In this document: positions 1-64,000 of the stretch, piece by piece
Position numbering within the stretch: position 1 is the stretch's first letter
How the letters are laid out: each line of letters starts with the position of its first letter
Origin: Metabacillus niabensis
GTDB lineage: Bacteria > Bacillota > Bacilli > Bacillales > Bacillaceae
NCBI RefSeq assembly: GCF_902829255.1
Contig: NZ_CADEPK010000353.1
Location: 1 to 64,000, forward strand
Direction: 5' to 3'
Length of the DNA stretch: 64,000 nucleotides
Notes under the pieces: generated by a model
Seen by the model: only the letters and a program-made list of their open reading frames with translations
Databases searched by the model: none
What the model was told of the DNA's origin: nothing
Program-made: the position numbers and the translations under genes

Positions 1-1337
1 TCTTCATTGTTTTTACTATTGTTAAATGCGATGACATTATCCTTACCTTTCATTACCTCTAAATAATGAATTTGATGACCATCACTATTATGTACTTTAA
101 ATATGAAACCAGCTTCTTCAACCTTAGCACCGACACTTGCGTCAAAGTTTTGTGTAAGGAACCATCCGCCAATTGTATCAATATCCTCATCAGAAAATGC
201 TGTACCAAGGAGATTATTTACATCTTCTATAAGAAGTTTCCCATCGAGAATGTAGTGGCCGTCATTTATTCTACGAATTTCTGGTATTTCATCTTCATCG
301 AATTCATCTCGAATTTCACCAACGATTTCCTCTAAAATATCCTCCACCGTTACTAATCCTGATGTCCCACCATATTCATCAATTAAAATAGCTAAATGTG
401 TTCGTTCTTTTTGCATTTTCAATAACAAATCATGGATTGGGATCGTTTCGATGACGCGAATAACTGGGTTAATAAATGTATCGATTACAAATTCCTTATT
501 GCTTTCCATATCTGTAAATCTAGAGGTTAAAAGCTCTTTTATATTTAGGAAGCCTACTATATTGTCCTTGCTTCCATCTGTTACAGGATAACGGGTATAC
601 TTCTCATTTTTAATAAGCTCTAAAATTTCATCATAGGAATCTTCGACTGAAATTGATACAATCTCAGTTCGTGGAACCATGATTTCTTTTGCTAACTTCT
701 CGTCAAATTCAAATATATTATTGACGTACTTAAGCTCATTTTTATTTATTTCTCCACTTTTATAGCTTTCAGATAACAAAATTCGAAGCTCTTCCTCAGA
801 ATGTGCTAATTCATGCTCAGAGGCTGGCTTCAGTCCAAATATTCCTACTAAAACACGGGCAGATCCATTTAAGAACCAAATGAATGGATACATAATTCGA
901 TAGAACCATATAATTGGATTTGCAAACAGCAATGTTACCGTTTCTGCTTTTTGTATTGCAACGGTTTTTGGGGCAAGTTCACCGACTACAACGTGCAAAA
1001 ATGTTACTAACGCAAAGGCAATACCAAACGATAAGATATGTGTTATCGACTCGTTAAAATGTAAATATTCAAACAAGGGATGTAATATCTTTTCTACGGT
1101 TGGTTCTCCTAACCAACCTAGTCCTAAAGCTGTGACAGTAATCCCCAACTGACATGCTGATAAATATTCATCTAAATGTGAAACTACCTTTTTTGCCGCC
1201 TTTGCTCCTTTTTTCCCTTCAGCAATTAATTGGTCAATTTTTGACATTCTGACCTTTACAATAGCAAACTCTGTTGCCACAAAAAAACCTGTTAAAGCAA
1301 TTAATAGAAAAATTAAAATTAAGTTAATTGTCGTCAA
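1..1337 (-). CDS. mpfA: HlyC/CorC-family CNNM-CBS membrane protein, probable Mg2+ exporter MpfA (YhdP), 3' end outside window
   Basis: I translated the minus strand from a TTG at 1337, preceded by AGGA at suitable spacing; an in-frame TAG lies just upstream, so no longer start is possible. The product starts with a hydrophobic helix followed by [10 protein letters not shown], typical of the DUF21/CNNM membrane domain. A second hydrophobic block, two CBS domains ([10 protein letters not shown]..., then [23 protein letters not shown]) and the start of a CorC/HlyC C-terminal domain follow. The C-terminus runs off the left edge. In Bacillus subtilis YhdP (MpfA) is a magnesium efflux protein encoded beside the MerR regulator YhdQ, and a MerR gene lies directly upstream here, so the family and the neighbourhood agree. 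The transported ion is inferred from the family. Confidence 0.85.
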
Positions 1338-1426
1338 TGAGTAGTCCTACAAAAGTAAGACCTACACCTCCTAATAAATTGTATGATTGTTTATTATTCA
1401 CTATTTCATCCATGAGATTCACCTTG

Positions 1427-1828
1427 CTAATTAAGCAGAAGTAACAAAGATTGAATTAATGAGAGACTTTCGTGTGAGACATGCTTTTTAACATATTCCT
1501 GATTTTTCATGTTACTTTTATCTAGCTGTGATAATACTTCGGTTACATCCTTTTCTAAGCATTGAATTTTCAATCGCAGTTCAAGGACATCAATTTCTTC
1601 TGCATTCTCTTCAATTATTTTTCTTTTTATTTCATCTAATGACATACCATCAGCTTTATGTTTTTCAATTAATTTTATTTGTTCAACTGTCGATTTATCG
1701 TAGTAGCGATAATTAGAAGCAGAACGTTCTGCTTTTAACAACCCTAAGTTGGTATAATAATCGATCGTTCTCTTTGTTACACCTGTTATTTCTGCAAGTT
1801 CTCCTATTTTTAGCTTTTCAGTCCCAAT
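1427..1828 (-). CDS. MerR-family regulator (YhdQ/CueR-like), apparently starting at ATT
   Basis: The helix-turn-helix reads KIGELAEITGVTKRTIDYYTN, then LGLLKAERSASNYRYYD, the classic MerR DNA-binding wing; a coiled-coil dimerisation helix follows. The first canonical start in frame is a TTG at 1741, which would delete the helix-turn-helix. Extending upstream in the same frame, a stop (TAG) is met just before a strong GGAGG at 1836-1840. The only plausible initiation codon between them is ATT at 1828, seven bases after GGAGG. I therefore call an ATT start and a protein of about 133 residues. The C-terminal half has no effector-type cysteines that I can see, so it is not an obvious metal sensor. 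It is probably co-transcribed with the exporter gene downstream. The MerR family is certain; the start is inferred. Confidence 0.75.
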   Translation of the reverse strand: MGTEKLKIGELAEITGVTKRTIDYYTNLGLLKAERSASNYRYYDKSTVEQIKLIEKHKADGMSLDEIKRKIIEENAEEIDVLELRLKIQCLEKDVTEVLSQLDKSNMKNQEYVKKHVSHESLSLIQSLLLLLN

Positions 1829-2047
1829 CGTTAAACCTCCAAACTATAACGTGATGGTTTTATTATATTTGTACAAATTCATTTCAACAACTATTCAAGT
1901 GAGTAATTAATAAAATGTTCACAAATATAAGTGAATGCTTCATTTATTGCTAGCACCTTGGACTATTCTTAGCTCATTATTAAAGCATTAACAATAAATA
2001 CGATTAAACATAGATAAAGGTTTCAAAAATTTACTCTTCATGATATA
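1829..2047. other. Intergenic region upstream of the MerR gene
   Basis: AT-rich sequence between the MerR ribosome-binding site and the terminator of the chemoreceptor gene. It must hold the promoter of the MerR/exporter pair, but I see no convincing 19-bp MerR dyad. No ORF or RNA is supported. Confidence 0.4.
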
Positions 2048-2082
2048 AAAGAGAAAAGGGGGTGTATTATGTCCCCTCTTCA
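2048..2082 (-). terminator. Terminator of the chemoreceptor gene
   Basis: On the minus strand a GAAGAGGGG arm and a CCCCCTTTTC arm can pair across a roughly 10-base loop, and a T-rich run follows. It lies about 55 bp after the stop of the chemoreceptor gene. Confidence 0.5.
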
Positions 2083-2136
2083 ACTATTCATATCTGTTAG
2101 TATTTTAAAGCTAGTCTAATTCAACAAAAGTTACAC

Positions 2137-3831
2137 CTAAAGCTTAAATGTATTAACAGTATCCTTCAGTTTTGTTGCAAGCTCTGATAACGTTCCGGCA
2201 GATGCTGAGATCTCCTCCATCGTCGCCATTTGTTCTTCTGTAGATGATGCAACGTTTTGTACATGAAGTGAGGATTTTTTAGAAATCGCAGAAATTCCGG
2301 CTACTGATGCTGAAACCTCCTGTGCACTTGCTGACATTTGTTCAGAAGTTGCCGCTATTTCACTAGTTTGATCCTTCATTTTATCCATTGTTTTTATAAT
2401 TTCCCGGAAAGCAATATGTGATTTGTCGGCTATTGTTAACCCGTCTTGTACATCAGCTTTTACCTTGCTCACCGATTTGTTTGAACGTTCCATATCTTCC
2501 TGAATTTCAAAAATCAACTGTGAAATCTGAGCAGATGATTTTTGTGATTGTTCAGCAAGTGCGCGTACCTCTTCTGCAACAACAGCAAAGCCTTTTCCAT
2601 GCTCTCCCGCTCGTGCTGCCTCAATCGCTGCATTTAATGCTAGTAAATTCGTTTGGTTTGCAATTTCATTTATCACCTTTGTAATCGAATCAATTTGTTG
2701 TGATCGTTTATCAAGCAGTGCGATGACTTCGCCTGTTTCTTGAACAGAGGTATGGATAGCATGCATCTGTGTTACTGTTTTTCCGACATAGTCACCGCCA
2801 AGAACTGCCTGTTTACTTGCGCTTTGTCCAGCCTCAACAATTTGTGACGTACTTTCAGCCATATTATTTATTCCGAGCGCAACTTCCTCTAACGCTATTG
2901 ATGTTTCCTCAACACTATTCGTTTGCGCATCCGCTCCATTTGCTACTTCTTGTATCGCATCGGCTACTTGTGCTGACGCTAAACTTGTTTGCTCAGCACT
3001 TGCGTATAGCTCTTCAGATGAAGCAGCTACCTGTTCAGACGTATCGACGACATTGCTTATGAGCATTTTTAAACTATCCTTCATATGACGATAGCTTGTT
3101 GAAAGCTCCCCAAGCTCATCCTTTGTATTATCAATGATTTCGATTGTAAAATCCCCTCTCCCCGCATTTTCCAAAGCATTTGAGAGTGAACGAAGTCTTC
3201 TTTTTAAATTTCGCGTAAACAAGAAGACGATAATCGATGCTATAACGATAATAATTAGTAATGAAATGATAAATTTTACTATAAAGCTATTAATTGTATC
3301 ATCGATAACCTGCTGTGACGCACCAACATAAAAAATACCGATCGCATCACCATTTTTATCATTTAGTGGCATATAAGCTGATTGATAAAGATATTCAGCC
3401 ACCTTTGCTTCTCCGTAGTACTTTTCACCTTTCTTTAAGACTGCCTCAGCAACTTCCTCAGAAACAGTAGTCCCAATCGCCCGTTTTCCATCAATTTTAA
3501 CATTTGTTGCGATCCTCGTATTCCCTTGAAAAATTGTGACAGTATCGTCTGTTTCCTCACCAATCTGATCAACAAGCGCAAAATTTTCATTCATAAGCTC
3601 ATTGCCTTTATACAAATTTCCGTCCTTAATCTCCCAATCACCGGGAAATCTACTATCTATATAAGAATAAGCTAACCCTAAATCACCCTTTGCTTTCTCA
3701 ATTGCAAAGCTTTTGATCCCTTTTGTTACCTCATGAACAACTAATGCACCAATTGTTATTGAAAAAAGCAAGATGATAGCAACAACAATGAGATTTATTT
3801 TAGTCCCGATTTTTAATCTCCCTTTTAACAT
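2137..3831 (-). CDS. Methyl-accepting chemotaxis protein
   Basis: A 564-residue transmembrane chemoreceptor. Residues about 11-31 form the first membrane helix, followed by an extracellular single-Cache-type sensor ([12 protein letters not shown]..., [10 protein letters not shown]) and a second helix near 187-207. A HAMP linker (about 208-262) precedes the long cytoplasmic signalling coiled coil. The hairpin tip contains [24 protein letters not shown], the CheA/CheW contact site of the family. It would relay an unknown extracellular ligand to CheA and flagellar rotation. The ATG is preceded by AAAGGAG. A sigma-D-like promoter lies just upstream (3865-3892), which fits a motility gene. It is monocistronic, and the ligand cannot be predicted. 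Confidence 0.95.
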
Positions 3832-3864
3832 AAATGTTCTCCTTTACTTTATATGTATACATAT

Positions 3865-3892
3865 ATATCGGATCATTTAATAGAGATTTTTA
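3865..3892 (-). promoter_or_regulatory. Sigma-D-like promoter of the chemoreceptor gene
   Basis: On the minus strand TAAA (3892-3889) and CCGATAT (3871-3865) are separated by 17 bases (16 if the overlapping AAAA is used). The Bacillus sigma-D consensus is TAAA-N14-16-(G)CCGATAT. The site is 34 bp before the chemoreceptor start codon. The -10 match is perfect; the spacer is at the long end. Confidence 0.6.
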
Positions 3893-3987
3893 GATTAAAA
3901 TTATTTTTAGATGATAATTTTTATTGGAAAATATACCCAATTAAAAAATTAATCATTAATAAAATCTCATAAAAGGGAGCAGGTATA

Positions 3988-4179
3988 TCAAATCATCAAA
4001 TCGTTGCCAATACAAACAAAAGGAATGCCTCCTATAAGCATTCCCCTCCTCATATATTTAACTAACTGTTCCCTATCGATTATTTCTTCTAATTCTTGAA
4101 TAATAAACGTAGGATACTCTACTAAAGAAATTTCAATTCCCAATAGTTTAATACACTCTTTTAGTTTCTGTTCTATTGT
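3988..4179 (-). pseudogene. Open stretch of 63 codons without a canonical start, probable gene remnant
   Basis: The minus strand is open for 63 codons after an in-frame TGA and reads like real protein: amphipathic and charged segments such as EQKLKECIKLLGIEIS, then QELEEIIDREQLVKYM and GGIPFVCIG. There is no ATG/GTG/TTG with a ribosome-binding site near its beginning; the first TTG is at codon 13 and has none. The composition differs from the AT-rich intergenic DNA around it. I do not recognise the family. It probably is the 3' end of a decayed gene. It could also be a small gene with a non-standard start. Confidence 0.3.
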
Positions 4180-4250
4180 TCAACCTACACACACGTTTCT
4201 TTCGAGTATAAATAGATTAGCAGGTTGTATTCACAATCTTGTAGCATCGT

Positions 4251-4817
4251 TTATCTTACAGCTCCTAAACGGCTATATTTACGCTTTACACTTATAAGTG
4301 AACGGTCAAGCTTATTGGCTACCTCATTTAATGTATAGCCTTCCATTACTAGCACTTTCAATTGGTTTTCTTCTTTTATACTCCAAACCTTGTATGAGGT
4401 TGGATTTTCATATTTTCTTTCCTTTTCAACCCATGATGGTTCAGGAATAATTGTATGTGGTTCAATTTTTGAAAAATCTATTTTCTCACGATTATCTTTT
4501 GCCCATTTCCAGAAATCTTCAGGATGAATAAAATAAAATTGCCTGCTGCAGCGAGTCGTTTTTTTTGTACTTTGTAACCCATGCTTTGTTATCCAGGCTC
4601 TAACAGTCGTTGCATCCTTTTGAACTAATTTCGCTAGTTCATAGGTTGTCAGGTACCCGGTTTGCGCCTTCGTATTTGATATACCTAATCGCTTCAACTT
4701 ATTTTTGATTGATTCCTCTGTCCGATTTAACTTCTTCGACATCGTTGTAATCTTAAGTTTTCCAACATTATCTTTTAAAAAATCAATCTCTTCATCTGTC
4801 CAATTTCTTCTTTTCAC
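4251..4817 (-). CDS. DNA-binding protein with SANT/Myb-like - HTH - SANT/Myb-like architecture
   Basis: About 188 residues with three recognisable DNA-binding parts. The N-terminal RRNWTDEEIDFLKDNVGKL...IKNKLKRLGI and the C-terminal YKVWSIKEENQLKVLVMEGYT...SVKRKYSRLG are both Myb/SANT-like tri-helical units with the spaced tryptophan pattern. The centre (TYELAKLVQKDATTVRAWITKHGL) is a MerR/excisionase-like helix-turn-helix. I chose the GTG at 4817 because AGGGTGAG sits at the right distance; a GTG at 4829 lacks a site. This arrangement is seen in Bacillus and phage regulatory proteins of unknown function. There is no operon partner: the XRE regulator upstream is divergent. The function is unknown. 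Confidence 0.75.
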   Translation of the reverse strand: MKRRNWTDEEIDFLKDNVGKLKITTMSKKLNRTEESIKNKLKRLGISNTKAQTGYLTTYELAKLVQKDATTVRAWITKHGLQSTKKTTRCSRQFYFIHPEDFWKWAKDNREKIDFSKIEPHTIIPEPSWVEKERKYENPTSYKVWSIKEENQLKVLVMEGYTLNEVANKLDRSLISVKRKYSRLGAVR

Positions 4818-5016
4818 CAAAACACTCACCCTATTTAGTCAAATATGAATAGTAAATACGAATTAAATTATATCAATCACTTACGAAATTTCAATCTTTT
4901 TTTATTAGTAAAATACAAAAAAACTTCATTTGTGTAGTAAAATATATCTACCCATAGTAATTTTATGCGGAATTGTGTAAAATATAGTCGAATAGTCGTT
5001 CTTGATAGGAGATAAT

Positions 5017-6366
5017 ATGAAAAAGCAAATACCTAGACATAATTCAATTGGAGAAAAGCTTCGCGAAGCAAGAAAAGCAAAAGGACTTACGTTAGGTGAA
5101 TTAGCTAAAGGGATCTGTTCTCTCGGTAAAATGAGCAATATTGAAAATGGCCATGTATCCGTTACAGATGAAGAACTGAAAAAATTTTGTGAGAAATTAA
5201 ATATCCCTATTAATTTTTTTGCTGATCCTAATATTGAAGACAAAATTAATGAACTCGACAATCAAAAGCAAATCATCATAGACTTAATTAGGTTAAAAAA
5301 TTGGAAATCGATCAAGCTGCAGTTAGCAAGCTTTAAGAAAAAAATTGAAACCTATGCCATTCATACGAGAGAAATAGATTATAACTATTTAAGCGGTGTC
5401 TACTATTATGAAATAAAGCATTATTTGCTTGCAGAAGAATTTTTAACAAAAGTGATGGAGGAAGAAGAAGAGAACAATTATAATCTTCGTCTCAAAATAA
5501 AAGCGTATAACGTTCTTGTCGGAATTTACTTTTATCAAAAAAAGAGCGCAAAAAGCAATTACATATTAAGTGAGGCGTTAAAACTTTCACAGGCAAGTCC
5601 TACGATCACAAAAGAGGAAAGAGACAATATTTATTATAATTTCTCAATTCTTAACCTATACACTGGCTTAAACGATTTGGCATTAAATTATATAAATAAA
5701 GTAAATCATCATATCATTTCACCGCTCGAAACAGAATATATAAAGCTTTTAATTTCATTTTTAGAAAATGACTCTGTCGATGAAATGAGAGAAGACTTAT
5801 TTAATCTAAGAGAGAAAGTTCAACAAACAAATGATAAAGAAGGCATCCTTAGAGGATGGGCACTCATGATATACTCAGACATGACTGCTAAACCGGCTAT
5901 AGAGCTTATACAGCAATGGAAGGACAGTTTCTACTTCGACTTAGATTTAATCTCTCAAGAATTTGAAGAGGAAACATTATCATTGTTACAGTTAAGTATT
6001 TATGTCTGTTTAAAAAAATCCGAAGAGCAGGATCTTATTGAGGAACTATTTGAGAAAACAAGAACATTTCTTCCAAACATCTCAAATCAAGAGCTTATTG
6101 CAAGAAGCTACTTTTTAGAAGGAATTTTTGAAAGAGTTTATAAGCAAAATTCTGAAAGAGCCCTTACTCTTATGCAGCAAGCACTAGACACATTCGACAA
6201 AGCTGATGAAGGCTTATTAAAGGCAGACATTCTGTTTGAAATCAGCAGCTTATTAGGAATAGATAATCAAGCAATGGATGCGCTAAAAATTTATCATTCC
6301 CACACAAAAGGAAATTTCTTGTTTACTCATTTTCATGAACTGACATTACCAAGATTAAAATATTGA
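5017..6366 (+). CDS. XRE-family transcriptional regulator with TPR repeats (PlcR/NprR/Rgg type)
   Basis: The N-terminal helix-turn-helix (IGEKLREARKAKGLTLGELAKGICSLGKMSNIENG) is of the XRE type with the extended recognition loop typical of PlcR/NprR/MutR-type regulators. About 370 residues of repeated helical pairs follow (TPR-like, rich in Y/L/E at spacing about 34). Proteins of this design bind a secreted and re-imported signalling peptide in the TPR groove. I looked for a small signal-peptide gene on either side and saw none, so peptide control is only an inference from architecture. ATG at 5017 follows AGGAG at 5 bp; a TTG at 5002 overlaps the site and is less likely. It is divergent from the SANT-type gene. 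Confidence 0.85.
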   Translation: MKKQIPRHNSIGEKLREARKAKGLTLGELAKGICSLGKMSNIENGHVSVTDEELKKFCEKLNIPINFFADPNIEDKINELDNQKQIIIDLIRLKNWKSIKLQLASFKKKIETYAIHTREIDYNYLSGVYYYEIKHYLLAEEFLTKVMEEEEENNYNLRLKIKAYNVLVGIYFYQKKSAKSNYILSEALKLSQASPTITKEERDNIYYNFSILNLYTGLNDLALNYINKVNHHIISPLETEYIKLLISFLENDSVDEMREDLFNLREKVQQTNDKEGILRGWALMIYSDMTAKPAIELIQQWKDSFYFDLDLISQEFEEETLSLLQLSIYVCLKKSEEQDLIEELFEKTRTFLPNISNQELIARSYFLEGIFERVYKQNSERALTLMQQALDTFDKADEGLLKADILFEISSLLGIDNQAMDALKIYHSHTKGNFLFTHFHELTLPRLKY

Positions 6367-6375
6367 GATGTATAG

Positions 6376-6415
6376 AACGAGAAAGAACAGAACGTTTGTC
6401 TTTTCTCGTTTTTTA
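6376..6415 (+). terminator. Terminator of the XRE-TPR gene
   Basis: AACGAGAAAGA pairs with TCTTTTCTCGTT across a short loop and runs into TTTTTT, ten bases after the stop codon. Confidence 0.8.
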
Positions 6416-6542
6416 TCCTTCACTTTTTATACTGGCTTCTTATTAGATTCAACATTCGGCTAATAGCTGCTTATTCATTCTTTAAAAATAATCCAATCAA
6501 AAGAAGATGCCCTTTCCTAAGAAAGAGCATCTTCAAAAATTC

Positions 6543-7892
6543 TTACTCTACTCTAATAATTGTTAACGCTGCTCCTGTTGCTCCCCCACCTAGTAATGTT
6601 GCTACTCCTAAAAGTCCAAATAGTTCTAATGAAATTGTATCCCCTGCAGTTAAATCAACGATTACATCATTATTATACTGTGATATACCAACAACTGGTG
6701 AAATGATAGATCCAGGAATTGGTGTAGTACCATTGATTACTAGTCTCGAGCTTACTAAAACTCCAGCAGTGGTGTTAATTTGATAACTAATATAGTAGCG
6801 ACCAGTAGCTGGAACGGTAAATGCAGTATCTGTTGCATTTGCAGTGAAATCATCTAAATTTTTGACATTCGGAAGTGGTATTTCTGTTCCACCAACAACT
6901 ACACTAATTACACTACCTTCAGTGTTTGCAGCAAACATTGAGTTAGAAGTAACTGTAGCTCCTGTTGGGCCTGCTGCTCCTGTTGGGCCTGCTGCTCCTG
7001 TTGGACCTGCTGCTCCTGTTGGACCTGCTGCTCCTGTTGGGCCTGCTGCTCCTGTTGGACCTGCTGCTCCTGTTGGGCCTGCTGCTCCTGTTGGACCTGC
7101 TGCTCCTGTTGGACCTGCTGCTCCTGTTGGGCCTGCTGCTCCTGTTGGACCTGCTGCTCCTGTTGGGCCTGCTGCTCCTGTTGGACCTGCTGCTCCTGTT
7201 GGACCTGCTGCTCCTGTTGGACCTGCTGCTCCTGTTGGGCCTGCTGCTCCTGTTGGACCTGCTGCTCCTGTTGGGCCTGCTGCTCCTGTTGGACCTGCTG
7301 CTCCTGTTGGGCCTGCTGCTCCTGTTGGACCTGCTGCTCCTGTTGGACCTGCTGCTCCTGTTGGACCCGCTGCTCCTGGTAATCCCGGTGCTCCTGTTGG
7401 ACCTGGTGCTCCTGTTCCCCCACTACCTTCACCAATATATAATAGTGAAACATCATCAACAATTACATCTGAAGAACCACTCCTAGGTAGATTATTAACC
7501 AAGACTAAGGCCTGTGTAGTGCCTAAAGGAGCCGGTGATGTTGTTTGATAAACTTCTAACCATGTATTATTATCTTCAACATTAGGTATCCGATCTTCGT
7601 CTATTATTGTAATTAAACCATAACCTAGAAAATTGAAGAATTGATCATAGTAACCGACAGATAAGGTAATAGGTGAACTTAGAGAAGTACCAACTCTAGC
7701 TAAAGATGCTAAAAGTTCAAAACTTTCACCAGCATTTGCTTCGACTATTTGGTAAATGTAGCCGTTCACACTATCGCTTAGCAACCTAGTTGAATAGTAT
7801 CCACTATGAGAAAATTCTCTTGTTACAAATGCATTAAAAGGAATCCATGGTGTAAGTAGACCAGTCTCAAAGCTGTTGTTAATGACTCTCAT
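6543..7892 (-). CDS. Collagen-like surface/exosporium-type protein with BclA-like C-terminal domain
   Basis: 449 residues in three parts. Residues 1 to about 155 form a beta-rich N-terminal domain ([19 protein letters not shown]...), similar to the carbohydrate-binding-like heads seen on Bacillus collagen-like proteins. Residues about 156-315 are Gly-X-Y triplets, almost all GPT-GAA. Residues about 316-449 are a compact beta-rich tail ([14 protein letters not shown]...) resembling the BclA/C1q-like trimerisation domain. There is no signal peptide. This matches exosporium/spore-surface glycoproteins, whose triplet threonines are glycosylated. ATG at 7892 follows a GGAGGGGAC-type site. The repeat length is probably variable between strains. 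Spore localisation is inferred; there is no clear BclA leader motif. Confidence 0.85.
6958..7371 (-). repeat. 23 tandem copies of an 18-bp unit encoding GPTGAA
   Basis: The 414-bp tract is exactly 23 x 18 bp. Units are nearly identical on the plus strand (gctcctgttggRcctgct); the main variation is a G/A at one position (TTGGGCC versus TTGGACC), with an ACCCGCT variant in the last unit. The high identity implies recent expansion or ongoing homogenisation. Unit length is a multiple of three, so copy changes keep the frame. Confidence 0.95.
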
Positions 7893-8302
7893 AACTCAAT
7901 AATGTCCCCTCCTTTACTATTAAAATTCACTAATTTTATGAACACACTATTATATATTTCTAATAAAATTTAGCAGTGTGGGGATATATTACTCAAATTA
8001 ATTAGTTAAAATCATTAATTACTGGTGAAATTAGCCACTAAGGATTGTCCAATTTCTCAATTGACTATAAAAAATTGAGCCACTTTTTAAATTACTATCA
8101 CGGATTTGATAACTTTCACACTATGAGGAATTAATTATTAACAGCCAATAACACTGAATTAAATTAAAGGATAGTCGAATACATCTAGGTCAATTAACAA
8201 TATATCTTCACGATTGTAATATTAATAAACATTTCATTGAAAAGAGATATGATTGCTTTTCTCTGCTTATCCCCATTCAATTAAATATGCTGCAGAAAAA
8301 AC
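7893..8302. other. Gene-less AT-rich region upstream of the collagen-like gene
   Basis: About 400 bp of very AT-rich DNA. It should contain the promoter of the collagen-like gene (possibly sporulation-specific), but I cannot assign a sigma factor with confidence. No ORF, RNA or repeat is seen. Confidence 0.4.
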
Positions 8303-8351
8303 AAAGAAGCTGTCTAAAGGGTTATCCCCTTTGTATCGAGACAGCTTCTTT
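8303..8351 (-). terminator. Long terminator hairpin after the GNAT gene
   Basis: AAAGAAGCTGTCT and AGACAGCTTCTTT form a perfect 13-bp outer stem. An inner AAAGGG/CCCCTTT stem extends it, and a T-rich run follows on the minus strand. Confidence 0.85.
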
Positions 8352-8364
8352 GTCATAAGAATCA

Positions 8365-8898
8365 TTAAATATCAGATTTTAGCTTTGAATAAATTGCGAG
8401 ATCAATAAATTTCCCTTTAGATTTTTCCGATTGTCTAAGTGTTCCTTCATAGGTGAAACCTAGTTTTTGTAAGACTTTAATTGAGTTTACATTTTCTGGT
8501 TCAACCTTTGCTTCAACCCTATTAAGGTTTAGTTCTTTAAATGCAGTTTCTACTAAAATAGCGATCGACTCTGGAGCATAGCCATTTCCCCAATAAGGCT
8601 TTGCTATATCATAACCTATTTCAGTCTTGCAATTTTCAAGGTCGAATGAATTAAATCCACAGGAGCCTATTATTTCATTCGTTTCTCTTTGAAAGATCGA
8701 ATAACGGATCGCTTTATTTTCTTCCGCAAGTCCATTTAAAAAGGTAATCATTTCAATCGCCTCATTAACATTTGTGAAACGATGAATATTCATATATTTC
8801 GTTACATTTGGATCAGACCATATTTTAAATAATTTAGGCGCGTCCTCTATTGTCATTTTTCTTAAATGTAACCGCCTTGTGTACAAATCGTTAATCAA
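8365..8898 (-). CDS. GNAT-family N-acetyltransferase (RimJ/RimL type)
   Basis: 177 residues. The protein starts LYTRRLHLRKMTIEDAPKLFKIWSD, the usual opening of RimJ/RimL-type acetyltransferases. The fold motifs follow: NEIIGSCGFNSFD, then IGYDIAKPYWGNGYAPESIAILVETAF (acetyl-CoA binding, Q/R-x-x-G-x-G/A variant) and NRVEAKVEPENVNSIKVLQKLGF. It would transfer acetyl from acetyl-CoA to a protein alpha-amine or small-molecule amine; the substrate is unknown. The start is TTG at 8898, eight bases after AGGAGGTAAAGG. Single-gene unit with its own terminator. Confidence 0.9.
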   Translation of the reverse strand: MINDLYTRRLHLRKMTIEDAPKLFKIWSDPNVTKYMNIHRFTNVNEAIEMITFLNGLAEENKAIRYSIFQRETNEIIGSCGFNSFDLENCKTEIGYDIAKPYWGNGYAPESIAILVETAFKELNLNRVEAKVEPENVNSIKVLQKLGFTYEGTLRQSEKSKGKFIDLAIYSKLKSDI

Positions 8899-9091
8899 TA
8901 CCTTTACCTCCTAGGATGAATTTGGATGAAATAAAAATATTGATATCTGCGCATAATTCAGTCCCTTCAGTTCCAGTTTAAAAAGCACGATAAAAGTTAA
9001 TAGTTAATTTTCGTTGCAGTTACTCGCTTTCTCGAAGGAAACCGAGACTTTTTCTGAATCAACAAAGTGCAATAAAGCTTAACAAACATAT

Positions 9092-9508
9092 TTATGCTTT
9101 CATAGGCTCCAATTTCATAATAGCACCAAAATACTGCGAGGCTGTAGTAAAAGTAATAAAAGCACAAAGCTCGCTAATCTCTTCATCAGATAGGTGCTCC
9201 TTCAATACCTGAAATGTCGCATCAGATATATTTCCCTTTTGTTTACTAAATACCTCTGCGAATGCTACTGAAATTGCTATTTTTTCATTGAATAAACGTG
9301 GATCTGGCTTTCCTTTTGCTTTACAGTACTCACAGCCATTCGTTTGTGCTAACGTTCTTCTTACTTGCTCTTTTAACTGAGCAGAAAGAAGTCCATCCTT
9401 TTCAAGCCCTTCCCCTAATTTATTCCACGAATTCATGATCTCTATGTTATGTCCTAACAGTTTTTGAAATGGGGTATCCCCGTGATTTGATTGACGAATT
9501 CTTGCCAT
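9092..9508 (-). CDS. Carboxymuconolactone decarboxylase (AhpD-like) family protein
   Basis: 138 residues, all-helical. TLAQTNGCEYCKAKGKPD carries the CxxC found at the active site of AhpD-type peroxidase partners, followed by a helical segment with acidic and histidine-poor composition. Family members act as alkylhydroperoxidases or as gamma-carboxymuconolactone decarboxylases. The CxxC favours a thiol-dependent redox role here. GGAGGTATGAAGT precedes the ATG at 9508. The gene is divergent from the Lrp-type regulator, which is a likely candidate for its control. Confidence 0.8.
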   Translation of the reverse strand: MARIRQSNHGDTPFQKLLGHNIEIMNSWNKLGEGLEKDGLLSAQLKEQVRRTLAQTNGCEYCKAKGKPDPRLFNEKIAISVAFAEVFSKQKGNISDATFQVLKEHLSDEEISELCAFITFTTASQYFGAIMKLEPMKA

Positions 9509-9629
9509 ACTTCATACCTCCTTGTACTATTAATAATATCGAAGTATTTAGGGATTTCACATTAAATATGAAATTGAATTCGGCTTAACTTTTTAAAAGA
9601 CGAATAAAAAAAGGAGATTAACTTTAAAA

Positions 9630-10079
9630 ATGAAAATTGATTCAATAGATAAGAAAATTATTGATGAATTAAGAGAAAATAGCAGATTATCGATGAGTGA
9701 GTTAGGAAGAAGAATCAATTTATCTTCTCCATCTGTAACAGAACGTGTAAGGAGAATGGAGTCATTTGGGATAATCAAAAAGTATACATTGGAAGTGGAT
9801 TATGAAAAATTAGGACTTCCGATTCAATGCATAATAGAAGCTACCGTTAAGAATGGCGACTATACCTCTTTTAAAAAATATATTGAGAAGTTACCCAATG
9901 TTGAATTTTGTTATCGAATTGCAGGAAATGCCTGTTACATGCTTAAAATGCAATTCGATACTTTTGCTAAAGCAGAGGAATTTATTGAAAATGTGAATCC
10001 GTATGCGCATACGATCACGCATTTTATTTTTTCACAGGTCGAGACTCAATTTAAAATGGATTCTAACGATTATTCATAA
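9630..10079 (+). CDS. Lrp/AsnC-family transcriptional regulator
   Basis: 149 residues. Residues 1-60 are the winged helix (IDSIDKKIIDELRENSRLSMSELGRRINLSSPSVTERVRRMESFGIIKKYT), the signature of Lrp/AsnC. The C-terminal part is a RAM-type ligand-binding/oligomerisation domain (YRIAGNACYMLKMQFDTFAKAEEFIE). These regulators usually sense amino acids and often control a divergent neighbour; here that is the AhpD-like gene. ATG at 9630 has GGAGATTAA about 12 bp upstream, a slightly long spacing. The ligand cannot be told. Confidence 0.9.
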   Translation: MKIDSIDKKIIDELRENSRLSMSELGRRINLSSPSVTERVRRMESFGIIKKYTLEVDYEKLGLPIQCIIEATVKNGDYTSFKKYIEKLPNVEFCYRIAGNACYMLKMQFDTFAKAEEFIENVNPYAHTITHFIFSQVETQFKMDSNDYS

Positions 10080-10141
10080 AAATTCTATATGTAAGACTGC
10101 CTGTAATATTCATTATCATTATATAATGGAAGCACAATAAT

Positions 10142-10175
10142 AAAAAACGAGAGATTCAACTATCTCTCGTTTTTT
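10142..10175. terminator. Bidirectional terminator between lrp-type gene and minJ
   Basis: AAAAAACGAGAGAT and ATCTCTCGTTTTTT form a symmetric stem with a six-base loop and T-tracts on both strands. It lies between two convergent genes. Confidence 0.85.
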
Positions 10176-10186
10176 ACATTTAGAAA

Positions 10187-11374
10187 TTACACCGCTTCAT
10201 TTTCCCACTTCTTGTCATCTTCAACAAATAAGATGCCTAATTCATGATGCTCTCCATCATATAACGCGCGTTGGGTAAAGCGGATTTCTCCATTAAAATC
10301 GATGACCTCGAGCTTACAATATGCTCGGTTTTTTTGAAGTGCTTGATAAAATTCGTCAATTGTTTTTACAGCATGACCATTTACCTTCATTATCATTTCC
10401 CCGACCTGCAGACTCATTTTCTCCGCTGGTGAATGTGGAAGAATCCCGAGAATCATTAATCCTTTATCACGCTTTGAAAAATAAAATGCAGCAGAATCAT
10501 CGTTCATTCGTTGTCTTATCGTAATAAATTCACGCCCAACAATTGCAACAAGTATAGCAATAAAGGAAACGATCGGTACCCATATGCTAACGACTGAAAC
10601 GAGCAATGTGATAATCCCTAACCAAATAACTCGAACGCCCGTCACCTTAATGCTTTCCTTTGGTAATGAACCTTGGACTTGCTGATGAAATCCTAGGAAA
10701 AACGGAACGAAAAGCAGCATAAATGGTTCACCGTTTACCGTTAACACAGGCCACCATGGAAGAGTGGACGATAGCTCTCCACCAGGAACTAAGAATAATA
10801 ATGGAAGCATCCATGACCGATTTGCAACATGTGTTCCAATCGGCAAGCCTCTCGTACTCGTCTTTACATATGGTGATGTCCGCTTATGTGCTGTCCGAAA
10901 AATAAGCACACCTTCTGCAATGATTAATAAGCTAGCAACAATGCTTAACGACGAAAAACTCGTTTCCGATAAACCGATTAAAAATTGCTCGGCATTAGCA
11001 ACTTGTCCATTAACTAATATTTGTGCGGCTAAAAAGGTTATACCAACGGAAAATGCTGCCGAAAGCAAACGTAGACGCAATGTTAACCCAAGTATTGCCG
11101 TCACAATCGCGAGAAGAACCAATGTGCCAAACGGAAGGCTTACTCCAAGTGCGAAAAGAATGATGGAAACAATCAATCCGATGAATAAACCTTTTGTATA
11201 CGTAAACTTTAGCTCTTCATACATATCTTGAACACGGATATGAAAGGAATTTCTTTCTCGTTTAATGCGAATATATCCATGAGCAAGAGCTAGTAGAAAG
11301 AACAAATAAAATAGGGGATGAAGAAAAAAACGGCCAACTGCAAAAAGCAACTCTAGTAACCATTGTTCTATCAA
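10187..11374 (-). CDS. minJ: MinJ-like PDZ membrane protein, cell-division topological factor
   Basis: 395 residues: several membrane segments through residue about 290 (e.g. WLGIITLLVSVVSIWVPIVSFIAILVAIV), then a PDZ domain at the C-terminus (LMILGILPHSPAEKMSLQVGEMIMKVNGHAVKTIDEFYQ). B. subtilis MinJ is 397 residues with the same topology and links DivIVA to MinD at poles and septa; it lies beside swrA and ctpB, exactly as here. The start is TTG at 11374 preceded by AGGTGGG. Length, domain order and synteny all agree. Confidence 0.88.
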   Translation of the reverse strand: MIEQWLLELLFAVGRFFLHPLFYLFFLLALAHGYIRIKRERNSFHIRVQDMYEELKFTYTKGLFIGLIVSIILFALGVSLPFGTLVLLAIVTAILGLTLRLRLLSAAFSVGITFLAAQILVNGQVANAEQFLIGLSETSFSSLSIVASLLIIAEGVLIFRTAHKRTSPYVKTSTRGLPIGTHVANRSWMLPLLFLVPGGELSSTLPWWPVLTVNGEPFMLLFVPFFLGFHQQVQGSLPKESIKVTGVRVIWLGIITLLVSVVSIWVPIVSFIAILVAIVGREFITIRQRMNDDSAAFYFSKRDKGLMILGILPHSPAEKMSLQVGEMIMKVNGHAVKTIDEFYQALQKNRAYCKLEVIDFNGEIRFTQRALYDGEHHELGILFVEDDKKWENEAV

Positions 11375-11449
11375 AACAGAATCCCACCTAACTGTTTCTA
11401 CTCTATTGGTTACTCATATTTTACCACCTCTATGAATAATTGAGTATGC

Positions 11450-11797
11450 TTATTTTAAGTTGTTCCATAGACTTGTATTTGATAAAGAAAAATCACTTAA
11501 TGAATGATCAATTTCAATATGCAAAATATCCTCTATCATTTGGAGTGATTTTTTTATATCTGCTAAATTCAATGACAGTCTCTTACTGTTCTGAACTAAG
11601 TATGTAAAATAGTCACGAACGACTTCTTTATCAATTTGCTCTGTTTCTTTCACTGTCGTGTAATTTGCTAAATATCTGCAAAATAACTGAATCCATTTAC
11701 TCTAATGAGCAGCACCCTGTGCATCCGCGTTTATCTCACTTAATTCTTTAATTAAATGCTGATAAACCTTTTCCCGATGATAGCTAGACTTTTTCAT
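11450..11797 (-). pseudogene. swrA: swrA (swarming motility protein) interrupted by an in-frame TAG
   Basis: The frame from ATG at 11797 (GGGGG upstream) to the TAA near 11450 would give about 115 residues; B. subtilis SwrA has 117. It starts MKKSSYHREKVYQHLIKELS and is stopped by TAG at 11704-11702. The same frame then continues SKWIQLFCRYLANYT... and ends NLADIKKSLQMIEDILHIEIDHSLSDFSLSNTSLW, which matches the SwrA C-terminus closely (RLGINLTDIKRSMHLI..., LKDFSLSNVTLW, from memory). The frame is intact on both sides of the stop. A GTG at 11653 could restart translation of the last 67 residues, but without a good ribosome-binding site. Position between minJ and ctpB is as in B. subtilis. SwrA boosts DegU-P activation of the fla/che operon. 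Confidence 0.85.
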
Positions 11798-11996
11798 GAT
11801 GAATCCCCCGGCTTTCTAATCGTTTATCATTTATCTTACAATGTTTTATCCATGAGCCTATTTTTAATATCATTCGTGTTCACTTATATGTATTCGACAT
11901 TTTTATCAGTTTTCCGTCTAACCGGATTAAAATTAGTGGATCTTACCTAGACGTTTTTTATTTATAGGCATTCAGAAATAAGAAATTACGGGAAAT

Positions 11997-12030
11997 AAAA
12001 AGGGACTAACGACAGGTTAGCCCCTTTTTG
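11997..12030 (-). terminator. Terminator of ctpB
   Basis: AAAAGGGACTAAC and GGTTAGCCCCTTTTT pair across GACA, directly after the ctpB stop codon. Confidence 0.85.
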
Positions 12031-12031
12031 C

Positions 12032-13489
12032 TTATTCAAACAATGCCTTCATTCCCATTTTTAATTGCTGGTCATTTTCATCATTGTCTTTTAGTTCACT
12101 GATTTTTTGATTTAATGTATCGGCAGTCTGCAAATCAATTTTTCCTGTTACCGGAAGCTCATTTGCTTCTTGGAACTTCTTAACTGCCTTTTCTGTTTCT
12201 TTACTAAAATAACCATCCTCACGACCTGGCTCAAAGCCTAATCCCTTTAAAGCAATTTGTGCAGTTTTTACTTGCTCATTATTCATATCAACAACTAATG
12301 ATTTATCGATTTGCAACGGACTTAACTGGTAAACAGCCGACTGGGAAACAGGGATTGTCGGTTCTACACCTTTTTTATGAATCCAATTTCCTTCAGGTGT
12401 TAACCATTTGTAAAGTGTGAGCTTGATGTTACTTCCATCTCCCATTGGAACAGCCTGTTGTACCGTTCCTTTACCAAAGGATGTGTCACCAACAACCTTA
12501 TAGCCAGATGCCTCCTTTAAGGCACCTGCAAGTATTTCTGAGGCAGAGGCACTTCCTTTATCAATAAGAACTGTTACAGGATATTTCTTTTTCTCTTTTA
12601 AAGTAGAGAAATATCGTTTTTTATCACCATTGCGTTCTTCAATTTGAATATACGGATGGTCCTTTGTGACAAATTGCTTTAAAATTTCCTCAACGCTTTG
12701 CAAGTATCCACCAGGATTTCCACGAACATCTAAGACAAGACCTTCCATCTTTTTATCCTCTAAATCCTTAAGGGTTGCCTGAAAATCTTTAGCAGTATTT
12801 TCAGAGAACGATGTAATTTGAATATACCCTACTTTTTTGCCTTTATAATCCTTCATTGAGCCGAATACCGTTTCAACTGGAATTTCATCACGAACAACAT
12901 CAAATGTTAATCTTTCTCGAGAATTTGGCCTCATCACCTCGATGGCTACCTTCGTACCTTTTTCTCCACGAATTTTCAAAACCGTTTCATGTAAATTTAG
13001 CCCTTCGACATCTTCACCATTAATTTTTATAATTTGGTCATCTGGCTGAAGACCTGCCTTCTCAGCAGGAGAGCCTTTAAAAGGTGCAACAATCGTTACT
13101 TTACCACCCTTCATTCCAACTTCCGCACCGATTCCTTCAAATGAGGAATCAAGTGATTGTGAAAATTGCTTTGCCGTCTCCTTATCCATATAAACGGAAT
13201 ACGGATCATCTAACGTAGACAGCATCCCTTGAATGGCACCCTCTAAAAGCTTTTCTTCATCAACCTCTTCTACATAACGAGTTGAAATGAGCTCTAGTGC
13301 CTGCTTAAACTTATCAAATCCTTTTATTTCAGAAGCTTCCTCCTCAGCACTAAATACATTTCCCATTACCGGGAGTGCTTCAGTCTTGCTCGCGTTCTCC
13401 TGATGGAAAACTTCCGTGCCTAAGTACATGCTACCTGCTCCTGCAATGAATGCTAGTACGATTAACAATGCGGCTACTCTCTGCTTCAT
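12032..13489 (-). CDS. ctpB: Carboxy-terminal processing protease CtpB (S41 family)
   Basis: 485 residues from ATG at 13489, which follows AGGAGGTATAGG. Residues about 1-30 form a signal anchor. A PDZ domain follows (SSFEGIGAEVGMKGGKVTIVAPFKGSPAEKAGLQPDDQIIKINGEDV). The S41 protease core has GNPGGYLQS, DKGSASASEILAGALKE with the catalytic serine, and the catalytic lysine in GDTSFGKGTVQQ. A C-terminal peptidoglycan-binding repeat (AQIALKGLGFEPGREDGYFSKETEKAVKKFQ) completes it. In Bacillus CtpB cleaves SpoIVFA during sigma-K activation; the wall-binding tail fits an extracytoplasmic site. Its place between swrA and the M23/ftsEX genes matches B. subtilis. Confidence 0.9.
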   Translation of the reverse strand: MKQRVAALLIVLAFIAGAGSMYLGTEVFHQENASKTEALPVMGNVFSAEEEASEIKGFDKFKQALELISTRYVEEVDEEKLLEGAIQGMLSTLDDPYSVYMDKETAKQFSQSLDSSFEGIGAEVGMKGGKVTIVAPFKGSPAEKAGLQPDDQIIKINGEDVEGLNLHETVLKIRGEKGTKVAIEVMRPNSRERLTFDVVRDEIPVETVFGSMKDYKGKKVGYIQITSFSENTAKDFQATLKDLEDKKMEGLVLDVRGNPGGYLQSVEEILKQFVTKDHPYIQIEERNGDKKRYFSTLKEKKKYPVTVLIDKGSASASEILAGALKEASGYKVVGDTSFGKGTVQQAVPMGDGSNIKLTLYKWLTPEGNWIHKKGVEPTIPVSQSAVYQLSPLQIDKSLVVDMNNEQVKTAQIALKGLGFEPGREDGYFSKETEKAVKKFQEANELPVTGKIDLQTADTLNQKISELKDNDENDQQLKMGMKALFE

Positions 13490-13820
13490 CCTATACCTCC
13501 TTGAAATTCCAATATAAACAGGTTTTAACAAACTTATAAGTAGACTTTTATTAGTATATGTTATGCTTGGACAAATCATGTAAGCAAATGTGAAAAGAAA
13601 CAGCTAATATTAGAAATAGCATTTTCATACAGGTGTGACAAATTCAATATATTTTAGCTAGTTTTGTTTTATATGAGCATTTTATTTGGATTTGTCCGTA
13701 TGATTCTTTTTTTAGCATGTATTTTTCCTTAGCACCTCTAGTATTTCATCGTTTCTTTCCCGCTAGTTCAGAATGCGGTTTTTAACATTCTATCGATTAA
13801 CTAATACTTTTGCATAATAA
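13490..13820. other. Intergenic region upstream of ctpB
   Basis: AT-rich spacer between ctpB and the terminator of the M23 gene. It must hold the ctpB promoter (in B. subtilis sigma-G/sigma-F and sigma-A type), but no unambiguous box is visible. No ORF is supported. Confidence 0.35.
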
Positions 13821-13851
13821 AAAGCCTCTAAAACAATTGTTTTAGAGACTT
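13821..13851 (-). terminator. Terminator of the M23 hydrolase gene
   Basis: AAGCCTCTAAAAC pairs with GTTTTAGAGACTT across a four-base loop; a T-tract follows on the minus strand. Confidence 0.85.
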
Positions 13852-13867
13852 CAATAATGATTGATGT

Positions 13868-15292
13868 TTACCGAAGATACTTTCTTGGATTGACAGCATT
13901 ACTCGATCCATTCCAAGGTCCTTCGTGGATTTCAAAATGTAAATGCGGTCCAGTAGAAATACCTGTATTACCCATGAGTGCAATTTGTTGGCCTTGTGAG
14001 ACTGTCTGACCAGCACTTACCAAACTTGCTTCAAGATGTCCATATACAGTTGTATATACTTGTCCATTCATATTATGAGTAATAAAAACAACATTACCAT
14101 AGCCACTCATAACTCCTGAGCGAATAACTGTACCACTTGCTGGAGCATAAATCGGTGTCCCAGAACTGTTTGCGATATCAATTCCCGCATGTAGCTTTCT
14201 TTTCCCTGTTACCGGGTGAACACGCATGCCAAATTCAGATGTGACTGTTCCAGATGCTGGCCATATGAAACTACTACTTACTTCAGCAGGTGTTTCTGAT
14301 GATGACGAGTTACTAGAATTGCTTGAGTCGTTTGAGCTACTTGAGTTATTTGATGAACTTGAACTACTTGAGCTTTGAGTGCTTTCTGTACTTTGTGTAC
14401 TTTGAGTCGTTTGCTTACTCTGCTGTGCCTCTTGTGCTTTTTTTGCTTCCTCAGCTTGCTGCTTGGCTGCTTCAGCTTGTTTTTTTGCTTCTTCTGCTGC
14501 AGCACGGGCAGCTGCTTCAGCGGCTTCTTTTTGTCTCTTTTGTTCCTGCTCAATTGCTTTCTTTTGTTCAGCTAAAAAGTCTGCTTCAACTTCAAGCTCC
14601 TGAATATCTTGGATCGTATCGCCATATTTAGCCTGAACTTGCTTCATTAACTCCTGCTTTTGTTTAGACTGTTCGCTTAACTTTTTCTCTAATGATTCAA
14701 GCTCTTTTAAAGAATCCTCTAGGTTTTTCTTTTCTGTTATTAATGCAGTCTCAGCCGTTTCTAATGTTGCCTTGTCCTCTTCATGAGCTTTAAGTATCTC
14801 ACGGTCTGCTTCAACGATCGTTGATACAGCACTAACTCGACTGACTAAGTCACCGAAGCTTTGCGCACCTAAAACGACCTCTAAATAACTAACTACTCCA
14901 CCGCCTTGTTGCAATGAGCGAGCACGGTCTTCTAGTAAATTATTACGCTCTGAAATTCTCTTTTTGACTTCATCAATTTCAACCTTTAAATCTTCAATCT
15001 TCTTTGTTGTTTCTTCAATGCTTTCTTTTTTTTCACGGATTTTACCACTTGTTTCTGAAACTTGTAAGTCAATGGATTTAATTTCTTCATCAAGCTTTGA
15101 CTTTTCCGCCTGCAATCCAGCTGCTTCGGTTTCCTTTTTTTCGAGATTTGTTGAAACATCTGATTGCTTTTGCTGGATATCTTGCTTTTTCTCCTCTAGC
15201 GTTTCAGCGAGGGCAGAATTGTTCAATGGTAGTAATAATCCGCTTGTACCGATAGCGGTAGCCAAGCTAAATGTCACAAATTTTCTGTTCAC
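13868..15292 (-). CDS. Coiled-coil M23 (LytM-type) peptidoglycan hydrolase next to ftsEX
   Basis: 474 residues. A signal peptide (cleavage near ALA-ETLEE, about residue 30) is followed by a long coiled coil (to about 270) and an Ala/Glu-rich helix. A serine-rich linker (about 290-340) leads to an M23 LytM domain with HPVTGKRKLHAGIDIA and HLHFEIH; both metal-binding motifs are present, so it should be active. The coiled coil plus hydrolase design is that of the partners activated by FtsEX (EnvC, PcsB, CwlO). B. subtilis FtsEX activates CwlO, which has an NlpC/P60 catalytic domain, so this gene has the same role in context but a different catalytic domain. GTG start at 15292. Confidence 0.9.
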   Translation of the reverse strand: MNRKFVTFSLATAIGTSGLLLPLNNSALAETLEEKKQDIQQKQSDVSTNLEKKETEAAGLQAEKSKLDEEIKSIDLQVSETSGKIREKKESIEETTKKIEDLKVEIDEVKKRISERNNLLEDRARSLQQGGGVVSYLEVVLGAQSFGDLVSRVSAVSTIVEADREILKAHEEDKATLETAETALITEKKNLEDSLKELESLEKKLSEQSKQKQELMKQVQAKYGDTIQDIQELEVEADFLAEQKKAIEQEQKRQKEAAEAAARAAAEEAKKQAEAAKQQAEEAKKAQEAQQSKQTTQSTQSTESTQSSSSSSSSNNSSSSNDSSNSSNSSSSETPAEVSSSFIWPASGTVTSEFGMRVHPVTGKRKLHAGIDIANSSGTPIYAPASGTVIRSGVMSGYGNVVFITHNMNGQVYTTVYGHLEASLVSAGQTVSQGQQIALMGNTGISTGPHLHFEIHEGPWNGSSNAVNPRKYLR

Positions 15293-15421
15293 AATCTTTC
15301 CTCCCCAAATATATATGTAGACGCATTGAGCAGCGCCGATTTAAAAACTTTGGATTACGATGTTCAATGTGTTGATATATATGTAAAACGCAAGCGCCTT
15401 GCTTTTCTCGTAACAAAACTA

Positions 15422-15452
15422 GTAAACTAGCAATAAAATATTGCTAGTTTAC
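15422..15452 (-). terminator. Perfect hairpin overlapping the ftsX stop codon
   Basis: GTAAACTAGCAATA and TATTGCTAGTTTAC form a perfect 14-bp stem with a three-base loop. On the minus strand only a modest T-rich stretch (TAGTTTTGTT) follows, so it may be a partial terminator or an mRNA-end stabiliser between ftsEX and the M23 gene. Confidence 0.6.
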
Positions 15453-16339
15453 ACTTTTAAGAACTTACGTACAGACATTAAGCTTCCCCAAACACCTATT
15501 AAAGCACCAATTAACAGTAAGATAGCTGATACTTGGAAGACGAAAGGATTAAACGGTAAAAACTCAATAAATGTTCCTTGAACGCTTTGAGCAACATATT
15601 TATAAATGGAATTATAGCCAAAGATGATTAAGGCAATTGGAATAACAGCTCCTAATGCACCGAGGAATAACCCTTCTAGGAAAAATGGCCAACGAATAAA
15701 TCCGTTCGTTGCTCCAACTAGTTTCATAATTTCAATTTCACGTCGACGCGCAAAAATTGTAATTTTAATAGTATTAGAAATTAAGAACATTGCTGTAAAG
15801 AGCAAACCAATGATTAAGGCAATCCCTATATTACGAGAGATTGTGAGGACATCGAATAGCTTTTCAACTTCCTCTTTTCCGTAATTTACTTTATATGCAT
15901 TGTCTAGCTTTTCTATTTGTTTTGCTACTTTTTCCGTTGCCTGTGGCTCTTTTGCTTTGACAACATATACATCGTTTAGAGGGTTGTTTTGCTCAAACAG
16001 CTCAAACGATTTTCCTTCCTCACCTAAGCTATCAACTAGACTATCTAGTTCTTGATCTTTAGATGAGTACGTAATAGATTCTACTTGTTTTATCTTTTCA
16101 ATTTCACTTTTAAGTGTTGCTTTCGCATTTTCATTTGCCGTTACGTCAATTAAAACCCGAATCTCTACATCGTTTTCTAAATTATCTGCGACATGATTTA
16201 AGTTCATCATGATCACTAGAAATGTACCAACTAGAATTAACGTCACCGTTACGGCACTAATTGATGCAAAGGTCATCCACGCATTTCTTGCCAAACTTTT
16301 TAAACTTTCACGAAAATGACGGCCAAGGGTATTAATCAT
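15449..16339 (-). CDS. ftsX: Cell-division ABC transporter permease FtsX
   Basis: 296 residues from ATG at 16339, which overlaps the end of ftsE by 8 bp and follows GGGGAG at good spacing; longer starts inside ftsE are less likely. The typical FtsX pattern is present: an N-terminal cytoplasmic segment (RHFRESLKSLARNAWMTFASI), one membrane helix, a large extracellular loop (about 55-165), and three C-terminal helices. FtsX has no transport role in this family. It passes ATP-hydrolysis state to an extracellular wall hydrolase, presumably the M23 protein encoded next downstream. Confidence 0.95.
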   Translation of the reverse strand: MINTLGRHFRESLKSLARNAWMTFASISAVTVTLILVGTFLVIMMNLNHVADNLENDVEIRVLIDVTANENAKATLKSEIEKIKQVESITYSSKDQELDSLVDSLGEEGKSFELFEQNNPLNDVYVVKAKEPQATEKVAKQIEKLDNAYKVNYGKEEVEKLFDVLTISRNIGIALIIGLLFTAMFLISNTIKITIFARRREIEIMKLVGATNGFIRWPFFLEGLFLGALGAVIPIALIIFGYNSIYKYVAQSVQGTFIEFLPFNPFVFQVSAILLLIGALIGVWGSLMSVRKFLKV

Positions 16340-17018
16340 ATAAACCATACTCCCCTCTTGCTTCGTCACGCACAATTTTTCCATCTTCAACTGCGATGAC
16401 ACGCTTTTTCAACGTATTAACAATTTCCTTGTTATGTGTTGCCATAACAACCGTTGTTCCTCGATTATTAATTTCTTCAAATAGATGCATAATTTCCCAT
16501 GATGTATCTGGATCAAGGTTACCAGTAGGCTCGTCAGCAATCATAACAGCTGGGTTATTAACGATTGAACGAGCAATTGATACACGCTGCTGTTCTCCGC
16601 CTGATAATTCATCTGGAAAAAATCGCGCTTTATGCTTAAGCTGAACTAAATCTAGTACATCTAAAACTCGTTTTCTAATATTTCTCGGACTTTCACCGAT
16701 AACTTCTAAAGCAAATGCAACATTTTCAAAGACTGTTAGCTTTGGCAGCAATTTAAAGTCTTGGAAAACAACACCGATGCTACGTCTTAGCATTGGTACT
16801 TTTGATTCCTTCAAAGTTGATAAATCAATACCGTTTATAACAATCTTTCCGCTAGACGGCTTTTCTTCGCGGTACATCATTTTAATAAAAGTTGATTTCC
16901 CAGCACCACTAGGACCAACAACATAAACAAATTCACCAGGATGTATAACTATATCAATACCATTAATGGCTAATACCCCGTTCGGATATGTTTTATATAC
17001 TTCTGACATTTCAATCAT
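16332..17018 (-). CDS. ftsE: Cell-division ATP-binding protein FtsE
   Basis: 228 residues with all ABC motifs: Walker A GPSGAGKST, Q-loop VFQDFKLLP, signature LSGGEQQRVSIARSI, Walker B VMIADEPTGNLDP and the switch histidine in VVMATHNKEIV. FtsE drives conformational change in FtsX to activate wall hydrolysis. The C-terminal tail is short, as usual. AGGTGG precedes ATG at 17018, and ftsX overlaps its 3' end, so the two are translationally coupled. Confidence 0.97.
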   Translation of the reverse strand: MIEMSEVYKTYPNGVLAINGIDIVIHPGEFVYVVGPSGAGKSTFIKMMYREEKPSSGKIVINGIDLSTLKESKVPMLRRSIGVVFQDFKLLPKLTVFENVAFALEVIGESPRNIRKRVLDVLDLVQLKHKARFFPDELSGGEQQRVSIARSIVNNPAVMIADEPTGNLDPDTSWEIMHLFEEINNRGTTVVMATHNKEIVNTLKKRVIAVEDGKIVRDEARGEYGLYD

Positions 17019-17322
17019 AAATTAATACCACCTATATAGTTGTGTATTTGGGGAGTACTGTCAGTTAGTGTCACATATTGTCGATACAAAAGACAGACGA
17101 ACTCCTTGTCTTCAAACTACAAAATTCATTATACCATCAAATTTCGTCATTTATAGACTAAATTTATATTACATTTTTGTTTCATCTTTGTAGCATTGGA
17201 TAAAAACCTTGTGTGGAGCGGAATTCTTGTTGAAATATGGAATAATGTGACAAGTGGGAGAGAAAAATGTAAGTGCTTCTACTATTTGAATTTTAGAACT
17301 TTTTGACTAAAACTGCAAGAAA
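17019..17322. other. Intergenic region upstream of ftsE
   Basis: About 300 bp between cccB and ftsE (both on the minus strand). It contains the ftsE promoter, but no clear boxes, ORF or structured RNA beyond the cccB terminator next to it. Confidence 0.35.
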
Positions 17323-17356
17323 AAATAAAAAAAGAGTGACCATTGTCTGATCACTC
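17323..17356 (-). terminator. Terminator of cccB
   Basis: GAGTGACCA and TGATCACTC form a nine-base stem with one G-T pair, followed on the minus strand by a run of seven T. Confidence 0.8.
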
Positions 17357-17382
17357 CTTCATCTTTTTATATGACATATGTT

Positions 17383-17703
17383 TTACTTTTTCTCAGCGAG
17401 CCAGCTAGCAACTGTTTCTGCTTCTGCCTCACCTAACACCTTAGGCATTCTCCCGTAGCCATTAACTAATATATCCTTTATTTCATCTTTATTATATTTT
17501 GCTCCTATTTCCGTTAAGTCTGGACCGTTTCGCCCTTGAAGGTTCTCACCATGGCAGCCAATACAGTTTTGTTGAACAATTTTTTCAACATCACTACTTG
17601 CTGTCATATTCGTATTCGAACCATCACTCGCTTCCTCTTCACCACCGCATGCTGCCAATACTATTGATGTTCCGAGTAATAACGCCGCTATTTTCTTTTT
17701 CAT
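17383..17703 (-). CDS. cccB: Membrane-anchored cytochrome c-551
   Basis: 106 residues: a lipoprotein signal (LLLGTSIVLAACGGEE, cleavage before the cysteine), a Ser/Asn-rich linker, and one small c-type heme domain (NCIGCHGENLQGRNGPDL with the CxxCH heme site; GRMPKVLGEAEAETVASWL with the axial methionine). In Bacillus CccB passes electrons to cytochrome oxidase at the outer membrane face. Its position just upstream of ftsEX is conserved in B. subtilis. AGGAGG precedes ATG. Confidence 0.93.
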   Translation of the reverse strand: MKKKIAALLLGTSIVLAACGGEEEASDGSNTNMTASSDVEKIVQQNCIGCHGENLQGRNGPDLTEIGAKYNKDEIKDILVNGYGRMPKVLGEAEAETVASWLAEKK

Positions 17704-18040
17704 TTTCTAATCCTCCTCTATTTTCAATTTGCTTAAATGGAGTCTACTTATTTATTCACTATGTATCGTGATCTCGTCACTTATTATAACCACAATTTAC
17801 TAGGTTTGAAACAAGTTCTATATACTACATCGGGCCTGTTTTTATAGAAAACCTTGATAATTCAACCGTTTGCTTAGTTTGATCAATTTTGTGAACTTAT
17901 TAAGTAGCCTTTATTCTCTTTGCACTTTCAAACAAATTGTTGTTTTTTTAGGTTAATCGGAGCGTAAGTGTGAAACTACCGCGGGATATGTTGGATAGGT
18001 GATGCCCCGAAATAGCCATTTTTCAAATAAGGGATGGTAA
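17704..18040. other. Gene-less region between cccB and the membrane protein gene
   Basis: About 340 bp of AT-rich sequence. The cccB promoter must lie here. I see no ORF, repeat or structured RNA. Confidence 0.35.
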
Positions 18041-18493
18041 TTATTTCATTCTATTTTTCCTAGTAAATGAAACATGCCATATCATAAACAGACAAGCGTA
18101 AATATAAAATAGGATGGAATAGCTCGTTTTCCAGCCAGTAAATTCAAGATAATGAACATATCTCGCAATACCCTCAAAAATGGTCGAAAGCAAAACCCAT
18201 AAAATAATATATAAAAAAAGCTTTACTTTTCCGGTAGGAAGGAAATTAACAAAAATAATCCCAAATAGTGCGGGTAAAGTCGTTTCTGTTATGAAATCTG
18301 ATATTTGTGGGCCTTTCTTTCCCATAATATTGTACAAGCCCATGATGCTTGCAAATAAAAGATCAGCAGCTAATGTGTGGAAGGATACGACAAAGAAAGT
18401 CATATAAGCCTCTACTTTTGTGAGGCGCTTTGGCATCAAAAGCAAAACGAAGATGAGTACACTATAGGACACAATTAAAAAGGTAATGGTCAC
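18041..18493 (-). CDS. Small integral membrane protein of unknown function
   Basis: 150 residues with about five hydrophobic helices and short loops (MPKRLTKVEAYMTFF, then TLAADLLFASIMGLYNIMGKKGPQISDFITETTLPALFGIIFVNFLPTGKVKLFLYI). It resembles the small multi-spanning proteins (CBO0543-type) frequent in spore-forming Firmicutes, of unknown function. GTG at 18493 is preceded by GAGGAG. It stands alone, with no clear operon partner. Confidence 0.7.
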   Translation of the reverse strand: MTITFLIVSYSVLIFVLLLMPKRLTKVEAYMTFFVVSFHTLAADLLFASIMGLYNIMGKKGPQISDFITETTLPALFGIIFVNFLPTGKVKLFLYIILWVLLSTIFEGIARYVHYLEFTGWKTSYSILFYIYACLFMIWHVSFTRKNRMK

Positions 18494-18577
18494 TTTGATA
18501 CTCCTCAGTGTGGCGTAGTTTTCTTTATCTTAACCAATTCGATTTATTCTATACAAAAAAGCAGTGATGTTAAAAAT

Positions 18578-18717
18578 TGAACTGTATCCCGAATAATGGA
18601 CACTTTTAAAAAAGTCCATTATTCGGGATTTTTGTGTTTTATCATAAAAAAACCTTTATAATCAAAACAAATAGAGTGAACGGGGAATGAGATATGAGTA
18701 AGACATATATAGTCTGA
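18578..18717 (+). mobile_element. Left-end remnant of an IS3/IS150-like insertion sequence
   Basis: Starts TGAACTGTATCCCG and immediately contains a perfect 16-bp inverted repeat (18586-18601 with 18614-18629, 12-base loop) followed by TTTTTG. A TATAAT-like box, an RBS-like cggggaatgag and ATG at 18694 beginning MSKTY, cut after eight codons by TGA, come next. This is the layout of the left end of Bacillus IS3/IS150-type elements: terminal repeat, a hairpin that blocks read-through, promoter, orfA start. The rest of the element is gone. The family name is from memory of this layout. Confidence 0.5.
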
Positions 18718-18774
18718 TTGACCTAAAATTAACAAGATCTTAATTACTACTTTCGAACGGATTTGCGACTTTTT

Positions 18775-20637
18775 TTATTTCATGGAAAACTTTGCATACT
18801 TTCTGTCCAACCAGCCAATTTTTCCATTTGAATCTTTAACCTGAATAAAGCTTCCGCTTGGGTTTTGCAGCAATGTAACAAATTGATTATTGGTAGCGGT
18901 TGCGATTACTTTGCTTGATGTATTTGCTGTTTGATAAAGAGGAGTTGTTCCCCCGCCGTAGTTGTATGTTTCAACACGTACTAAATTCGTTACCGTAACT
19001 GTTTTCGTATATTCATAGTATTTTAAACTGTTGGTCCAATAGAGTTTATTTTTATATTTAACCTTCACCCAAAAGTCGTTTCGCTTTTCTAACAAGTTAA
19101 ACGTTTCTCCTGCCGAAATTGTTGCTTTTTTTCCTCCTGATGTTGAAGGAGATTGATACAAGGATAGCTTAGCACCATTTTTAACCTTCGCTACTGTTTC
19201 AGCTGGATAATAGTCAGATCCAGCAGGATACCCTGGATTTCCGACACGATTAGTATTAGGCTTTTTCGTTGCATAATACTTTGCATCAAATGCCTTGATG
19301 TTTTTCATATGGTTTGCAATTTTCGTGTGCCAGCTTGCGTCAGTTGAGTAGCTATTGTTCATTCCTGAAAGTGTTGGAGCTCCGCCATAATATGTTCCAT
19401 TCGGATCGATATAATTAAATTTGACATATTGTGCTTCATAATGAATGGAATCCGCAACAGATTTGAATCGTAAAGCACTTTCATACGGCGCGGCATCATA
19501 TGCTTTTAAGCCAAATAAATTGTTTTTAGAAATAGCTAAATTTGACGTACCATAGGCTGATTCATGAATACCGATTGCCGCTAAAAATAACGCATTTACC
19601 CCATATTTATCCCCAGCATCAATAAAAGCTTGTCCCTGACCTCGAAAAACACTTTTCTTCCCAGTTTTTTGCTCATATGAGGAAATATAACGATTAATCT
19701 CAGCAGCTGTTACATTTGCTGGTATTCGCAAATCGATATTACTATATGTAATATTGTCCATTTGATTATAAAGCGCGAAATAGCTCTTTCCGTTTACTTT
19801 AATTTGAACCTTATTGTTTACGACACTACCTTTTTTTACTAGGACTTCCACACCCGATTGTAAAGTACCAACCTTATTTGTAAATGAGATTGAGCTATAG
19901 TATGGCATATTGCTTGTCGTATAATAGGTGAAATAAACATTTTTATTCTTGGAAATATTACTGTATGGCGCATAGCCTTTTATTCCGTTATATTCAATTC
20001 TGCTCCAGCCGTTTTTAACACTTCCCTTTTTCACTTTAACAACAGCATCAACCGGAACATTTACCTTAGGTGTACCTGTATGTCTTTCATTGTAAAGAGT
20101 AAAATCCATTGTGGCATAATACGTGAAGTAAATTGGCGCTTTATTTGATAACTTATCATGCTGTACATAATACGAATTTCCTTTATATTGGATTTCAGAC
20201 CAACCATTTAAGACTGAACCCTTTCTTACCTTTATAACGGAATCTTCAGCAATCGAACCAAATCGCTTAGTATTTGTACCTCTTCCGGCATAATAGCTAA
20301 TCGGTTCTTTAGGATAGTAATTGAAATAGGTAGCCTGAGGTTTTCTATTGACGATCCATTTACTTTCTACATAAGCTGTTCGACCATTTAATTTGATTTC
20401 AGCCCAGCCATTTCGAATACTACCCTTTTTCACTTGAAAGGAGGTTTGAAATTCAAACGTACCTACCTTTGAATATTGATGTCCCCGCCCGGAATATGCA
20501 ACCAAGTCATTTTTAGCATAATAAGTAAAGTAAACCTCACTAGCAACAGCCTTTTGCTGAGGATGAGAGAAGACTATGAAACTAAAAGCGAGAAGTACTG
20601 TATAACAAATAGACATGAAAGCCTTCAAATCTATCAT
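18775..20637 (-). CDS. Secreted endo-beta-N-acetylglucosaminidase with SH3-type repeats (LytD-like)
   Basis: 620 residues: signal peptide (about 1-32), then four tandem SH3b-like repeats of about 65-70 residues (YFTYYAKNDL..., YFNYYPKEPI..., YFTYYATMDF..., YFTYYTTSNM...; each closes with VKKGS/VRKGS...NGW). The glucosaminidase domain, about 310-450, includes FLAAIGIHESAYGTSNLAISKNNLFGLKAYDAAPY with the catalytic glutamate. Two more SH3-like units end the protein. It would hydrolyse N-acetylglucosaminyl bonds in peptidoglycan, like LytD/LytG. ATG at 20637 sits tightly behind GGGAGGA; TTG at 20628 is an alternative start. A sigma-D-like promoter precedes it, as for B. subtilis lytD. Confidence 0.88.
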   Translation of the reverse strand: MIDLKAFMSICYTVLLAFSFIVFSHPQQKAVASEVYFTYYAKNDLVAYSGRGHQYSKVGTFEFQTSFQVKKGSIRNGWAEIKLNGRTAYVESKWIVNRKPQATYFNYYPKEPISYYAGRGTNTKRFGSIAEDSVIKVRKGSVLNGWSEIQYKGNSYYVQHDKLSNKAPIYFTYYATMDFTLYNERHTGTPKVNVPVDAVVKVKKGSVKNGWSRIEYNGIKGYAPYSNISKNKNVYFTYYTTSNMPYYSSISFTNKVGTLQSGVEVLVKKGSVVNNKVQIKVNGKSYFALYNQMDNITYSNIDLRIPANVTAAEINRYISSYEQKTGKKSVFRGQGQAFIDAGDKYGVNALFLAAIGIHESAYGTSNLAISKNNLFGLKAYDAAPYESALRFKSVADSIHYEAQYVKFNYIDPNGTYYGGAPTLSGMNNSYSTDASWHTKIANHMKNIKAFDAKYYATKKPNTNRVGNPGYPAGSDYYPAETVAKVKNGAKLSLYQSPSTSGGKKATISAGETFNLLEKRNDFWVKVKYKNKLYWTNSLKYYEYTKTVTVTNLVRVETYNYGGGTTPLYQTANTSSKVIATATNNQFVTLLQNPSGSFIQVKDSNGKIGWLDRKYAKFSMK

Positions 20638-20683
20638 TCCTCCCTTCTTTGTTATATAACTATCATTTTTTCCTCTATTTACT

Positions 20684-20710
20684 TTATCGGACAGAAGGAT
20701 TTATTTTTTA
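20684..20710 (-). promoter_or_regulatory. Sigma-D-like promoter of the glucosaminidase gene
   Basis: On the minus strand TAAA (20710-20707), a 16-base spacer, then CCGATAA (20690-20684). Sigma-D consensus is TAAA-N14-16-(G)CCGATAT, so this is a close match with correct spacing, 47 bp before the start codon. B. subtilis lytD is also sigma-D dependent. Confidence 0.65.
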
Positions 20711-20992
20711 GCCATATGCGAGATTTTTAACAAGGTTGTCATCGTTTCTTTACATTAGGTTAAAGAAATAGATTTTATTTCAAAAAAACAAAAATTAGTG
20801 GAATTTCAAATAAACGTCAAAAAAAGAGAGAAAAAGTAGGAAAGATAATGTTCTAAACATCTATTGAATCGATTACATTCATCTTTTCATGTAAAAGGTC
20901 TCTACTAAACTATACTGTATATTGACTATGTAAATTCCTGTCTATTTTTGTTATAAATAATGTAGTAGACATATATTATATGGAGGTATTAG
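20711..20992. other. Divergent promoter region between the two wall genes
   Basis: About 280 bp upstream of the SpoIID-CWB2 gene. TTGACT and TTATAAAT occur near 20924-20955 but their spacing is too long for a standard sigma-A promoter. No ORF or structured RNA is seen. Confidence 0.35.
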
Positions 20993-23260
20993 ATGCAGAA
21001 ACTAATAAAGATCGCTCTTGCTGTTGTCCTTGCGCTATCAATCTTACAAATTTCGCCGATTGTAAATGCTGCGAGCGAACCGAATGTAACAGTTGAATTA
21101 CGGAATTACATAGGGAATAAGACTTCATTAGACGTTAAACTATCTGGTGAATATAAAACTGGTAATACGAACAATGATAATCTGATAAAATCTCTTACTA
21201 GTTTTACATTAAAGGTAGAGAACAAAAAGCTAGTTTTATATGTAAATAACACGAAAAAGGGAATCGTTGAAGGAAATCTAGTTCTTACACCGACAAATTA
21301 CGCAACTAGTTACGTCCAAATCAACGATCCGAATAATACGGATGCAAAGAAAATTAGAAAGTATCGTGGTTCATTCGAATTTAAGGTTGCATCTGAAAAA
21401 TACGTACGTCCTTATAACACACTTCCATTAGAAGATTATATTAAGGGTGTTGTTCCAGAAGAAATGCTAGCATCCTGGGATCGAGAGGCACTTAAAGCAC
21501 AAGCTGTTGCAGCGCGTTCAAAGGCTGCAAAGCTAAACTATAAATTGAATGACACTCAAGGAAATCAAGTATATGGTGGATTAGGCGATCCTGATTATGC
21601 AACAAAGATTTCAGAGGTTGTTGATGCAACGGAAGGTAAAATTTTAAAATACGGAAGCTCAGTCGCTGATACTGTCTATACCTCTAGTAACGGAGGATAC
21701 ATTGAATCTGCCTATGGAGCTTGGGGTCAAGCAGAATTCCCTTATCTAATCGCTAAAGAAGATTCTTTCGATCCAAAACAACGCTGGACTGTTGATGTTC
21801 AGTCAAAGCAAATTTCTTTAGATGGTTATGACCTTAACAATCCTGGTGCATGGTGGAGTTCAATCCAAGAAGCTGACGCTATCGCAAGAAATAGTATCAA
21901 GCCTTGGCTAAAAACTCAGGTTGGGTTACCATCGACATCAGATCTGAAAATTTTATCTATCGATGATTTCTCAATTAATCCAGAAAGAACACCTGGAAAA
22001 CGAATTAAAAGCGGAAAGATTAAGATACAATATGTTGTGAAGGATGCACAAAATAACGTTTCCGTTAAAACATATGCGCCAACAAGTATATCTGCTGATC
22101 AAATACGCTCAATGTTCGGATCAATGACGATGAGAAGCACTCTTGTTGATCAAATTACGTCACCGACTTCAACAGATATCCAACGAATTAATGGCGATGA
22201 TCGAATTGAAACTTCAATAGAAATTTCAAAGGAATTGTATCCGAATGGCTTCTCTTCAAGTCATCCATACAAAACCGTCTTTATTGCAACAAGAAGTCAA
22301 TATGCAGATGCCTTATCAGCTGGACCACTAGCTTATCAATATGGGAATGCTCCTATATTGTTGACAGATTCTAAAAGTCTAAGCACGAAGATTGTAAATG
22401 AAATTACTCGTTTAAAAGCAACAAACGTCATTGTACTTGGCGGAAATACAGCTGTTTCTGATACTGTTGTTCAGCAAATCAAGCAAATTAATACAATTGC
22501 TGACAATAATGTCCAACGCGTATATGGCGATAACCGTTATGAAACAAATGCTGAAATAAATAAACGTCTTAAAAATATCGCAGGTACATTTGTTGCATCT
22601 GGAGAAGATTTTGCAGACGCACTTGCTAGCTCTTCTATTGCAGCTTTAAATAACTATGCGATTGTGTTAACAAGAGCAAGCTCATTACCTGCAGTTAGCA
22701 AAACCTTCATTTCAACACATGCAAGCAAGCCAGCCTATGTATTAGGTGGACCTGTTGCAGTTTCTGCTACTGCCTATCAACAAGTACAACATGTGAAAAG
22801 CAATGTCGCAAGATTGTCAGGTTCTAACCGTTACGGTACTTTAGCTGCATTACTTGAAAAATTCAAAGGATCCTTTAGCGGAACAGATGTTATTTATGCA
22901 ACAGGTACTGACTTCCCAGACGCATTAACAAGCTCATCTTTATCTGCTGCTAAAAAAGCTCCACTTATCTTAGTTGGGGCAGATTTAAGTACAAAACTTG
23001 ATAGCTTTTTGACAGGCTATAAACAATCAATTAAAACTATTCATGTGCTTGGTGGAACGGTTGCTGTTGATGAAGAAAAGGTTTCACAGTTAAAAGATAA
23101 GCTTGGCGTTATAACAACTCTACACTTAAGTGGATTAGGGTTTGGTCATGGTGTTGGAATGAGCCAATACGGTGCCCAAAAGCAAGCTAGAGAAGGTTAT
23201 ACCTATGCTCAGATCTTGAAATTCTATTATCCAAACACAAATTTAACAGACCTATATTAA
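20993..23260 (+). CDS. SpoIID/LytB-family protein with three CWB2 repeats inserted in the SpoIID domain
   Basis: 755 residues with a signal peptide (1-26, ending VNA). Residues about 135-390 are the N-terminal part of a SpoIID/LytB domain (LEDYIKGVVPEEMLASWDREALKAQAVAARSKA; TSSNGGYIESAYGAWGQAEFPYL). Three cell-wall-binding-2 repeats follow at about 400-690, marked by QRINGDDRIETSIEI, QRVYGDNRYETNAEI and ARLSGSNRYGTLAAL. The last 45 residues contain the terminal SpoIID motif (GFGHGVGMSQYGAQKQAREGYTYAQILKFYYP). SpoIID is a peptidoglycan lytic transglycosylase; LytB modifies LytC amidase activity. CWB2 repeats bind secondary wall polymers. The SpoIID domain is therefore split by the wall-binding module; B. 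subtilis LytB, as I recall it, has the repeats before an intact domain. Confidence 0.88.
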   Translation: MQKLIKIALAVVLALSILQISPIVNAASEPNVTVELRNYIGNKTSLDVKLSGEYKTGNTNNDNLIKSLTSFTLKVENKKLVLYVNNTKKGIVEGNLVLTPTNYATSYVQINDPNNTDAKKIRKYRGSFEFKVASEKYVRPYNTLPLEDYIKGVVPEEMLASWDREALKAQAVAARSKAAKLNYKLNDTQGNQVYGGLGDPDYATKISEVVDATEGKILKYGSSVADTVYTSSNGGYIESAYGAWGQAEFPYLIAKEDSFDPKQRWTVDVQSKQISLDGYDLNNPGAWWSSIQEADAIARNSIKPWLKTQVGLPSTSDLKILSIDDFSINPERTPGKRIKSGKIKIQYVVKDAQNNVSVKTYAPTSISADQIRSMFGSMTMRSTLVDQITSPTSTDIQRINGDDRIETSIEISKELYPNGFSSSHPYKTVFIATRSQYADALSAGPLAYQYGNAPILLTDSKSLSTKIVNEITRLKATNVIVLGGNTAVSDTVVQQIKQINTIADNNVQRVYGDNRYETNAEINKRLKNIAGTFVASGEDFADALASSSIAALNNYAIVLTRASSLPAVSKTFISTHASKPAYVLGGPVAVSATAYQQVQHVKSNVARLSGSNRYGTLAALLEKFKGSFSGTDVIYATGTDFPDALTSSSLSAAKKAPLILVGADLSTKLDSFLTGYKQSIKTIHVLGGTVAVDEEKVSQLKDKLGVITTLHLSGLGFGHGVGMSQYGAQKQAREGYTYAQILKFYYPNTNLTDLY

Positions 23261-23276
23261 TCTAGCATTTACTCTA

Positions 23277-23312
23277 AACCCCGAATGAAAGAAAGGCTTT
23301 TTCGGGGTTTTT
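23277..23312 (+). terminator. Terminator of the SpoIID-CWB2 gene
   Basis: AACCCCGA and TCGGGGTT flank a short loop and are followed by TTTT. Confidence 0.85.
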
Positions 23313-23341
23313 TAATAGACAACTATATAATGATAGGCACA

Positions 23342-23381
23342 CAAAAAGGCTAAAAAGGTGATAAACCCTTTCTAGCCTTTA
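23342..23381 (-). terminator. Terminator of tuaD
   Basis: On the minus strand AAAGGCTAGAAAGGG pairs with CCTTTTTAGCCTTTTT; it lies just after the stop codon. Confidence 0.8.
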
Positions 23382-23392
23382 ATTTATCTTAT

Positions 23393-24721
23393 TCACTTAA
23401 TCTCAATTTTTGCTGCAGTAACACTCTCACGTCCAATTGAAGAATAGGTCATATTCAATGCAGCAGCCTCTTTTACTTCATAACAATTTCGTCCATCAAT
23501 AACGATTGGTGTTTTCATCAAATCGAGATAGTTGCGTAAAGGAAACTCCTTTACTTGCTTCCACTCGGTGACAATAAAGACGATCTCTGTGTCCTTAATA
23601 GCAGCTTCAATTGTTTCATAGTAAGTTACAGTATTCCCTAAAACCTTTCGGGCATTTGCAATCGCAATCGGGTCGTAAACGTTCACTTGTGCACCTTCAT
23701 TTAACAAATGCTTTAAAACGACCAAAGCTGCCGATTCCCGTATATCGTCTGTGTTTGGCTTAAATGCAAGACCAAGGACAGCTACCTTCACATCTTTAAA
23801 AGAGCCAACATAATTCCTCGCCTTTTTTAGTAATAGGAGCGGTTGGTTATTGTTCACATTAATAACGGCTTCTAGAAGATGAAACCGGTGCTTAACATCA
23901 CCTGCTAGCTGTACGAGCGCCTTCGTATCCTTTGGAAAACAAGACCCACCATATCCAATCCCCGCCTGTAAAAACTTAGAACCGATTCGTTGGTCCATTC
24001 CAATCCCTTTCGAAACATCTTCAATATTCGCGCCAACCTTTTCGCAAATATTCGCGATTTCATTTATAAAACTAATCTTCGTAGCTAAAAATGCATTTGA
24101 TGCATATTTTATCATCTCTGCACTTTCAATATCTGTATGGATAATCGGGATATTTAGCGGCGAATAAAGCTCCTCCATTTTTGTTGCTGCTTCTTCATCT
24201 TCACTGCCAATGACAATTCGATCCCCATGAAAGGTATCATATAAGGCAGAGCCTTCCCTTAAAAACTCAGGGTTAGAAACGATATGTATTTTCGAGTGAA
24301 AATCTATCTCTTCTTCAATCCATTGCTTCACCTTACGATTTGTCCCGACAGGAACTGTACTCTTCGTCACAACAATTGCCTGTTGAGTATTTAAATATTT
24401 TGAAATGTCCTTTGCTACTTGATACACATAAGATAAATTAGCCGATCCATCTTCTTTTTCCGGTGTACCAACAGCTATCATAATGATGTCAGGGGTGGAA
24501 TATACCTCACTACAATCCGAGCTAAAAGAAAGCCGATTGTTAAGCTGGTTCTTTACTAAAAGCTGATCAATTCCTGGTTCATAAATAGGTGAGATTCCTT
24601 CCTTTAATCGATTTACTTTTTCATCGTCAATATCGTAACAAATCACCTCATGACCAATTTCTGCTAAAGCAACACCTGTCACCAATCCAACATATCCAGT
24701 TCCAGCAATCGTAATTCTCAA
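23393..24721 (-). CDS. tuaD: UDP-glucose 6-dehydrogenase
   Basis: 442 residues. NAD-binding GTGYVGLVTGVALAEIGH at the start, STVPVGTNRKVKQW, and the catalytic cysteine in GIGYGGSCFPKDTKALV, all diagnostic. It oxidises UDP-glucose to UDP-glucuronate. TTG start at 24721 follows GTAGGAGGGG. The substrate-forming enzyme GtaB is encoded 28 bp upstream on the same strand, so the pair makes UDP-glucuronate from glucose-1-phosphate. In Bacillus that feeds teichuronic acid or acidic exopolysaccharide. No polymerase or glycosyltransferase genes are next to it. The symbol follows B. subtilis TuaD; ugd would be equally apt. Confidence 0.9.
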   Translation of the reverse strand: MRITIAGTGYVGLVTGVALAEIGHEVICYDIDDEKVNRLKEGISPIYEPGIDQLLVKNQLNNRLSFSSDCSEVYSTPDIIMIAVGTPEKEDGSANLSYVYQVAKDISKYLNTQQAIVVTKSTVPVGTNRKVKQWIEEEIDFHSKIHIVSNPEFLREGSALYDTFHGDRIVIGSEDEEAATKMEELYSPLNIPIIHTDIESAEMIKYASNAFLATKISFINEIANICEKVGANIEDVSKGIGMDQRIGSKFLQAGIGYGGSCFPKDTKALVQLAGDVKHRFHLLEAVINVNNNQPLLLLKKARNYVGSFKDVKVAVLGLAFKPNTDDIRESAALVVLKHLLNEGAQVNVYDPIAIANARKVLGNTVTYYETIEAAIKDTEIVFIVTEWKQVKEFPLRNYLDLMKTPIVIDGRNCYEVKEAAALNMTYSSIGRESVTAAKIEIK

Positions 24722-24749
24722 CCGTTTCCCCTCCTACAACATTCATTTT

Positions 24750-25631
24750 TTAAACGTTCTTTTTCGCTATGATATCTTCCAAATATAAGAGTAAATCATG
24801 CTTTATATCTTCTCGTTGTAAGGAAAAGTCTATCGTTGCTTTAATAAAACCGAGCTTATCTCCAACATCATATCGATTCCCGATAAAGTGATAGGCTAAA
24901 ACCTGCTGTTGTGCGGAAAGCTGCTTTAATGCATCTGTCAATTGAATTTCCCCACCAGCTCCTGGCTTTTGCTGACTTAAAATATCAAAAATTTCAGGTG
25001 TTAGGATATACCTGCCAAGAATTGCACTATTAGAAGGTGCTGCTTCAGGTGTTGGCTTTTCCACCATATCATCGACTCTAAAGACATCATTCGCTAATTC
25101 CTCTCGATAGCTTACGATTCCATACTTAGATACTTCAGACTCAGCAACCTTTTGAACGCCAACAACTGTACTTTGGAACATGTCATAAACATCGATTAGC
25201 TGTTTTAAGCAAGGCTCAGTTACTGTTTGAACGATGTCATCTCCAAGCATGACAGCAAATGGCTCATTGCCGATAAATCTTCGTGCACAATAGATCGCAT
25301 GACCGAGACCCTTTGGTTCCTTCTGTCTTATATAGTGAATATTTGCCAGCTCAGAAATTTTCTGAACTTCGTTTAGGATGTCCCACTTTTCCTTATTTGC
25401 TAACGTTTCCTCAAGCTCATACGATTTGTCGAAATGATCCTCAATCGCCCGCTTTCCACGCCCGCTAACAATTAATATATCTTCAATTCCGGAGGCTACA
25501 GCTTCTTCAATAATATATTGAATGGTTGGTTTATCAACAATCGGCAGCATTTCCTTCGGTTGCGCCTTCGTTGCTGGTAGAAACCTCGTCCCTAGTCCAG
25601 CTGCAGGAATAATTGCTTTTTTAATTTGCAT
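24750..25631 (-). CDS. gtaB: UTP-glucose-1-phosphate uridylyltransferase
   Basis: 293 residues, the usual length. N-terminal nucleotide-binding signature [31 protein letters not shown], substrate-site MLGDDIVQ, and [16 protein letters not shown] typical of GalU/GtaB. It makes UDP-glucose from glucose-1-phosphate and UTP for glycolipid, teichoic-acid glucosylation and UDP-glucuronate synthesis. GGAGG precedes the ATG at 25631. It forms an operon with the dehydrogenase gene. Confidence 0.95.
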
Positions 25632-25945
25632 GATAACTCCTCCTTTAATAAGTAACTACTATAGATACGTATTCATTTTATCGTATTTTACGCATACCAA
25701 CGTTAATCTTTCGTAAATTTTCTGCATGATTAGTCTTATTAATACGCAATTTTAATATTTATAAAGTTCAATTTACTCGAGGAAATGCTTTGGCTCATTA
25801 GCTAGAAAAAATAATTATGCACTCATTTAAGTACTTAGTTTTAAGCTTATCTAGGTTTCCGGTTTGTCACTAATTGATTTTCCCTTTAGCTCTACATTCT
25901 CTACATTAAGTGACATCATTAAATTTACTGCAAGGGATATTCGCT
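25632..25945. other. Gene-less region upstream of gtaB
   Basis: About 310 bp between the SGNH hydrolase terminator and gtaB. It contains the gtaB promoter; no clear ORF, repeat or RNA structure. Confidence 0.35.
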
Positions 25946-25977
25946 CAAAAAAAATAGACAAGGGCACTCCCCTGTCT
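25946..25977 (-). terminator. Terminator of the SGNH hydrolase gene
   Basis: AGACAAGGG and CCCTGTCT flank a five- to six-base loop; eight T follow on the minus strand. Confidence 0.85.
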
Positions 25978-26788
25978 ACTTACCGATAAAATATTTAGTT
26001 AGGTAATCCGCCCATACCTTATGCCCGCTTTGATTAGGCAAGCTAGGCTGTTCACCCATATCTGCTAAATAATCTTCCATTTTTTCATCATCTAATTCCG
26101 GCCAATTTTCCCAATGGTTTAAATAAACAATGTCATTCGTTTCTGTATATTCTTTTAATTGATTTACTTGCTTTGGATAAAAATTAGCATTGTATAATGG
26201 ATTTGAAGGTTGTATGAATATCGTTACATCTTCATTTACTTCCTTCCATGCGTCCATCATCGTTTCGATGTTTTTCAGTGTGTTTTCAATGCCGATTACA
26301 CTTTCGTTATCCTTTAACATAGGCGGTTCATAAAGAATGATGTCAGGCTTTGCATTACTTACTTGTTCATACGACTTTTCATCTACAACTTCTCTTGATG
26401 TCTTCGTTCCTTCTGAAAGAACAGTTATGTTAAAGATTCCTTCACCATATGATGCGGTTAATTGTTTCTTGAAAAGTTCTGGCCATGCCTCTTTGTCTGT
26501 TGCCGTTGAATCTGAACCATAAATGACGAACTGTAAAGGCTTCTTTGTATTTACAGCATTTTTTATTTTTTCTTGTACCTCTTTTGGTAGATTCGCAGAG
26601 AGTGCAGTCACATCGATCGCCTTCTTTTCGGAGGAAGTTTCCTCTTCAACAGGACTCACTTGCTCGACCTTTTTTTCAGCTACCGTTTTCTCTGCCTTTG
26701 CGGAGATTTTATGATTCCAGTGTAGATTACCAATAATGATTGCGGCCCCACACACTATTACTGTTAGTAAGACATAAAGCTTATTCAA
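25976..26788 (-). CDS. Membrane-anchored SGNH/GDSL-type hydrolase
   Basis: 270 residues: N-terminal signal anchor (LYVLLTVIVCGAAIIIG), a Glu/Lys/Val-rich linker, then an SGNH fold (block I FVIYGSDSTATDKEAWPELF with the nucleophile serine; late PNQSGHKVWADYL with the catalytic histidine). Related proteins are lipases, esterases or polysaccharide deacetylases/transferases acting at the cell surface. The asparagine and glycine blocks are not obvious, so catalysis is likely but not certain. TTG start at 26788 after TTGGAGG. Envelope-focused neighbours suggest a wall- or polysaccharide-modifying role. Confidence 0.8.
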   Translation of the reverse strand: MNKLYVLLTVIVCGAAIIIGNLHWNHKISAKAEKTVAEKKVEQVSPVEEETSSEKKAIDVTALSANLPKEVQEKIKNAVNTKKPLQFVIYGSDSTATDKEAWPELFKKQLTASYGEGIFNITVLSEGTKTSREVVDEKSYEQVSNAKPDIILYEPPMLKDNESVIGIENTLKNIETMMDAWKEVNEDVTIFIQPSNPLYNANFYPKQVNQLKEYTETNDIVYLNHWENWPELDDEKMEDYLADMGEQPSLPNQSGHKVWADYLTKYFIGK

Positions 26789-27004
26789 AACAAGAATCCT
26801 CCAATTTTCGACATGTTCTATTCAAAATTATACACAAAAACAAAGGCATTTCAAACTATTTCCATTCTTTTTTCTTCTCACTTACTCTAGTAAACTCTAT
26901 TTCTTATCTAGTAAGAAATAGGGGAGGTGTTGCGATGTTATAACAAATAAGCTCCTCCTCCAGCCTGAGGTGTTGTTCTCCGGAAAATTGGCATTGTGGG
27001 ATAA

Positions 27005-27039
27005 ACAAAAAAAGAAGGGAACATTAAATGTCCCCTTCT
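27005..27039 (-). terminator. Terminator of the LRR surface-protein gene
   Basis: AGAAGGGAACA pairs with TGTCCCCTTCT; a T-rich run follows on the minus strand. Confidence 0.8.
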
Positions 27040-27044
27040 ACCGC

Positions 27045-30000
27045 TTAACTATTTTTAACTTGTTTTCTTTTTTGGATAAATAATACTGCAGCACCTAAAC
27101 ATAAAGCAATGAAACCAATGAGTAATAGGTTATACATCATTGTAGCTGTTTCCGGAAGCTCATTTTTTGTTTTTTCTGATGAACCAGCTTTAATTGGTGT
27201 TAAAACATTATCATCTTTTCCATTTTTGTCAACTACTTTGATAGGAGCTGTTGGTTTTTCACTATCATTATTTGGTGTCGGAGCATTGTCATTACCACCT
27301 TGAGTCGGTTCTTTGTCCCCTCCACCTTGAATTGGGTCTGTTGGATTCTCCCCATTAGTTGGAGGTGTTACAGGCTCCTTGTCTCCCTCATCCTCTAATA
27401 AGAAGAAAAGTGGGTTCTCAAGATAATCGTCAGTGCTTGTAATTTCAAATTGGAACACATATTCTTTACCGTCCACTGTAGTAAAGACAATTTCATAGTT
27501 CCCAATAGGAAGAGTAAAAATGTCAATTGACTCCTCTGTTGCATAATTGATTAATTGACCTTGTTCATCTGATTCGCCAAAATAATAGACATCTTCATTT
27601 TCTTTATCTAATCCGTAAAGGTCAAAGGCTGCACCAGCTTCAGGAGCTTCAGCTGTTTTGTATACATACATGCTGACGTCCTTTACAGTTCCTTCGATAG
27701 GTAATGTTGTGAATTCAGCATATAGAGTATTCTCATATCCTTCCTCAGTCACATCAACCGTAATGTAATAATCTGTAAACGGGTCAAGTCCTTTAAACGT
27801 ATGACTTCTAATCGAGCTATCAATCTCTTCCTCGATAATTGGCTCATCACTTTCATAGGAATATAAGGAAACCTTGTATTTCCCAACTCCATTTGGTAGC
27901 ATTTGTCCCCATGAGAACGAAACAGTTGTTTCTGTTACATCGTCAATGATTATATCAGCCTTGCTATCTACCTCAGTATTAACATGGACATGATATTCCT
28001 TTAATTTCTTAATCACTTGAGCATTTGCGCTTCCCTCAGTTAAGTCAAGCGATGAAATATTATAAAGAGATACCATTCCTAAGCTGTCCATCTCTACTAA
28101 TGGAGAGATATCAGTAATTTTTGTTCTATCTAAAATTAATTCGATTATTTGATCAAATTGAGCTAGTATTGAAATATTCTCAATCGGATTACCACTTACA
28201 TCCAAATAGACTAATTGATGTTTTGACCCTTCTAATGGGGAAAGGTCTGAAATGTTATTGTCTGCTAGATTAACAAAAGTTAAGTTTGTTAGTGCTGCTA
28301 GAGCAGTGATATCCTTTATTTGATTATTTTCAAGTGACAATTCTGTTAGGTTTTTCATTCCACTTAAGAAGGAAAGATCACTTACATTGCTATTTGTTAT
28401 ATTTAGAGCTTCAAGATCAGGTAATTTTGCAAAAACAGAATAATCTTTAATTTGCGCATCACTTATTAAAATAGAACGTAATTGTTTTAAGCCTTGAATT
28501 GCTGATAAATCTAATGGACCGTCTTGATGGTCAAACACATTTAAGTCATATAGATTTGTTGCATATTCCAAGCCTGTTAAATCCTCGATGTCTGAGCCGT
28601 AAATATAGAATGAAGTTAATCTTTCCATATCACTTACTCTTGGATCACGTTCAATTCCAAGCTGCTCTTTTACAAGCTCTTTTAAATTTTCATCTTTAAA
28701 GACAACTGTTTCACCTGAAGGCTCCGACCATGTTGTTTCAGTGATTGGCTCACTGCTAATCACTAGCTCACCGTTTGCATCATATGCCTTCACAACAATC
28801 GTGTATGCTGTATTTGGTGTAAGCTTATCCATTTCCAAATACATTTCATCACCAGATACGGTTGAATGAAGCTTTTCATTTACATATACTTCATACTTAG
28901 TGATTTCACTTTCACCGTAATAATCCCAGAACAGATCCATTCTGTTTTCTGTTACCGTTGGAATGTATACATCCAGCCATTCTTCCCCAGGCTCTTCTTC
29001 TGAACTGTCAAATTCAACTTGTACATTTTTATCTCTTAGCTGTTCAACTACTTGTCGTGCCGGAGATGATTCATCCTCAAGGTTTAATGAGTCATTCCCG
29101 TAAAGGTAAACTTCGCTAAGATTAGCTAATTTTAATAACTCATCAATATTGTCTAATGATGTATTGCTTAATAAAACTGATTCTAATTCAGTTAACTTGT
29201 TAAGCCCTGCGATTGATGTTAATGGGTTATCATCGACATCAAGTGAAACTAATGCTGGAAATTTTTCAATACCTTTCAAATTTTTCAAGTTATTGATGTA
29301 AAGATTTAAATACGTTAAACCTTCTAACGCTGGCAATGCATCAATACTTTCAAGATTATTTTCATGTAGAGATAAAAACTCTAAATTAGTTAAATTCTCT
29401 AAAATAGAATAATCACTTATTCCCGTATTACCTAATGAGAGACTGATTAAATTTGTTAAATGGGAAATTGGTTCAAAGTTCTTAATTGGATTTCCATCAA
29501 CACTTAAATATTCAAGGTTTACTGCCTTTTCTAGTCCTGAAAGGTCACTGATTTTTTTATAATCTAATAATAGATCTGTTAGTGACTTCATATCGCTTTC
29601 GTAAATTGCCCGGTCAATACCAAGCTCTGCTTTTATCGCCTTTTCAAGTCGTTCATCCTTAAATTGAACGGCCTCACCTGATGGGGCTGGCAATGTTTTA
29701 AACGTTTCTAACGTACTCGCGATAACCTCGCCCTTGCTGTTATAAGCAAAAAGCCCAACACGGTATTCCGTATTGCTAGTTAATGAATCGATGACTAGCG
29801 TATTTTCTTCGGCTGCTACCTTTGTCGTTTGCTCAGCAACCTTTACTTCATAATACGCAACATCCTCATCACCTTCATATTCCCACTCCAATGTTGCACG
29901 ATTTTCGGTCGCTTTTATTTCATATAAATAAACAGAACTCCCTAGATCACTATAGATTGTTAAGCCTGTTTTCTTTAATTCATTTATTTGGTCGTTTAAA

Positions 30001-31181
30001 TGAGCATACGTTTCCCCATAGACTATCAATGTTGTTAATTGATTTAGCTGTTGAATTGGTGAAAGTGTATGAAGCTCAAGATAGCTAAGATTTAATTCTT
30101 TTAATGCTGGATGATTTGTAATGGCAGATATATCCGTTACATTTGTAAGATTAATATCTAGCACCTCTAAATTTTTCAGGCTTGATAATGCTGTTAAATC
30201 AGCAAAATCTGTTTCTGATAGATTTAAAGACTTAAGGCTTGTTAGTTTTTGAATACTAGAGTAGTTAGACAATGAATTTCCTGTTAAATTTAGCTCTGTT
30301 AAATTCGTTGCCTTTTCTAAGCCTGTCAAATCATGAATGTCTAAGTAAGAGACATCAAGTGAAGTAAGCTTTTCTAAATCAGATGGATATATCTCATCAC
30401 GATTTAGCTTTAGGGCTGATTTTATTTCTCGTTTTAAGTTTTTATCTGGAATTGTAACTGCTTCTTCTGTTGCTTCCGTAGAAGTTACAGCTGGCTCTTC
30501 ACTTTGTTGAGCCTGTTCAGTTGATTTTTCGACAGCTTTTGTTGTTGCCGCTAGTGTTTCAACCTGCTTTGTTGCTTCTGCAATGACTTCCTCGCCTTGG
30601 ATGGCACGAACACTAATTGTATAGCTTGTCCCATCTTCAAGGTTGTTCATTTGATATTGTGTAGTCTGACCAACTTGTTTGATGACTTTTCCATCAAGTA
30701 ATACTTGATAAGCGTCCGCTAATTGGATTTCAGTCCAATTTAACTCAAATCCAGTTTCTGACACGTTTGTTGCATTTATTTCTAGCTTTTCCGCTTGAGT
30801 ATATGTGACGGAGATTGCTTCAGATTTCAGCTCCTCCTCACCATTTCGTGTAACGGAATATTGATACGTTTCCCCAGGTATCACTTGGTCATCAATAAAC
30901 TGATAAACCTTATGTATTGTACCCTCTTCGCCCGTTTTCTCTGAGATTAATTGTGCACTTGCAATTGTGCTCTGTGCATTATTTTTGATTAATGTAAAGC
31001 TTTCTTCAACTTCGGACGATGTAGTCGTTTCCCATTGAAGCTGGATGCCTTTTTCATTGCTAAGTGCTGGTAATAGACGTATGCTATCACTTAAAGCAGC
31101 AGTAGCATTAGCTGAAAATGGCGTTACCATTGTAAAAATCACCGTAAAAACTAGTAATAAAGTAACAATTCTTTTAATCAA
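27045..31181 (-). CDS. Sortase-anchored leucine-rich-repeat (internalin-like) surface protein
   Basis: 1378 residues. Signal peptide 1 to about 29. Three leucine-rich-repeat blocks of the LxxLxxLxLxxNxI type (about 250-390, 510-710, 855-1080), separated and preceded by fibronectin-III-like units (SVxxTxAEKLEINATNVSETGFELNW..., with a YxVxVxA ending). A SpaA/prealbumin-like unit follows (about 1195-1290), then a Pro/Thr/Gly-rich spacer, the sortase signal LPETA at 1342-1346, a hydrophobic helix and a positive tail (KRKQVKNS). It should be covalently anchored by sortase A and present an extended binding surface outside the wall. Such proteins bind host or neighbour-cell ligands or take part in adhesion; the ligand is unknown. 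TTG start after AGGAGGAAAGA. Confidence 0.92.
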   Translation of the reverse strand: MIKRIVTLLLVFTVIFTMVTPFSANATAALSDSIRLLPALSNEKGIQLQWETTTSSEVEESFTLIKNNAQSTIASAQLISEKTGEEGTIHKVYQFIDDQVIPGETYQYSVTRNGEEELKSEAISVTYTQAEKLEINATNVSETGFELNWTEIQLADAYQVLLDGKVIKQVGQTTQYQMNNLEDGTSYTISVRAIQGEEVIAEATKQVETLAATTKAVEKSTEQAQQSEEPAVTSTEATEEAVTIPDKNLKREIKSALKLNRDEIYPSDLEKLTSLDVSYLDIHDLTGLEKATNLTELNLTGNSLSNYSSIQKLTSLKSLNLSETDFADLTALSSLKNLEVLDINLTNVTDISAITNHPALKELNLSYLELHTLSPIQQLNQLTTLIVYGETYAHLNDQINELKKTGLTIYSDLGSSVYLYEIKATENRATLEWEYEGDEDVAYYEVKVAEQTTKVAAEENTLVIDSLTSNTEYRVGLFAYNSKGEVIASTLETFKTLPAPSGEAVQFKDERLEKAIKAELGIDRAIYESDMKSLTDLLLDYKKISDLSGLEKAVNLEYLSVDGNPIKNFEPISHLTNLISLSLGNTGISDYSILENLTNLEFLSLHENNLESIDALPALEGLTYLNLYINNLKNLKGIEKFPALVSLDVDDNPLTSIAGLNKLTELESVLLSNTSLDNIDELLKLANLSEVYLYGNDSLNLEDESSPARQVVEQLRDKNVQVEFDSSEEEPGEEWLDVYIPTVTENRMDLFWDYYGESEITKYEVYVNEKLHSTVSGDEMYLEMDKLTPNTAYTIVVKAYDANGELVISSEPITETTWSEPSGETVVFKDENLKELVKEQLGIERDPRVSDMERLTSFYIYGSDIEDLTGLEYATNLYDLNVFDHQDGPLDLSAIQGLKQLRSILISDAQIKDYSVFAKLPDLEALNITNSNVSDLSFLSGMKNLTELSLENNQIKDITALAALTNLTFVNLADNNISDLSPLEGSKHQLVYLDVSGNPIENISILAQFDQIIELILDRTKITDISPLVEMDSLGMVSLYNISSLDLTEGSANAQVIKKLKEYHVHVNTEVDSKADIIIDDVTETTVSFSWGQMLPNGVGKYKVSLYSYESDEPIIEEEIDSSIRSHTFKGLDPFTDYYITVDVTEEGYENTLYAEFTTLPIEGTVKDVSMYVYKTAEAPEAGAAFDLYGLDKENEDVYYFGESDEQGQLINYATEESIDIFTLPIGNYEIVFTTVDGKEYVFQFEITSTDDYLENPLFFLLEDEGDKEPVTPPTNGENPTDPIQGGGDKEPTQGGNDNAPTPNNDSEKPTAPIKVVDKNGKDDNVLTPIKAGSSEKTKNELPETATMMYNLLLIGFIALCLGAAVLFIQKRKQVKNS

Positions 31182-31587
31182 GCTCGTCTTTCCTCCTATT
31201 AATTTCTATATATTGTAAGAAACATTATAGTGATATTTTTGCTTATTAGATAGCAAATCTTTTAGACAAATTTCTACAAAAGCCGAGTTTCGGGGACTGT
31301 CCCCCCTTTCGTTTATTTTTTTGTAACTTTTCCGATGTGCTAGACGTCTTAATAATGTAAGACTTTAAATAACTAGGTTGTTTTCCCCTAAAGGCTGAAT
31401 TAGCGGCGAAATTTGTTAGATTTTACTTAGCGTCTTCTAGTAACCTTCAAGTAGTGTGTAACTGTCAACTAAATACGCATAATTGGAAACATTTTTTTAC
31501 AAAAAAAGATTGTGATAATAGTAGGAGAGAACTATAATCTTTTATAGGCTAAAACATTAAATTTATTAAAAAAGGATGAAATGATAT
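31182..31587. other. Intergenic region with the first GGGGAC-T-GTCCCC palindrome
   Basis: About 400 bp between divergent genes. A palindrome lies at 31292-31304. The promoters of the LRR and LCP genes must lie here too, but I cannot place them with confidence. Confidence 0.5.
31292..31304. repeat. Palindrome GGGGACTGTCCCC, copy 1
   Basis: Exact 13-bp copy. First member of the intergenic family that recurs to 52.6 kb; 284 bp before the LCP gene and 111 bp from the LRR gene start. Confidence 0.9.
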
Positions 31588-32535
31588 ATGCGTGAAAAGA
31601 AACGTAAGAAGAAAAAATGGCTATGGATCGTACTTAGTATCATTGGGGTACTTGTGTTAGGTACAGGTGGCTATGCAGTCTATTTATACAAAACAGCTGC
31701 CGATACAGTTGCTAGCATCCATGAGGATATTGGTAGAGATAAATCAGATAAACGTACAGAAGAAGTGAAGTTTACCGAAAAGGATCCAATTTCGATTCTG
31801 CTAATGGGTGTCGATGAGCGTGAAGGTGACCGCGGACGTTCTGATTCATTGATTTTAATGACGGTGAATCCGAATACGCAATCAACACAAATGGTTAGTA
31901 TCCCTCGTGATACAAGAACAGAAATCATCGGAAAAGGGAAGCAAGATAAAATCAACCATTCCTATGCGTTTGGTGGAACTGAAATGACTGTTGCGACTGT
32001 TGAAAACTTCTTAGACGTGCCTGTTGATTATTTTGTGAAAATCAATATGGAAAGCTTTAAAGATACGGTAGATGCCGTTGGTGGAGTAGAGGTTGAGAAC
32101 AATTTAGACTTCACATACGAAGGATATCATTTTACTAAAGGGACTATTCAATTAGATGGGAAAAAGGCTTTAGCCTATTCAAGAATGCGTAAGGAAGACC
32201 CACGCGGTGACTTCGGTCGTCAAGAGCGTCAACGCCAAATCATCGAGGCTGTTATTAAAAAAGGTGCCAACATCTCATCTGTTACAAAATTTGGTGACAT
32301 GTTCGGCGTCGTTCGTGACAATGTAAAAACAAATCTAACATTCGATGAAATGTGGGATATCCAGGCGAACTATAAAGAAGCTAGCAAAAAATTAGAACAG
32401 TTCCAAGTAAAAGGTGCTAATGAGAGAATCGACGGTATCTGGTATTATTTAGTTCCTGAAGAAGAACGATTAGCATTATCAAATCAACTGAAGGAGCATT
32501 TAGAAATTCCCGCAAACACTGCGAACGCAAATTAA
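31588..32535 (+). CDS. LytR-CpsA-Psr (LCP) family cell-wall polymer ligase
   Basis: 315 residues. Lys/Arg-rich cytoplasmic N-terminus, one membrane anchor (WLWIVLSIIGVLVLGTGGYAVYL), then the LCP domain: ILLMGVDEREGDRGRSDSLILMTVNP, VSIPRDTRTEIIG, KINHSYAFGG, YSRMRKEDPRGDFGRQERQRQII; arginines and aspartates of the pyrophosphate site are present. LCP enzymes move teichoic or teichuronic acids and capsular polymers from lipid carrier to peptidoglycan (TagTUV in B. subtilis). Its neighbourhood with UDP-glucuronate genes suits an acidic polymer. Strong terminator downstream. Confidence 0.93.
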   Translation: MREKKRKKKKWLWIVLSIIGVLVLGTGGYAVYLYKTAADTVASIHEDIGRDKSDKRTEEVKFTEKDPISILLMGVDEREGDRGRSDSLILMTVNPNTQSTQMVSIPRDTRTEIIGKGKQDKINHSYAFGGTEMTVATVENFLDVPVDYFVKINMESFKDTVDAVGGVEVENNLDFTYEGYHFTKGTIQLDGKKALAYSRMRKEDPRGDFGRQERQRQIIEAVIKKGANISSVTKFGDMFGVVRDNVKTNLTFDEMWDIQANYKEASKKLEQFQVKGANERIDGIWYYLVPEEERLALSNQLKEHLEIPANTANAN

Positions 32536-32539
32536 TTGG

Positions 32540-32570
32540 AATGCCAGCCTGTAGGGGCTGGCATTTTTTT
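32540..32570 (+). terminator. Terminator of the LCP gene
   Basis: ATGCCAGCC and GGCTGGCAT form a perfect nine-base stem, followed by seven T. Confidence 0.95.
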
Positions 32571-32576
32571 GTTGTT

Positions 32577-32633
32577 GGGGACTGTCCCCACTTTGTGATT
32601 TTAACGCATTAACTGATTGGGGGACTGTCCCCC
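32577..32633. repeat. 57-bp double-palindrome module, copy A (palindromes at 32577-32589 and 32619-32633)
   Basis: Two GGGGACTGTCCCC cores separated by 29-30 bases (the right one extended to five G and five C). The inner sequence shares CTTT and ATTTTAACGCATT with copy B at 32960-33016. It ends 65 bp before the next gene, just behind the LCP terminator. Confidence 0.9.
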
Positions 32634-32698
32634 ATATGAATAATTTTAATTTCTAACCATATCCTATAAGGTAAGCGGATATTTGGGAGGGATATATA

Positions 32699-32956
32699 AT
32701 GGAATTATCTTTTGGTTTTATTGTATCCATAGTGATTGCAATTTATTTAGCAATTGATGCTCCTAAGTTCAATCGTAGCCCTTGGTTATGGGGAATTTTA
32801 GGATTCTTATTCGGACCAATTGTTTTAGGTATTTATTTAATCGTTACTGGACGAAAGGTCGTAGGCTGGATTATTTTAATTATCGCTATCCTTCTAATAT
32901 TATTATTTATTTTGCTTTTTGCTGCAGGAATGTTTTTGATTTTTAGTGGAATGTAA
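32699..32956 (+). CDS. Small two/three-helix membrane protein of unknown function
   Basis: 85 residues with three hydrophobic segments; LAIDAPKFNRSPWLWGILGFLFGPIVLGIYLIVTGRK is a common signature of small Firmicute membrane proteins of unknown function. GGGAGGGATATATA precedes the ATG. A double-palindrome module lies 65 bp upstream and a very similar one follows directly downstream. No partner suggests a function. Confidence 0.75.
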   Translation: MELSFGFIVSIVIAIYLAIDAPKFNRSPWLWGILGFLFGPIVLGIYLIVTGRKVVGWIILIIAILLILLFILLFAAGMFLIFSGM

Positions 32957-32959
32957 TTT

Positions 32960-33016
32960 GGGGACTGTCCCCGCTTTATTATTTTAACGCATTGCTATGA
33001 TGGGGGACTGTCCCCC
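32960..33016. repeat. 57-bp double-palindrome module, copy B (palindromes at 32960-32972 and 33002-33016)
   Basis: Same layout as copy A: two cores in the same orientation, with a 29-base inner segment sharing CTTT and ATTTTAACGCATT at equal spacing. It follows the stop of the 85-residue gene and ends 59 bp before the next small membrane-protein gene. Confidence 0.9.
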
Positions 33017-33075
33017 ATTTTTTATTTACGTGGTATAATGGGTAAAAATGATATGTGGGGCGAGTGAGAGGTTAT

Positions 33076-33492
33076 ATGGGAGAGTGGATTCGTTTTTTTG
33101 TTGAGATTATGAATAATATTCATGATCTATTAATTGTTGTGTTGAATGATGTGTTAGGGCTGCAAATGTCTGATAAGGATATGCATTTTTGGATTATGGG
33201 GTTTATTGGGATGACAACGTTTGCGTGTGTATATGTAGTGTCAAAGTGGTTGTCTAAATTACCATATGGTATCCAGATCATTGCCTTTTTATATACATTA
33301 ACCTTTATGTTTGTACTCGTATTCGCGATCGAAATCCAACAAGGGATAACGAACAGAGGAAATATGGAGTTTGCTGATGCGATCATCGGTCTATGGGGAT
33401 TCTTTGCCATATTCTTCATTTATGTCGTAATTGCGATTTTCTTTATTTTCATTCGCTTCCTTTTTCGCAAGGTGAAAAATAAATATAACTAA
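33076..33492 (+). CDS. Small membrane protein of unknown function
   Basis: 138 residues from ATG at 33076 (GAGAGG upstream); GTG at 33055 is an earlier but unsupported start, as a TATAAT-like box at about 33035 implies transcription begins just before it. Three to four hydrophobic helices (FWIMGFIGMTTFACVYVV, IIAFLYTLTFMFVLVFAI, IIGLWGFFAIFFIYVVIAIFFIFI) and a positive C-terminal end (RFLFRKVKNKYN). I do not recognise the family. It sits behind copy B of the double-palindrome module. Confidence 0.7.
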   Translation: MGEWIRFFVEIMNNIHDLLIVVLNDVLGLQMSDKDMHFWIMGFIGMTTFACVYVVSKWLSKLPYGIQIIAFLYTLTFMFVLVFAIEIQQGITNRGNMEFADAIIGLWGFFAIFFIYVVIAIFFIFIRFLFRKVKNKYN

Positions 33493-33505
33493 AGCTGATT
33501 ATGTT

Positions 33506-33588
33506 GGGGACTGTCCCCAACCAGCTATTACATTTTGATTTTCCCTAGCTAGTTTTTTAGAAATACTGTCTTTGTAGGGACTGTCCCC
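33506..33588. repeat. Pair of GGGGACTGTCCCC palindromes (33506-33518 exact; 33576-33588 one mismatch)
   Basis: The first copy is flanked as TTGGGGACTGTCCCCAA, so dyad symmetry extends to 17 bp. The second begins AGGG. They fill the space between convergent genes. Confidence 0.85.
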
Positions 33589-33591
33589 ACA

Positions 33592-34110
33592 TCAGCGGGC
33601 TTTTTTCAAGGTTTCGATTTCTAGTTGTAGTAGGGTGTTTGTTAGGTTTATCATTTGTGAGCGAGAGGAGTGGTTGAATTCGACTCCGTATCCGTAAAGT
33701 TCGTTTTCTAATAATTCTTCTCTTCTTACAATTTTCCCATGGATTGCATAGTTTTTCTCTTTTATTTGAAATTTCACCTCTATTGTGATGTTACCTTTTA
33801 CTGGTAGGTCTTGCTTTGTCGTAAATTTTAATCCTCCCGCGCTTATATTATCAATATATCCTTCAAATTCCGTATTGTTCATCTGATTATCTAAGCTTCC
33901 AAAATGAATAATTTCAATTGAACAAATAACATCCTCAATTCCCAGTCGATAGTGCTTTCGTCTATTCCCATTTAACCGTTGTTCCCAGCTTTCCTCACTA
34001 TCGATTAGAGATATTTGGTCCCCCTTTTTATTTAACAAGTATTCCCCTCTTAAATATAATACGAGCAACACAATGATAAAGATCCCTTGTATGATTAAGA
34101 TATACTCCAT
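33592..34110 (-). CDS. PilZ-domain protein, probable c-di-GMP effector
   Basis: 172 residues from ATG at 34110 (GGAGAG eight bases upstream). One N-terminal membrane helix (YILIIQGIFIIVLLVLYLRG), then a PilZ domain with both c-di-GMP-binding motifs: the RxxxR in NRRKHYRLGI and D/NxSxxG in DNISAGGLKF. It should be a membrane-anchored receptor for c-di-GMP. The window also encodes a GGDEF-EAL protein under a c-di-GMP riboswitch, so a link is plausible. The downstream target is unknown. Confidence 0.85.
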   Translation of the reverse strand: MEYILIIQGIFIIVLLVLYLRGEYLLNKKGDQISLIDSEESWEQRLNGNRRKHYRLGIEDVICSIEIIHFGSLDNQMNNTEFEGYIDNISAGGLKFTTKQDLPVKGNITIEVKFQIKEKNYAIHGKIVRREELLENELYGYGVEFNHSSRSQMINLTNTLLQLEIETLKKAR

Positions 34111-34157
34111 TCTCAACTCTCCATCCACCATTTTAAACCGCTTTCATTCTCCGTGAG

Positions 34158-34193
34158 AAAAATAGCTTTACCAAGTCCGGAAAAGCTATTTTT
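34158..34193. terminator. Symmetric terminator between the PHP gene and the PilZ gene
   Basis: AAAAATAGCTTT and AAAGCTATTTTT form a perfect 12-base stem. The T-rich side of the stem could act on either strand; it most likely ends the PHP gene transcript (minus strand). Confidence 0.65.
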
Positions 34194-34297
34194 AAATTAA
34201 GTCTAGATGTCGTGTTGAAGCTGCTTATATGTATAAGTAATCAATTTTTATCTTTACTGCTAGTTTATCGTGAAATAGGTCAAAAGTCCACCAAACA

Positions 34298-35116
34298 TTA
34301 TAGGCTAGTCATCACCCTTTTTTTCTCAACAAAATATGCCCATTCTTTAAAACCAATTTCCTTCAATCTTTTTCTGACAAGGTCGAAATCATCACAAATT
34401 CGTTCTGGTTTATGGGAATCTGAGCCAAAGGTTACCTTAACATTGTAATAAAGCGCCCGTTCTAAAATATCGTCAGCAGGATACCAGCCACCACAATCCT
34501 TTGTTTTTCCTGAAGTATTAATTTCAATCGCGACATCTGAATCAGAAATGATTTTTAATGTTTGTTCAATAATATCAGTCTTGATATCGGAAAACGCTGG
34601 ATAAAAGCCTTTCATCGCATCAATATGTCCAAGGATTTGAAACAAACCACTTTTTGCTGACTGTTGGATAAGAGTGTAATATTCCTCTTTCACTTTTATC
34701 TGTTGTTCTGTAGACAATCCGTCCCAGCGATCTTTCTTAAAAATATTGACATCTTGTACATAATGAACAGACCCAATAATATAATCAATAGGATGTAAGA
34801 GGTATTGATCACGGTAAATGTTTACATGGTTTGGGAAAAAATCACTTTCTACACCTAAAAGAACATGAATTTTATCCTTGTATGCTTCTTTCAGACGGAG
34901 GACTTCTTCAATATACGGAACAAATTCACTTTTTGCCATCGCAATTGTTGGATAGAGCTGATCCTCATCACTATAAAAATAAGGTGAATGATCGGAAATA
35001 CCAATATAATGTAGTCCATACTCAATCGCTTGCTTTACATAATCCTCAATTGTCCCTATCGCATGACCGCAACGATGATGGTGGGTATGCAAATCAAATT
35101 TAACAGTACTCGTCAT
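34298..35116 (-). CDS. PHP-domain phosphatase, histidinol-phosphatase type
   Basis: 272 residues. The first metal motif is FDLHTHHHRCGHA, followed by GISDHSPYFYSDE (second motif), EVLLGVESDFFPNH, GSVHYV, HIDAMKG and FGSDSHKPERICDD. All PHP metal ligands appear present. The family (hisJ/hisK-type) dephosphorylates histidinol phosphate in histidine synthesis, but no other his gene is nearby, so the actual substrate may differ. TAGGAGGG precedes the ATG. Confidence 0.85.
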   Translation of the reverse strand: MTSTVKFDLHTHHHRCGHAIGTIEDYVKQAIEYGLHYIGISDHSPYFYSDEDQLYPTIAMAKSEFVPYIEEVLRLKEAYKDKIHVLLGVESDFFPNHVNIYRDQYLLHPIDYIIGSVHYVQDVNIFKKDRWDGLSTEQQIKVKEEYYTLIQQSAKSGLFQILGHIDAMKGFYPAFSDIKTDIIEQTLKIISDSDVAIEINTSGKTKDCGGWYPADDILERALYYNVKVTFGSDSHKPERICDDFDLVRKRLKEIGFKEWAYFVEKKRVMTSL

Positions 35117-35191
35117 CTTTATTCCCTCCTACTAAAATTACCCAATCTCAATACCTATCATAGCGTAGATTTTTGCTTTTATCTAGATGAA

Positions 35192-35218
35192 AAGGGCCAG
35201 TCTTGGGGACTGACCCTT
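35192..35218 (-). terminator. Terminator of the PepSY operon
   Basis: AAGGGCCAGTC and GACTGACCCTT form an 11-base stem (one G-T pair) around CTTGG/CCAAG; a T-rich run follows on the minus strand. The loop contains a GGGGACTG half-palindrome. Confidence 0.8.
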
Positions 35219-35227
35219 CGATTTTGC

Positions 35228-35761
35228 TTACTCATCATCATGCTCTAGCTCAATGATTTCCTTTGTTTCAGCGTTTACTGTTATTTCTGCTTCACCGTTT
35301 GCTGTTCTAAATTCCATGTTATATTCATAACGACCGTCATCATCATCCAATTCAATTTCAATTAGCTCTCCGTCAATTTTTGTTTTAGCGATTTCAATTG
35401 CTTCTTTTTCTGTAATCACCGTTTTATTTTTAGCTGTTGCATTCGTGTCATCAAAGTCATCATCATCGTCGTTGTCGTCACGCTCATCTACTCTTGAAAT
35501 AGCTGCTGTTGTACCATCAACATGAATGTCATATTCCTTATTATCTTTATCTACCTCTACTTCATAAGTTGACTTACCATTTTCCATTTCAAGCTCGACA
35601 TCCTCGACAACCCCATCAACCTTTTTTTGCGCTGCTTCCTTCGCTTTATCAATCCCTATGACATCAGCTGGTTGTTTTTCCTCTGCAAAGCTATGATTGA
35701 TTGCTACTCCGCCACCAAGAACAACAACGGCTGCTAATGTAATCGCAATAATTTTCTTCAT
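35228..35761 (-). CDS. Secreted PepSY-domain protein (YkoI/YkoJ type), acidic
   Basis: 177 residues with a signal peptide (KKIIAITLAAVVVLGGGVAINHSFA) and two PepSY repeats (IGIDKAKEAAQKKVDGVVEDVELEMENGKSTYEVEVDKDNKEYDIHVD, then ITEKEAIEIAKTKIDGELIEIELDDDDGRYEYNMEF). They are joined by a very acidic linker (RDDNDDDDDFDD). PepSY proteins sit outside the membrane and are thought to modulate peptidases or sensor proteins. It is the last gene of a four-gene set with a response regulator and a sensor kinase, the YkoGHIJ arrangement of B. subtilis. Confidence 0.85.
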   Translation of the reverse strand: MKKIIAITLAAVVVLGGGVAINHSFAEEKQPADVIGIDKAKEAAQKKVDGVVEDVELEMENGKSTYEVEVDKDNKEYDIHVDGTTAAISRVDERDDNDDDDDFDDTNATAKNKTVITEKEAIEIAKTKIDGELIEIELDDDDGRYEYNMEFRTANGEAEITVNAETKEIIELEHDDE

Positions 35762-35868
35762 TTCTTTTCCTCCTAAGATTGTTTTTCTCTTACATGTACT
35801 ACTTTAAACACCTTAGATGAGAGGAAAGAGAGAGAAAGATTAAAATTTGATGAGAAAATGATAATATT

Positions 35869-36591
35869 TTATTCAGAGTCATCGTCATCATCATCTATAG
35901 AGCTATCAAAAATATTTCTTAATTCACCAGTATAAGCATCAATTTCATAGGTTTTTTCATCATCTTCTCCTTCGATTTCGACAAGGTAATAAGGAGTTGG
36001 CTCACCAGAAGGGAAAAATTCTACGTCTTCAACCTCCCCCTCCTTCTTAAACTCTTTCTTGGCAATCTCTATTGCTTCCTCTTCTTCCAACAAAGGTTTT
36101 GCATTTGGCGTTTCTTTCGTTGTCTCGCCTGTGTAAGCATCAAGCTCTAACGTAATCTCTTCGTTATTTTGATCAATGACTGCTACATAATGAGGTTTTT
36201 CTCCTTCAATTAGCTTCAGTGATTTAACTGTCCCTTGAGAGGAAATTCGTTCTTTTATCTCGGCTTCAGTTAATTGCTTTGGTTGCTCCTCTGTTCGTTG
36301 TTCTTGTTTGTTCACTTGCTTCTGTAGCTGAGAAACTGAGATTATATCACCACTAGTTGCGTCAATTTCTAGTTGGTAGAGCCCTGTCTCAGCCTGAAGC
36401 TCAATTTGATATTTATCATTTTGCTTAGTTGTTTTTATGATTTCACCAGCATATCGTTCCAAAGCTACGTTCTTTGCTTCTTCCTCTGTTAATGCTTTTG
36501 CTGAAAAAGCCGGTGAGAGCCATTGGAAGCCAATATAGACAAGAAGGATAGCTGCTAGGACTATGCCGATTAGCCATATCGTTTTTTTCAT
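35869..36591 (-). CDS. Membrane-anchored protein with PepSY repeats
   Basis: 240 residues. N-terminal signal anchor (TIWLIGIVLAAILLVYIGF), then about three PepSY units (LTEEEAKNVALERYAGEIIKTT..., LTEAEIKERISSQGTVKSLKLIEGEKPHYVAVID..., LLEEEEAIEIAKKEFKKEGEVEDVEFFP...) and an acidic tail ending DDDDDSE. The domain should lie outside the membrane. It is encoded between the sensor kinase and a second PepSY protein. An accessory sensing role for the kinase is my inference. Confidence 0.85.
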   Translation of the reverse strand: MKKTIWLIGIVLAAILLVYIGFQWLSPAFSAKALTEEEAKNVALERYAGEIIKTTKQNDKYQIELQAETGLYQLEIDATSGDIISVSQLQKQVNKQEQRTEEQPKQLTEAEIKERISSQGTVKSLKLIEGEKPHYVAVIDQNNEEITLELDAYTGETTKETPNAKPLLEEEEAIEIAKKEFKKEGEVEDVEFFPSGEPTPYYLVEIEGEDDEKTYEIDAYTGELRNIFDSSIDDDDDDSE

Positions 36592-36623
36592 TTTTCCACC
36601 TCTCTAAACGTTTATTGCTTGAA

Positions 36624-37991
36624 TTATAGCTTAGGAAAATGAGAATTTGCTGAGAAAAACAATGTTACAGTTGTCCCAACTCCTTCAAGACTGTCGAGCT
36701 CGATCCGAACATTGATTGCGTCGGCAATTTCCTTTGCCATCGAAAGTCCTAAGCCTGTCCCTCCTTGCTTTCGGCTTCTCGCTTTGTCGACACGGAAAAA
36801 TCGGTCAAACACTTTCGGCAGGTCACTCTTTGGTATCCCAATTCCCCTATCCTCTATTTTGATGTAAGGACTTTCCTGAAGTTTACCTATGTGTACAGTT
36901 ATTTCGTCTTCACTATATTTCCTTGCATTGTCAAAAAAGATAAAGAGTAGCTGCTTTAGCTTTTGCTCATCCGTTATTGCAAAAATATCTTCCGTACTTT
37001 GAATGTTGATTTTTCGCTGGTACGCATTTTGAAAGACCTTTGCCGATTCTGTTACTGTTTCGGGTAAATTCATTTGCTTCATCTCAAGCTTCCATTGGTC
37101 GTCATGTCTTGCAAGAAGCAGGAGTTGTTCGGTCATTTCTCGCATTCGGATTGCTTCAGAATGGATTGCCTCAACCGACTCGTCAAATAATTCCGGGCGA
37201 TCCTTCCCACGTCTTTTTAATAGATCAGCATAGCTTTCAATGATCGTTAACGGTGTTTTTAATTCATGTGATGCATTTGCAACAAATTGCTCCTGCTTCT
37301 CAAAATTTGTTTTTAATAGATCGATCATATGATTAAATGTGCTCCCCATTTCAAAGAGCTCATCCTTAGATTTTTTATTAAGTGTGAGGCGTTTAAATTG
37401 ACCGCTTCGTTGAATTTCCTTCATCGTGGCAATCATCGATTGAATGGGCCGGGTAATAAGATTACTTAAAATTCGACTTGATAATATAACAGGTATCATC
37501 GCAATCAGCGTTACGATAATTAACACAATGCGAAGAGTTGATAAAATTTCTTCGATATCTGCGATGCTGCTTGTTAATTGTAGGTTTACAACGCTTCCGT
37601 CAGACCAAATAATTGGTATCGATGCGAAGGCATACTTTTTTTGCTGAAAGGTGATGATTTTACTTGTTTCCCCTTGGTAGTATTCCGTTTTTCGTTCACT
37701 TAATTGTTTTTCTGTTATCGATGTACCGGATATAAGAGATGCTTCATTTTCAGCTATGACTTGAACCTTTCCGTTTATCGGCACATAGGCACGAAGCAGC
37801 TCGTTTGGGTTGATTTGTTTTATCCCTTGGCTGATATCCTTAGCTACTTTTTCAGTTTCTTCCTTTATTTGGTTTCGTTCATTCGCTATCATGAGGTTGC
37901 TAAAAACAAGATAGATTGAGATGTTCATGATGAGTAATAAACATACAAAAAGGACTGCTGTGTATAGGTTGATTTTATTTCGTAATCTCAT
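36624..37991 (-). CDS. ykoH: Sensor histidine kinase (YkoH-like)
   Basis: 455 residues: two membrane helices (about 9-31 and 153-175) enclosing an extracellular domain, HAMP (SRILSNLITRPIQSMIATMKEI...), phospho-acceptor helix with the histidine in VANASHELKTPLTIIESYADLL, N-box FFDNARKYS, G1 IEDRGIGIPKSDLPKVFDRFFRV and G2 GGTGLGLSMAKEI. A complete OmpR-type kinase. Its ATG overlaps the regulator stop by four bases. The symbol rests on context with PepSY genes, not on an alignment. Confidence 0.8.
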   Translation of the reverse strand: MRLRNKINLYTAVLFVCLLLIMNISIYLVFSNLMIANERNQIKEETEKVAKDISQGIKQINPNELLRAYVPINGKVQVIAENEASLISGTSITEKQLSERKTEYYQGETSKIITFQQKKYAFASIPIIWSDGSVVNLQLTSSIADIEEILSTLRIVLIIVTLIAMIPVILSSRILSNLITRPIQSMIATMKEIQRSGQFKRLTLNKKSKDELFEMGSTFNHMIDLLKTNFEKQEQFVANASHELKTPLTIIESYADLLKRRGKDRPELFDESVEAIHSEAIRMREMTEQLLLLARHDDQWKLEMKQMNLPETVTESAKVFQNAYQRKINIQSTEDIFAITDEQKLKQLLFIFFDNARKYSEDEITVHIGKLQESPYIKIEDRGIGIPKSDLPKVFDRFFRVDKARSRKQGGTGLGLSMAKEIADAINVRIELDSLEGVGTTVTLFFSANSHFPKL

Positions 37992-38701
37992 TTTGCGTCC
38001 TTTAGCACGTACCCAACACCACGAACGGTATGGATAAGCGGTGCTTCAAATGGATAGTCAAGCTTTTTTCGAATATAGCGAATGTACACATCAACAACAT
38101 TGGTATCACCGTAGTAGTCATAGCCCCAAACAGCCTCTAGTATTTGATCACGATTTAGCACTTGACGCTTGTTTTTGAGCAGGTAGAGAAGCAGGTCGTA
38201 TTCCTTTGGTGTTAGGTCGATTTCTTGATTTTGTCTGATAACCTCACGGGTTTTTTCGTTTAGTTTTAAATCAGAGATAGTAAGCCACTCATCAGCTTCT
38301 CCTGTCTCTGCTTCCGTTTGTGTTGGCAGATTGGAGCGCATTCGTAAAACCGCACGGATTCTTGCGAGCAGCTCCTCGATTTGAAATGGCTTTGTGATGT
38401 AGTCGTTTGCCCCTAAGTCAAGACCAGATACTTTATCCTCAACTGAGCCCTTTGCCGTTAAAAGGATAACTGGTGTTACTAAGTCATTCGCGCGAATTCG
38501 CCGAAGCAATTCAATACCACTTAGCCCAGGTAGCATCACATCGAGTAAAATTAAATCCCACTTTCCATTACGATAAGCATCAAGCGCCTCCACTCCATCC
38601 ATCGCCTTCCCTATCTCATACCCTTCATAACCAAGCTCAAGCTCAAGCAAACGCAAGATTTTCTCTTCATCTTCAACAATCAGAATAGTTTGTTTGTTCA
38701 T
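37988..38701 (-). CDS. ykoG: OmpR-family response regulator (YkoG-like)
   Basis: 237 residues from ATG at 38701 (AGGAGG upstream; longer starts lack a site). Receiver with acidic pocket (ILIVEDEEKIL), phosphorylated aspartate (LILLDVMLPGLSGIELL), switch threonine and lysine (VILLTAKGSVEDK). C-terminal winged helix (LTPKEYDLLLYLLKNKRQVLNRDQILEAVWGYDYYGDTNVVDVYIRYIRKKL). First gene of a regulator - kinase - PepSY - PepSY operon. The upstream region contains five GGGGAC-N-GTCCCC palindromes. Confidence 0.85.
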   Translation of the reverse strand: MNKQTILIVEDEEKILRLLELELGYEGYEIGKAMDGVEALDAYRNGKWDLILLDVMLPGLSGIELLRRIRANDLVTPVILLTAKGSVEDKVSGLDLGANDYITKPFQIEELLARIRAVLRMRSNLPTQTEAETGEADEWLTISDLKLNEKTREVIRQNQEIDLTPKEYDLLLYLLKNKRQVLNRDQILEAVWGYDYYGDTNVVDVYIRYIRKKLDYPFEAPLIHTVRGVGYVLKDAK

Positions 38702-38734
38702 TTTGAAAAACCTCCTTTTGTAGGGACGTTTGGC

Positions 38735-38965
38735 GGGGACAGTCCCCACCACCTTTGTTTTGGGGACTGTCCCTCTCCGTTCATTTCCTTACTTTCATCA
38801 TACCAAAACGATCCAATCAATATCTATTTTTGAAGGTTTATGATTTTTTTGGGGACTGTCCCCAATTTCTATTGTTTCGCCCACCTTACAAGCTAGAAAC
38901 CTATTAATATTAGGATTTATCGCTTATTGGGGACAGTCCCCAATAAGGGGCGGGGGACTGTCCCT
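38735..38965. repeat. Cluster of five GGGGAC-N-GTCCCC palindromes
   Basis: Copies at 38735-38747, 38762-38774 (last base T), 38851-38863, 38929-38941 and 38953-38965 (last base T). Both orientations occur (ACAGT and ACTGT). The cluster fills the region between the divergent ykoG-like regulator and a small secreted-protein gene, so it lies across both promoters. Confidence 0.9.
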
Positions 38966-39050
38966 CGGGTTTGAGGTGTTAGTTTTTCACGTTTAGATTT
39001 GTTTCTTTTTGACGAGAATAGGTGCTAGAAGGATTTAGGAGGTGTATGGT

Positions 39051-39239
39051 GTGACGAAGAAACAGATTGCTATTTTTTTGCTTATTCTTTTTTATTTATT
39101 GTCGGTTGGTAGTGCATATGCTTTTAATGGAGACACTACTGTTGAGGAACCGAGGGAGCATTCGCCACAGAGGAAGATTGAAAGAGAGCTTAAACAATTG
39201 CCAGATGAATCATTTCTTGAACAAGATGAGCGAAGTTAA
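39051..39239 (+). CDS. Small secreted protein of unknown function
   Basis: 62 residues from GTG at 39051, eight bases after AGGAGG; GTG at 39042 is possible but overlaps the site. A signal peptide (IAIFLLILFYLLSVGSAYA) is followed by a highly charged short mature part (FNGDTTVEEPREHSPQRKIERELKQLPDESFLEQ). Divergent from the ykoG-like regulator gene. I do not recognise a family; its position suggests it could be a target of that two-component system. Confidence 0.6.
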   Translation: MTKKQIAIFLLILFYLLSVGSAYAFNGDTTVEEPREHSPQRKIERELKQLPDESFLEQDERS

Positions 39240-39361
39240 GGCTGATTCTTTCTCTAGACTTTCCCATTAGGTCTAATTAGGTCATATTTTTATAAAATTG
39301 AAAGCATCCATTCAATATTAAAAAACAATCGTTATAAATAGTTGTGTCATAAGCAAGGATT

Positions 39362-39374
39362 GGGGACTGTCCCC
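39362..39374. repeat. Single GGGGACTGTCCCC palindrome
   Basis: Exact copy, extended by one C, immediately before a bidirectional terminator. Confidence 0.9.
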
Positions 39375-39380
39375 CATCCA

Positions 39381-39429
39381 AAAAAACGAAGCCCCTTCTC
39401 ATATTAACCGAGATGGGGCTTCGTTTTTT
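39381..39429. terminator. Bidirectional terminator between the small secreted gene and yaaN
   Basis: AAAAAACGAAGCCCCTTCTC and GAGATGGGGCTTCGTTTTTT pair almost perfectly (one mismatch) over 20 bp, with A/T tracts on both sides. Confidence 0.95.
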
Positions 39430-40564
39430 ATAGTCTTGCTAACTTATTTTTTAAATCTGTTTCCATTGAAGCAAGGTCCTGTTCAGCCTGAAGGCGTTTT
39501 GCACGTCCTTCTGCTTGAATTCGCAACGTTTCCTCAAGTGTTGAGACAAGGTGGTCTTGGACCTTTTTCAGCGTATCGATGTCGACGAGACCGCGTTCGT
39601 TTTCCTTCGCTGTTTCAATTGTGTTCACTTTTAGTAATTCAGCATTTTTCAGCAATAAATCATTTGTTGTTTTTGAAACAAGCTTTTGCGCTTCAACAGC
39701 ATTTTTTTGTCTAAGAAGTGTAAGGGCGATGGCGACTTGGTTTTTCCAAAGCGGGATCGCTGTTGTAATCGACGATTGAATTTTTTCGACTAGCGCTTGG
39801 TTCGTGCTTTGGATTAAGCGAATTTGCGGTGCGCTTTGAATCGTAATTTGTCTGCTCAATACTAAGTCATGTGTCCGTTTTTCAAGACGGTCAGCAAATT
39901 GCATGAGGTCGTTTACCTCTTGGAACGCCATTTGGTCTTGGGTTAGTTCGGCCTTCTTTTTCATCTCAGGAATAAGCTTTTTCTCTAATTCCTCGAGCTT
40001 CAATTCACCAGCTGCAATGTAGACATTCAAGGCGTGGAAATATTCCTTGTTCTTTTCATAGAGTTGCTCTAAAACATTAATATCGCGGAGCAGCTCATTT
40101 TTTGAATGATCCAATTTCACACTAATTCGGTCAATTTGTGCTCCCGTTTTTTGATAGCGTGATAACACCTCTTGAACAGAGTTTGAAATTTTTCCAAACA
40201 TCCGTGTAATCAGGTTTTTCTTTTCAGGCTTTAAATCATCCGGGCTTACTTGCTCAAGCCGTTTCATTAAATCACTAATAATTTCGCCGATTTCTCCGCT
40301 ATCCTTCTTTTGCACATGGTCGAGCATCGTGTGCGAGAAGTTTAATAGCTTTGATTGAGCTTGAGTTCCATAAAGTGAGATCGCCTGTTGATTTTTCGGG
40401 TCAATTTGCGCCGCAAGCTCAATCGCCTTCTGACGATTTTCTTCAGGTAGTACATCGATTAATCGCTTCGGCTTTTCAACTGCTTGTTCGTCCTTATCAA
40501 TAACTAGTTCATTTTCCCCAAAAGGATTCGCTAATAAATCATCTAGTTCGTTGTGTTGATTCAT
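39428..40564 (-). CDS. yaaN: TelA-family protein (YaaN-like)
   Basis: 378 residues, all-helical coiled-coil of the TelA/YaaN/YceH family ("toxic anion resistance"): [67 protein letters not shown]... and [42 protein letters not shown] are the conserved stretches. The family is linked with tellurite, cell-wall antibiotic and envelope stress, but the mechanism is unknown. ATG at 40564 is spaced correctly from AAGGAG; ATG at 40570 is too close. It follows xpaC, as in B. subtilis. Confidence 0.85.
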
Positions 40565-40576
40565 CCTCATAACTCC

Positions 40577-41206
40577 TTACGTTCGATTATTCGTTTTATC
40601 AATAGTAAGCTTGGCAACATCAATTTCAAATTGCAGGTTATCTAGATCCTTTGCAAGAACATCATATAAATCCTTTTCTAATGTTTCGCCTAAACTTGAA
40701 ATAGTCCTGCGCGTCTCACTTAATGAAATGCTTAATTCGGCATTTTTCTTCGGCTGTGAGGCTAAAAAGGCGTATTTTTCACTAATTTCTACTAATGAAT
40801 CTAAATGGGAATAAAAAAATGGTTCGACGAGATAAAAACGCTTTGGCTCATTTTTGACAATCGTATAAATTTTGTTCACGACTCGATAAATCTCAAGATT
40901 TTGTTTAATTGATGAGAGCGAGCGAACATGTAAGAGCGATTTTCGCAGCCTGCTGATTTTTTTGCTCGCCTCTTGTAAATTTTTCTTAATGTATTTGTAT
41001 TCTTTGCGAGAAAGTTGATTCTGTTTTAAAAATTTTTGATTTGTTATCCCTTTTACAGAATAGTAAGCGACTGCTCCTCCACCTACGGCATATGCGCTGG
41101 CGAGCAGATAAGGCTGGCTAAGTGCGAAATAGCTGACAAGCCAAACCGTCCCTGTTGAAACGGTCGCTACCGATGAGCGTATAAAAAAATTTGCAATTTG
41201 CCTCAT
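40577..41206 (-). CDS. xpaC: XpaC-like membrane protein
   Basis: 209 residues. Two N-terminal hydrophobic segments (about 9-50), then a helical cytoplasmic domain (NQLSRKEYKYIKKNLQEASKKISRLRKSLLHVRSLSSIKQNLEIYRVVNKIYTIVKNEPKRF). In B. subtilis xpaC (first reported for chromogenic phosphate hydrolysis) precedes yaaN. AGGAG precedes the ATG. XpaC and TelA proteins likely act together at the membrane; this is an inference from constant co-occurrence. Confidence 0.85.
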   Translation of the reverse strand: MRQIANFFIRSSVATVSTGTVWLVSYFALSQPYLLASAYAVGGGAVAYYSVKGITNQKFLKQNQLSRKEYKYIKKNLQEASKKISRLRKSLLHVRSLSSIKQNLEIYRVVNKIYTIVKNEPKRFYLVEPFFYSHLDSLVEISEKYAFLASQPKKNAELSISLSETRRTISSLGETLEKDLYDVLAKDLDNLQFEIDVAKLTIDKTNNRT

Positions 41207-41377
41207 TTATATCGACTCCTATTTGAAGTGAAATCTTATCTTTATCATACAACTTATAGTACGGATATTGAAGGTAGAAAGTTTCATTTCAATCATGAAA
41301 ACTTGAATAGTTTTCTTTAATCATCTAAAATCACATATGTCTGTAAATTTAACTGTAAAGATAGATAGGTGATATTT

Positions 41378-43126
41378 TTGGCTATAAAACGAAATGATCC
41401 ATGTCCATGTGGAAGTGGAAAAAAATATAAAAAATGCTGTTTGCAAAAAGAAAGCATCATTCAGCTACATGAAGTAAAGGAAGAGAAATTTTTTCAAGCG
41501 AAACAAGCGCTCGTTTTACAAGTGCGTGATTTTATCACAAAGCAGGTCCCTCCTACTTCATATTATCAATTGCAATCAGAATTTAAAAAACGGACAAATT
41601 ACAAAATTGAGGAAAGACTCGTTAAAGGCCTTTTTCAATATTGGCTTTATTTTTTCCATCGCTTTGAAAACGGACTTCGCGGTATTGAATGGTTTATTCG
41701 CGAGACCGGTGGACGACTTTCAGAGGATGAAAGAAAAATGGCGGATACTTGGAATACGTTAACACCGAGAATTGTTCAGTGTGTCGAAAAACAGGACGAG
41801 ACTCTTACCTTTGAAGATGTCTTCACATCTGAAACGTTTAAGGTAGCAAACTCGAAAGAAAATGTTCCTTATTTTGCCCCATGGTTCGGAACAATCACAA
41901 TGCTCGAGCCGTTTGAAGACTTGCATTATTTCAACGGTGTTCGCAGCCTTGAAGGTCCCGATGGGGTGGCTCGTGCTATGGCAAAGGTACAAGCTCTTGT
42001 TGAAGAGAAAAAGCAGGATCATCAACAAATTTTACTAGATTATTATCCAGAAATTTTAACGGCATTGATGTTTGACGAGCAAAGAGAAAATCAGCCTGAC
42101 CAGGAAATCGTAGAATATATTCTTCACTATCAAGTTGAAGATGAACTCAAGCTAACTAGCTTCCTTCAAGAGCAACAATCTTTTGAGATTGATGTTTGGG
42201 AAGATGAGAAAAAGCAAGGTAGCCTCGCTGGTAGTTGGTATCAATACACAGATAGCGAATTTTCTCAGCCTGTCTTTTTAGCTGAAGTATATGGAAAGCT
42301 ATTTATTGAAAAAAATAGATTAAAATATAATAGTCTTGCTTTGGAACATGTGAATGAGTTTAAAGCGATGATTCAAGATTTACTTGACCGTGGTGTTTTG
42401 ACCTTCTTAGAGGAAGAAACTAGTCGTTTTACAATACCGTTCCAAGCAGAGATTCGCGATGTCATGGTGACATTAGACAATGATACACCAAAGTATGTTG
42501 CCTTATACGCACAAAATGATATTCGCTTTGTATTCGATCGCCCTCTTCGTCAATTTGATGGTCTCTCGATTATGGAATTAGTTAAGGCTGGAAGATTTGA
42601 TGATGCCGATAATCTATTAAAACAAATCGAGTATAATATGTATTTACAAGTGAAAAAGCAATTTGACAAAGTTGAGATAACCGCTGATTACAATTCAATG
42701 CGGAAGAAGCTCGGTCTTCCATTATCACCATTTGTTACAGGTGGCGAAGCGCGAACATCAACATTAGAGGTTGTCAAAGCAAATCAGCCAGTCGTGAACG
42801 AAAAGGATATCGAATACTTGGAACAGCTTGGTTTCACACCTGATACGGTGAACAACTTCTATTCAGATGATATCGTTCAGTTTTATAAGGAAAAAACCGA
42901 TGGGAAATCTGAAGGGACAATACGTAAATATCGTAGCAGTCTCTTTGATTTAAGAATCATTCTAGAATCATACCCTACCCTCACAAGCTGGGCAGAATGT
43001 AACAATGAAGAGTTTTGGACAAAGGTCATCGAAAAGGACTTTCCAGCGCTCTATGAAACCCTATCTAAAACCGCAATAAAGGACTTCACAAGCACCATTA
43101 AAGCATTTGCGAAGTGGCTTAAGTAA
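41378..43126 (+). CDS. Large protein with N-terminal SEC-C zinc-binding motif
   Basis: About 582 residues. It starts with a SEC-C motif (AIKRNDPCPCGSGKKYKKCC: Cys-x-Cys-x8-Cys-Cys), the zinc-binding tail motif of SecA and of many stand-alone proteins. The rest is soluble and mainly helical, with no domain I can name. A helical segment near the C-terminus (IEYLEQLGFTPDTVNNFYSDDIVQFYKEKTDG... TIRKYRSSLFDLRIIL) resembles SAM-like recombinase N-domain folds. TTG at 41378 follows AGGTGAT; GTG at 41369 is an alternative. A single gene; function unknown. Confidence 0.75.
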   Translation: MAIKRNDPCPCGSGKKYKKCCLQKESIIQLHEVKEEKFFQAKQALVLQVRDFITKQVPPTSYYQLQSEFKKRTNYKIEERLVKGLFQYWLYFFHRFENGLRGIEWFIRETGGRLSEDERKMADTWNTLTPRIVQCVEKQDETLTFEDVFTSETFKVANSKENVPYFAPWFGTITMLEPFEDLHYFNGVRSLEGPDGVARAMAKVQALVEEKKQDHQQILLDYYPEILTALMFDEQRENQPDQEIVEYILHYQVEDELKLTSFLQEQQSFEIDVWEDEKKQGSLAGSWYQYTDSEFSQPVFLAEVYGKLFIEKNRLKYNSLALEHVNEFKAMIQDLLDRGVLTFLEEETSRFTIPFQAEIRDVMVTLDNDTPKYVALYAQNDIRFVFDRPLRQFDGLSIMELVKAGRFDDADNLLKQIEYNMYLQVKKQFDKVEITADYNSMRKKLGLPLSPFVTGGEARTSTLEVVKANQPVVNEKDIEYLEQLGFTPDTVNNFYSDDIVQFYKEKTDGKSEGTIRKYRSSLFDLRIILESYPTLTSWAECNNEEFWTKVIEKDFPALYETLSKTAIKDFTSTIKAFAKWLK

Positions 43127-43127
43127 G

Positions 43128-43353
43128 GGGGACAGTCCCCACGCTTGCATATTTCACCTAATTATTGGTAAAGGGGCATAATTTGGGGTCAGTCCCCAAA
43201 TCATGCCCTTTTACTGCTTTAATAAGAAGCATCTACCCTTCAATCATTGCAAAATGATAAGGATAGGTGCTTTTTTTATTTTTTGGGGACAGTCCCCAAT
43301 TCCACTTGTACAATTAAATTTTGTTGATTATCTTTGTTTTGGGGACTGTCCCC
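43128..43353. repeat. Four GGGGAC-N-GTCCCC palindromes in 226 bp
   Basis: Copies at 43128-43140, 43185-43197 (variant GGGGTCAGTCCCC), 43285-43297 and 43341-43353, in two pairs 56-57 bp apart. The first starts one base after the SEC-C gene stop codon; the last ends 54 bp before the next response-regulator start. Confidence 0.9.
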
Positions 43354-43406
43354 CATATCAATTCTCCTGTAAGATATTTACTATGAAGGAGGGTGTTTCG
43401 TTTAGT

Positions 43407-44075
43407 ATGAGACTTTTATATATAGAGGATGATGTTGAGATCGGTCAGTGGGTTAAGGATGAGTTGACGGCTAAAGGGTATGAGGTTGTTTGGTTGACGT
43501 CTGGGCTCAACTTGCCGGAGAGCTTCGCTGATGTTGATTTGGTGATTTTAGATGTGATGCTGCCTGGTTTAGATGGGTTTTCCATCGGAAAGCGTATTAA
43601 GAGGGCAAAGCCTGAGATGCCAATTATTATGCTATCAGCACGCAGTTCAATTGAGGACAAGCTCGAGGGCCTTGAATTTGCTGAGGATTATGTAACGAAG
43701 CCCTTTCACCCCGATGAGCTAGCAAAACGTGTGGAGATTTTATTGCGGAGGTTTGACCGGACAACAACGTCTAAAAGGAAAATAAAGCATTTAGAAATCG
43801 ACTTTTCTAGCAATCTCATTATCAACTCATTAACAGGTGAAGAAATTCTCCTTACAGGCAAGCAATTTCAAATTTTCTCCTATTTTCTTCGTCACCTAAA
43901 TCAAATTCTCACAAAGGAGCAGCTCTATGAAGGGGTTTGGGAGGAGCCTTATATTGAGGGAGATAAAACGCTCATGGTCCATATTCGTTTTTTACGAGAA
44001 AAGCTAGAAATCAACCCATCACAACCTGAAATCATTGAAACGATCCGTGGAATCGGCTACAGGGTGAGAGCATGA
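43407..44075 (+). CDS. OmpR-family response regulator
   Basis: 222 residues from ATG at 43407; AAGGAGGG lies 13 bases upstream, a long spacing, and there is no better start. Receiver with LYIEDDVEIG, phospho-aspartate in LVILDVMLPGLDGFSIG, MLSARSSIEDK with the conserved Ser/Lys, then a winged helix (LTGKQFQIFSYFLRHLNQILTKEQLYEGVWEEPYIEGDKTLMVHIRFLREKL). Its stop overlaps the kinase start (ATGA). The regulator probably controls the ABC transporter downstream, whose promoter carries a tandem direct repeat. Confidence 0.92.
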   Translation: MRLLYIEDDVEIGQWVKDELTAKGYEVVWLTSGLNLPESFADVDLVILDVMLPGLDGFSIGKRIKRAKPEMPIIMLSARSSIEDKLEGLEFAEDYVTKPFHPDELAKRVEILLRRFDRTTTSKRKIKHLEIDFSSNLIINSLTGEEILLTGKQFQIFSYFLRHLNQILTKEQLYEGVWEEPYIEGDKTLMVHIRFLREKLEINPSQPEIIETIRGIGYRVRA

Positions 44076-45424
44076 AGCTAGTAAAATCATTACAATTTAA
44101 ATACTTACTGATCATTTTCTTCGCGGTATTGCTAATCCCATTTTCAATGCCAATCATTTCAACAATTGTCACACTTCCGCTAATGGCCATAGATGATCAG
44201 AAAAAATCAGATGCATATGATGGCTTTGAAAAGTTAGAAAAGGAATGGCACAGTGAAGCGAAAAAGTTACAAGGGGCTAGTGATGAGCAAATAAAGCAGC
44301 AACTAGCAACCCTTCACAATAAGTACGATGATTCCCATATCTTTTGGGTCGACAAAAACGGGAAAACCCGAGACAAATTCTCGTATAAAAAAAACCTACC
44401 TGAGCAGTGGACAGCATCCTTTACTGTTCAATATATGAAGGATCACTATAACTCCGATCCATTTACCGTTGTCGCCTTCCTTGGTAATAACCTATCAGAC
44501 GGCTTCATGGTCATTGAAGTGAAGCGCTCCTTAGTCGAGCCTCTTCTTCAAAAACATATGAGTCGCTTTGGATACGTTTATATTTACGTTCTAGTTCTCT
44601 TCCTACTAGTATTTATTTTAATATCATGGCTATTCTTTAGAAAAATTCATAAACGATTGCTTCGTTTATCTAATGCGATGCAAAATAAAAGTGAGTTTGG
44701 AATTCCCCAAACGATTGCCATTTCAAAAATGGATGAAATCGGCCAGCTTGAGGACAGCTTTAATCAGATGATAACAGAGCTAGAACAAAGCCGCCTCCGT
44801 GAGCAAAAGGAAGAAACATTACGAAAAGATTTAATCGCTAATTTATCACATGATCTGCGAACACCATTAACAGCGATTCGTGCTCAGCTTTCTCTCCTAA
44901 AAGAAGAAGTCATGACAGCAAAAGGCAGCAATGCGCTTGCATCGATAGATGAAAAAATTGATTATGTCAGCAAACTAATCGACAATTTGTTTTCGTACAC
45001 CCTTCTATCTGCGAAAAAATATCCATTTCATCCAGAAAAAACGGAGATGACTCGCTTCTTAAGAAAAATCGCCGCGAGCTGGTACCCAGTTTTTGAGGAA
45101 AAGGACTTTGAAATTGACATCGACATTCAAACTGAAGCAATTAGTTGGGAAATTGATCCACAATGGATGGAGCGAATTATCGAAAACCTGCTACAAAACG
45201 TAATCCGACATGCCTCAGATGGCAAATATATCGGTTTTTTCTTAAAAGACGGTCAATTGCTTATTAAAGATCATGGCACAGGCTTTCAGGAAAAAAGTGA
45301 ACATCAAGGTGCAGGAATCGGTCTTACGATTGTTAATGTCATGATAAACGAAATGGGCCTTCAATGGACGATTGATTCATCAAACGATGGAACGACCATT
45401 TCTATCTATTCTCCCCTTTCATAA
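44072..45424 (+). CDS. Sensor histidine kinase
   Basis: 450 residues. First membrane helix about 9-30, an extracellular domain of roughly 130 residues, a second helix (YVYIYVLVLFLLVFILISWLFF), HAMP (RKIHKRLLRLSNAMQNKSEFG...DEIGQLEDSFNQMI), the phospho-acceptor LIANLSHDLRTPLTAIRAQLSLL, N-box IENLLQNVIRHAS and G-box HQGAGIGLTIVNVMINEMG. The ATP-binding glycine boxes are complete. Together with the regulator it matches the SpaRK-type systems next to lantibiotic-immunity transporters. The signal is not identifiable from sequence. Confidence 0.9.
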   Translation: MKLVKSLQFKYLLIIFFAVLLIPFSMPIISTIVTLPLMAIDDQKKSDAYDGFEKLEKEWHSEAKKLQGASDEQIKQQLATLHNKYDDSHIFWVDKNGKTRDKFSYKKNLPEQWTASFTVQYMKDHYNSDPFTVVAFLGNNLSDGFMVIEVKRSLVEPLLQKHMSRFGYVYIYVLVLFLLVFILISWLFFRKIHKRLLRLSNAMQNKSEFGIPQTIAISKMDEIGQLEDSFNQMITELEQSRLREQKEETLRKDLIANLSHDLRTPLTAIRAQLSLLKEEVMTAKGSNALASIDEKIDYVSKLIDNLFSYTLLSAKKYPFHPEKTEMTRFLRKIAASWYPVFEEKDFEIDIDIQTEAISWEIDPQWMERIIENLLQNVIRHASDGKYIGFFLKDGQLLIKDHGTGFQEKSEHQGAGIGLTIVNVMINEMGLQWTIDSSNDGTTISIYSPLS

Positions 45425-45442
45425 TGATATGAAGGGGTTTTT
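45413..45442 (+). terminator. Terminator of the two-component operon
   Basis: CCCCTTTCAT and ATGAAGGGG form the stem across the stop codon, followed by TTTTTATTTT. Confidence 0.75.
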
Positions 45443-45692
45443 ATTTTCGAGACTTATGTGGGATTGGTGAGAAGTAAGCAGGTGTTCAACCACACAGAAA
45501 GCGAGCATTGCATGAGGAAACCACCGAAAAGCTTCACAAATACACCCTAGAAACTTCCTTCCTCATATACACAAATTACGATTTTGAGTGTTATTCAAAC
45601 GTTTGTTTAAGTGTATAAATTCATTAATTCTCCCTCCTTTCCTGAAGTAGGCTTTCATTTTATTTAACTTTTCCAAAACACCAACCCCCTTT
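45443..45692. other. Intergenic region before the ABC transporter operator
   Basis: About 250 bp with no ORF. A hairpin-like TTCAAACGTTTGTTTAA occurs near 45595-45612. I assign no function. Confidence 0.3.
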
Positions 45693-45714
45693 TTTAAACA
45701 AAATTTAAACAAAA
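45693..45714 (+). promoter_or_regulatory. Tandem 11-bp direct repeat, likely response-regulator operator of the ABC transporter
   Basis: TTTAAACAAAA occurs twice head to tail without a gap. The pattern is a pentamer repeated after six bases (TTTAA-N6-TTTAA), the layout of SpaR/NisR boxes, placed just upstream of the probable promoter (TATGCTATACAT about 30 bp further). OmpR-family regulators bind such 10-11 bp direct repeats. Confidence 0.6.
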
Positions 45715-45766
45715 CCGATCCTTCGATTTAACCAACGTCACCTATGCTATACATGAGGTGATAAAA

Positions 45767-46702
45767 ATGAACGAAACATTAATAAAAACAACGAATTTAA
45801 CAAAATCATTTAAAGGAAATCGTGTTGTAGATAGGTTGAATTTATCGATTGAAAAAGGAGAAATTTATGGATTTCTTGGTCCGAATGGGGCTGGAAAGAC
45901 GACGACGATACGGATGCTGCTTGGGTTAATGAAGCCATCGAGTGGTGGCATTGAGCTATTTGGTGAAAATGTGAAAGGCAATCATTTAAAAGCATTAAAA
46001 AAAATTGGTTCATTAGTTGAGTCTCCCTCTTATTACGGGCATTTAACAGCTCGAGAAAACTTAGAGGCTGTGCGGAAAATTCTTCAAGTACCAAAAAGCC
46101 GAATTGATGAGGTGTTAAAAATTGTTCGGTTAACCAAGGATGCGGACAGAGCTGTGAAAGGCTATTCTCTTGGGATGAAGCAGCGACTTGGCATTGCATC
46201 AGCGATTTTAGCAAATCCAGAGCTACTCATTTTAGATGAACCGACAAACGGACTGGACCCTTCCGGAATCCATGAAATACGCGATTTGATTAAAAGAATG
46301 CCCAAGGATTATGGCATTACTATCTTAATTTCTAGTCATTTGTTAAGTGAAATTGACCAGATGGCGACGAAGGTTGGCATTATTTCAAAGGGAAATATGA
46401 TTTTCCAGGATTCAATTGAAGTCCTTCGTAATAAAGCGAGAGCAAAAATCGCCATTAAGGTAAAGGATACGATGAAGGCAAAAACTCAGTTACTGACAAT
46501 GGGACATATTGTAGAAAACGAGAATGATTATTTGCTATGTGAGGATATTTCCGATGGACAAATCGCAAGCATTATTACACACCTAGTTCAGCATGGCCAT
46601 GAGATTTATCGTATTGAGGAAAAACGAAAATCGTTGGAAAGCATCTTCCTCGACTTAACGAATGAAGGAGGAACGCAGCATGTTGGCGGCACTGCAAGCT
46701 GA
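45767..46702 (+). CDS. ABC transporter ATP-binding protein, lantibiotic-immunity/bacitracin-resistance type
   Basis: 311 residues from ATG at 45767 (GAGGTGAT upstream; GTG at 45758 overlaps that site). Walker A GPNGAGKTT, Q-loop GSLVESPSYYGHLTARENL, signature YSLGMKQRLGIASAI, Walker B LLILDEPTNGLDPSGI, switch ISSHLLSE. Belongs to the LanF/BcrA subgroup. The C-terminal 90 residues form the regulatory extension of that subgroup. First gene of a transporter operon; two permeases overlap downstream. Confidence 0.92.
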   Translation: MNETLIKTTNLTKSFKGNRVVDRLNLSIEKGEIYGFLGPNGAGKTTTIRMLLGLMKPSSGGIELFGENVKGNHLKALKKIGSLVESPSYYGHLTARENLEAVRKILQVPKSRIDEVLKIVRLTKDADRAVKGYSLGMKQRLGIASAILANPELLILDEPTNGLDPSGIHEIRDLIKRMPKDYGITILISSHLLSEIDQMATKVGIISKGNMIFQDSIEVLRNKARAKIAIKVKDTMKAKTQLLTMGHIVENENDYLLCEDISDGQIASIITHLVQHGHEIYRIEEKRKSLESIFLDLTNEGGTQHVGGTAS

Positions 46703-47387
46703 TTTATTAAAGGTCAAACGGAAATGGTTTTGGTTTCTCGTTTTTCTAGGTCCGTTCGGTGTAATTTCACTACAAATGGTGAATTACGGGGTTCGCTATG
46801 ACTATTTAGTTGGTGGAAGCAAGGATGTTTGGCGGGATTTACTCGGTAATCTTAATAGTTTTACATCACTGGCACTATTGCTAGGAATTACGATTTTAGC
46901 ATCACAAATTGCTTCAATCGAGCATCAACAGAGCTCCTGGAAGCATCTTCTAAGCTTACCGATAAAACGTCGGGTCGTATATTCATCTAAGTTTTTTATT
47001 ATTTTGTTTATGCTCCTTCTATCATGTGTCCTTTTATTCGTTGGAACGATTTTTTTAGGACTTGGATTAGGGTTTGGCTCTTCCCCAATGCCGCTCGATG
47101 ATATTTTAATCAGCAGCTTTTATCCATTAATTGCTGGACTGCCAATTTTAGCGATTCAAACTTGGCTTTCGATTACATTTGACAATCAGGCGATTCCGTT
47201 AACGATTGGAATTTTCGGGACAATTGCTCCTTTCTTTTCAAGCAATATTCCTGATTGGTTCATTTGGAAGTGGCCAACATTAATGGGGGATCAGGAACCT
47301 ATTTGGTATGTAGCAGCTGGACTAGCTGTTGGCATCGTCATTCTTTTCCTTGGGATGATTGATTTTCAAAAAAGGGATGTGAAATAA
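46680..47387 (+). CDS. ABC transporter permease, LanE/MutE-like
   Basis: 235 residues from ATG at 46680 inside the end of the ATPase gene; GGAGG lies eight bases upstream. Six hydrophobic helices in the ABC-2/LanE pattern (KVKRKWFWFLVFLGPFGVISLQMVNYGVRYDYL...; HQQSSWKHLLSLPIKRRVVYSSKFFIILFMLLL). The motif WKHLLSLP is typical of lantibiotic-immunity permeases. It would form a heterodimer with the next permease. Confidence 0.88.
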   Translation: MLAALQADLLKVKRKWFWFLVFLGPFGVISLQMVNYGVRYDYLVGGSKDVWRDLLGNLNSFTSLALLLGITILASQIASIEHQQSSWKHLLSLPIKRRVVYSSKFFIILFMLLLSCVLLFVGTIFLGLGLGFGSSPMPLDDILISSFYPLIAGLPILAIQTWLSITFDNQAIPLTIGIFGTIAPFFSSNIPDWFIWKWPTLMGDQEPIWYVAAGLAVGIVILFLGMIDFQKRDVK

Positions 47388-48121
47388 TGTTTTGGAATTT
47401 AGTGCAATCTGAATTTTTAAAAATGCGGAAAACTTATATATGGCTTTTATTATTTGTCAGTCCAGCGTTCGCATTTGTTGCTGGATTTCTGACCGAGCAG
47501 GTTGAAGGGGCACCAAATGAATGGGTGATCCCACTGGTTATTATGACACCCATCCATACCATCTTGTTCCTCCCTCTCATTATTGGTGTGTTTACAAGCT
47601 TCTTATGCCGATATGAGCACAAGAATGGCGGATGGAAGCAATTATTAAGTCTTCCTGTGAAAAGAACGAATGTGTATCTATCGAAATTCTTTCTTACGAT
47701 TATGCTTATTGCGATTAACCAAGGTCTTGTTTTAGTAGCATGGCTTGCGATAGGGTTTATTAAAGGATTTGAAGACCCGATTCCTTATGATGTCATGGTA
47801 AGGAGCTTTGTTGGCGGATGGATTGCCACCCTTCCCCTTGCTGCAATTATGTTACTCATATCGATGGCATGGTCTAGCTTCGCCGCACCTTTAGCATTTA
47901 ACGTAGTGTTTACAGTACCGAATATTTTAGTAGCAAACTCAGAAACATATGCACCCTTCTATCCATGGGTCCAACCATTCCTCACAATGATTCCAAAAGG
48001 TGGCGAAGGACCATGGGGCGGATTTTTCATGTCATTCGAATCACTCGTCTATGCAATAATCGGCGGATTTATCCTCTTCTTCGCCAGCGGTCTTATCTAC
48101 ATCAACAAAAAGGCAGTGTGA
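47387..48121 (+). CDS. ABC transporter permease, LanG/MutG-like
   Basis: 244 residues, starting one base before the previous stop (TAATG). The same fold as its neighbour: SEFLKMRKTYIWLLLFVSPAFAFVAGFL..., GGWKQLLSLPVKRTNVYLSKFF, six helices. With the ATPase and the other permease it makes a LanFEG-type pump that expels peptide antibiotics from the membrane. No lantibiotic biosynthetic gene is in the window, so it would be self-standing resistance rather than producer immunity. Confidence 0.88.
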   Translation: MFWNLVQSEFLKMRKTYIWLLLFVSPAFAFVAGFLTEQVEGAPNEWVIPLVIMTPIHTILFLPLIIGVFTSFLCRYEHKNGGWKQLLSLPVKRTNVYLSKFFLTIMLIAINQGLVLVAWLAIGFIKGFEDPIPYDVMVRSFVGGWIATLPLAAIMLLISMAWSSFAAPLAFNVVFTVPNILVANSETYAPFYPWVQPFLTMIPKGGEGPWGGFFMSFESLVYAIIGGFILFFASGLIYINKKAV

Positions 48122-48144
48122 GTAGCAATTTGGGGACTCAATTT

Positions 48145-48409
48145 GGGGACTGTCCCCAAAACAGTGCAGTCCCCAAAGTTATAACACTAAAAACACCGTT
48201 TGGGGGACTGTCCCCAAATCAACAGATTTTCCCTTTTATGCTGCAACAAACCTTATTCTATCAAGATTGGGGACAGTCCCCCACTTTAATGACATTAGCT
48301 CAAATCCCGCGCAAAACACCCTTTTCGGGGACTGTCCCCAAAAAACTCCCAACCTCCTCTCCTTCCGCCAAAAAGGGACTAATGGCCTATTCGGCGGGGG
48401 ACTGTCCCC
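48145..48409. repeat. Five exact GGGGAC-N-GTCCCC palindromes at near-regular spacing
   Basis: Copies at 48145-48157, 48203-48215, 48269-48281, 48327-48339 and 48397-48409; start-to-start distances are 58, 66, 58 and 70 bp. A half-copy (TTTGGGGACTCA) lies at 48130-48141. The spacers are unrelated to each other. Placed between the permease stop and the DUF4178 gene. Confidence 0.92.
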
Positions 48410-48520
48410 AAAAATCCATTAAAATTATCTGGAAAATGCGAAACTTTCTCCTATTTAATTCGTATTAGGTGTTGTGAGATGATTATAGTATGTTTAAGGA
48501 TATGAAGTTGAGGTGGGTGC

Positions 48521-49030
48521 ATGAGTTTTTTTAGCAGGTTGTTTGGAAAGAAGGACGATGCTCCTAGGTCCGTCGAGGAACGGAATGTATTTAATCTTCA
48601 GCCAAATGATATTGTGACATATGATTTAGAGGATTATAAGGTTGTTGGAAAGATTAGTTATGATGACCATGGCTTCAAATGGTATGCATACCAGCTTGAA
48701 GGTGTCGCAAAAACGATTTGGTTAAGCGTTGAGATGGACGATGAGCTTTACCTTGGTATTTATGAAAAGGTAAAATTAAAGCTGGATGAACCGATCCCGA
48801 AAAAAATTCGTCATGAGGGAATTACTTATTACCTAGATGAATCAGGGAAAGCACGCGTAACTGGCATTGGAAGAAATCAGAATATTAATGGTATGATTTG
48901 TGAGTACTATGATTATTGTGATGAAGAAGAAGAAAAGTACCTCTCTGTTGAAAAATGGGGAAGCGAAATTGAAGTAAGTGCTGGTTATGATATTGAAGAA
49001 TATGAATTAAAATTTATTGCAAGCAAATAG
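48521..49030 (+). CDS. DUF4178-domain protein, first gene of PspA operon
   Basis: 169 residues, soluble and acidic, beta-rich (VFNLQPNDIVTYDLEDYKVVGKISYDDHGFKWYAYQLEG...; NGMICEYYDYCDEEEEKYLSVEKWG). This is the DUF4178 pattern. GAGGTGGGTGC precedes the ATG. The next gene, pspA, follows after 12 bp, so the two are co-transcribed. DUF4178 is repeatedly found beside PspA, DUF350 and aminopropyltransferase-type genes; function unknown. Confidence 0.8.
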   Translation: MSFFSRLFGKKDDAPRSVEERNVFNLQPNDIVTYDLEDYKVVGKISYDDHGFKWYAYQLEGVAKTIWLSVEMDDELYLGIYEKVKLKLDEPIPKKIRHEGITYYLDESGKARVTGIGRNQNINGMICEYYDYCDEEEEKYLSVEKWGSEIEVSAGYDIEEYELKFIASK

Positions 49031-49042
49031 GAGGAATAAACA

Positions 49043-49711
49043 ATGTTCAAATTTTTTAAACGTGTAAAAACAGTTGTTGACTCAGAGCTTAATGCATTAT
49101 TAGACAAAGCAGAAGATCCAGTAAAAATGCTAGACCAATTTATGCGCGATATGGAATCAGATATTCGCGAGGCAGAAGCAGCTGTTGCTAAGCAAATTGC
49201 CAATGAAAAAATGCTGCAAAAGAAATATGAAGAAGCACAAAAAATGGTTGAAAAGCGTGAAGAACAAGCGCTTAAAGCAGTTGAAGCTGGAAACGATGAT
49301 TTAGCTCGCCGCGCGCTAGAGGATAAAAAGCTTCACACACAAACAGCGGAAACATTAAAGGAATCATACGAACGTGCGAAGCTTGATTCTGAAGCTGTGC
49401 GTAAAAAGCTTGATGAAATGAAGGCTGAATATTATCAAATGAAGCTAAAAAAGGATTCCTTAAAAGCTCGTGCGGAATCTGCGAAGGCAAAAACAAAAAT
49501 GAACCGTACCCTTTCTGGTATTGGCTCTGATGAATCAAAACGAGGCTTCGAACGAATGGAAGAAAAGGTTCTCCAATTTGAAGCAGAAGCAGAAACAAGT
49601 GAAGACTTACGCTCTTCAAACAAAAGCCTTGATGATGAATTCGAATCATTAGAAAAAAATGATGTTGATGACGAGCTTGCTGCGTTAAAACGTAAATTAG
49701 GAAAAGAATAA
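49043..49711 (+). CDS. pspA: PspA/IM30-family protein
   Basis: 222 residues, almost entirely alpha-helical and charged. FKFFKRVKTVVDSELNALLDKAEDPVKMLDQFMRDMESDIREAEAAVAKQIANEKMLQKKYEEAQKMVEKREEQALKAVEAG is the PspA/LiaH signature: an N-terminal amphipathic membrane-binding helix then a long coiled coil. These ESCRT-III-like proteins assemble on damaged membranes. GGAGGAATAAAC precedes the ATG. Context with DUF4178 and the downstream genes points to an envelope-stress system distinct from lia. Confidence 0.92.
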   Translation: MFKFFKRVKTVVDSELNALLDKAEDPVKMLDQFMRDMESDIREAEAAVAKQIANEKMLQKKYEEAQKMVEKREEQALKAVEAGNDDLARRALEDKKLHTQTAETLKESYERAKLDSEAVRKKLDEMKAEYYQMKLKKDSLKARAESAKAKTKMNRTLSGIGSDESKRGFERMEEKVLQFEAEAETSEDLRSSNKSLDDEFESLEKNDVDDELAALKRKLGKE

Positions 49712-49757
49712 CGACCTATTACGTACACACTACAAGTGAATCAAACAAATAAGTATG

Positions 49758-49807
49758 AAGGGACTGTTTCAATGTGAGGGCTCATCCTTACTAAAAACAG
49801 CCCCTTT
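49758..49807 (+). terminator. Imperfect hairpin between pspA and the lipoprotein gene
   Basis: AAGGGACTGTTT pairs with AAACAGCCCCTTT (one mismatch) across a loop of about 25 bases. The T-tract is weak (TTTATC), so it may only reduce read-through within the operon. Confidence 0.5.
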
Positions 49808-49852
49808 ATCATGAAAACAAATTCATATTCCAAAATGAAAGAGGGTGAGTCA

Positions 49853-50464
49853 ATGAAAAAACCACTTCTTTTTGTTATGCTATCTTTTTCACTCCTTTTA
49901 GCCGCTTGTGGAAATATTGAGGGATCAACGAGCGGAACGATTTTCAAAGATGAAATAGCTGAATATATCGATACAAATTATATCCTTCAAGACGTTGTCA
50001 CAGGTCAGTCAGGATCAAATGACATCTCAGAAATCTACCTCGCAGAAAACAAATCAATCGATGAAGTGTCAAAAGAGCTACAAGATCATGAAAAACCACG
50101 TGAAATAAGCGAAAAGGTCAATAATAAGCAAGTCCTTATTTACCAGGATGTTTTTATTAGTCTAACTCTTTCAGAAGATAATCAGGATGACACAATGGTC
50201 GAAATATCCTCCTATGACTTTGTCCGGAACAATTATCATCCTAATTATTTCAATGGATTATTTGCATTATGGATTTTAGATGATATTCTTAGGGACGATA
50301 ATTGGGCAAACAAAAGAGAAAGAAAATGCTCTGCAACAAATGATGACTGCTATCAAGGATATGGAGCATCAGGCGGTACATATAAAAGCTCAACAAGCGG
50401 TTCCACTTCTGTAAGAGGAAGCACGTCAACCGTTCGTGGTGGCGGACCTGGTGCCGGAAAATAA
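49853..50464 (+). CDS. Lipoprotein, DUF4247 type
   Basis: 203 residues from ATG at 49853 (GAGGGTGAG upstream). Lipoprotein signal LSFSLLLAACGNIEG. The mature part ends in a serine/threonine/glycine-rich region (TSGSTSVRGSTSTVRGGGPGAGK), and has two cysteines (RKCSATNDDCYQGYG). It matches DUF4247, known beside DUF350/DUF4178 in Bacillus. It should be anchored outside the membrane, where it may sense or bind the product of the operon. Confidence 0.75.
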   Translation: MKKPLLFVMLSFSLLLAACGNIEGSTSGTIFKDEIAEYIDTNYILQDVVTGQSGSNDISEIYLAENKSIDEVSKELQDHEKPREISEKVNNKQVLIYQDVFISLTLSEDNQDDTMVEISSYDFVRNNYHPNYFNGLFALWILDDILRDDNWANKRERKCSATNDDCYQGYGASGGTYKSSTSGSTSVRGSTSTVRGGGPGAGK

Positions 50465-50572
50465 AATTTCATTATGCTCAAAAAAGAGTACAGAGGGAAA
50501 CCTCAGGAGAAACTCAACAAAATTTGCTTTTTTAGTTTTTACAAAAAATGAATATGAGAAAGGATGAATCAG

Positions 50573-50968
50573 ATGGAACCATTTATTTTAACGGCTGTCT
50601 ACTTCTTAATTGCCATTATTATTGTACTTATTGGATTAGTTATTTTCGAATTCCTTACAAAGAAATATAAAGACTGGGATGAGGTACTAAACGGAAACCA
50701 CGCTGTCTCTCTATCAATTGGTGGGAAAATCGTCGGTATCTGTATTATTCTTTCATTCTCGATTTACCATAGTGCGAATGTGCTAGATACATTGATTTGG
50801 GGCGCATACGGAATTTTATTGCAAATGGTTGCTTATCTTCTATTTGAGCTTTTCACAAGAAAATTCTCTGTTGAAGAACAATTGCAAAAGGGAAATATTT
50901 CAGTCGGGATTATCAGCATGTGTGTATCGATCGGCCTTGGATTTGTCATCGGTGCATCGATTACGTAA
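50573..50968 (+). CDS. DUF350 (YjfL-like) membrane protein
   Basis: 131 residues, four hydrophobic helices with acidic and lysine residues in loops (FLTKKYKDWDEVLNGNHAVSLSIGGKIVGICIILSFSI...; EEQLQKGNISVGIISMCVSIGLGFVIGASIT). The repeated GN-x-A/S-V-x-I/L pattern is typical of DUF350. ATG at 50573 is correctly spaced from AAAGG. It is encoded 22 bp before the aminopropyltransferase gene. Confidence 0.8.
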   Translation: MEPFILTAVYFLIAIIIVLIGLVIFEFLTKKYKDWDEVLNGNHAVSLSIGGKIVGICIILSFSIYHSANVLDTLIWGAYGILLQMVAYLLFELFTRKFSVEEQLQKGNISVGIISMCVSIGLGFVIGASIT

Positions 50969-50989
50969 CATAAGGAGACGACTTTTATA

Positions 50990-52540
50990 GTGAGTGAGAA
51001 AAAAAATAAACAAAGCAAAGCGATTTATTGGGCTTCGGGGATCGTTTCCGTTTGCGGGATTATCTTCGAGGTTCTATTCGGCGCAGCTGGTTCTTATTTA
51101 CTTGGTGATGGTGTAAAGCAATACACCCTCACCATTTCTCTTTTTCTAACCGGAATGGGAATCGGTGCGTCAATAAGTGAAAGAGTAACAAAAAATTTAA
51201 TATTATCATTTGTTTGGATTGAATATCTCATTGGAATTCTAGCCGGATTTTCAACCTTCCTCCTCTTCGGGGTATCCGCGTTTTTAAGTGAAGGAATGGA
51301 TTCGTTATTCCTTTATACAATTACATTAGTTGTTGGAGGATTAACAGGTGTTGAATTACCGATTTTAATTCGTAAAGCAAATGAAATTGGTGTCACCGTT
51401 CAAAAAAGTACTGCACGAGTGCTTTTTTCAGATTACGCAGGTGGATTAATTGGCGGTATCCTCTTCGTCTACTTGTTTCGACCAGAGTTTGGCCTAGTGA
51501 AAACAGCGTTTATCGTAGCATTAATAAATGTCATCGTGGCACTCTGGATCCTTCTCTATTTTAAAAAGGAAATAAAAACGTTCAAGCGCCATTTCACAGC
51601 TGGAATTGCGATCTTCCTCCTGCTCATCGTCGGCATATTTTTCGGTGAGGAAACAGCGTTTACGTTTGAACAAAAGCTTTACCGAGATCCGATTATTTAT
51701 ACAGAGCAAACCGCCTACCAGCAAATCATTTTAACAAAGGAACAAGGTGATTTGCGTCTTTTCCTTGATGGCCAGCTGCAATTTAGCTCAACAGATGAGC
51801 ATCGCTATCATGAGACACTTGTTCACCCTACAATGGCAACAGCGGAGAAAAGAGAAAACATTCTTATTCTTGGCGGCGGTGACGGCTTAGCCTTACGCGA
51901 GCTGCAAAAATATGATGAGGTTAAATCGATGACACTCGTAGACCTTGATCCAAAGGTCGTTGAGCTCGGTAAAACGAATCGTGATATCGTCACATTAAAT
52001 AAACATTCGTATGAGGATGAACGTGTCAATGTTGTTAACGAGGACGCGTTTCAATATTTAAAAAGGGACAAGCAATTTTACGACGTCATTCTCGTTGATT
52101 TGCCTGACCCGAATAATGAATCATTGAACAAGCTGTATACACTTGAGTTTTATCAGCTGCTGCGAAATCATTTAACACCAGGCGGCTCAATGATGATCCA
52201 GGCAACGAGCCCAACGTTTGCAACAGAGGTTTATTGGTCGATTAACCAAACCGTTCAGGCTGCTGACCTACAAACAGCCAACCTTCACGTAGATGTCCCA
52301 AGCTTTGGAGATTGGGGATTTGTTCTTGCGAAACGAGAGCCCGTCAACCTAAAGGATGCAAAAATAACCGTCGAAACGGAATTTTTAACGAATGATGTCC
52401 TCGATGGTCTTACAACGTTCGGCAAGGATATTGACAAAGATATCGTCGATGAAAAGGGGCGAAAAGTACCAATCGAAACAAACACACTAACCCGTCCAAC
52501 GATTATCGAAAAATACGAAAAAGCATGGAAAAGCTACTAA
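50990..52540 (+). CDS. Membrane-integrated spermidine/spermine-synthase-like protein
   Basis: 516 residues. N-terminal seven to eight helices (about 12-215), then a spermidine-synthase fold: LRLFLDGQLQFSSTDEHRYHETLVHP, nucleotide motif ILILGGGDGLALRELQKYDEVKSMTLVDLDPKVVELG, and the catalytic-type aspartate in DVILVDLPDPNN. Residues binding decarboxylated S-adenosylmethionine or SAM appear kept. Membrane fusions of this kind occur in bacteria; the true substrate is not known. It may modify a lipid or lipid-linked amine rather than free putrescine. GTG start at 50990 after AAGGAG. Last gene of the pspA operon. Confidence 0.88.
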   Translation: MSEKKNKQSKAIYWASGIVSVCGIIFEVLFGAAGSYLLGDGVKQYTLTISLFLTGMGIGASISERVTKNLILSFVWIEYLIGILAGFSTFLLFGVSAFLSEGMDSLFLYTITLVVGGLTGVELPILIRKANEIGVTVQKSTARVLFSDYAGGLIGGILFVYLFRPEFGLVKTAFIVALINVIVALWILLYFKKEIKTFKRHFTAGIAIFLLLIVGIFFGEETAFTFEQKLYRDPIIYTEQTAYQQIILTKEQGDLRLFLDGQLQFSSTDEHRYHETLVHPTMATAEKRENILILGGGDGLALRELQKYDEVKSMTLVDLDPKVVELGKTNRDIVTLNKHSYEDERVNVVNEDAFQYLKRDKQFYDVILVDLPDPNNESLNKLYTLEFYQLLRNHLTPGGSMMIQATSPTFATEVYWSINQTVQAADLQTANLHVDVPSFGDWGFVLAKREPVNLKDAKITVETEFLTNDVLDGLTTFGKDIDKDIVDEKGRKVPIETNTLTRPTIIEKYEKAWKSY

Positions 52541-52560
52541 AGCAAAGCGAGCAACCTCTT

Positions 52561-52573
52561 GGGGACAGTCCCC
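52561..52573. repeat. Last GGGGACAGTCCCC palindrome
   Basis: Exact copy, 20 bp after the aminopropyltransferase stop. No further copy is seen from here to 64 kb. Confidence 0.92.
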
Positions 52574-52705
52574 AATGAAGGATGCTCGTTTTTATTATAT
52601 TTGTTTGTCGACAAATTACGACAATTACACATATAATCTAGGAAAAAAGAATGATGTGATGAGGCATTTTATGATAGAATGTAAGAAAAAATAGAATTAT
52701 TCTAC

Positions 52706-52790
52706 TAAAAAGGCAAACTCATCGAAAGGTGAAGACGCAAAGCTACAGACCTAAAGGAAACTATGGTGGCTGAGTTACCAAAGGAATAGC
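52706..52790 (+). promoter_or_regulatory. Cyclic di-GMP-I (GEMM-I) riboswitch aptamer
   Basis: The conserved GEMM-I core is readable in order: GGCAAACTCAT, CGAAAG tetraloop, GACGCAAAGCT, CAGACCTAAAGG, ACTATGGTGGCTGAGTTACC. The GAAA tetraloop and the CCTAA...TATGG receptor, both diagnostic, are present. A terminator hairpin follows directly, and the next gene is a GGDEF-EAL gene, as typical for this riboswitch. A promoter lies upstream but is not mapped. Confidence 0.93.
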
Positions 52791-52791
52791 G

Positions 52792-52826
52792 AAAAAGGTT
52801 ATTACCAATGGGAAATAGCCTTTTTT
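52792..52826 (+). terminator. Terminator acting as riboswitch expression platform
   Basis: AAAAAGGTTATTACC and GGGAAATAGCCTTTTTT form the stem, ending in six T, between the aptamer and the GGDEF-EAL start codon. Ligand-dependent termination is inferred from this arrangement. Confidence 0.85.
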
Positions 52827-52869
52827 ATTTACACAATTTACTTTTAGTGACTAACTGTGAGGTACTACG

Positions 52870-55149
52870 ATGTTAAAATCAAAGCGTTCAGCCTACTTAT
52901 TCTTTTTCATTCTTATTGCAGTATACTACGCTAGTCTCATTTTATTTCACGACAATCTCTGGATGAGAGCCTTTATCGCATCCTTTCTTCCCATTGTCGC
53001 AGGCCTTGTAAGCTTTTCTTGGACGTTTAAAGCTTATCAAACGATGGCAGATAAAAATCGCTATTTTTGGCTCCTATTTAGTATTGGGATTTTATTTTTT
53101 ACGCTATTTCATTTCACCTTATTATTTTTTCTTTTAACTAACCGGACACACAATATAGAAATCGCTATCATTTTATTATCCGCTTATTTGCTATTTCTTA
53201 CCGGGTTAGCATATAAAATTAGACAAATCAAAACAAATCCAAATCGTCCTTTTTTCTTTAATCTCATCATCTTTATGACAGTTGTCATGACGGTTAGTAT
53301 TCATTACATCGTTAATCCTATTTTGCCTTATAGAAATTTCTCGCTTATCTCAACGAGTATTTCGTTATGCTTTCCAGTCATCATTTGGAGCATATCTTTT
53401 ACAATCACTTACTTATTCTATCTGTTTCCCGCTATCCAAGATAAGAGGTCTTCCCTTTTTATTATAGGCGGCTCTATTATTCTAGTTATCGCGGATGTCA
53501 TCTATATTTTCCAAAATCTAAATAATGATTTTTTGCCAGGGAATATGACTGATCCATTGTTAACGATTGCCATCTTAATCATTGGACTTGGAGGCTTGTA
53601 CACGAAGGAAAAGACAAATGAGCGAGAATGGTTTACAGATACGTTAGCAAAAAATAATGGCTATATCTTCCCATACTTAAGCGTCATGATTTTACTCGTC
53701 CTTTATTTAGAAAGCACAAACTGGTATTATAATTCCCTTACGATCGGTCTTTGCCTAACATTGTTTTTAATTGTTGGCAGGCAAATTCTTTTAGTAAGAA
53801 AAAATTATTTATTAATTGCTGAATATCATCATTTAGCATACCACGATCCTCTTACAGGCTTATACAATCGCGCAAAATTAACAGAGGATTTTACCCAGCT
53901 TCAAGAAAAAATGGATTCAAGCCCGAACCCAATTGCATTGCTTTTATTCGATTTAGATCGATTTAAAAATATCAATGATTCGTTTGGACATTATATTGGC
54001 GATAGCCTATTAGAAGAAGTGGCGAAAAGACTAAAATCAAGCGCAAAGGAAAATGCACGCATTTACCGAATGGGTGGCGATGAATTCATCTTTTTATTAG
54101 TCAATGCGACAAAAGACGATAGTATCACAACGGCTAAACAGATTCTAGCTGAATTTTCTAGACCATTTAAAATTGCTGACTATGACATAACGATAACACC
54201 GAGTATTGGCATCAGCATGTATCCAGAAAACGCAGCAAACCCTGTCTCTTTACTAAAAAATGCTGATGCCGCCATGTATTTAGCTAAGGAAAAAGGAAAA
54301 AATAACTACCAATTTTATTGCTCTCAGCTAAATGAAACGATGAATCGAAAAATGCTGCTTGAAACTGAGCTGCGTAACGCCATTGAAAAAAATCAGCTAC
54401 AGCTTTATTATCAGCCTAAAATTGATTTGAAAACGAGAAAATTAGTCGGTATGGAGGCATTATTACGTTGGCAACACCCTACATTAGGGGTCATTGCACC
54501 AAGTGAGTTTATTCCGATTGCTGAAGAATCTAGACAAATTATTAGCATTGGCGAATGGGTACTTTTGACAGCCTGCAAGCAAAATAAACTGTGGCAGAAT
54601 AGCGGGCTCCCCCATCTTTCTGTTTCGGTCAACGTCTCTGTTCGCCAATTTCAAGACAGTGATTTTTTACTAACGGTGAAAAGGGTCATTGCTGAATCTG
54701 GACTTGATCCACAGTACTTAGAACTGGAAATAACGGAAAGCATCATGCAAAACATGAATGAATCGCTACTGATTTTAACCGGGCTAAGAAAGCTTGGCGT
54801 AAAGCTATCGATTGATGACTTTGGAACAGGCTATTCGTCCTTGCATGTTTTAAAGGAGCTTCCAATTGATACGCTAAAAATCGATAAATCATTTATTGAC
54901 AATATTTCAGATCCAAAAAATCAGTCGATGGTAAAAACAATTATTGATTTAGGGTTAAATTTCAACTTAAATATCGTTGCTGAAGGAATTGAGCATGAGC
55001 ATCAAGCACAGGTTCTCTCAAGCTTTAACTGCAACTATGGACAAGGCTATCTCTTTTCAAAACCAATTCCGACTGAACAATTCAATCATCTACTCATACA
55101 AATAAAAATAGGCGGAAGCACACTAGGTTGTAAGAGTACGAATTTTTAA
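52870..55149 (+). CDS. Membrane GGDEF-EAL c-di-GMP cyclase/phosphodiesterase
   Basis: 759 residues. About eight N-terminal membrane helices (1 to about 310). A GGDEF domain (about 320-475: HDPLTGLYNRAKL, LLLFDLDRFKNINDSFGH, YRMGGDEFIFLL) follows with an intact GGDEF. An EAL domain (about 490-745) carries GMEALLRWQHP, LSVSVNVSVRQF, SIDDFGTGYSSL, DTLKIDKSFI and VAEGIEH. Both halves look catalytically complete, so either or both activities are possible. A c-di-GMP riboswitch lies upstream, giving feedback. It likely tunes the switch between motility and biofilm. Confidence 0.95.
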   Translation: MLKSKRSAYLFFFILIAVYYASLILFHDNLWMRAFIASFLPIVAGLVSFSWTFKAYQTMADKNRYFWLLFSIGILFFTLFHFTLLFFLLTNRTHNIEIAIILLSAYLLFLTGLAYKIRQIKTNPNRPFFFNLIIFMTVVMTVSIHYIVNPILPYRNFSLISTSISLCFPVIIWSISFTITYLFYLFPAIQDKRSSLFIIGGSIILVIADVIYIFQNLNNDFLPGNMTDPLLTIAILIIGLGGLYTKEKTNEREWFTDTLAKNNGYIFPYLSVMILLVLYLESTNWYYNSLTIGLCLTLFLIVGRQILLVRKNYLLIAEYHHLAYHDPLTGLYNRAKLTEDFTQLQEKMDSSPNPIALLLFDLDRFKNINDSFGHYIGDSLLEEVAKRLKSSAKENARIYRMGGDEFIFLLVNATKDDSITTAKQILAEFSRPFKIADYDITITPSIGISMYPENAANPVSLLKNADAAMYLAKEKGKNNYQFYCSQLNETMNRKMLLETELRNAIEKNQLQLYYQPKIDLKTRKLVGMEALLRWQHPTLGVIAPSEFIPIAEESRQIISIGEWVLLTACKQNKLWQNSGLPHLSVSVNVSVRQFQDSDFLLTVKRVIAESGLDPQYLELEITESIMQNMNESLLILTGLRKLGVKLSIDDFGTGYSSLHVLKELPIDTLKIDKSFIDNISDPKNQSMVKTIIDLGLNFNLNIVAEGIEHEHQAQVLSSFNCNYGQGYLFSKPIPTEQFNHLLIQIKIGGSTLGCKSTNF

Positions 55150-55165
55150 AAAGGGAAAGATAAAT

Positions 55166-55210
55166 AAGGACATATCCTATGTTATTAGACTAATAGGGTA
55201 TGTCCTTTTC
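55166..55210 (+). terminator. Terminator of the GGDEF-EAL gene
   Basis: AAGGACATATCCTAT and ATAGGGTATGTCCTT form a nearly perfect 15-base stem followed by TTC. Confidence 0.8.
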
Positions 55211-55268
55211 TTATCCTGAATTTCCCCACTACCTTTAGCATGAAGCAGAAATGACTTAATTTAAGTGA

Positions 55269-56051
55269 CTATAGTTCCAGCTCATCTAACCTTCCCATTA
55301 GCTTTTTATAGCTCACCAAGGTTTCTTTATCAACAACTTTAGAACCAGATTGAAAATAAACAATATCCCCTGTTCCATCGTTTATTTGATTCCTTGCTTC
55401 GAGAATTCGCTTTAGATTTTTTGCGGTACCTACACTTCCTGAAATAATGTCCACCTTTTCAGGAAAGATTTCCCTTACGCTATTTTCGAAATATGGGAAA
55501 TGAGTACAGCCAAGAACAATCGTTCCATACTGCTCTAGATCCAATGCACTTACCTTTTCTCTTAAATATGGTACAACGACCTCTTCTCTAAATTCAAAGC
55601 TCTCGGCAAATTCGACTAGACCAGGGAGTGGCAAGCTTTCAACAATATCATGATGGTCTATACTTTTTACGAGATTATGGAATTTTTCCTCTTTGAGAGT
55701 CAAGCTAGTCGCCAATACTAATACTTTTTTTCGCTTTCCTTTACAGCTTTGAACAGCAGGCTTTACCGCCGGTTCAATCCCTAAAATAGGGAAGTCATAC
55801 TTTTTTCGAAGATCATCAACCGCGATACTTGTAGCAGTATTACAAGCAATCACCAATGCCTTCACACCTTGATTTGCCATAAAGTCGGCCGCACGAAAAA
55901 TATAATCCCTTACCTCTTCCTTTGGCTTTTCTCCATAAGGAACATGTGAGGTGTCTGCATAAAAGATATAGTCTTCATTCGGTAGGTACTTCAATGCTTG
56001 ATGAAGTACAGTTATTCCACCGATACCAGAATCAAAAAAACCAATTCTCAT
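55269..56051 (-). CDS. murI: Glutamate racemase
   Basis: 260 residues. Motifs: FFDSGIGGITVLHQALKYLPNEDYIFYADTSHVPYG; both catalytic cysteines (VIACNTATS and VLGCTHFPYF). It makes D-glutamate for peptidoglycan. ATG at 56051 with GGGAAG upstream; a GTG three codons earlier (56060) is possible. Bacillus has racE and yrpC as paralogues; I cannot say which this corresponds to. Confidence 0.93.
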   Translation of the reverse strand: MRIGFFDSGIGGITVLHQALKYLPNEDYIFYADTSHVPYGEKPKEEVRDYIFRAADFMANQGVKALVIACNTATSIAVDDLRKKYDFPILGIEPAVKPAVQSCKGKRKKVLVLATSLTLKEEKFHNLVKSIDHHDIVESLPLPGLVEFAESFEFREEVVVPYLREKVSALDLEQYGTIVLGCTHFPYFENSVREIFPEKVDIISGSVGTAKNLKRILEARNQINDGTGDIVYFQSGSKVVDKETLVSYKKLMGRLDELEL

Positions 56052-56112
56052 TACGTTCACTCTTCCCTTTATTAATGCTGTTCTATTCTTTCATCATCTC
56101 CGAAAGAATGAC

Positions 56113-56973
56113 CTATTCACTTAACATTTCAATAAATTTTAACAAAGCTATTGGTAAATAGTTTTCCTTTCGATAAATAAACATCGTTTTGACTTTCCCG
56201 TAGGAATTCGGCAATGAATGCTGTTTAACAGTTCCTGCTTGTACATGATTTTCAACTACACTGGAAGGAAGCATGCTAATACCGAGACCTGCAGCTACAC
56301 AACCGATAATTCCATCTATCGTGCCAAACTCCATTATCTTATAGGGTATCATTTTTTCTATGTGTAGCCATTGTTCAAACCTTTCCCGATAAGCACATCC
56401 TTTATGAAAAACAAGCAATGTTCTTGTTTGAATATCTTTGATTGAAGCTATTGATGGATGGACGTTATCTGTAATGATAACGAGTTCCTCCTCGAATACT
56501 TCTTTCTCTATGAGATCAGGGTGATGAATAGGTCCAGACACAAAGGCACCATCAAGTTCATACTGAAGAATACCTTGAATACTTTGTTCAGTAGAGCCTG
56601 TTTTTAACGTTAAATCTACCTCTGGAAAGTGTCTATGATACTTTGAAAATAGGACTGGCAGGCGAACTGCTGCGGTTGTTTCCATTGAACCAATCATTAA
56701 AGAACCTTTTTGCGTTTGCTCATCCATCATCACATGTTTCGTTTCTTCTATAAGATCGAATATTTTTTCCGTATACGAAAGCAACAGGCTTCCTTTAGTT
56801 GTTAATACAGTACCACGATTATGCCTATAGAAAAGCGTTGTTTGAAGATCCGATTCCAGCTGCTGAATTTTCATTGTGATATTAGACTGCGCATATTGAA
56901 GCTCTCTTGCAGCTTTCGATATACTTCCTAGCCTTGCGACAGTCTGGAAAATTTTCAACGAGTGCAAATCCAT
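56113..56973 (-). CDS. LysR-family transcriptional regulator
   Basis: 286 residues from ATG at 56973 (GGAGG seven bases upstream). N-terminal helix-turn-helix MDLHSLKIFQTVARLGSISKAARELQYAQSNITMKIQQLESDLQTTLFYRHNRGTVLT and the usual LysR effector domain (GSLMIGSMETTAAVRLPVLFSKYHRHFPEVDLTLKTGSTEQ). Divergent from the nitronate monooxygenase gene, which is its likely target. Confidence 0.92.
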   Translation of the reverse strand: MDLHSLKIFQTVARLGSISKAARELQYAQSNITMKIQQLESDLQTTLFYRHNRGTVLTTKGSLLLSYTEKIFDLIEETKHVMMDEQTQKGSLMIGSMETTAAVRLPVLFSKYHRHFPEVDLTLKTGSTEQSIQGILQYELDGAFVSGPIHHPDLIEKEVFEEELVIITDNVHPSIASIKDIQTRTLLVFHKGCAYRERFEQWLHIEKMIPYKIMEFGTIDGIIGCVAAGLGISMLPSSVVENHVQAGTVKQHSLPNSYGKVKTMFIYRKENYLPIALLKFIEMLSE

Positions 56974-57247
56974 AAAATTCCTCCACCACTTTTCAGATAT
57001 CAAAATACCTGATAGCAAATCTCATTATTATGTATTATTCAATATACCAAAAAAGAGATATGCTTTAAATAGATTATTTTTTGGAAGAATTTCAACTTCG
57101 AAAATGAATCTCTAATTGCAGTTGAACATTGCCTTTCTAAACTCTATTTATACGATTGGACAGTTGATGGGGTCCATCTTGGTAGGAATCCTTATCATCT
57201 TGAGAGAAATCTAAAGGAAAATCAAATGACAGACGAGGTGAGAAATC

Positions 57248-58333
57248 ATGTTTAGTAATGAAATGACAGAGCTTTTAAACATTAAATACCCTATTATACA
57301 AGCTCCTATGGCTGGCGGGATAACAACCTCAACATTAGTCGCTGAGGTTTCAAATTCTGGGGGGCTAGGGATGATTGGCGCAGGGTATATGACTCCTGTT
57401 CAAATACGAGAACAAATTAGGGAAATAAAGAAGCTAACTTCAAATCCGTTTGGGATTAATCTATTTGTTCCTAACGAATTTAGAGTGACAGAGAATGAAA
57501 TAAAATCTTCCAATCAGCTCTTAGACCCTATTCGTCAGCAGTTACATTTACCTCAGCAAGATAACTTTGAACCACCATATTTCGAGAGTGTTTTTGAGGA
57601 ATTTATTCAACAAATAAAAGTTGTCATGGAAGAAAAGATTCCTATTTGTTCATTTACATTTGGCATTCCTTCTAGAGAATGGATGACTGAATTAAAAAAA
57701 TCAAACATAATTCTGATCGGAACTGCTACAACTGTTACAGAGGCAGTTGAAAACGAAAAAGCAGGAATGGATATTGTTGTTGTTCAAGGTAGTGAAGCTG
57801 GTGGACATCGCGGGAACTTTATTAACCGTTCACAAGAAAGCTCGATTGGGTTAATGTCCTTAATTCCCCAGGTTGTTGACAATGTTAGCATTCCTGTTGT
57901 TGCTGCAGGAGGAATTATGGATGGAAGAGGGTTAATAGCCTCGAAATGTTTAGGCGCAATGGGTGTACAAATGGGGACGGCTTTTTTGACCTGTATTGAA
58001 AGTGGCGCACATAAGGTTCATAAAGAAGCAATCCTTCATGCTAAAGAAGACGAAACGATTTTAACTCGTTCATTTTCAGGTAAATGGGCCAGAGGTATTA
58101 ATAATAAATTTATTATCGAAATGAAGAAACACGAAGCATTTTTACCAGACTTCCCTATTCAAAATACACTTACTCAAGATATTCGCAAAGCTTCTATTCT
58201 CCAAAACAAGCAAGATTTTACGCCACTATGGTCTGGTCAAAGCCCAAGATTGGCGAAAAATCAAACCGTTGAATCATTAATTCAAACTATTATAGCTGAA
58301 GCAAGAAAATTAATTTCTATAGAAGCAAGGTAA
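57248..58333 (+). CDS. Nitronate monooxygenase (2-nitropropane dioxygenase type)
   Basis: 361 residues. FMN-binding TIM barrel: YPIIQAPMAGGITTSTLVAEVSNSGGLGMIGAGYMTP, GSEAGGHRG (catalytic histidine region), VVAAGGIMDGRGLIASKCLGAMGVQMGTAFL. It oxidises alkyl nitronates such as propionate-3-nitronate, using FMN. ATG after GAGGTGAG. Paired with a divergent LysR gene. Confidence 0.92.
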   Translation: MFSNEMTELLNIKYPIIQAPMAGGITTSTLVAEVSNSGGLGMIGAGYMTPVQIREQIREIKKLTSNPFGINLFVPNEFRVTENEIKSSNQLLDPIRQQLHLPQQDNFEPPYFESVFEEFIQQIKVVMEEKIPICSFTFGIPSREWMTELKKSNIILIGTATTVTEAVENEKAGMDIVVVQGSEAGGHRGNFINRSQESSIGLMSLIPQVVDNVSIPVVAAGGIMDGRGLIASKCLGAMGVQMGTAFLTCIESGAHKVHKEAILHAKEDETILTRSFSGKWARGINNKFIIEMKKHEAFLPDFPIQNTLTQDIRKASILQNKQDFTPLWSGQSPRLAKNQTVESLIQTIIAEARKLISIEAR

Positions 58334-58345
58334 TGCTAATATACA

Positions 58346-58375
58346 CAAAAAGCCTAGCTGTAAAAGCTAGGTTTT
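58346..58375. terminator. Bidirectional terminator between nitronate monooxygenase and HIT genes
   Basis: CCTAGCT and AGCTAGG flank a short loop, with A- and T-rich ends, between convergent genes. Confidence 0.75.
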
Positions 58376-58385
58376 CGTCTATACC

Positions 58386-58814
58386 TTATTGAAGTATTCC
58401 TTTGATTACTTCAACTAATTCATTTCTTGTCTCTAACAATTTACTCTTTAAGCCTTCATTATTTAAAGGGGTTTCTAAATAGAAATCCGCAAACGGCTGA
58501 TGCTTATATCTTGGTACAACATGCATATGATAATGAGATAATTCACTAAATATTCCCCCATTTTGGCATATAGTTATCCCGTCAGGTTTATATAGTGTCT
58601 TAATAGCTTTTGCAAGCAGCCTTGATGTCTGCATGATAGCATTCGCCGTTTCTTCATCCAGTTCATCAACATCTTCAAAATGCCCTTTTGGAAGGATCAT
58701 AACATGTCCTTCATTAAATGGGTCATGGTCTAAAATGCAGCAAATAAAATCGTCCTCATAAACGACATTCACACGTTTCATCTTATTAGCTAACTCACAC
58801 CCTAAACAACTCAC
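58386..58814 (-). CDS. HIT-family hydrolase
   Basis: 142 residues: CLGCELANKMKRVNVVYEDDFICCILDHDPFNEGHVMILPKGH and the histidine triad YHMHVVPRY. Family members split nucleotide-conjugated phosphoesters such as Ap4A or AMP conjugates. Start ATG after AGAGGTGATTC. The two N-terminal cysteines (CLGC) with later HxH are typical of the zinc-bearing HIT group. Single gene. Confidence 0.9.
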   Translation of the reverse strand: MSCLGCELANKMKRVNVVYEDDFICCILDHDPFNEGHVMILPKGHFEDVDELDEETANAIMQTSRLLAKAIKTLYKPDGITICQNGGIFSELSHYHMHVVPRYKHQPFADFYLETPLNNEGLKSKLLETRNELVEVIKGILQ

Positions 58815-58937
58815 AGAATCACCTCTCTGTTGTATTTCTTTTTCTATATATCATTTCCTTCTTTACCTTCTAAACTACTCTTTTTCCGCCATACCCCCTC
58901 CTCCGCTCGTCTTCCCCTGTGAATAAAGACCCTTATT

Positions 58938-59089
58938 TTGTATAATAGAATTAGGATATGTCGAACAAGAAAGGAAATTGTAGAACGAGCAACTAGTCTG
59001 GGAGTCGAATCAACCTGAAAATCGCCAAGGCGAATAACTAAGCTTTTGACGTTTACAAGAAAATCCGTTATGACTCTTCTATCCTGTGA
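58938..59089 (+). pseudogene. Decayed Spo0E-like aspartyl-phosphate phosphatase gene
   Basis: Frame 1 from a TTG at 58938 reads ...RTRKEIVERATSLGVEST, then TGA; a neighbouring frame continues NLKIAKANN, TAA, then AFDVYKKIRYDSSIL. Joined, the pieces line up with the Spo0E-like pattern (RxELxxxAxxxGLxxxxxLKxSQELDxLLxxYxK) in length and spacing. One frameshift and one stop separate them, and the SQELD core is changed, so it would not be functional. Such proteins dephosphorylate Spo0A-P. The resemblance rests on pattern reading only. Confidence 0.4.
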
Positions 59090-59507
59090 TTCAAGTGAAT
59101 AAGTTATTACAAACGATGGACACGTCCTTTTTAAATGTTGGAGGAGGAAGTGCAGGGTTACCCGACAATTTCACTTATCAATTTTTTCAGATGCCTTTTC
59201 AGCCAAAAAGTAGTTATATCATCGACTTAACGAATATATTATTTTTGAAGAGGACTAGTTTTACAGTTTGCAAGGAATTCCATTCTTTTATTGATGGAGT
59301 AAACAATTGCTGGGTTAAATTTAACTAACTATTTCTTGAGACTTCCGAATATTTAAAGCAACTTAACATGAATAAATTGAAATTCAAATCTTTTTGCTCT
59401 CATAATTACGAGCATATATATGTCAATAACAGAATAAATCATTTGCTGAAGCTACATATGACCTTCAGAACCGATAGAACTGATGAAACAAAGAGGAGGA
59501 CGACAAG
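59090..59507. other. Gene-less region before the Band-7-like gene
   Basis: About 420 bp. An 80-codon open frame (59086-59328) has no ribosome-binding site, a non-protein-like composition and overlaps the Spo0E-like remnant, so I do not call it. A promoter for the downstream pair must be here; none is clear. Confidence 0.35.
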
Positions 59508-60434
59508 ATGAATTTAATTGATGTACAACCTGTCAAATTTAGTTTTTTTGAGAAGCCACCTGCATCATCGATGACACAAGCCTTTGTTTATACAAATGAA
59601 AATAATAATTTTTTAGTTGTGAAAAATGGTGACCGCATTTCCCGCAGTGATTTACGGGCAGGAAAATATACGAAGATGTATATCGTCAATATGTCGACGT
59701 TAAATTTCCATTTTGAAAAAGAGGTCCCTTCTCAGGATCGCGGTCGCCAATTTTTAATTGACTTATCGATTGATTATAAGGTTGTTGACCCAATTTCATT
59801 AATCCAACAAAATGCTGGAGAAATCGTAACCTATATTAAAAAGAAGCTTCCATATTGGCTTGAGGAAATTACGATCGATTACCCAATTTCTGAGTCAAAA
59901 CGAGTGAAGCGTCATATCGAGGATCTTCACGAGCATTCATCAATGGTTGCAGGCTTAAAACAAGTCGGTGTTGCGATTACTGATATAAATGTTCTTGTGA
60001 AGCAAAGTACAAATGATCAGGAGCATGATAAAAAATTTAGAGAGATTGACCAGGAGCATGAGCTTGAGGTTCACCGTCGGGAAAAGAGATTAATGAAGGC
60101 TCGCTCACTTGCTAAGGAAATACAGGATGCAATCGAAAAGGGTGACTTGCTGACTGCCTTACTTATTGCTGAGGAAAATCAGGATGCTCGTGATATCGTG
60201 AAAGCTCGCTTACAAAATGAGGAAGGCTTCCGTCTCGAAGTGCAGGACCAAGTCAGAAAATTGCTGCTTGACCCTTCCGTTAGTGAGTTTGAAGCGAAGG
60301 AGCAAATTGCGAAAATAAGAGCATACTTCCCACATGACCCTATACCTGAGAGCAAGCGTCTATCAGATGTCAGCTATGAGGCAGATCCTCTAGATGATTT
60401 GAAACGTCTTTATCATTCAACAAAAGGAGAGTAG
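59508..60434 (+). CDS. Band-7/SPFH-like cytoplasmic protein of unknown function
   Basis: 308 residues, no signal peptide or membrane helix. Residues about 30-180 have a beta-alpha pattern with RGRQFLIDLSIDYKVVDPISLIQQNAGEIVTYIKKKL, similar to the SPFH/Band-7 core (Y-x-V-x-DP). A helical, charged region (about 190-290: EHDKKFREIDQEHELEVHRREKRLMKARSLAKEIQDAIEKGDLL...) like the flotillin stalk follows. GAGGAGG precedes the ATG. The next gene starts seven bases after its stop and encodes a membrane SH3 protein, so they likely act together. The family assignment is by pattern, not alignment. Confidence 0.6.
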   Translation: MNLIDVQPVKFSFFEKPPASSMTQAFVYTNENNNFLVVKNGDRISRSDLRAGKYTKMYIVNMSTLNFHFEKEVPSQDRGRQFLIDLSIDYKVVDPISLIQQNAGEIVTYIKKKLPYWLEEITIDYPISESKRVKRHIEDLHEHSSMVAGLKQVGVAITDINVLVKQSTNDQEHDKKFREIDQEHELEVHRREKRLMKARSLAKEIQDAIEKGDLLTALLIAEENQDARDIVKARLQNEEGFRLEVQDQVRKLLLDPSVSEFEAKEQIAKIRAYFPHDPIPESKRLSDVSYEADPLDDLKRLYHSTKGE

Positions 60435-60441
60435 GTGAACT

Positions 60442-61215
60442 GTGGAAACCATTATCAATCAACTATTTTGGCTTTGGGTCCCACTGTCATTACTGCCTGT
60501 TTGGCTACGAATCGCCATCATCACATATATCGTGGTTGTATGCCTAAGACCAATTATTATACGCCTACTCCCCCGTCTAATAAAATGGGGCAGTATTTTG
60601 CTACAAAAAATAACTGAACTCGTCTCATTGGCTTTCATGAAGCTTGCACATCGCAAGCTAATGAAACGACGTGATGAAGGCAACTATGTCATTCCAGCAT
60701 GGGTTGACGTGATGGAGGATAGCGTTGCCTTCCTATTAAAGGGATTTATGAAAACTGAGCAACTGTTCAAAAAACGGACAAGAAATAAATACACGCTAAG
60801 AAAAACGTTCCGGATTACCGCACTTTTATTAGCTATCATTTTACCTATGGCCATTATCAACAACCCAACGACGACCTATTCAAAATCGTGGTACCAATTT
60901 GAAAAATGGGCATCAGAGGAAAAGGTAAAAAAAGCTTTAGGCTTTGATTTGAGTGATTTGCAAGGAAAGGTAGGAACGACTTTAAAGCAGGTTGAAGGCG
61001 TAGAATACACACTAAAGGAGCAATATGAAGAAGGCGGCAATATCCGAGAAACCCCTTCCCTAGACGGAAATATTGTTGATAGCTTAAAACTAGGTGAAAC
61101 TGTAACATACTTAGAGGAAGAAGAAACTGATAATCGTGGAATCACTTGGCTAAAGGTGAAAACCGCTGATGGAAAAGAAGGCTGGATTTCTGCCAATATT
61201 GTTGTAAAAGCATAG
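60442..61215 (+). CDS. Membrane protein with C-terminal SH3b domain
   Basis: 257 residues. Hydrophobic segments about 8-45 and 128-146, separated by a basic cytoplasmic stretch (LAHRKLMKRRDEGNYVIPAWVDVMEDSVAFLLKGFMKTEQLFKKRTRNKY). An SH3b domain follows at about 185-257 (YTLKEQYEEGGNIRETPSLDGNIVDSLKLGETVTYLEEEETDNRGITWLKVKTADGKEGWISANIVV). The SH3b part should face outside and bind wall material. GAGTAGGTG precedes the start. Co-transcribed with the Band-7-like gene. Confidence 0.75.
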   Translation: METIINQLFWLWVPLSLLPVWLRIAIITYIVVVCLRPIIIRLLPRLIKWGSILLQKITELVSLAFMKLAHRKLMKRRDEGNYVIPAWVDVMEDSVAFLLKGFMKTEQLFKKRTRNKYTLRKTFRITALLLAIILPMAIINNPTTTYSKSWYQFEKWASEEKVKKALGFDLSDLQGKVGTTLKQVEGVEYTLKEQYEEGGNIRETPSLDGNIVDSLKLGETVTYLEEEETDNRGITWLKVKTADGKEGWISANIVVKA

Positions 61216-61223
61216 GGTTAAAG

Positions 61224-61279
61224 GAGAAGGAACAATCCTTTTCACCATACAAAAGGGTCCGAATCGTTCCTTCTCATTT
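61224..61279 (+). terminator. Hairpin after the SH3b gene
   Basis: GAGAAGGAAC and GTTCCTTCTC form a perfect ten-base stem around a loop that contains a second small stem; only a weak T-tract follows. Confidence 0.55.
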
Positions 61280-61287
61280 CGATTTCA

Positions 61288-61845
61288 TTAATTTTCAAAT
61301 CTAGGAATTTTATAAATCGTTTGGCTTTCAGCAATGATTTGACTGCGATACAAGTCGGTGATCTTTTGATAACGAATTTCATATGTATCAACTAATCGTG
61401 CAGCCTTCTCTATTCGTCTTTCTAGCGTATCACGGGTAATGTTAAGCTCGACTCGCTTGTGGTTTTCTAGCGTGACAATTGAACGATTCCCCTTCGGATC
61501 GATACTTCGAACATGCCGATAGGAAATCCAGCAATTTTCTGACTTTGTCGGTGAACAGGTTGGAATCATACACATTTTTGATCTTTCACTAATTAATACC
61601 GGGAGCAGCCTTTGATTGCGCAAAATTCCGCCTGCCGATTGATTTCTCCCTGGTAAATCAGCACCAAAATACTCTAAACTATTCATGACAATCTTTCTCG
61701 GATTCTCTTTAACCTGTATTTCTTGATATACCTCCATCACATGGCTATGAAGATAAGCTTGCTCTGTGTAAAATGGAGTAATAAGCATTGTATTTTCATG
61801 AATAATATAAGGATCCTCAACGATCGGTAATAAATGGTCATCCAT
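61288..61845 (-). CDS. comK: Competence transcription factor ComK
   Basis: 185 residues from ATG at 61845 (AGGGGAG upstream; an in-frame TTG at 61866 overlaps it). B. subtilis ComK has 192. Matching blocks: KIVMNSLEYFGADLPGRNQSAGGILRNQRLLPVLISERSKMCMIPTCSPTKSENCWISYRHV and the later VTLENHKRVELNITRDTLERRI. ComK binds AT-boxes and switches on DNA-uptake genes, including its own. Bacilli outside the subtilis group often carry two comK genes, one of uncertain activity; I cannot tell which type this is. Single gene, with a terminator-bearing opposite-strand transcript candidate next to its promoter. Confidence 0.88.
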   Translation of the reverse strand: MDDHLLPIVEDPYIIHENTMLITPFYTEQAYLHSHVMEVYQEIQVKENPRKIVMNSLEYFGADLPGRNQSAGGILRNQRLLPVLISERSKMCMIPTCSPTKSENCWISYRHVRSIDPKGNRSIVTLENHKRVELNITRDTLERRIEKAARLVDTYEIRYQKITDLYRSQIIAESQTIYKIPRFEN

Positions 61846-61901
61846 AACTTTTATAGCTCCCCTCAAAAAAATTCATTCTTTCATTTTTATGTGGAGTTGG
61901 A

Positions 61902-61989
61902 TATAATACCAAATGTAGTTGGAATCTTTTCAACTCCAAACAGTCCTTAAGCACACACCTCACCAAAGCTGTCGTGCTTAAGGATTTTT
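61902..61989 (+). ncRNA. Candidate small RNA opposite the comK promoter region
   Basis: A TATAAT box at 61902-61907 (weak -35 TTTCAT 17 bp upstream) is followed by a hairpin-prone AGTTGGAATCTTTTCAACT. A strong terminator comes next: TCCTTAAGCAC (61944-61954) paired with GTGCTTAAGGA (61974-61984) and TTTTT. There is no ORF. The RNA would be about 75 nt and its 5' end would overlap the comK leader. Alternatively the hairpin only stops read-through from the SH3b operon. Confidence 0.35.
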
Positions 61990-62122
61990 GTCTACCTTTG
62001 CGAACAATTTTAACATTTTAAAGCTCCTATTTTAATGTTAGTACTACGTTAAATGGCCTGGATAAAATACATGAGTAGTCATAATCAAATAATCTAGGAT
62101 GTTCGTTTGCTACCATCACCAT
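61978..62122 (-). other. Two very small ORFs in tandem (31 and 12 codons), uncertain
   Basis: Minus strand: ATG at 62122 opens 31 codons (MVMVANEHPRLFDYDYSC...), ending TAG at 62027, with a poor site upstream (GGGAG, 11-base spacing). The TAG overlaps AGGAGC, which is correctly placed for an ATG at 62016 giving a 12-codon peptide ending at 61978. No family is recognised. It could be a leader-peptide arrangement or chance. Confidence 0.2.
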
Positions 62123-62570
62123 CACACTGAACTCTCCCTTTTCATTTAATTATTTTTTCTGAATCGAAGCTTGTAAACCTTATCATCTACTGGAATTTTT
62201 GATCATCACCTCCGTTTTCAATGTAGACTTTACGTCGAAAACTAAGATGTTGCGGAACTTGCGAGGTAAAAGCGAGTAAGGGTGAAGTCGAATCATAGGT
62301 GAAGAACACGAATATATTATAACTTCTTTCCTAGGAAAATAAAGCCATTTTACAAATTCTTATCAAAATTTTAACATTTTTTCCCTATTGGAAATTAATT
62401 TTTCACTACATTTAATAGCTGATTTTACAAAAAAATAGAGATTTGGTTGTTCTAATACATCACGTTTTCTTAGTGAAATAATAATAGAGCTTTTTACTTA
62501 TATGAACCTGTACATTGGTCTCTGAAATTATCAGTGTTTCAAGCATACTATTAGATTTTGCTATGATAAT
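62123..62570. other. Gene-less AT-rich region between the comK area and the MocR gene
   Basis: A TATAAT-like box (minus strand, near 62318) and an extended Shine-Dalgarno-like ACGGAGGTGATGATC (62216-62202) are visible, with only very short frames behind them. I call no gene. The region may hold a short leader or non-coding transcript. Confidence 0.3.
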
Positions 62571-62604
62571 AAAAAACACTCTATTCTCGCGAGAAAATAG
62601 AGTA
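62571..62604 (-). terminator. Terminator of the MocR-type gene
   Basis: ACTCTATT and AATAGAGT flank TTCTCGCGAG-type inner pairing; six T follow on the minus strand. Confidence 0.85.
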
Positions 62605-62625
62605 TTATGATCACAATGAAAAGGT

Positions 62626-64000
62626 CTAGCTAGAACCTATTACCTTTAATAGACGATCTAATCCTAGCTTTAATCCCTCCAAAGAAGCATACGCATAGGA
62701 AAGACGAATATGATGTAAATCACTTGAATCATAAATATAGCCAGGGTTTATTAACACATTTTGTTTTAGTAGATTTAAAAATAACGATTTATTTACAATC
62801 GGTTGATTAAATCGTAGCCAAATATAAAAGCCTCCCTCTGACCTTTTCCATGTAGCCATTTTACTAAATTGTTGTTCTAAAATCCTTTCAACGAATGCTG
62901 CCCTTTTCTTCAATTGCTCACGTAGGTTAGTTAAATGCTTTTCATATAAACCAGTTGATATCCAGTGTGCGACAATTTCTTGGGAAAAGGCACTTGAACC
63001 ATAATCTGTTTGCATTTTTATATCTGCTAATCTGGCAATGACAGGTGAAGGTGCGATAACCCAGCCAATTCGTAAGCCTGGGCTTAACGTTTTAGATACA
63101 CTCCCTATATAAAGGACTTGCCCAGATGTATCAAACGATTTTATTGCCGGTGGCGCGGTCTCAAATAACAATTCATGGTATACATCATCCTCAATAATAG
63201 GGATTTGGAGCTCATTGCACACATGATATAATTGTTCCTTTTCTTTTACAGACAAGCTATCCCCTGTTGGATTATGCAATGTCGGAACAGTGTAAAATAA
63301 CGATTGTCTTTTTCTTTTTAAAACCCTTAAATGATCAGATAAATTAGCATTTCGCGTTACTGAAATCATCCGCATTCCAGCAGATTGAAACGGATGGACA
63401 GAGCTTAAGTATGATGGCTGCTCGTGAAAAACGATCGAGCCTTCCTCTAGCAATCCCATTGCAATTAATTGAAGGGCTTGGAGCGCACCAGAAACAATAA
63501 GGATGTTCTCTGGCTCTGTTTGAATACCGCGCTTTTTTACATATTCACAAATGATGTTTCTAAGCCGCTCATTCCCTTTTGGCGGTGAATAGCCAATTGA
63601 TTTTGCATCAAGGGAAATCTCCTTTAAAGACTGTTCAATTTGGTCTGTCGGGAGTAATTCTGGTGATAATTCACCTGTTCCGAGGCGGATGATATGGTCG
63701 TATTGCTCATATTCATTGATGAGTTGAATCGTGTGGTAGTTTGGCTTATAAATACTTGATTCAATATGCTGCTTCCAATTCGGCTGAGACCTGTTCAAAA
63801 GCACATTCCATGAATGATTAGCAACAAATACACCTGAGCCCATTTTTGACTCAAGTAAACCATCTGCCTTTAATTCATCAAGTGCAAGCTGGACGGTGCT
63901 TCGATTTACATGAAATTGTGTTGCCAGTTGTCGCTGTGTCGGGAGCTTTGTGCCAACAGTCCAATCTCCCCTTTCAATCCGAGCTTTTATCCATTCGACA
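62626..64000 (-). CDS. MocR-family regulator (GntR helix-turn-helix fused to aminotransferase), 5' end outside window
   Basis: The frame is open to the right edge, so the start lies outside. The visible N-terminal part is a GntR winged helix (GDWTVGTKLPTQRQLATQFHVNRSTVQLALDELKADGLLESKMGSGVFV). About 370 residues of fold-type I aminotransferase follow: ILIVSGALQALQLIAMGLL, HNPTGDSLSVKEKE, IIEDDVYHELLF, and the PLP-binding lysine in GSVSKTLSPGLRIGWV. MocR regulators such as PdxR and GabR sense PLP or amino acids. The target gene is probably outside the window. ATG at 63843 is only internal. Confidence 0.92.
   Translation of the reverse strand, partial: VEWIKARIERGDWTVGTKLPTQRQLATQFHVNRSTVQLALDELKADGLLESKMGSGVFVANHSWNVLLNRSQPNWKQHIESSIYKPNYHTIQLINEYEQYDHIIRLGTGELSPELLPTDQIEQSLKEISLDAKSIGYSPPKGNERLRNIICEYVKKRGIQTEPENILIVSGALQALQLIAMGLLEEGSIVFHEQPSYLSSVHPFQSAGMRMISVTRNANLSDHLRVLKRKRQSLFYTVPTLHNPTGDSLSVKEKEQLYHVCNELQIPIIEDDVYHELLFETAPPAIKSFDTSGQVLYIGSVSKTLSPGLRIGWVIAPSPVIARLADIKMQTDYGSSAFSQEIVAHWISTGLYEKHLTNLREQLKKRAAFVERILEQQFSKMATWKRSEGGFYIWLRFNQPIVNKSLFLNLLKQNVLINPGYIYDSSDLHHIRLSYAYASLEGLKLGLDRLLKVIGSS

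What the first reader, a model, noticed from the sequence alone, without database searches (positions are those of the whole stretch)
48521..52540. Five-gene operon DUF4178 - PspA - DUF4247 lipoprotein - DUF350 - membrane aminopropyltransferase: an uncharacterised envelope system
All five genes lie on one strand with gaps of 12 to about 140 bp. PspA proteins repair or guard membranes; DUF350 (YjfL-type) and spermidine-synthase-like proteins co-occur with PspA in other bacteria (E. coli yjf region), which indicates a shared but unknown chemistry. Here the aminopropyltransferase is fused to seven or eight membrane helices, so it could act on a membrane substrate. The combination suggests that a polyamine- or SAM-derived group is added to a lipid or envelope molecule under stress, with the lipoprotein as outer sensor.
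Basis: partly seen in the sequence, partly recalled or inferred. Interest (0 to 1): 0.6.

Follow-up and report, generated by a model that had tools for sequence, protein, structure and literature searches.

The report
Membrane aminopropyltransferase operon with tailed lipoprotein
This is a real, conserved five-gene envelope operon of Bacillus relatives, and its membrane enzyme may add a polyamine-like group to the glycine-lysine tail of the lipoprotein encoded beside it, which would be a new kind of protein modification.

Summary
The five genes are where stated. The order DUF4178-PspA-DUF4247-DUF350-SpeE7 (7-helix membrane aminopropyltransferase) holds in 77 of the 80 closest named loci; the other three are cut by contig ends. 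A related operon is in print (Ravi et al. 2024); this Bacillota form has DUF4247 and no extra CesT/Tir gene. New here: the anchored DUF4247 protein ends in RGGGxxxGK. All 61 SpeE7 genomes of the order sample have this tail, 11 of 11 more distant Bacillota a similar one, and in six other genera anchored proteins near SpeE7 end in Lys (partly selected for it). DUF4247 without SpeE7 lacks the tail: 0 of 9 proteins, 7 genomes, largely one clade. SpeE7 keeps the decarboxylated-SAM motifs, and 7 of 7 genomes where it is the only SpeE-family protein keep SpeD. Best reading: SpeE7 aminopropylates the tail's terminal lysine. That is inferred, not shown. A lipid target is not excluded.

The parts
48521..49030 (+). 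DUF4178 protein, 169 aa
   Evidence: PF13785 115 bits, cut-off 25
49043..49711 (+). PspA/IM30 family protein, 222 aa
   Evidence: PF04012 168.7 bits; NCBIfam LiaH and PspA equivalog models match below their cut-offs
49755..49810 (+). strong hairpin between pspA and the DUF4247 gene; possible attenuator
   Evidence: -24 kcal/mol, z -4.45, 0 of 200 shuffles as good
49853..50464 (+). DUF4247 lipoprotein (ORF open from 49811); lipobox LAAC, globular domain, disordered tail
   Evidence: PF14042 51.6 bits; model: domain confident, last ~25 residues pLDDT 45-53
50435..50461 (+). codes the C-terminal tail RGGGPGAGK, the proposed substrate site
   Evidence: RGGGxxxGK in 137 of 139 DUF4247 proteins, 122 of 124 distinct; Gly and Arg codons vary freely, so selection is on the protein
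50564..50968 (+). DUF350 (YjfL family) membrane protein, 134 aa
   Evidence: PF03994 126.5 bits
50990..52540 (+). SpeE7: seven-helix membrane domain fused to an aminopropyltransferase domain, 516 aa, GTG start
   Evidence: NF002956 586 bits; model pLDDT 86, pTM 0.65; fold match to Thermus aminopropyltransferase 1uir, E 1.8e-17
51692..52339 (+). aminopropyltransferase domain, residues 235-450, with GGGDG 295-299 and DxxDP 370-374
52541..52590 (+). hairpin after SpeE7, likely terminator
   Evidence: -25.8 kcal/mol, z -5.03

Best explanation
SpeE7 takes the aminopropyl group of decarboxylated SAM (made by SpeD) and transfers it to the side-chain amine of the C-terminal lysine of the anchored DUF4247 lipoprotein. 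A lysine side chain is a four-carbon amine like putrescine, the normal acceptor of this enzyme fold, so the product would be a lipoprotein whose flexible Gly-rich tail carries a spermidine-like polycation at its tip. DUF350 would help the membrane part (substrate passage or complex assembly). PspA and DUF4178 would form a cytosolic module that connects this to membrane integrity. By the positive-inside rule the catalytic domain faces outward, where the lipoprotein tail lies. Shown here: gene set, order, intact donor-site motifs, association with SpeD, tail conservation, and its absence where SpeE7 is absent. Inferred: the reaction, its site, the side of the membrane, and the physiological role.
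For: Tail present in 61 of 61 SpeE7 genomes of the order sample and 4 of 4 in the G151 family, one of them (G176) counted in both; similar tails ending GK on membrane- or lipid-anchored proteins in 11 of 11 more distant Bacillota. DUF4247 without SpeE7: 0 of 9 proteins, 7 genomes, and one Paenibacillus plasmid copy that has DUF350 but no SpeE7 in the stretch. Background: 0 of 1090 other ORFs end in GG(1-5)GK. In L212 a DUF4178 domain is joined through a membrane helix to the tail. Not recognisably related anchored proteins in six non-Bacillota genera end in Lys near SpeE7. GGGDG, D320, D352, D370 and D373 invariant in 60 of 60. SpeD kept in 7 of 7 genomes whose only SpeE-family protein is SpeE7, against 1 of 9 with none. 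Acceptor side differs uniformly from canonical SpeE: R272, T406-S407, F439. Loop charges give N-in with seven helices. Parallel: E. coli YjfC/YgiC, named peptide--spermidine ligases, beside DUF1190 proteins ending in Gly-Gly.
Against: No chemistry was seen. The genomes without SpeE7 are mostly one genus, so the tail loss may be one or two events, and one of them (G594) is only 75% complete. An outward catalytic domain needs decarboxylated SAM outside the cytosol, for which I know of no carrier. The tail could be a docking signal for DUF350 or SpeE7, not the modified site. The cysteine test of sidedness was uninformative. In Burkholderia the Lys-ending protein lies about 3 kb away in a divergent cluster, and in Tritonibacter and Gemmatirosa the ending is not the GG..GK form.
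Confidence: 0.5

Rival explanations
1. SpeE7 aminopropylates a membrane lipid (for example phosphatidylethanolamine), adding positive charge in the way of MprF, and the lipoprotein is a sensor or partner. This is.
For: Membrane-fused enzyme, PspA link, intact donor site; Ravi et al. speak of aminopropylation of other substrates.
Against: Does not explain why the lipoprotein's last residues are invariant, or why they are missing where SpeE7 is absent.
Confidence: 0.15
2. SpeE7 makes a free polyamine (spermidine, thermospermine or similar) at the membrane and the seven-helix part with DUF350 exports it; the tail is a docking element.
For: Best fold and sequence matches are Thermus aminopropyltransferase and plant thermospermine synthase.
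Against: The window's genome has a separate canonical SpeE; acceptor-side residues differ uniformly. Li et al. 2019 (recalled, not held) reported that such fusions do not complement a speE mutant.
Confidence: 0.15
3. The domain is a methyltransferase using SAM, like fungal NHMT, and modifies the lipoprotein by methylation.
For: NHMT has a 7-helix part plus a spermidine-synthase-like domain and acts on secreted proteins.
Against: NHMT has Ile where aminopropyltransferases have Asp/Glu in GxG(D/E)G; here Asp298 is invariant in 60 of 60, and SpeD is retained.
Confidence: 0.07
4. The conserved tail is a sorting or assembly signal of the lipoprotein, unrelated to the enzyme's chemistry, and SpeE7 acts on an unknown target.
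For: Tail also rich in Arg and Gly; most SpeE7-free forms keep a basic end.
Against: Lys-ending tails recur on not recognisably related proteins near SpeE7 in other phyla.
Confidence: 0.13

Closest known systems
CesT/Tir-PspA operon with 7TM-spermine synthase (Ravi et al. 2024, PMC11237479, second group)
   Same: PspA, 7TM-fused spermidine-synthase domain, DUF350, DUF4178 and a lipoprotein in one operon
   Different: No sixth gene for a CesT/Tir protein in the five-gene form; the lipoprotein is DUF4247, which Ravi names for a variant without PspA. In what I read (passages, section 19) neither the tail nor a protein acceptor is named.
MFS-spermidine synthase fusions with AdoMet decarboxylase and DUF350 (Li et al. 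2019, pmid 31467246; not held; seen as a reference, content recalled)
   Same: Same enzyme type, SpeD and DUF350 linkage; acceptor proposed to be something other than putrescine
   Different: As recalled, no acceptor was named
E. coli yjfIJKLMC and ygiBC with peptide--spermidine ligases YjfC and YgiC (Pederick et al. 2023, seen only as a citation)
   Same: DUF350 and PspA (yjf only), and a DUF1190 protein with a Gly-rich C-terminus ending Gly-Gly
   Different: ATP-grasp ligase instead of aminopropyltransferase; tail ends in Gly, not Lys
Fungal NHMT (AN4663), N-terminal histidine methyltransferase (PMC10349129, passages read)
   Same: Seven helices plus spermidine-synthase-like domain acting on a secreted protein
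   Different: Methyl transfer, N-terminal target, Ile in place of the Asp/Glu of the aminopropyltransferase motif

Membership tests
Polyamine aminopropyltransferase (SpeE) fold family | SpeE fold with GxG(D/E)G and DxxDP motifs | tested here: met
   60 of 60 aligned; fold match E 1.8e-17
Polyamine aminopropyltransferase (SpeE) fold family | makes spermidine from putrescine | not testable with these tools
   acceptor-side residues differ from the canonical paralogue of the same genome
NF002956 membrane-fused polyamine aminopropyltransferase | score over the curated cut-off of 472 bits | tested here: met
   586 bits
Ravi 2024 second group (CesT/Tir-PspA-7TM-SpeE) | PspA, 7TM-SpeE, DUF350, DUF4178, lipoprotein | tested here: met
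Ravi 2024 second group (CesT/Tir-PspA-7TM-SpeE) | CesT/Tir partner gene in the operon | tested here: not met
   no sixth gene in the window's operon; judged by gene order, not by a CesT model; the 77 uncut named loci carry the same five genes in the same order, other ORFs there were not screened
Ravi 2024 second group (CesT/Tir-PspA-7TM-SpeE) | lipoprotein of the Ctha_1186 type | not tested
   here it is DUF4247 by Pfam
Peptide--spermidine ligase systems (YjfC/YgiC) | ATP-grasp GSP_synth enzyme in the cluster | tested here: not met
   none of the five genes; a separate cluster in the same genome has it
NHMT-type 7TM methyltransferase | no acidic residue in the GxG(D/E)G position | tested here: not met
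   Asp298 in 60 of 60
PspA/IM30 | Pfam PspA_IM30 over cut-off | tested here: met
   168.7 bits

The most novel reading that the evidence does not exclude
Bacteria of several phyla cap the C-terminal tail of an exported, anchored protein with a polyamine by two unrelated chemistries that share DUF350: ATP-grasp ligases join spermidine to a C-terminal Gly, and SpeE7, with its catalytic domain outside, aminopropylates a C-terminal Lys. The second would be a new protein modification in bacteria (N6-aminopropyl-lysine) and would name the missing acceptor of the membrane-fused spermidine synthases.
Probability: 0.4. Interest if true: 0.85.

Novelty: new variant of a known kind. Interest (0 to 1): 0.68.

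Why it matters
Membrane-fused spermidine synthases occur in many bacteria and, as far as I know, their acceptor is unknown. A conserved, enzyme-linked Gly-Lys tail on a neighbouring anchored protein gives a specific candidate that one mass-spectrometry experiment can test. If true, it adds a polyamine-type modification of surface proteins, links polyamine chemistry to PspA membrane protection, and suggests why DUF350 accompanies both this enzyme and the peptide--spermidine ligase YjfC.

Tried and rejected
Cysteine depletion as a test of an outward catalytic domain: uninformative, since canonical SpeE is as poor in Cys (SpeE7 domain 123 of 125 without Cys, canonical 16 of 17). DUF350 and DUF4178 against solved structures by sequence: nothing useful. 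DUF4247 model against PDB: no match at E 0.001 or below, best 0.021. Sigma-70-type promoter scan of 48100-52870: 13 sites against 12.0 expected in shuffles, no use. A DNA or RNA element as the reason for tail conservation: rejected, because codons vary while amino acids do not. Chance: rejected. DUF4247 in plasmids by tblastn: one record, Paenibacillus, useful as a SpeE7-free case although its chromosome was not seen. Not reached: actinobacterial DUF4247 tails; the control genome Corynebacterium glutamicum rang for DUF4247, DUF4178 and SpeE7 but could not be fetched. First-reader idea that the lipoprotein is only a sensor: set aside, not disproved.
Full report
What is there. Five genes on the + strand, 48521-52540: DUF4178, PspA, DUF4247 lipoprotein, DUF350 and a seven-helix membrane protein with a spermidine-synthase domain, here called SpeE7. 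The closest named SpeE7 is from Metabacillus halosaccharovorans, 85% identity. Upstream lies a histidine kinase with an ABC transporter resembling lantibiotic-immunity types (matches below cut-off), downstream a c-di-GMP riboswitch and a GGDEF-EAL gene. A strong hairpin stands between pspA and the DUF4247 gene and another after SpeE7.

How conserved it is. In 199 genomes of the order, 60 have SpeE7 over the cut-off and one more (G077) a split copy; DUF4178 is in 61 and 60 are shared (Fisher p 7.5e-49, not corrected for relatedness). Pfam's DUF4247 model found 48 of 199, but DUF4247-like proteins stand beside SpeE7 in all 61. From this sample I took 63 loci of 61 genomes (G006 and G151 gave two each; the window itself is not among them). 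Of these, 49 read exactly DUF4178-PspA-DUF4247-DUF350-SpeE7. Of the other 14, four differ only by small extra ORFs of my caller or a split SpeE7; in one (L059) my caller missed two genes that searches place there; one has an extra DUF350; five have DUF4247-DUF350-SpeE7 without DUF4178-PspA ahead of them in the same direction (in two of these PspA stands divergently beside them); one lacks SpeE7 locally (second locus of G006); and two (G151) lack DUF350 and SpeE7. Of the 80 best named loci (of 573 relatives found, a capped list), 77 have the full order and three are cut by contig ends. Many are from salt-loving genera (Halobacillus, Virgibacillus, Oceanobacillus, Thalassobacillus, Salimicrobium, Jeotgalibacillus; titles, their habit from my own knowledge); I made no statistical test of that.

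The enzyme. The closest solved structures are aminopropyltransferases. In 60 order-level sequences, the window's included and the split one left out, the donor-site motifs are invariant: GGGDG 295-299, D320, D352, D370 and D373. The acceptor side differs uniformly from the canonical SpeE of the same genome: R272 for Val, T406-S407 for Asp-Asn, F439 for Tyr; which residues touch donor and acceptor is from my knowledge of the family. The own genome has a canonical SpeE and two SpeD genes elsewhere. Seven genomes have SpeE7 as their only SpeE-family protein (three of them one genus) and all seven keep SpeD. Nine genomes have no SpeE-family match; one of them has SpeD, and that one (G158) is only 80% complete (Fisher p 0.0014, relatedness not corrected). 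Two genomes with only weak SpeE-like matches (G087, G169) also lack SpeD. All 61 SpeE7 genomes have SpeD. SpeD lies within about 3 kb of SpeE7 in G175, G075, G160 and G186 and in G589 (identities), and in Novosphingobium and Alteromonas plasmids. So SpeE7 very likely uses decarboxylated SAM.

Topology. The model (pLDDT 86, pTM 0.65) has seven membrane helices, one long helix counted as two, and then the enzyme fold. Over 125 distinct sequences Lys+Arg per loop are 2.4, 2.1, 3.1 and 3.5 for the N-terminus and loops 2, 4, 6, and 0.95, 0.01, 1.9 and 1.9 for loops 1, 3, 5 and the stretch after helix 7 (helix limits set by me). That puts the N-terminus inside and the enzyme outside. This is an inference from charge only. 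Cysteine content could not decide it.

The tail. DUF4247 proteins are weakly conserved (mean column identity 41% in 31 sequences), yet their last residues are fixed: RGGGxxxGK in 137 of 139 proteins, 122 of 124 distinct ones (the 139 come from two overlapping sets of organisms). All six Arg codons and all four Gly codons occur, so the protein is selected. None of 1090 other ORFs in the same loci ends in GG(1-5)GK; eight end in GK. The two exceptions are the two copies of G151, the only genome of the 199 with DUF4247 and no SpeE7. In G151's family (26 genomes) 11 have DUF4247: the four with SpeE7 have the tail; the seven without SpeE7 have nine DUF4247 proteins and none has it. Five of these seven are one genus and one (G594) is 75% complete with 10% contamination, so this may be one or two losses. 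In G033, which has no DUF4178 match, the tail is kept. In 11 other Bacillota genomes with SpeE7 (398 searched at E 1e-90, 13 with SpeE7 including the window and G040) the neighbouring protein has a membrane helix or lipobox and ends in related tails such as RGGGFGFGK, RGGGSAVGK, RGGGIFGGK; all 11 end GK and three lack the Arg-Gly-Gly. In one of these (L212) the tail is joined through a membrane helix to a DUF4178 domain. In six non-Bacillota genera on plasmids (12 loci) a protein with a hydrophobic N-terminus ends in Lys: NRLGGGPESGK (Ensifer), RNRGPSSGK (Alteromonas), GPSHK/GPTHK (Novosphingobium), YGSHK (Burkholderia), NSNRVK (Tritonibacter), RFRHGK (Gemmatirosa). I chose these by the Lys ending, so they illustrate more than they prove; in five of the six genera the gene sits directly before DUF350 or SpeE7. 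A Paenibacillus plasmid with PspA-DUF350-DUF4178-DUF4247 and no SpeE7 in the stretch ends in ...RRSRR, which suggests the tail follows SpeE7, not DUF350; its chromosome was not seen. The predicted structure has a confident domain and a disordered tail.

Mechanism. The simplest account is that the tail lysine is the acceptor. Lysine's side chain is a four-carbon amine like putrescine, and the product would be a spermidine-like tip. A parallel exists: E. coli YjfC and YgiC are named peptide--spermidine ligases in RefSeq and stand beside YjfM and YgiB, whose Gly-rich tails end in Gly-Gly; the yjf cluster also has PspA and DUF350. That the ligases act on those very tails is my inference. The window's own genome has such a cluster too: DUF350, a GSP_synth protein and a lipoprotein-like protein ending SGGFGG. 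A 7-helix enzyme with a spermidine-synthase-like domain that modifies secreted proteins is known in fungi. Long-chain polyamines on a protein are known from diatom silaffin (passages); that they sit on lysine is from my own knowledge. The link of two chemistries to one purpose is my inference.

What is known. Ravi et al. 2024 describe the operon type and propose that PspA systems monitor polyamines or aminopropylation of other substrates (passages and section 19 read). DUF4178 occurs in one paper of the library and DUF4247 in three. A search for papers with at least four of aminopropyl, lysine, lipoprotein, DUF350, post-translational and decarboxylated S-adenosylmethionine gave 72; none of the 12 listed is, by title, about such a modification. 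Subscription papers and preprints are not in that library. Li et al. 2019 and Pederick et al. 2023 were seen only as citations and are otherwise recalled.

Verdict.

Noticed in passing
window 52702-52782 and 52870-55149: c-di-GMP-I riboswitch (RF01051, 74.6 bits) directly before a GGDEF-EAL gene.
   Followed up: no
window 31292-52573, 19 places: Palindrome GGGGACTGTCCCC (13 copies) or GGGGACAGTCCCC (6 copies) scattered in the window, several beside this operon; looks like a dispersed repeat.
   Followed up: partly
window 44072-48121: Histidine kinase followed by an ABC transporter with two permeases resembling MutE/MutG (below cut-offs), just upstream.
   Followed up: no
L102 5905-7893 (own genome, contig C146): Second DUF350 cluster: DUF350, GSP_synth ATP-grasp and a 105-aa lipoprotein-like protein ending SGGFGG.
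   Followed up: partly
own genome C461:2494-2811 and C269:1416-1796: Two SpeD genes, one of the short type (128 aa) and one of 268 aa.
   Followed up: no
L097, L098, L220-L226, L231, L232: DUF4247 proteins without SpeE7 (most about 290 aa); all but one end in basic tails such as FGRIMRRSR; their role is unknown.
   Followed up: partly
L212 10458-11570: DUF4178 domain, a membrane helix and a Gly-Lys tail in one 370-aa protein beside DUF350, SpeE7 and SpeD.
   Followed up: partly
L209, L214, L217, L219, L095 (also L093, L094 by similarity): Potassium-channel-like proteins with ion-channel and TrkA/RCK domains next to or near SpeE7.
   Followed up: partly
L210 7524-8063, L213 7447-8010: DUF2617 protein between PspA and DUF4247; Ravi et al. 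name DUF2617 with DUF4247 in a variant without PspA.
   Followed up: no
L206 7442-9432: In a Novosphingobium plasmid SpeE7 is followed by an FAD-dependent oxidoreductase and SpeD.
   Followed up: no
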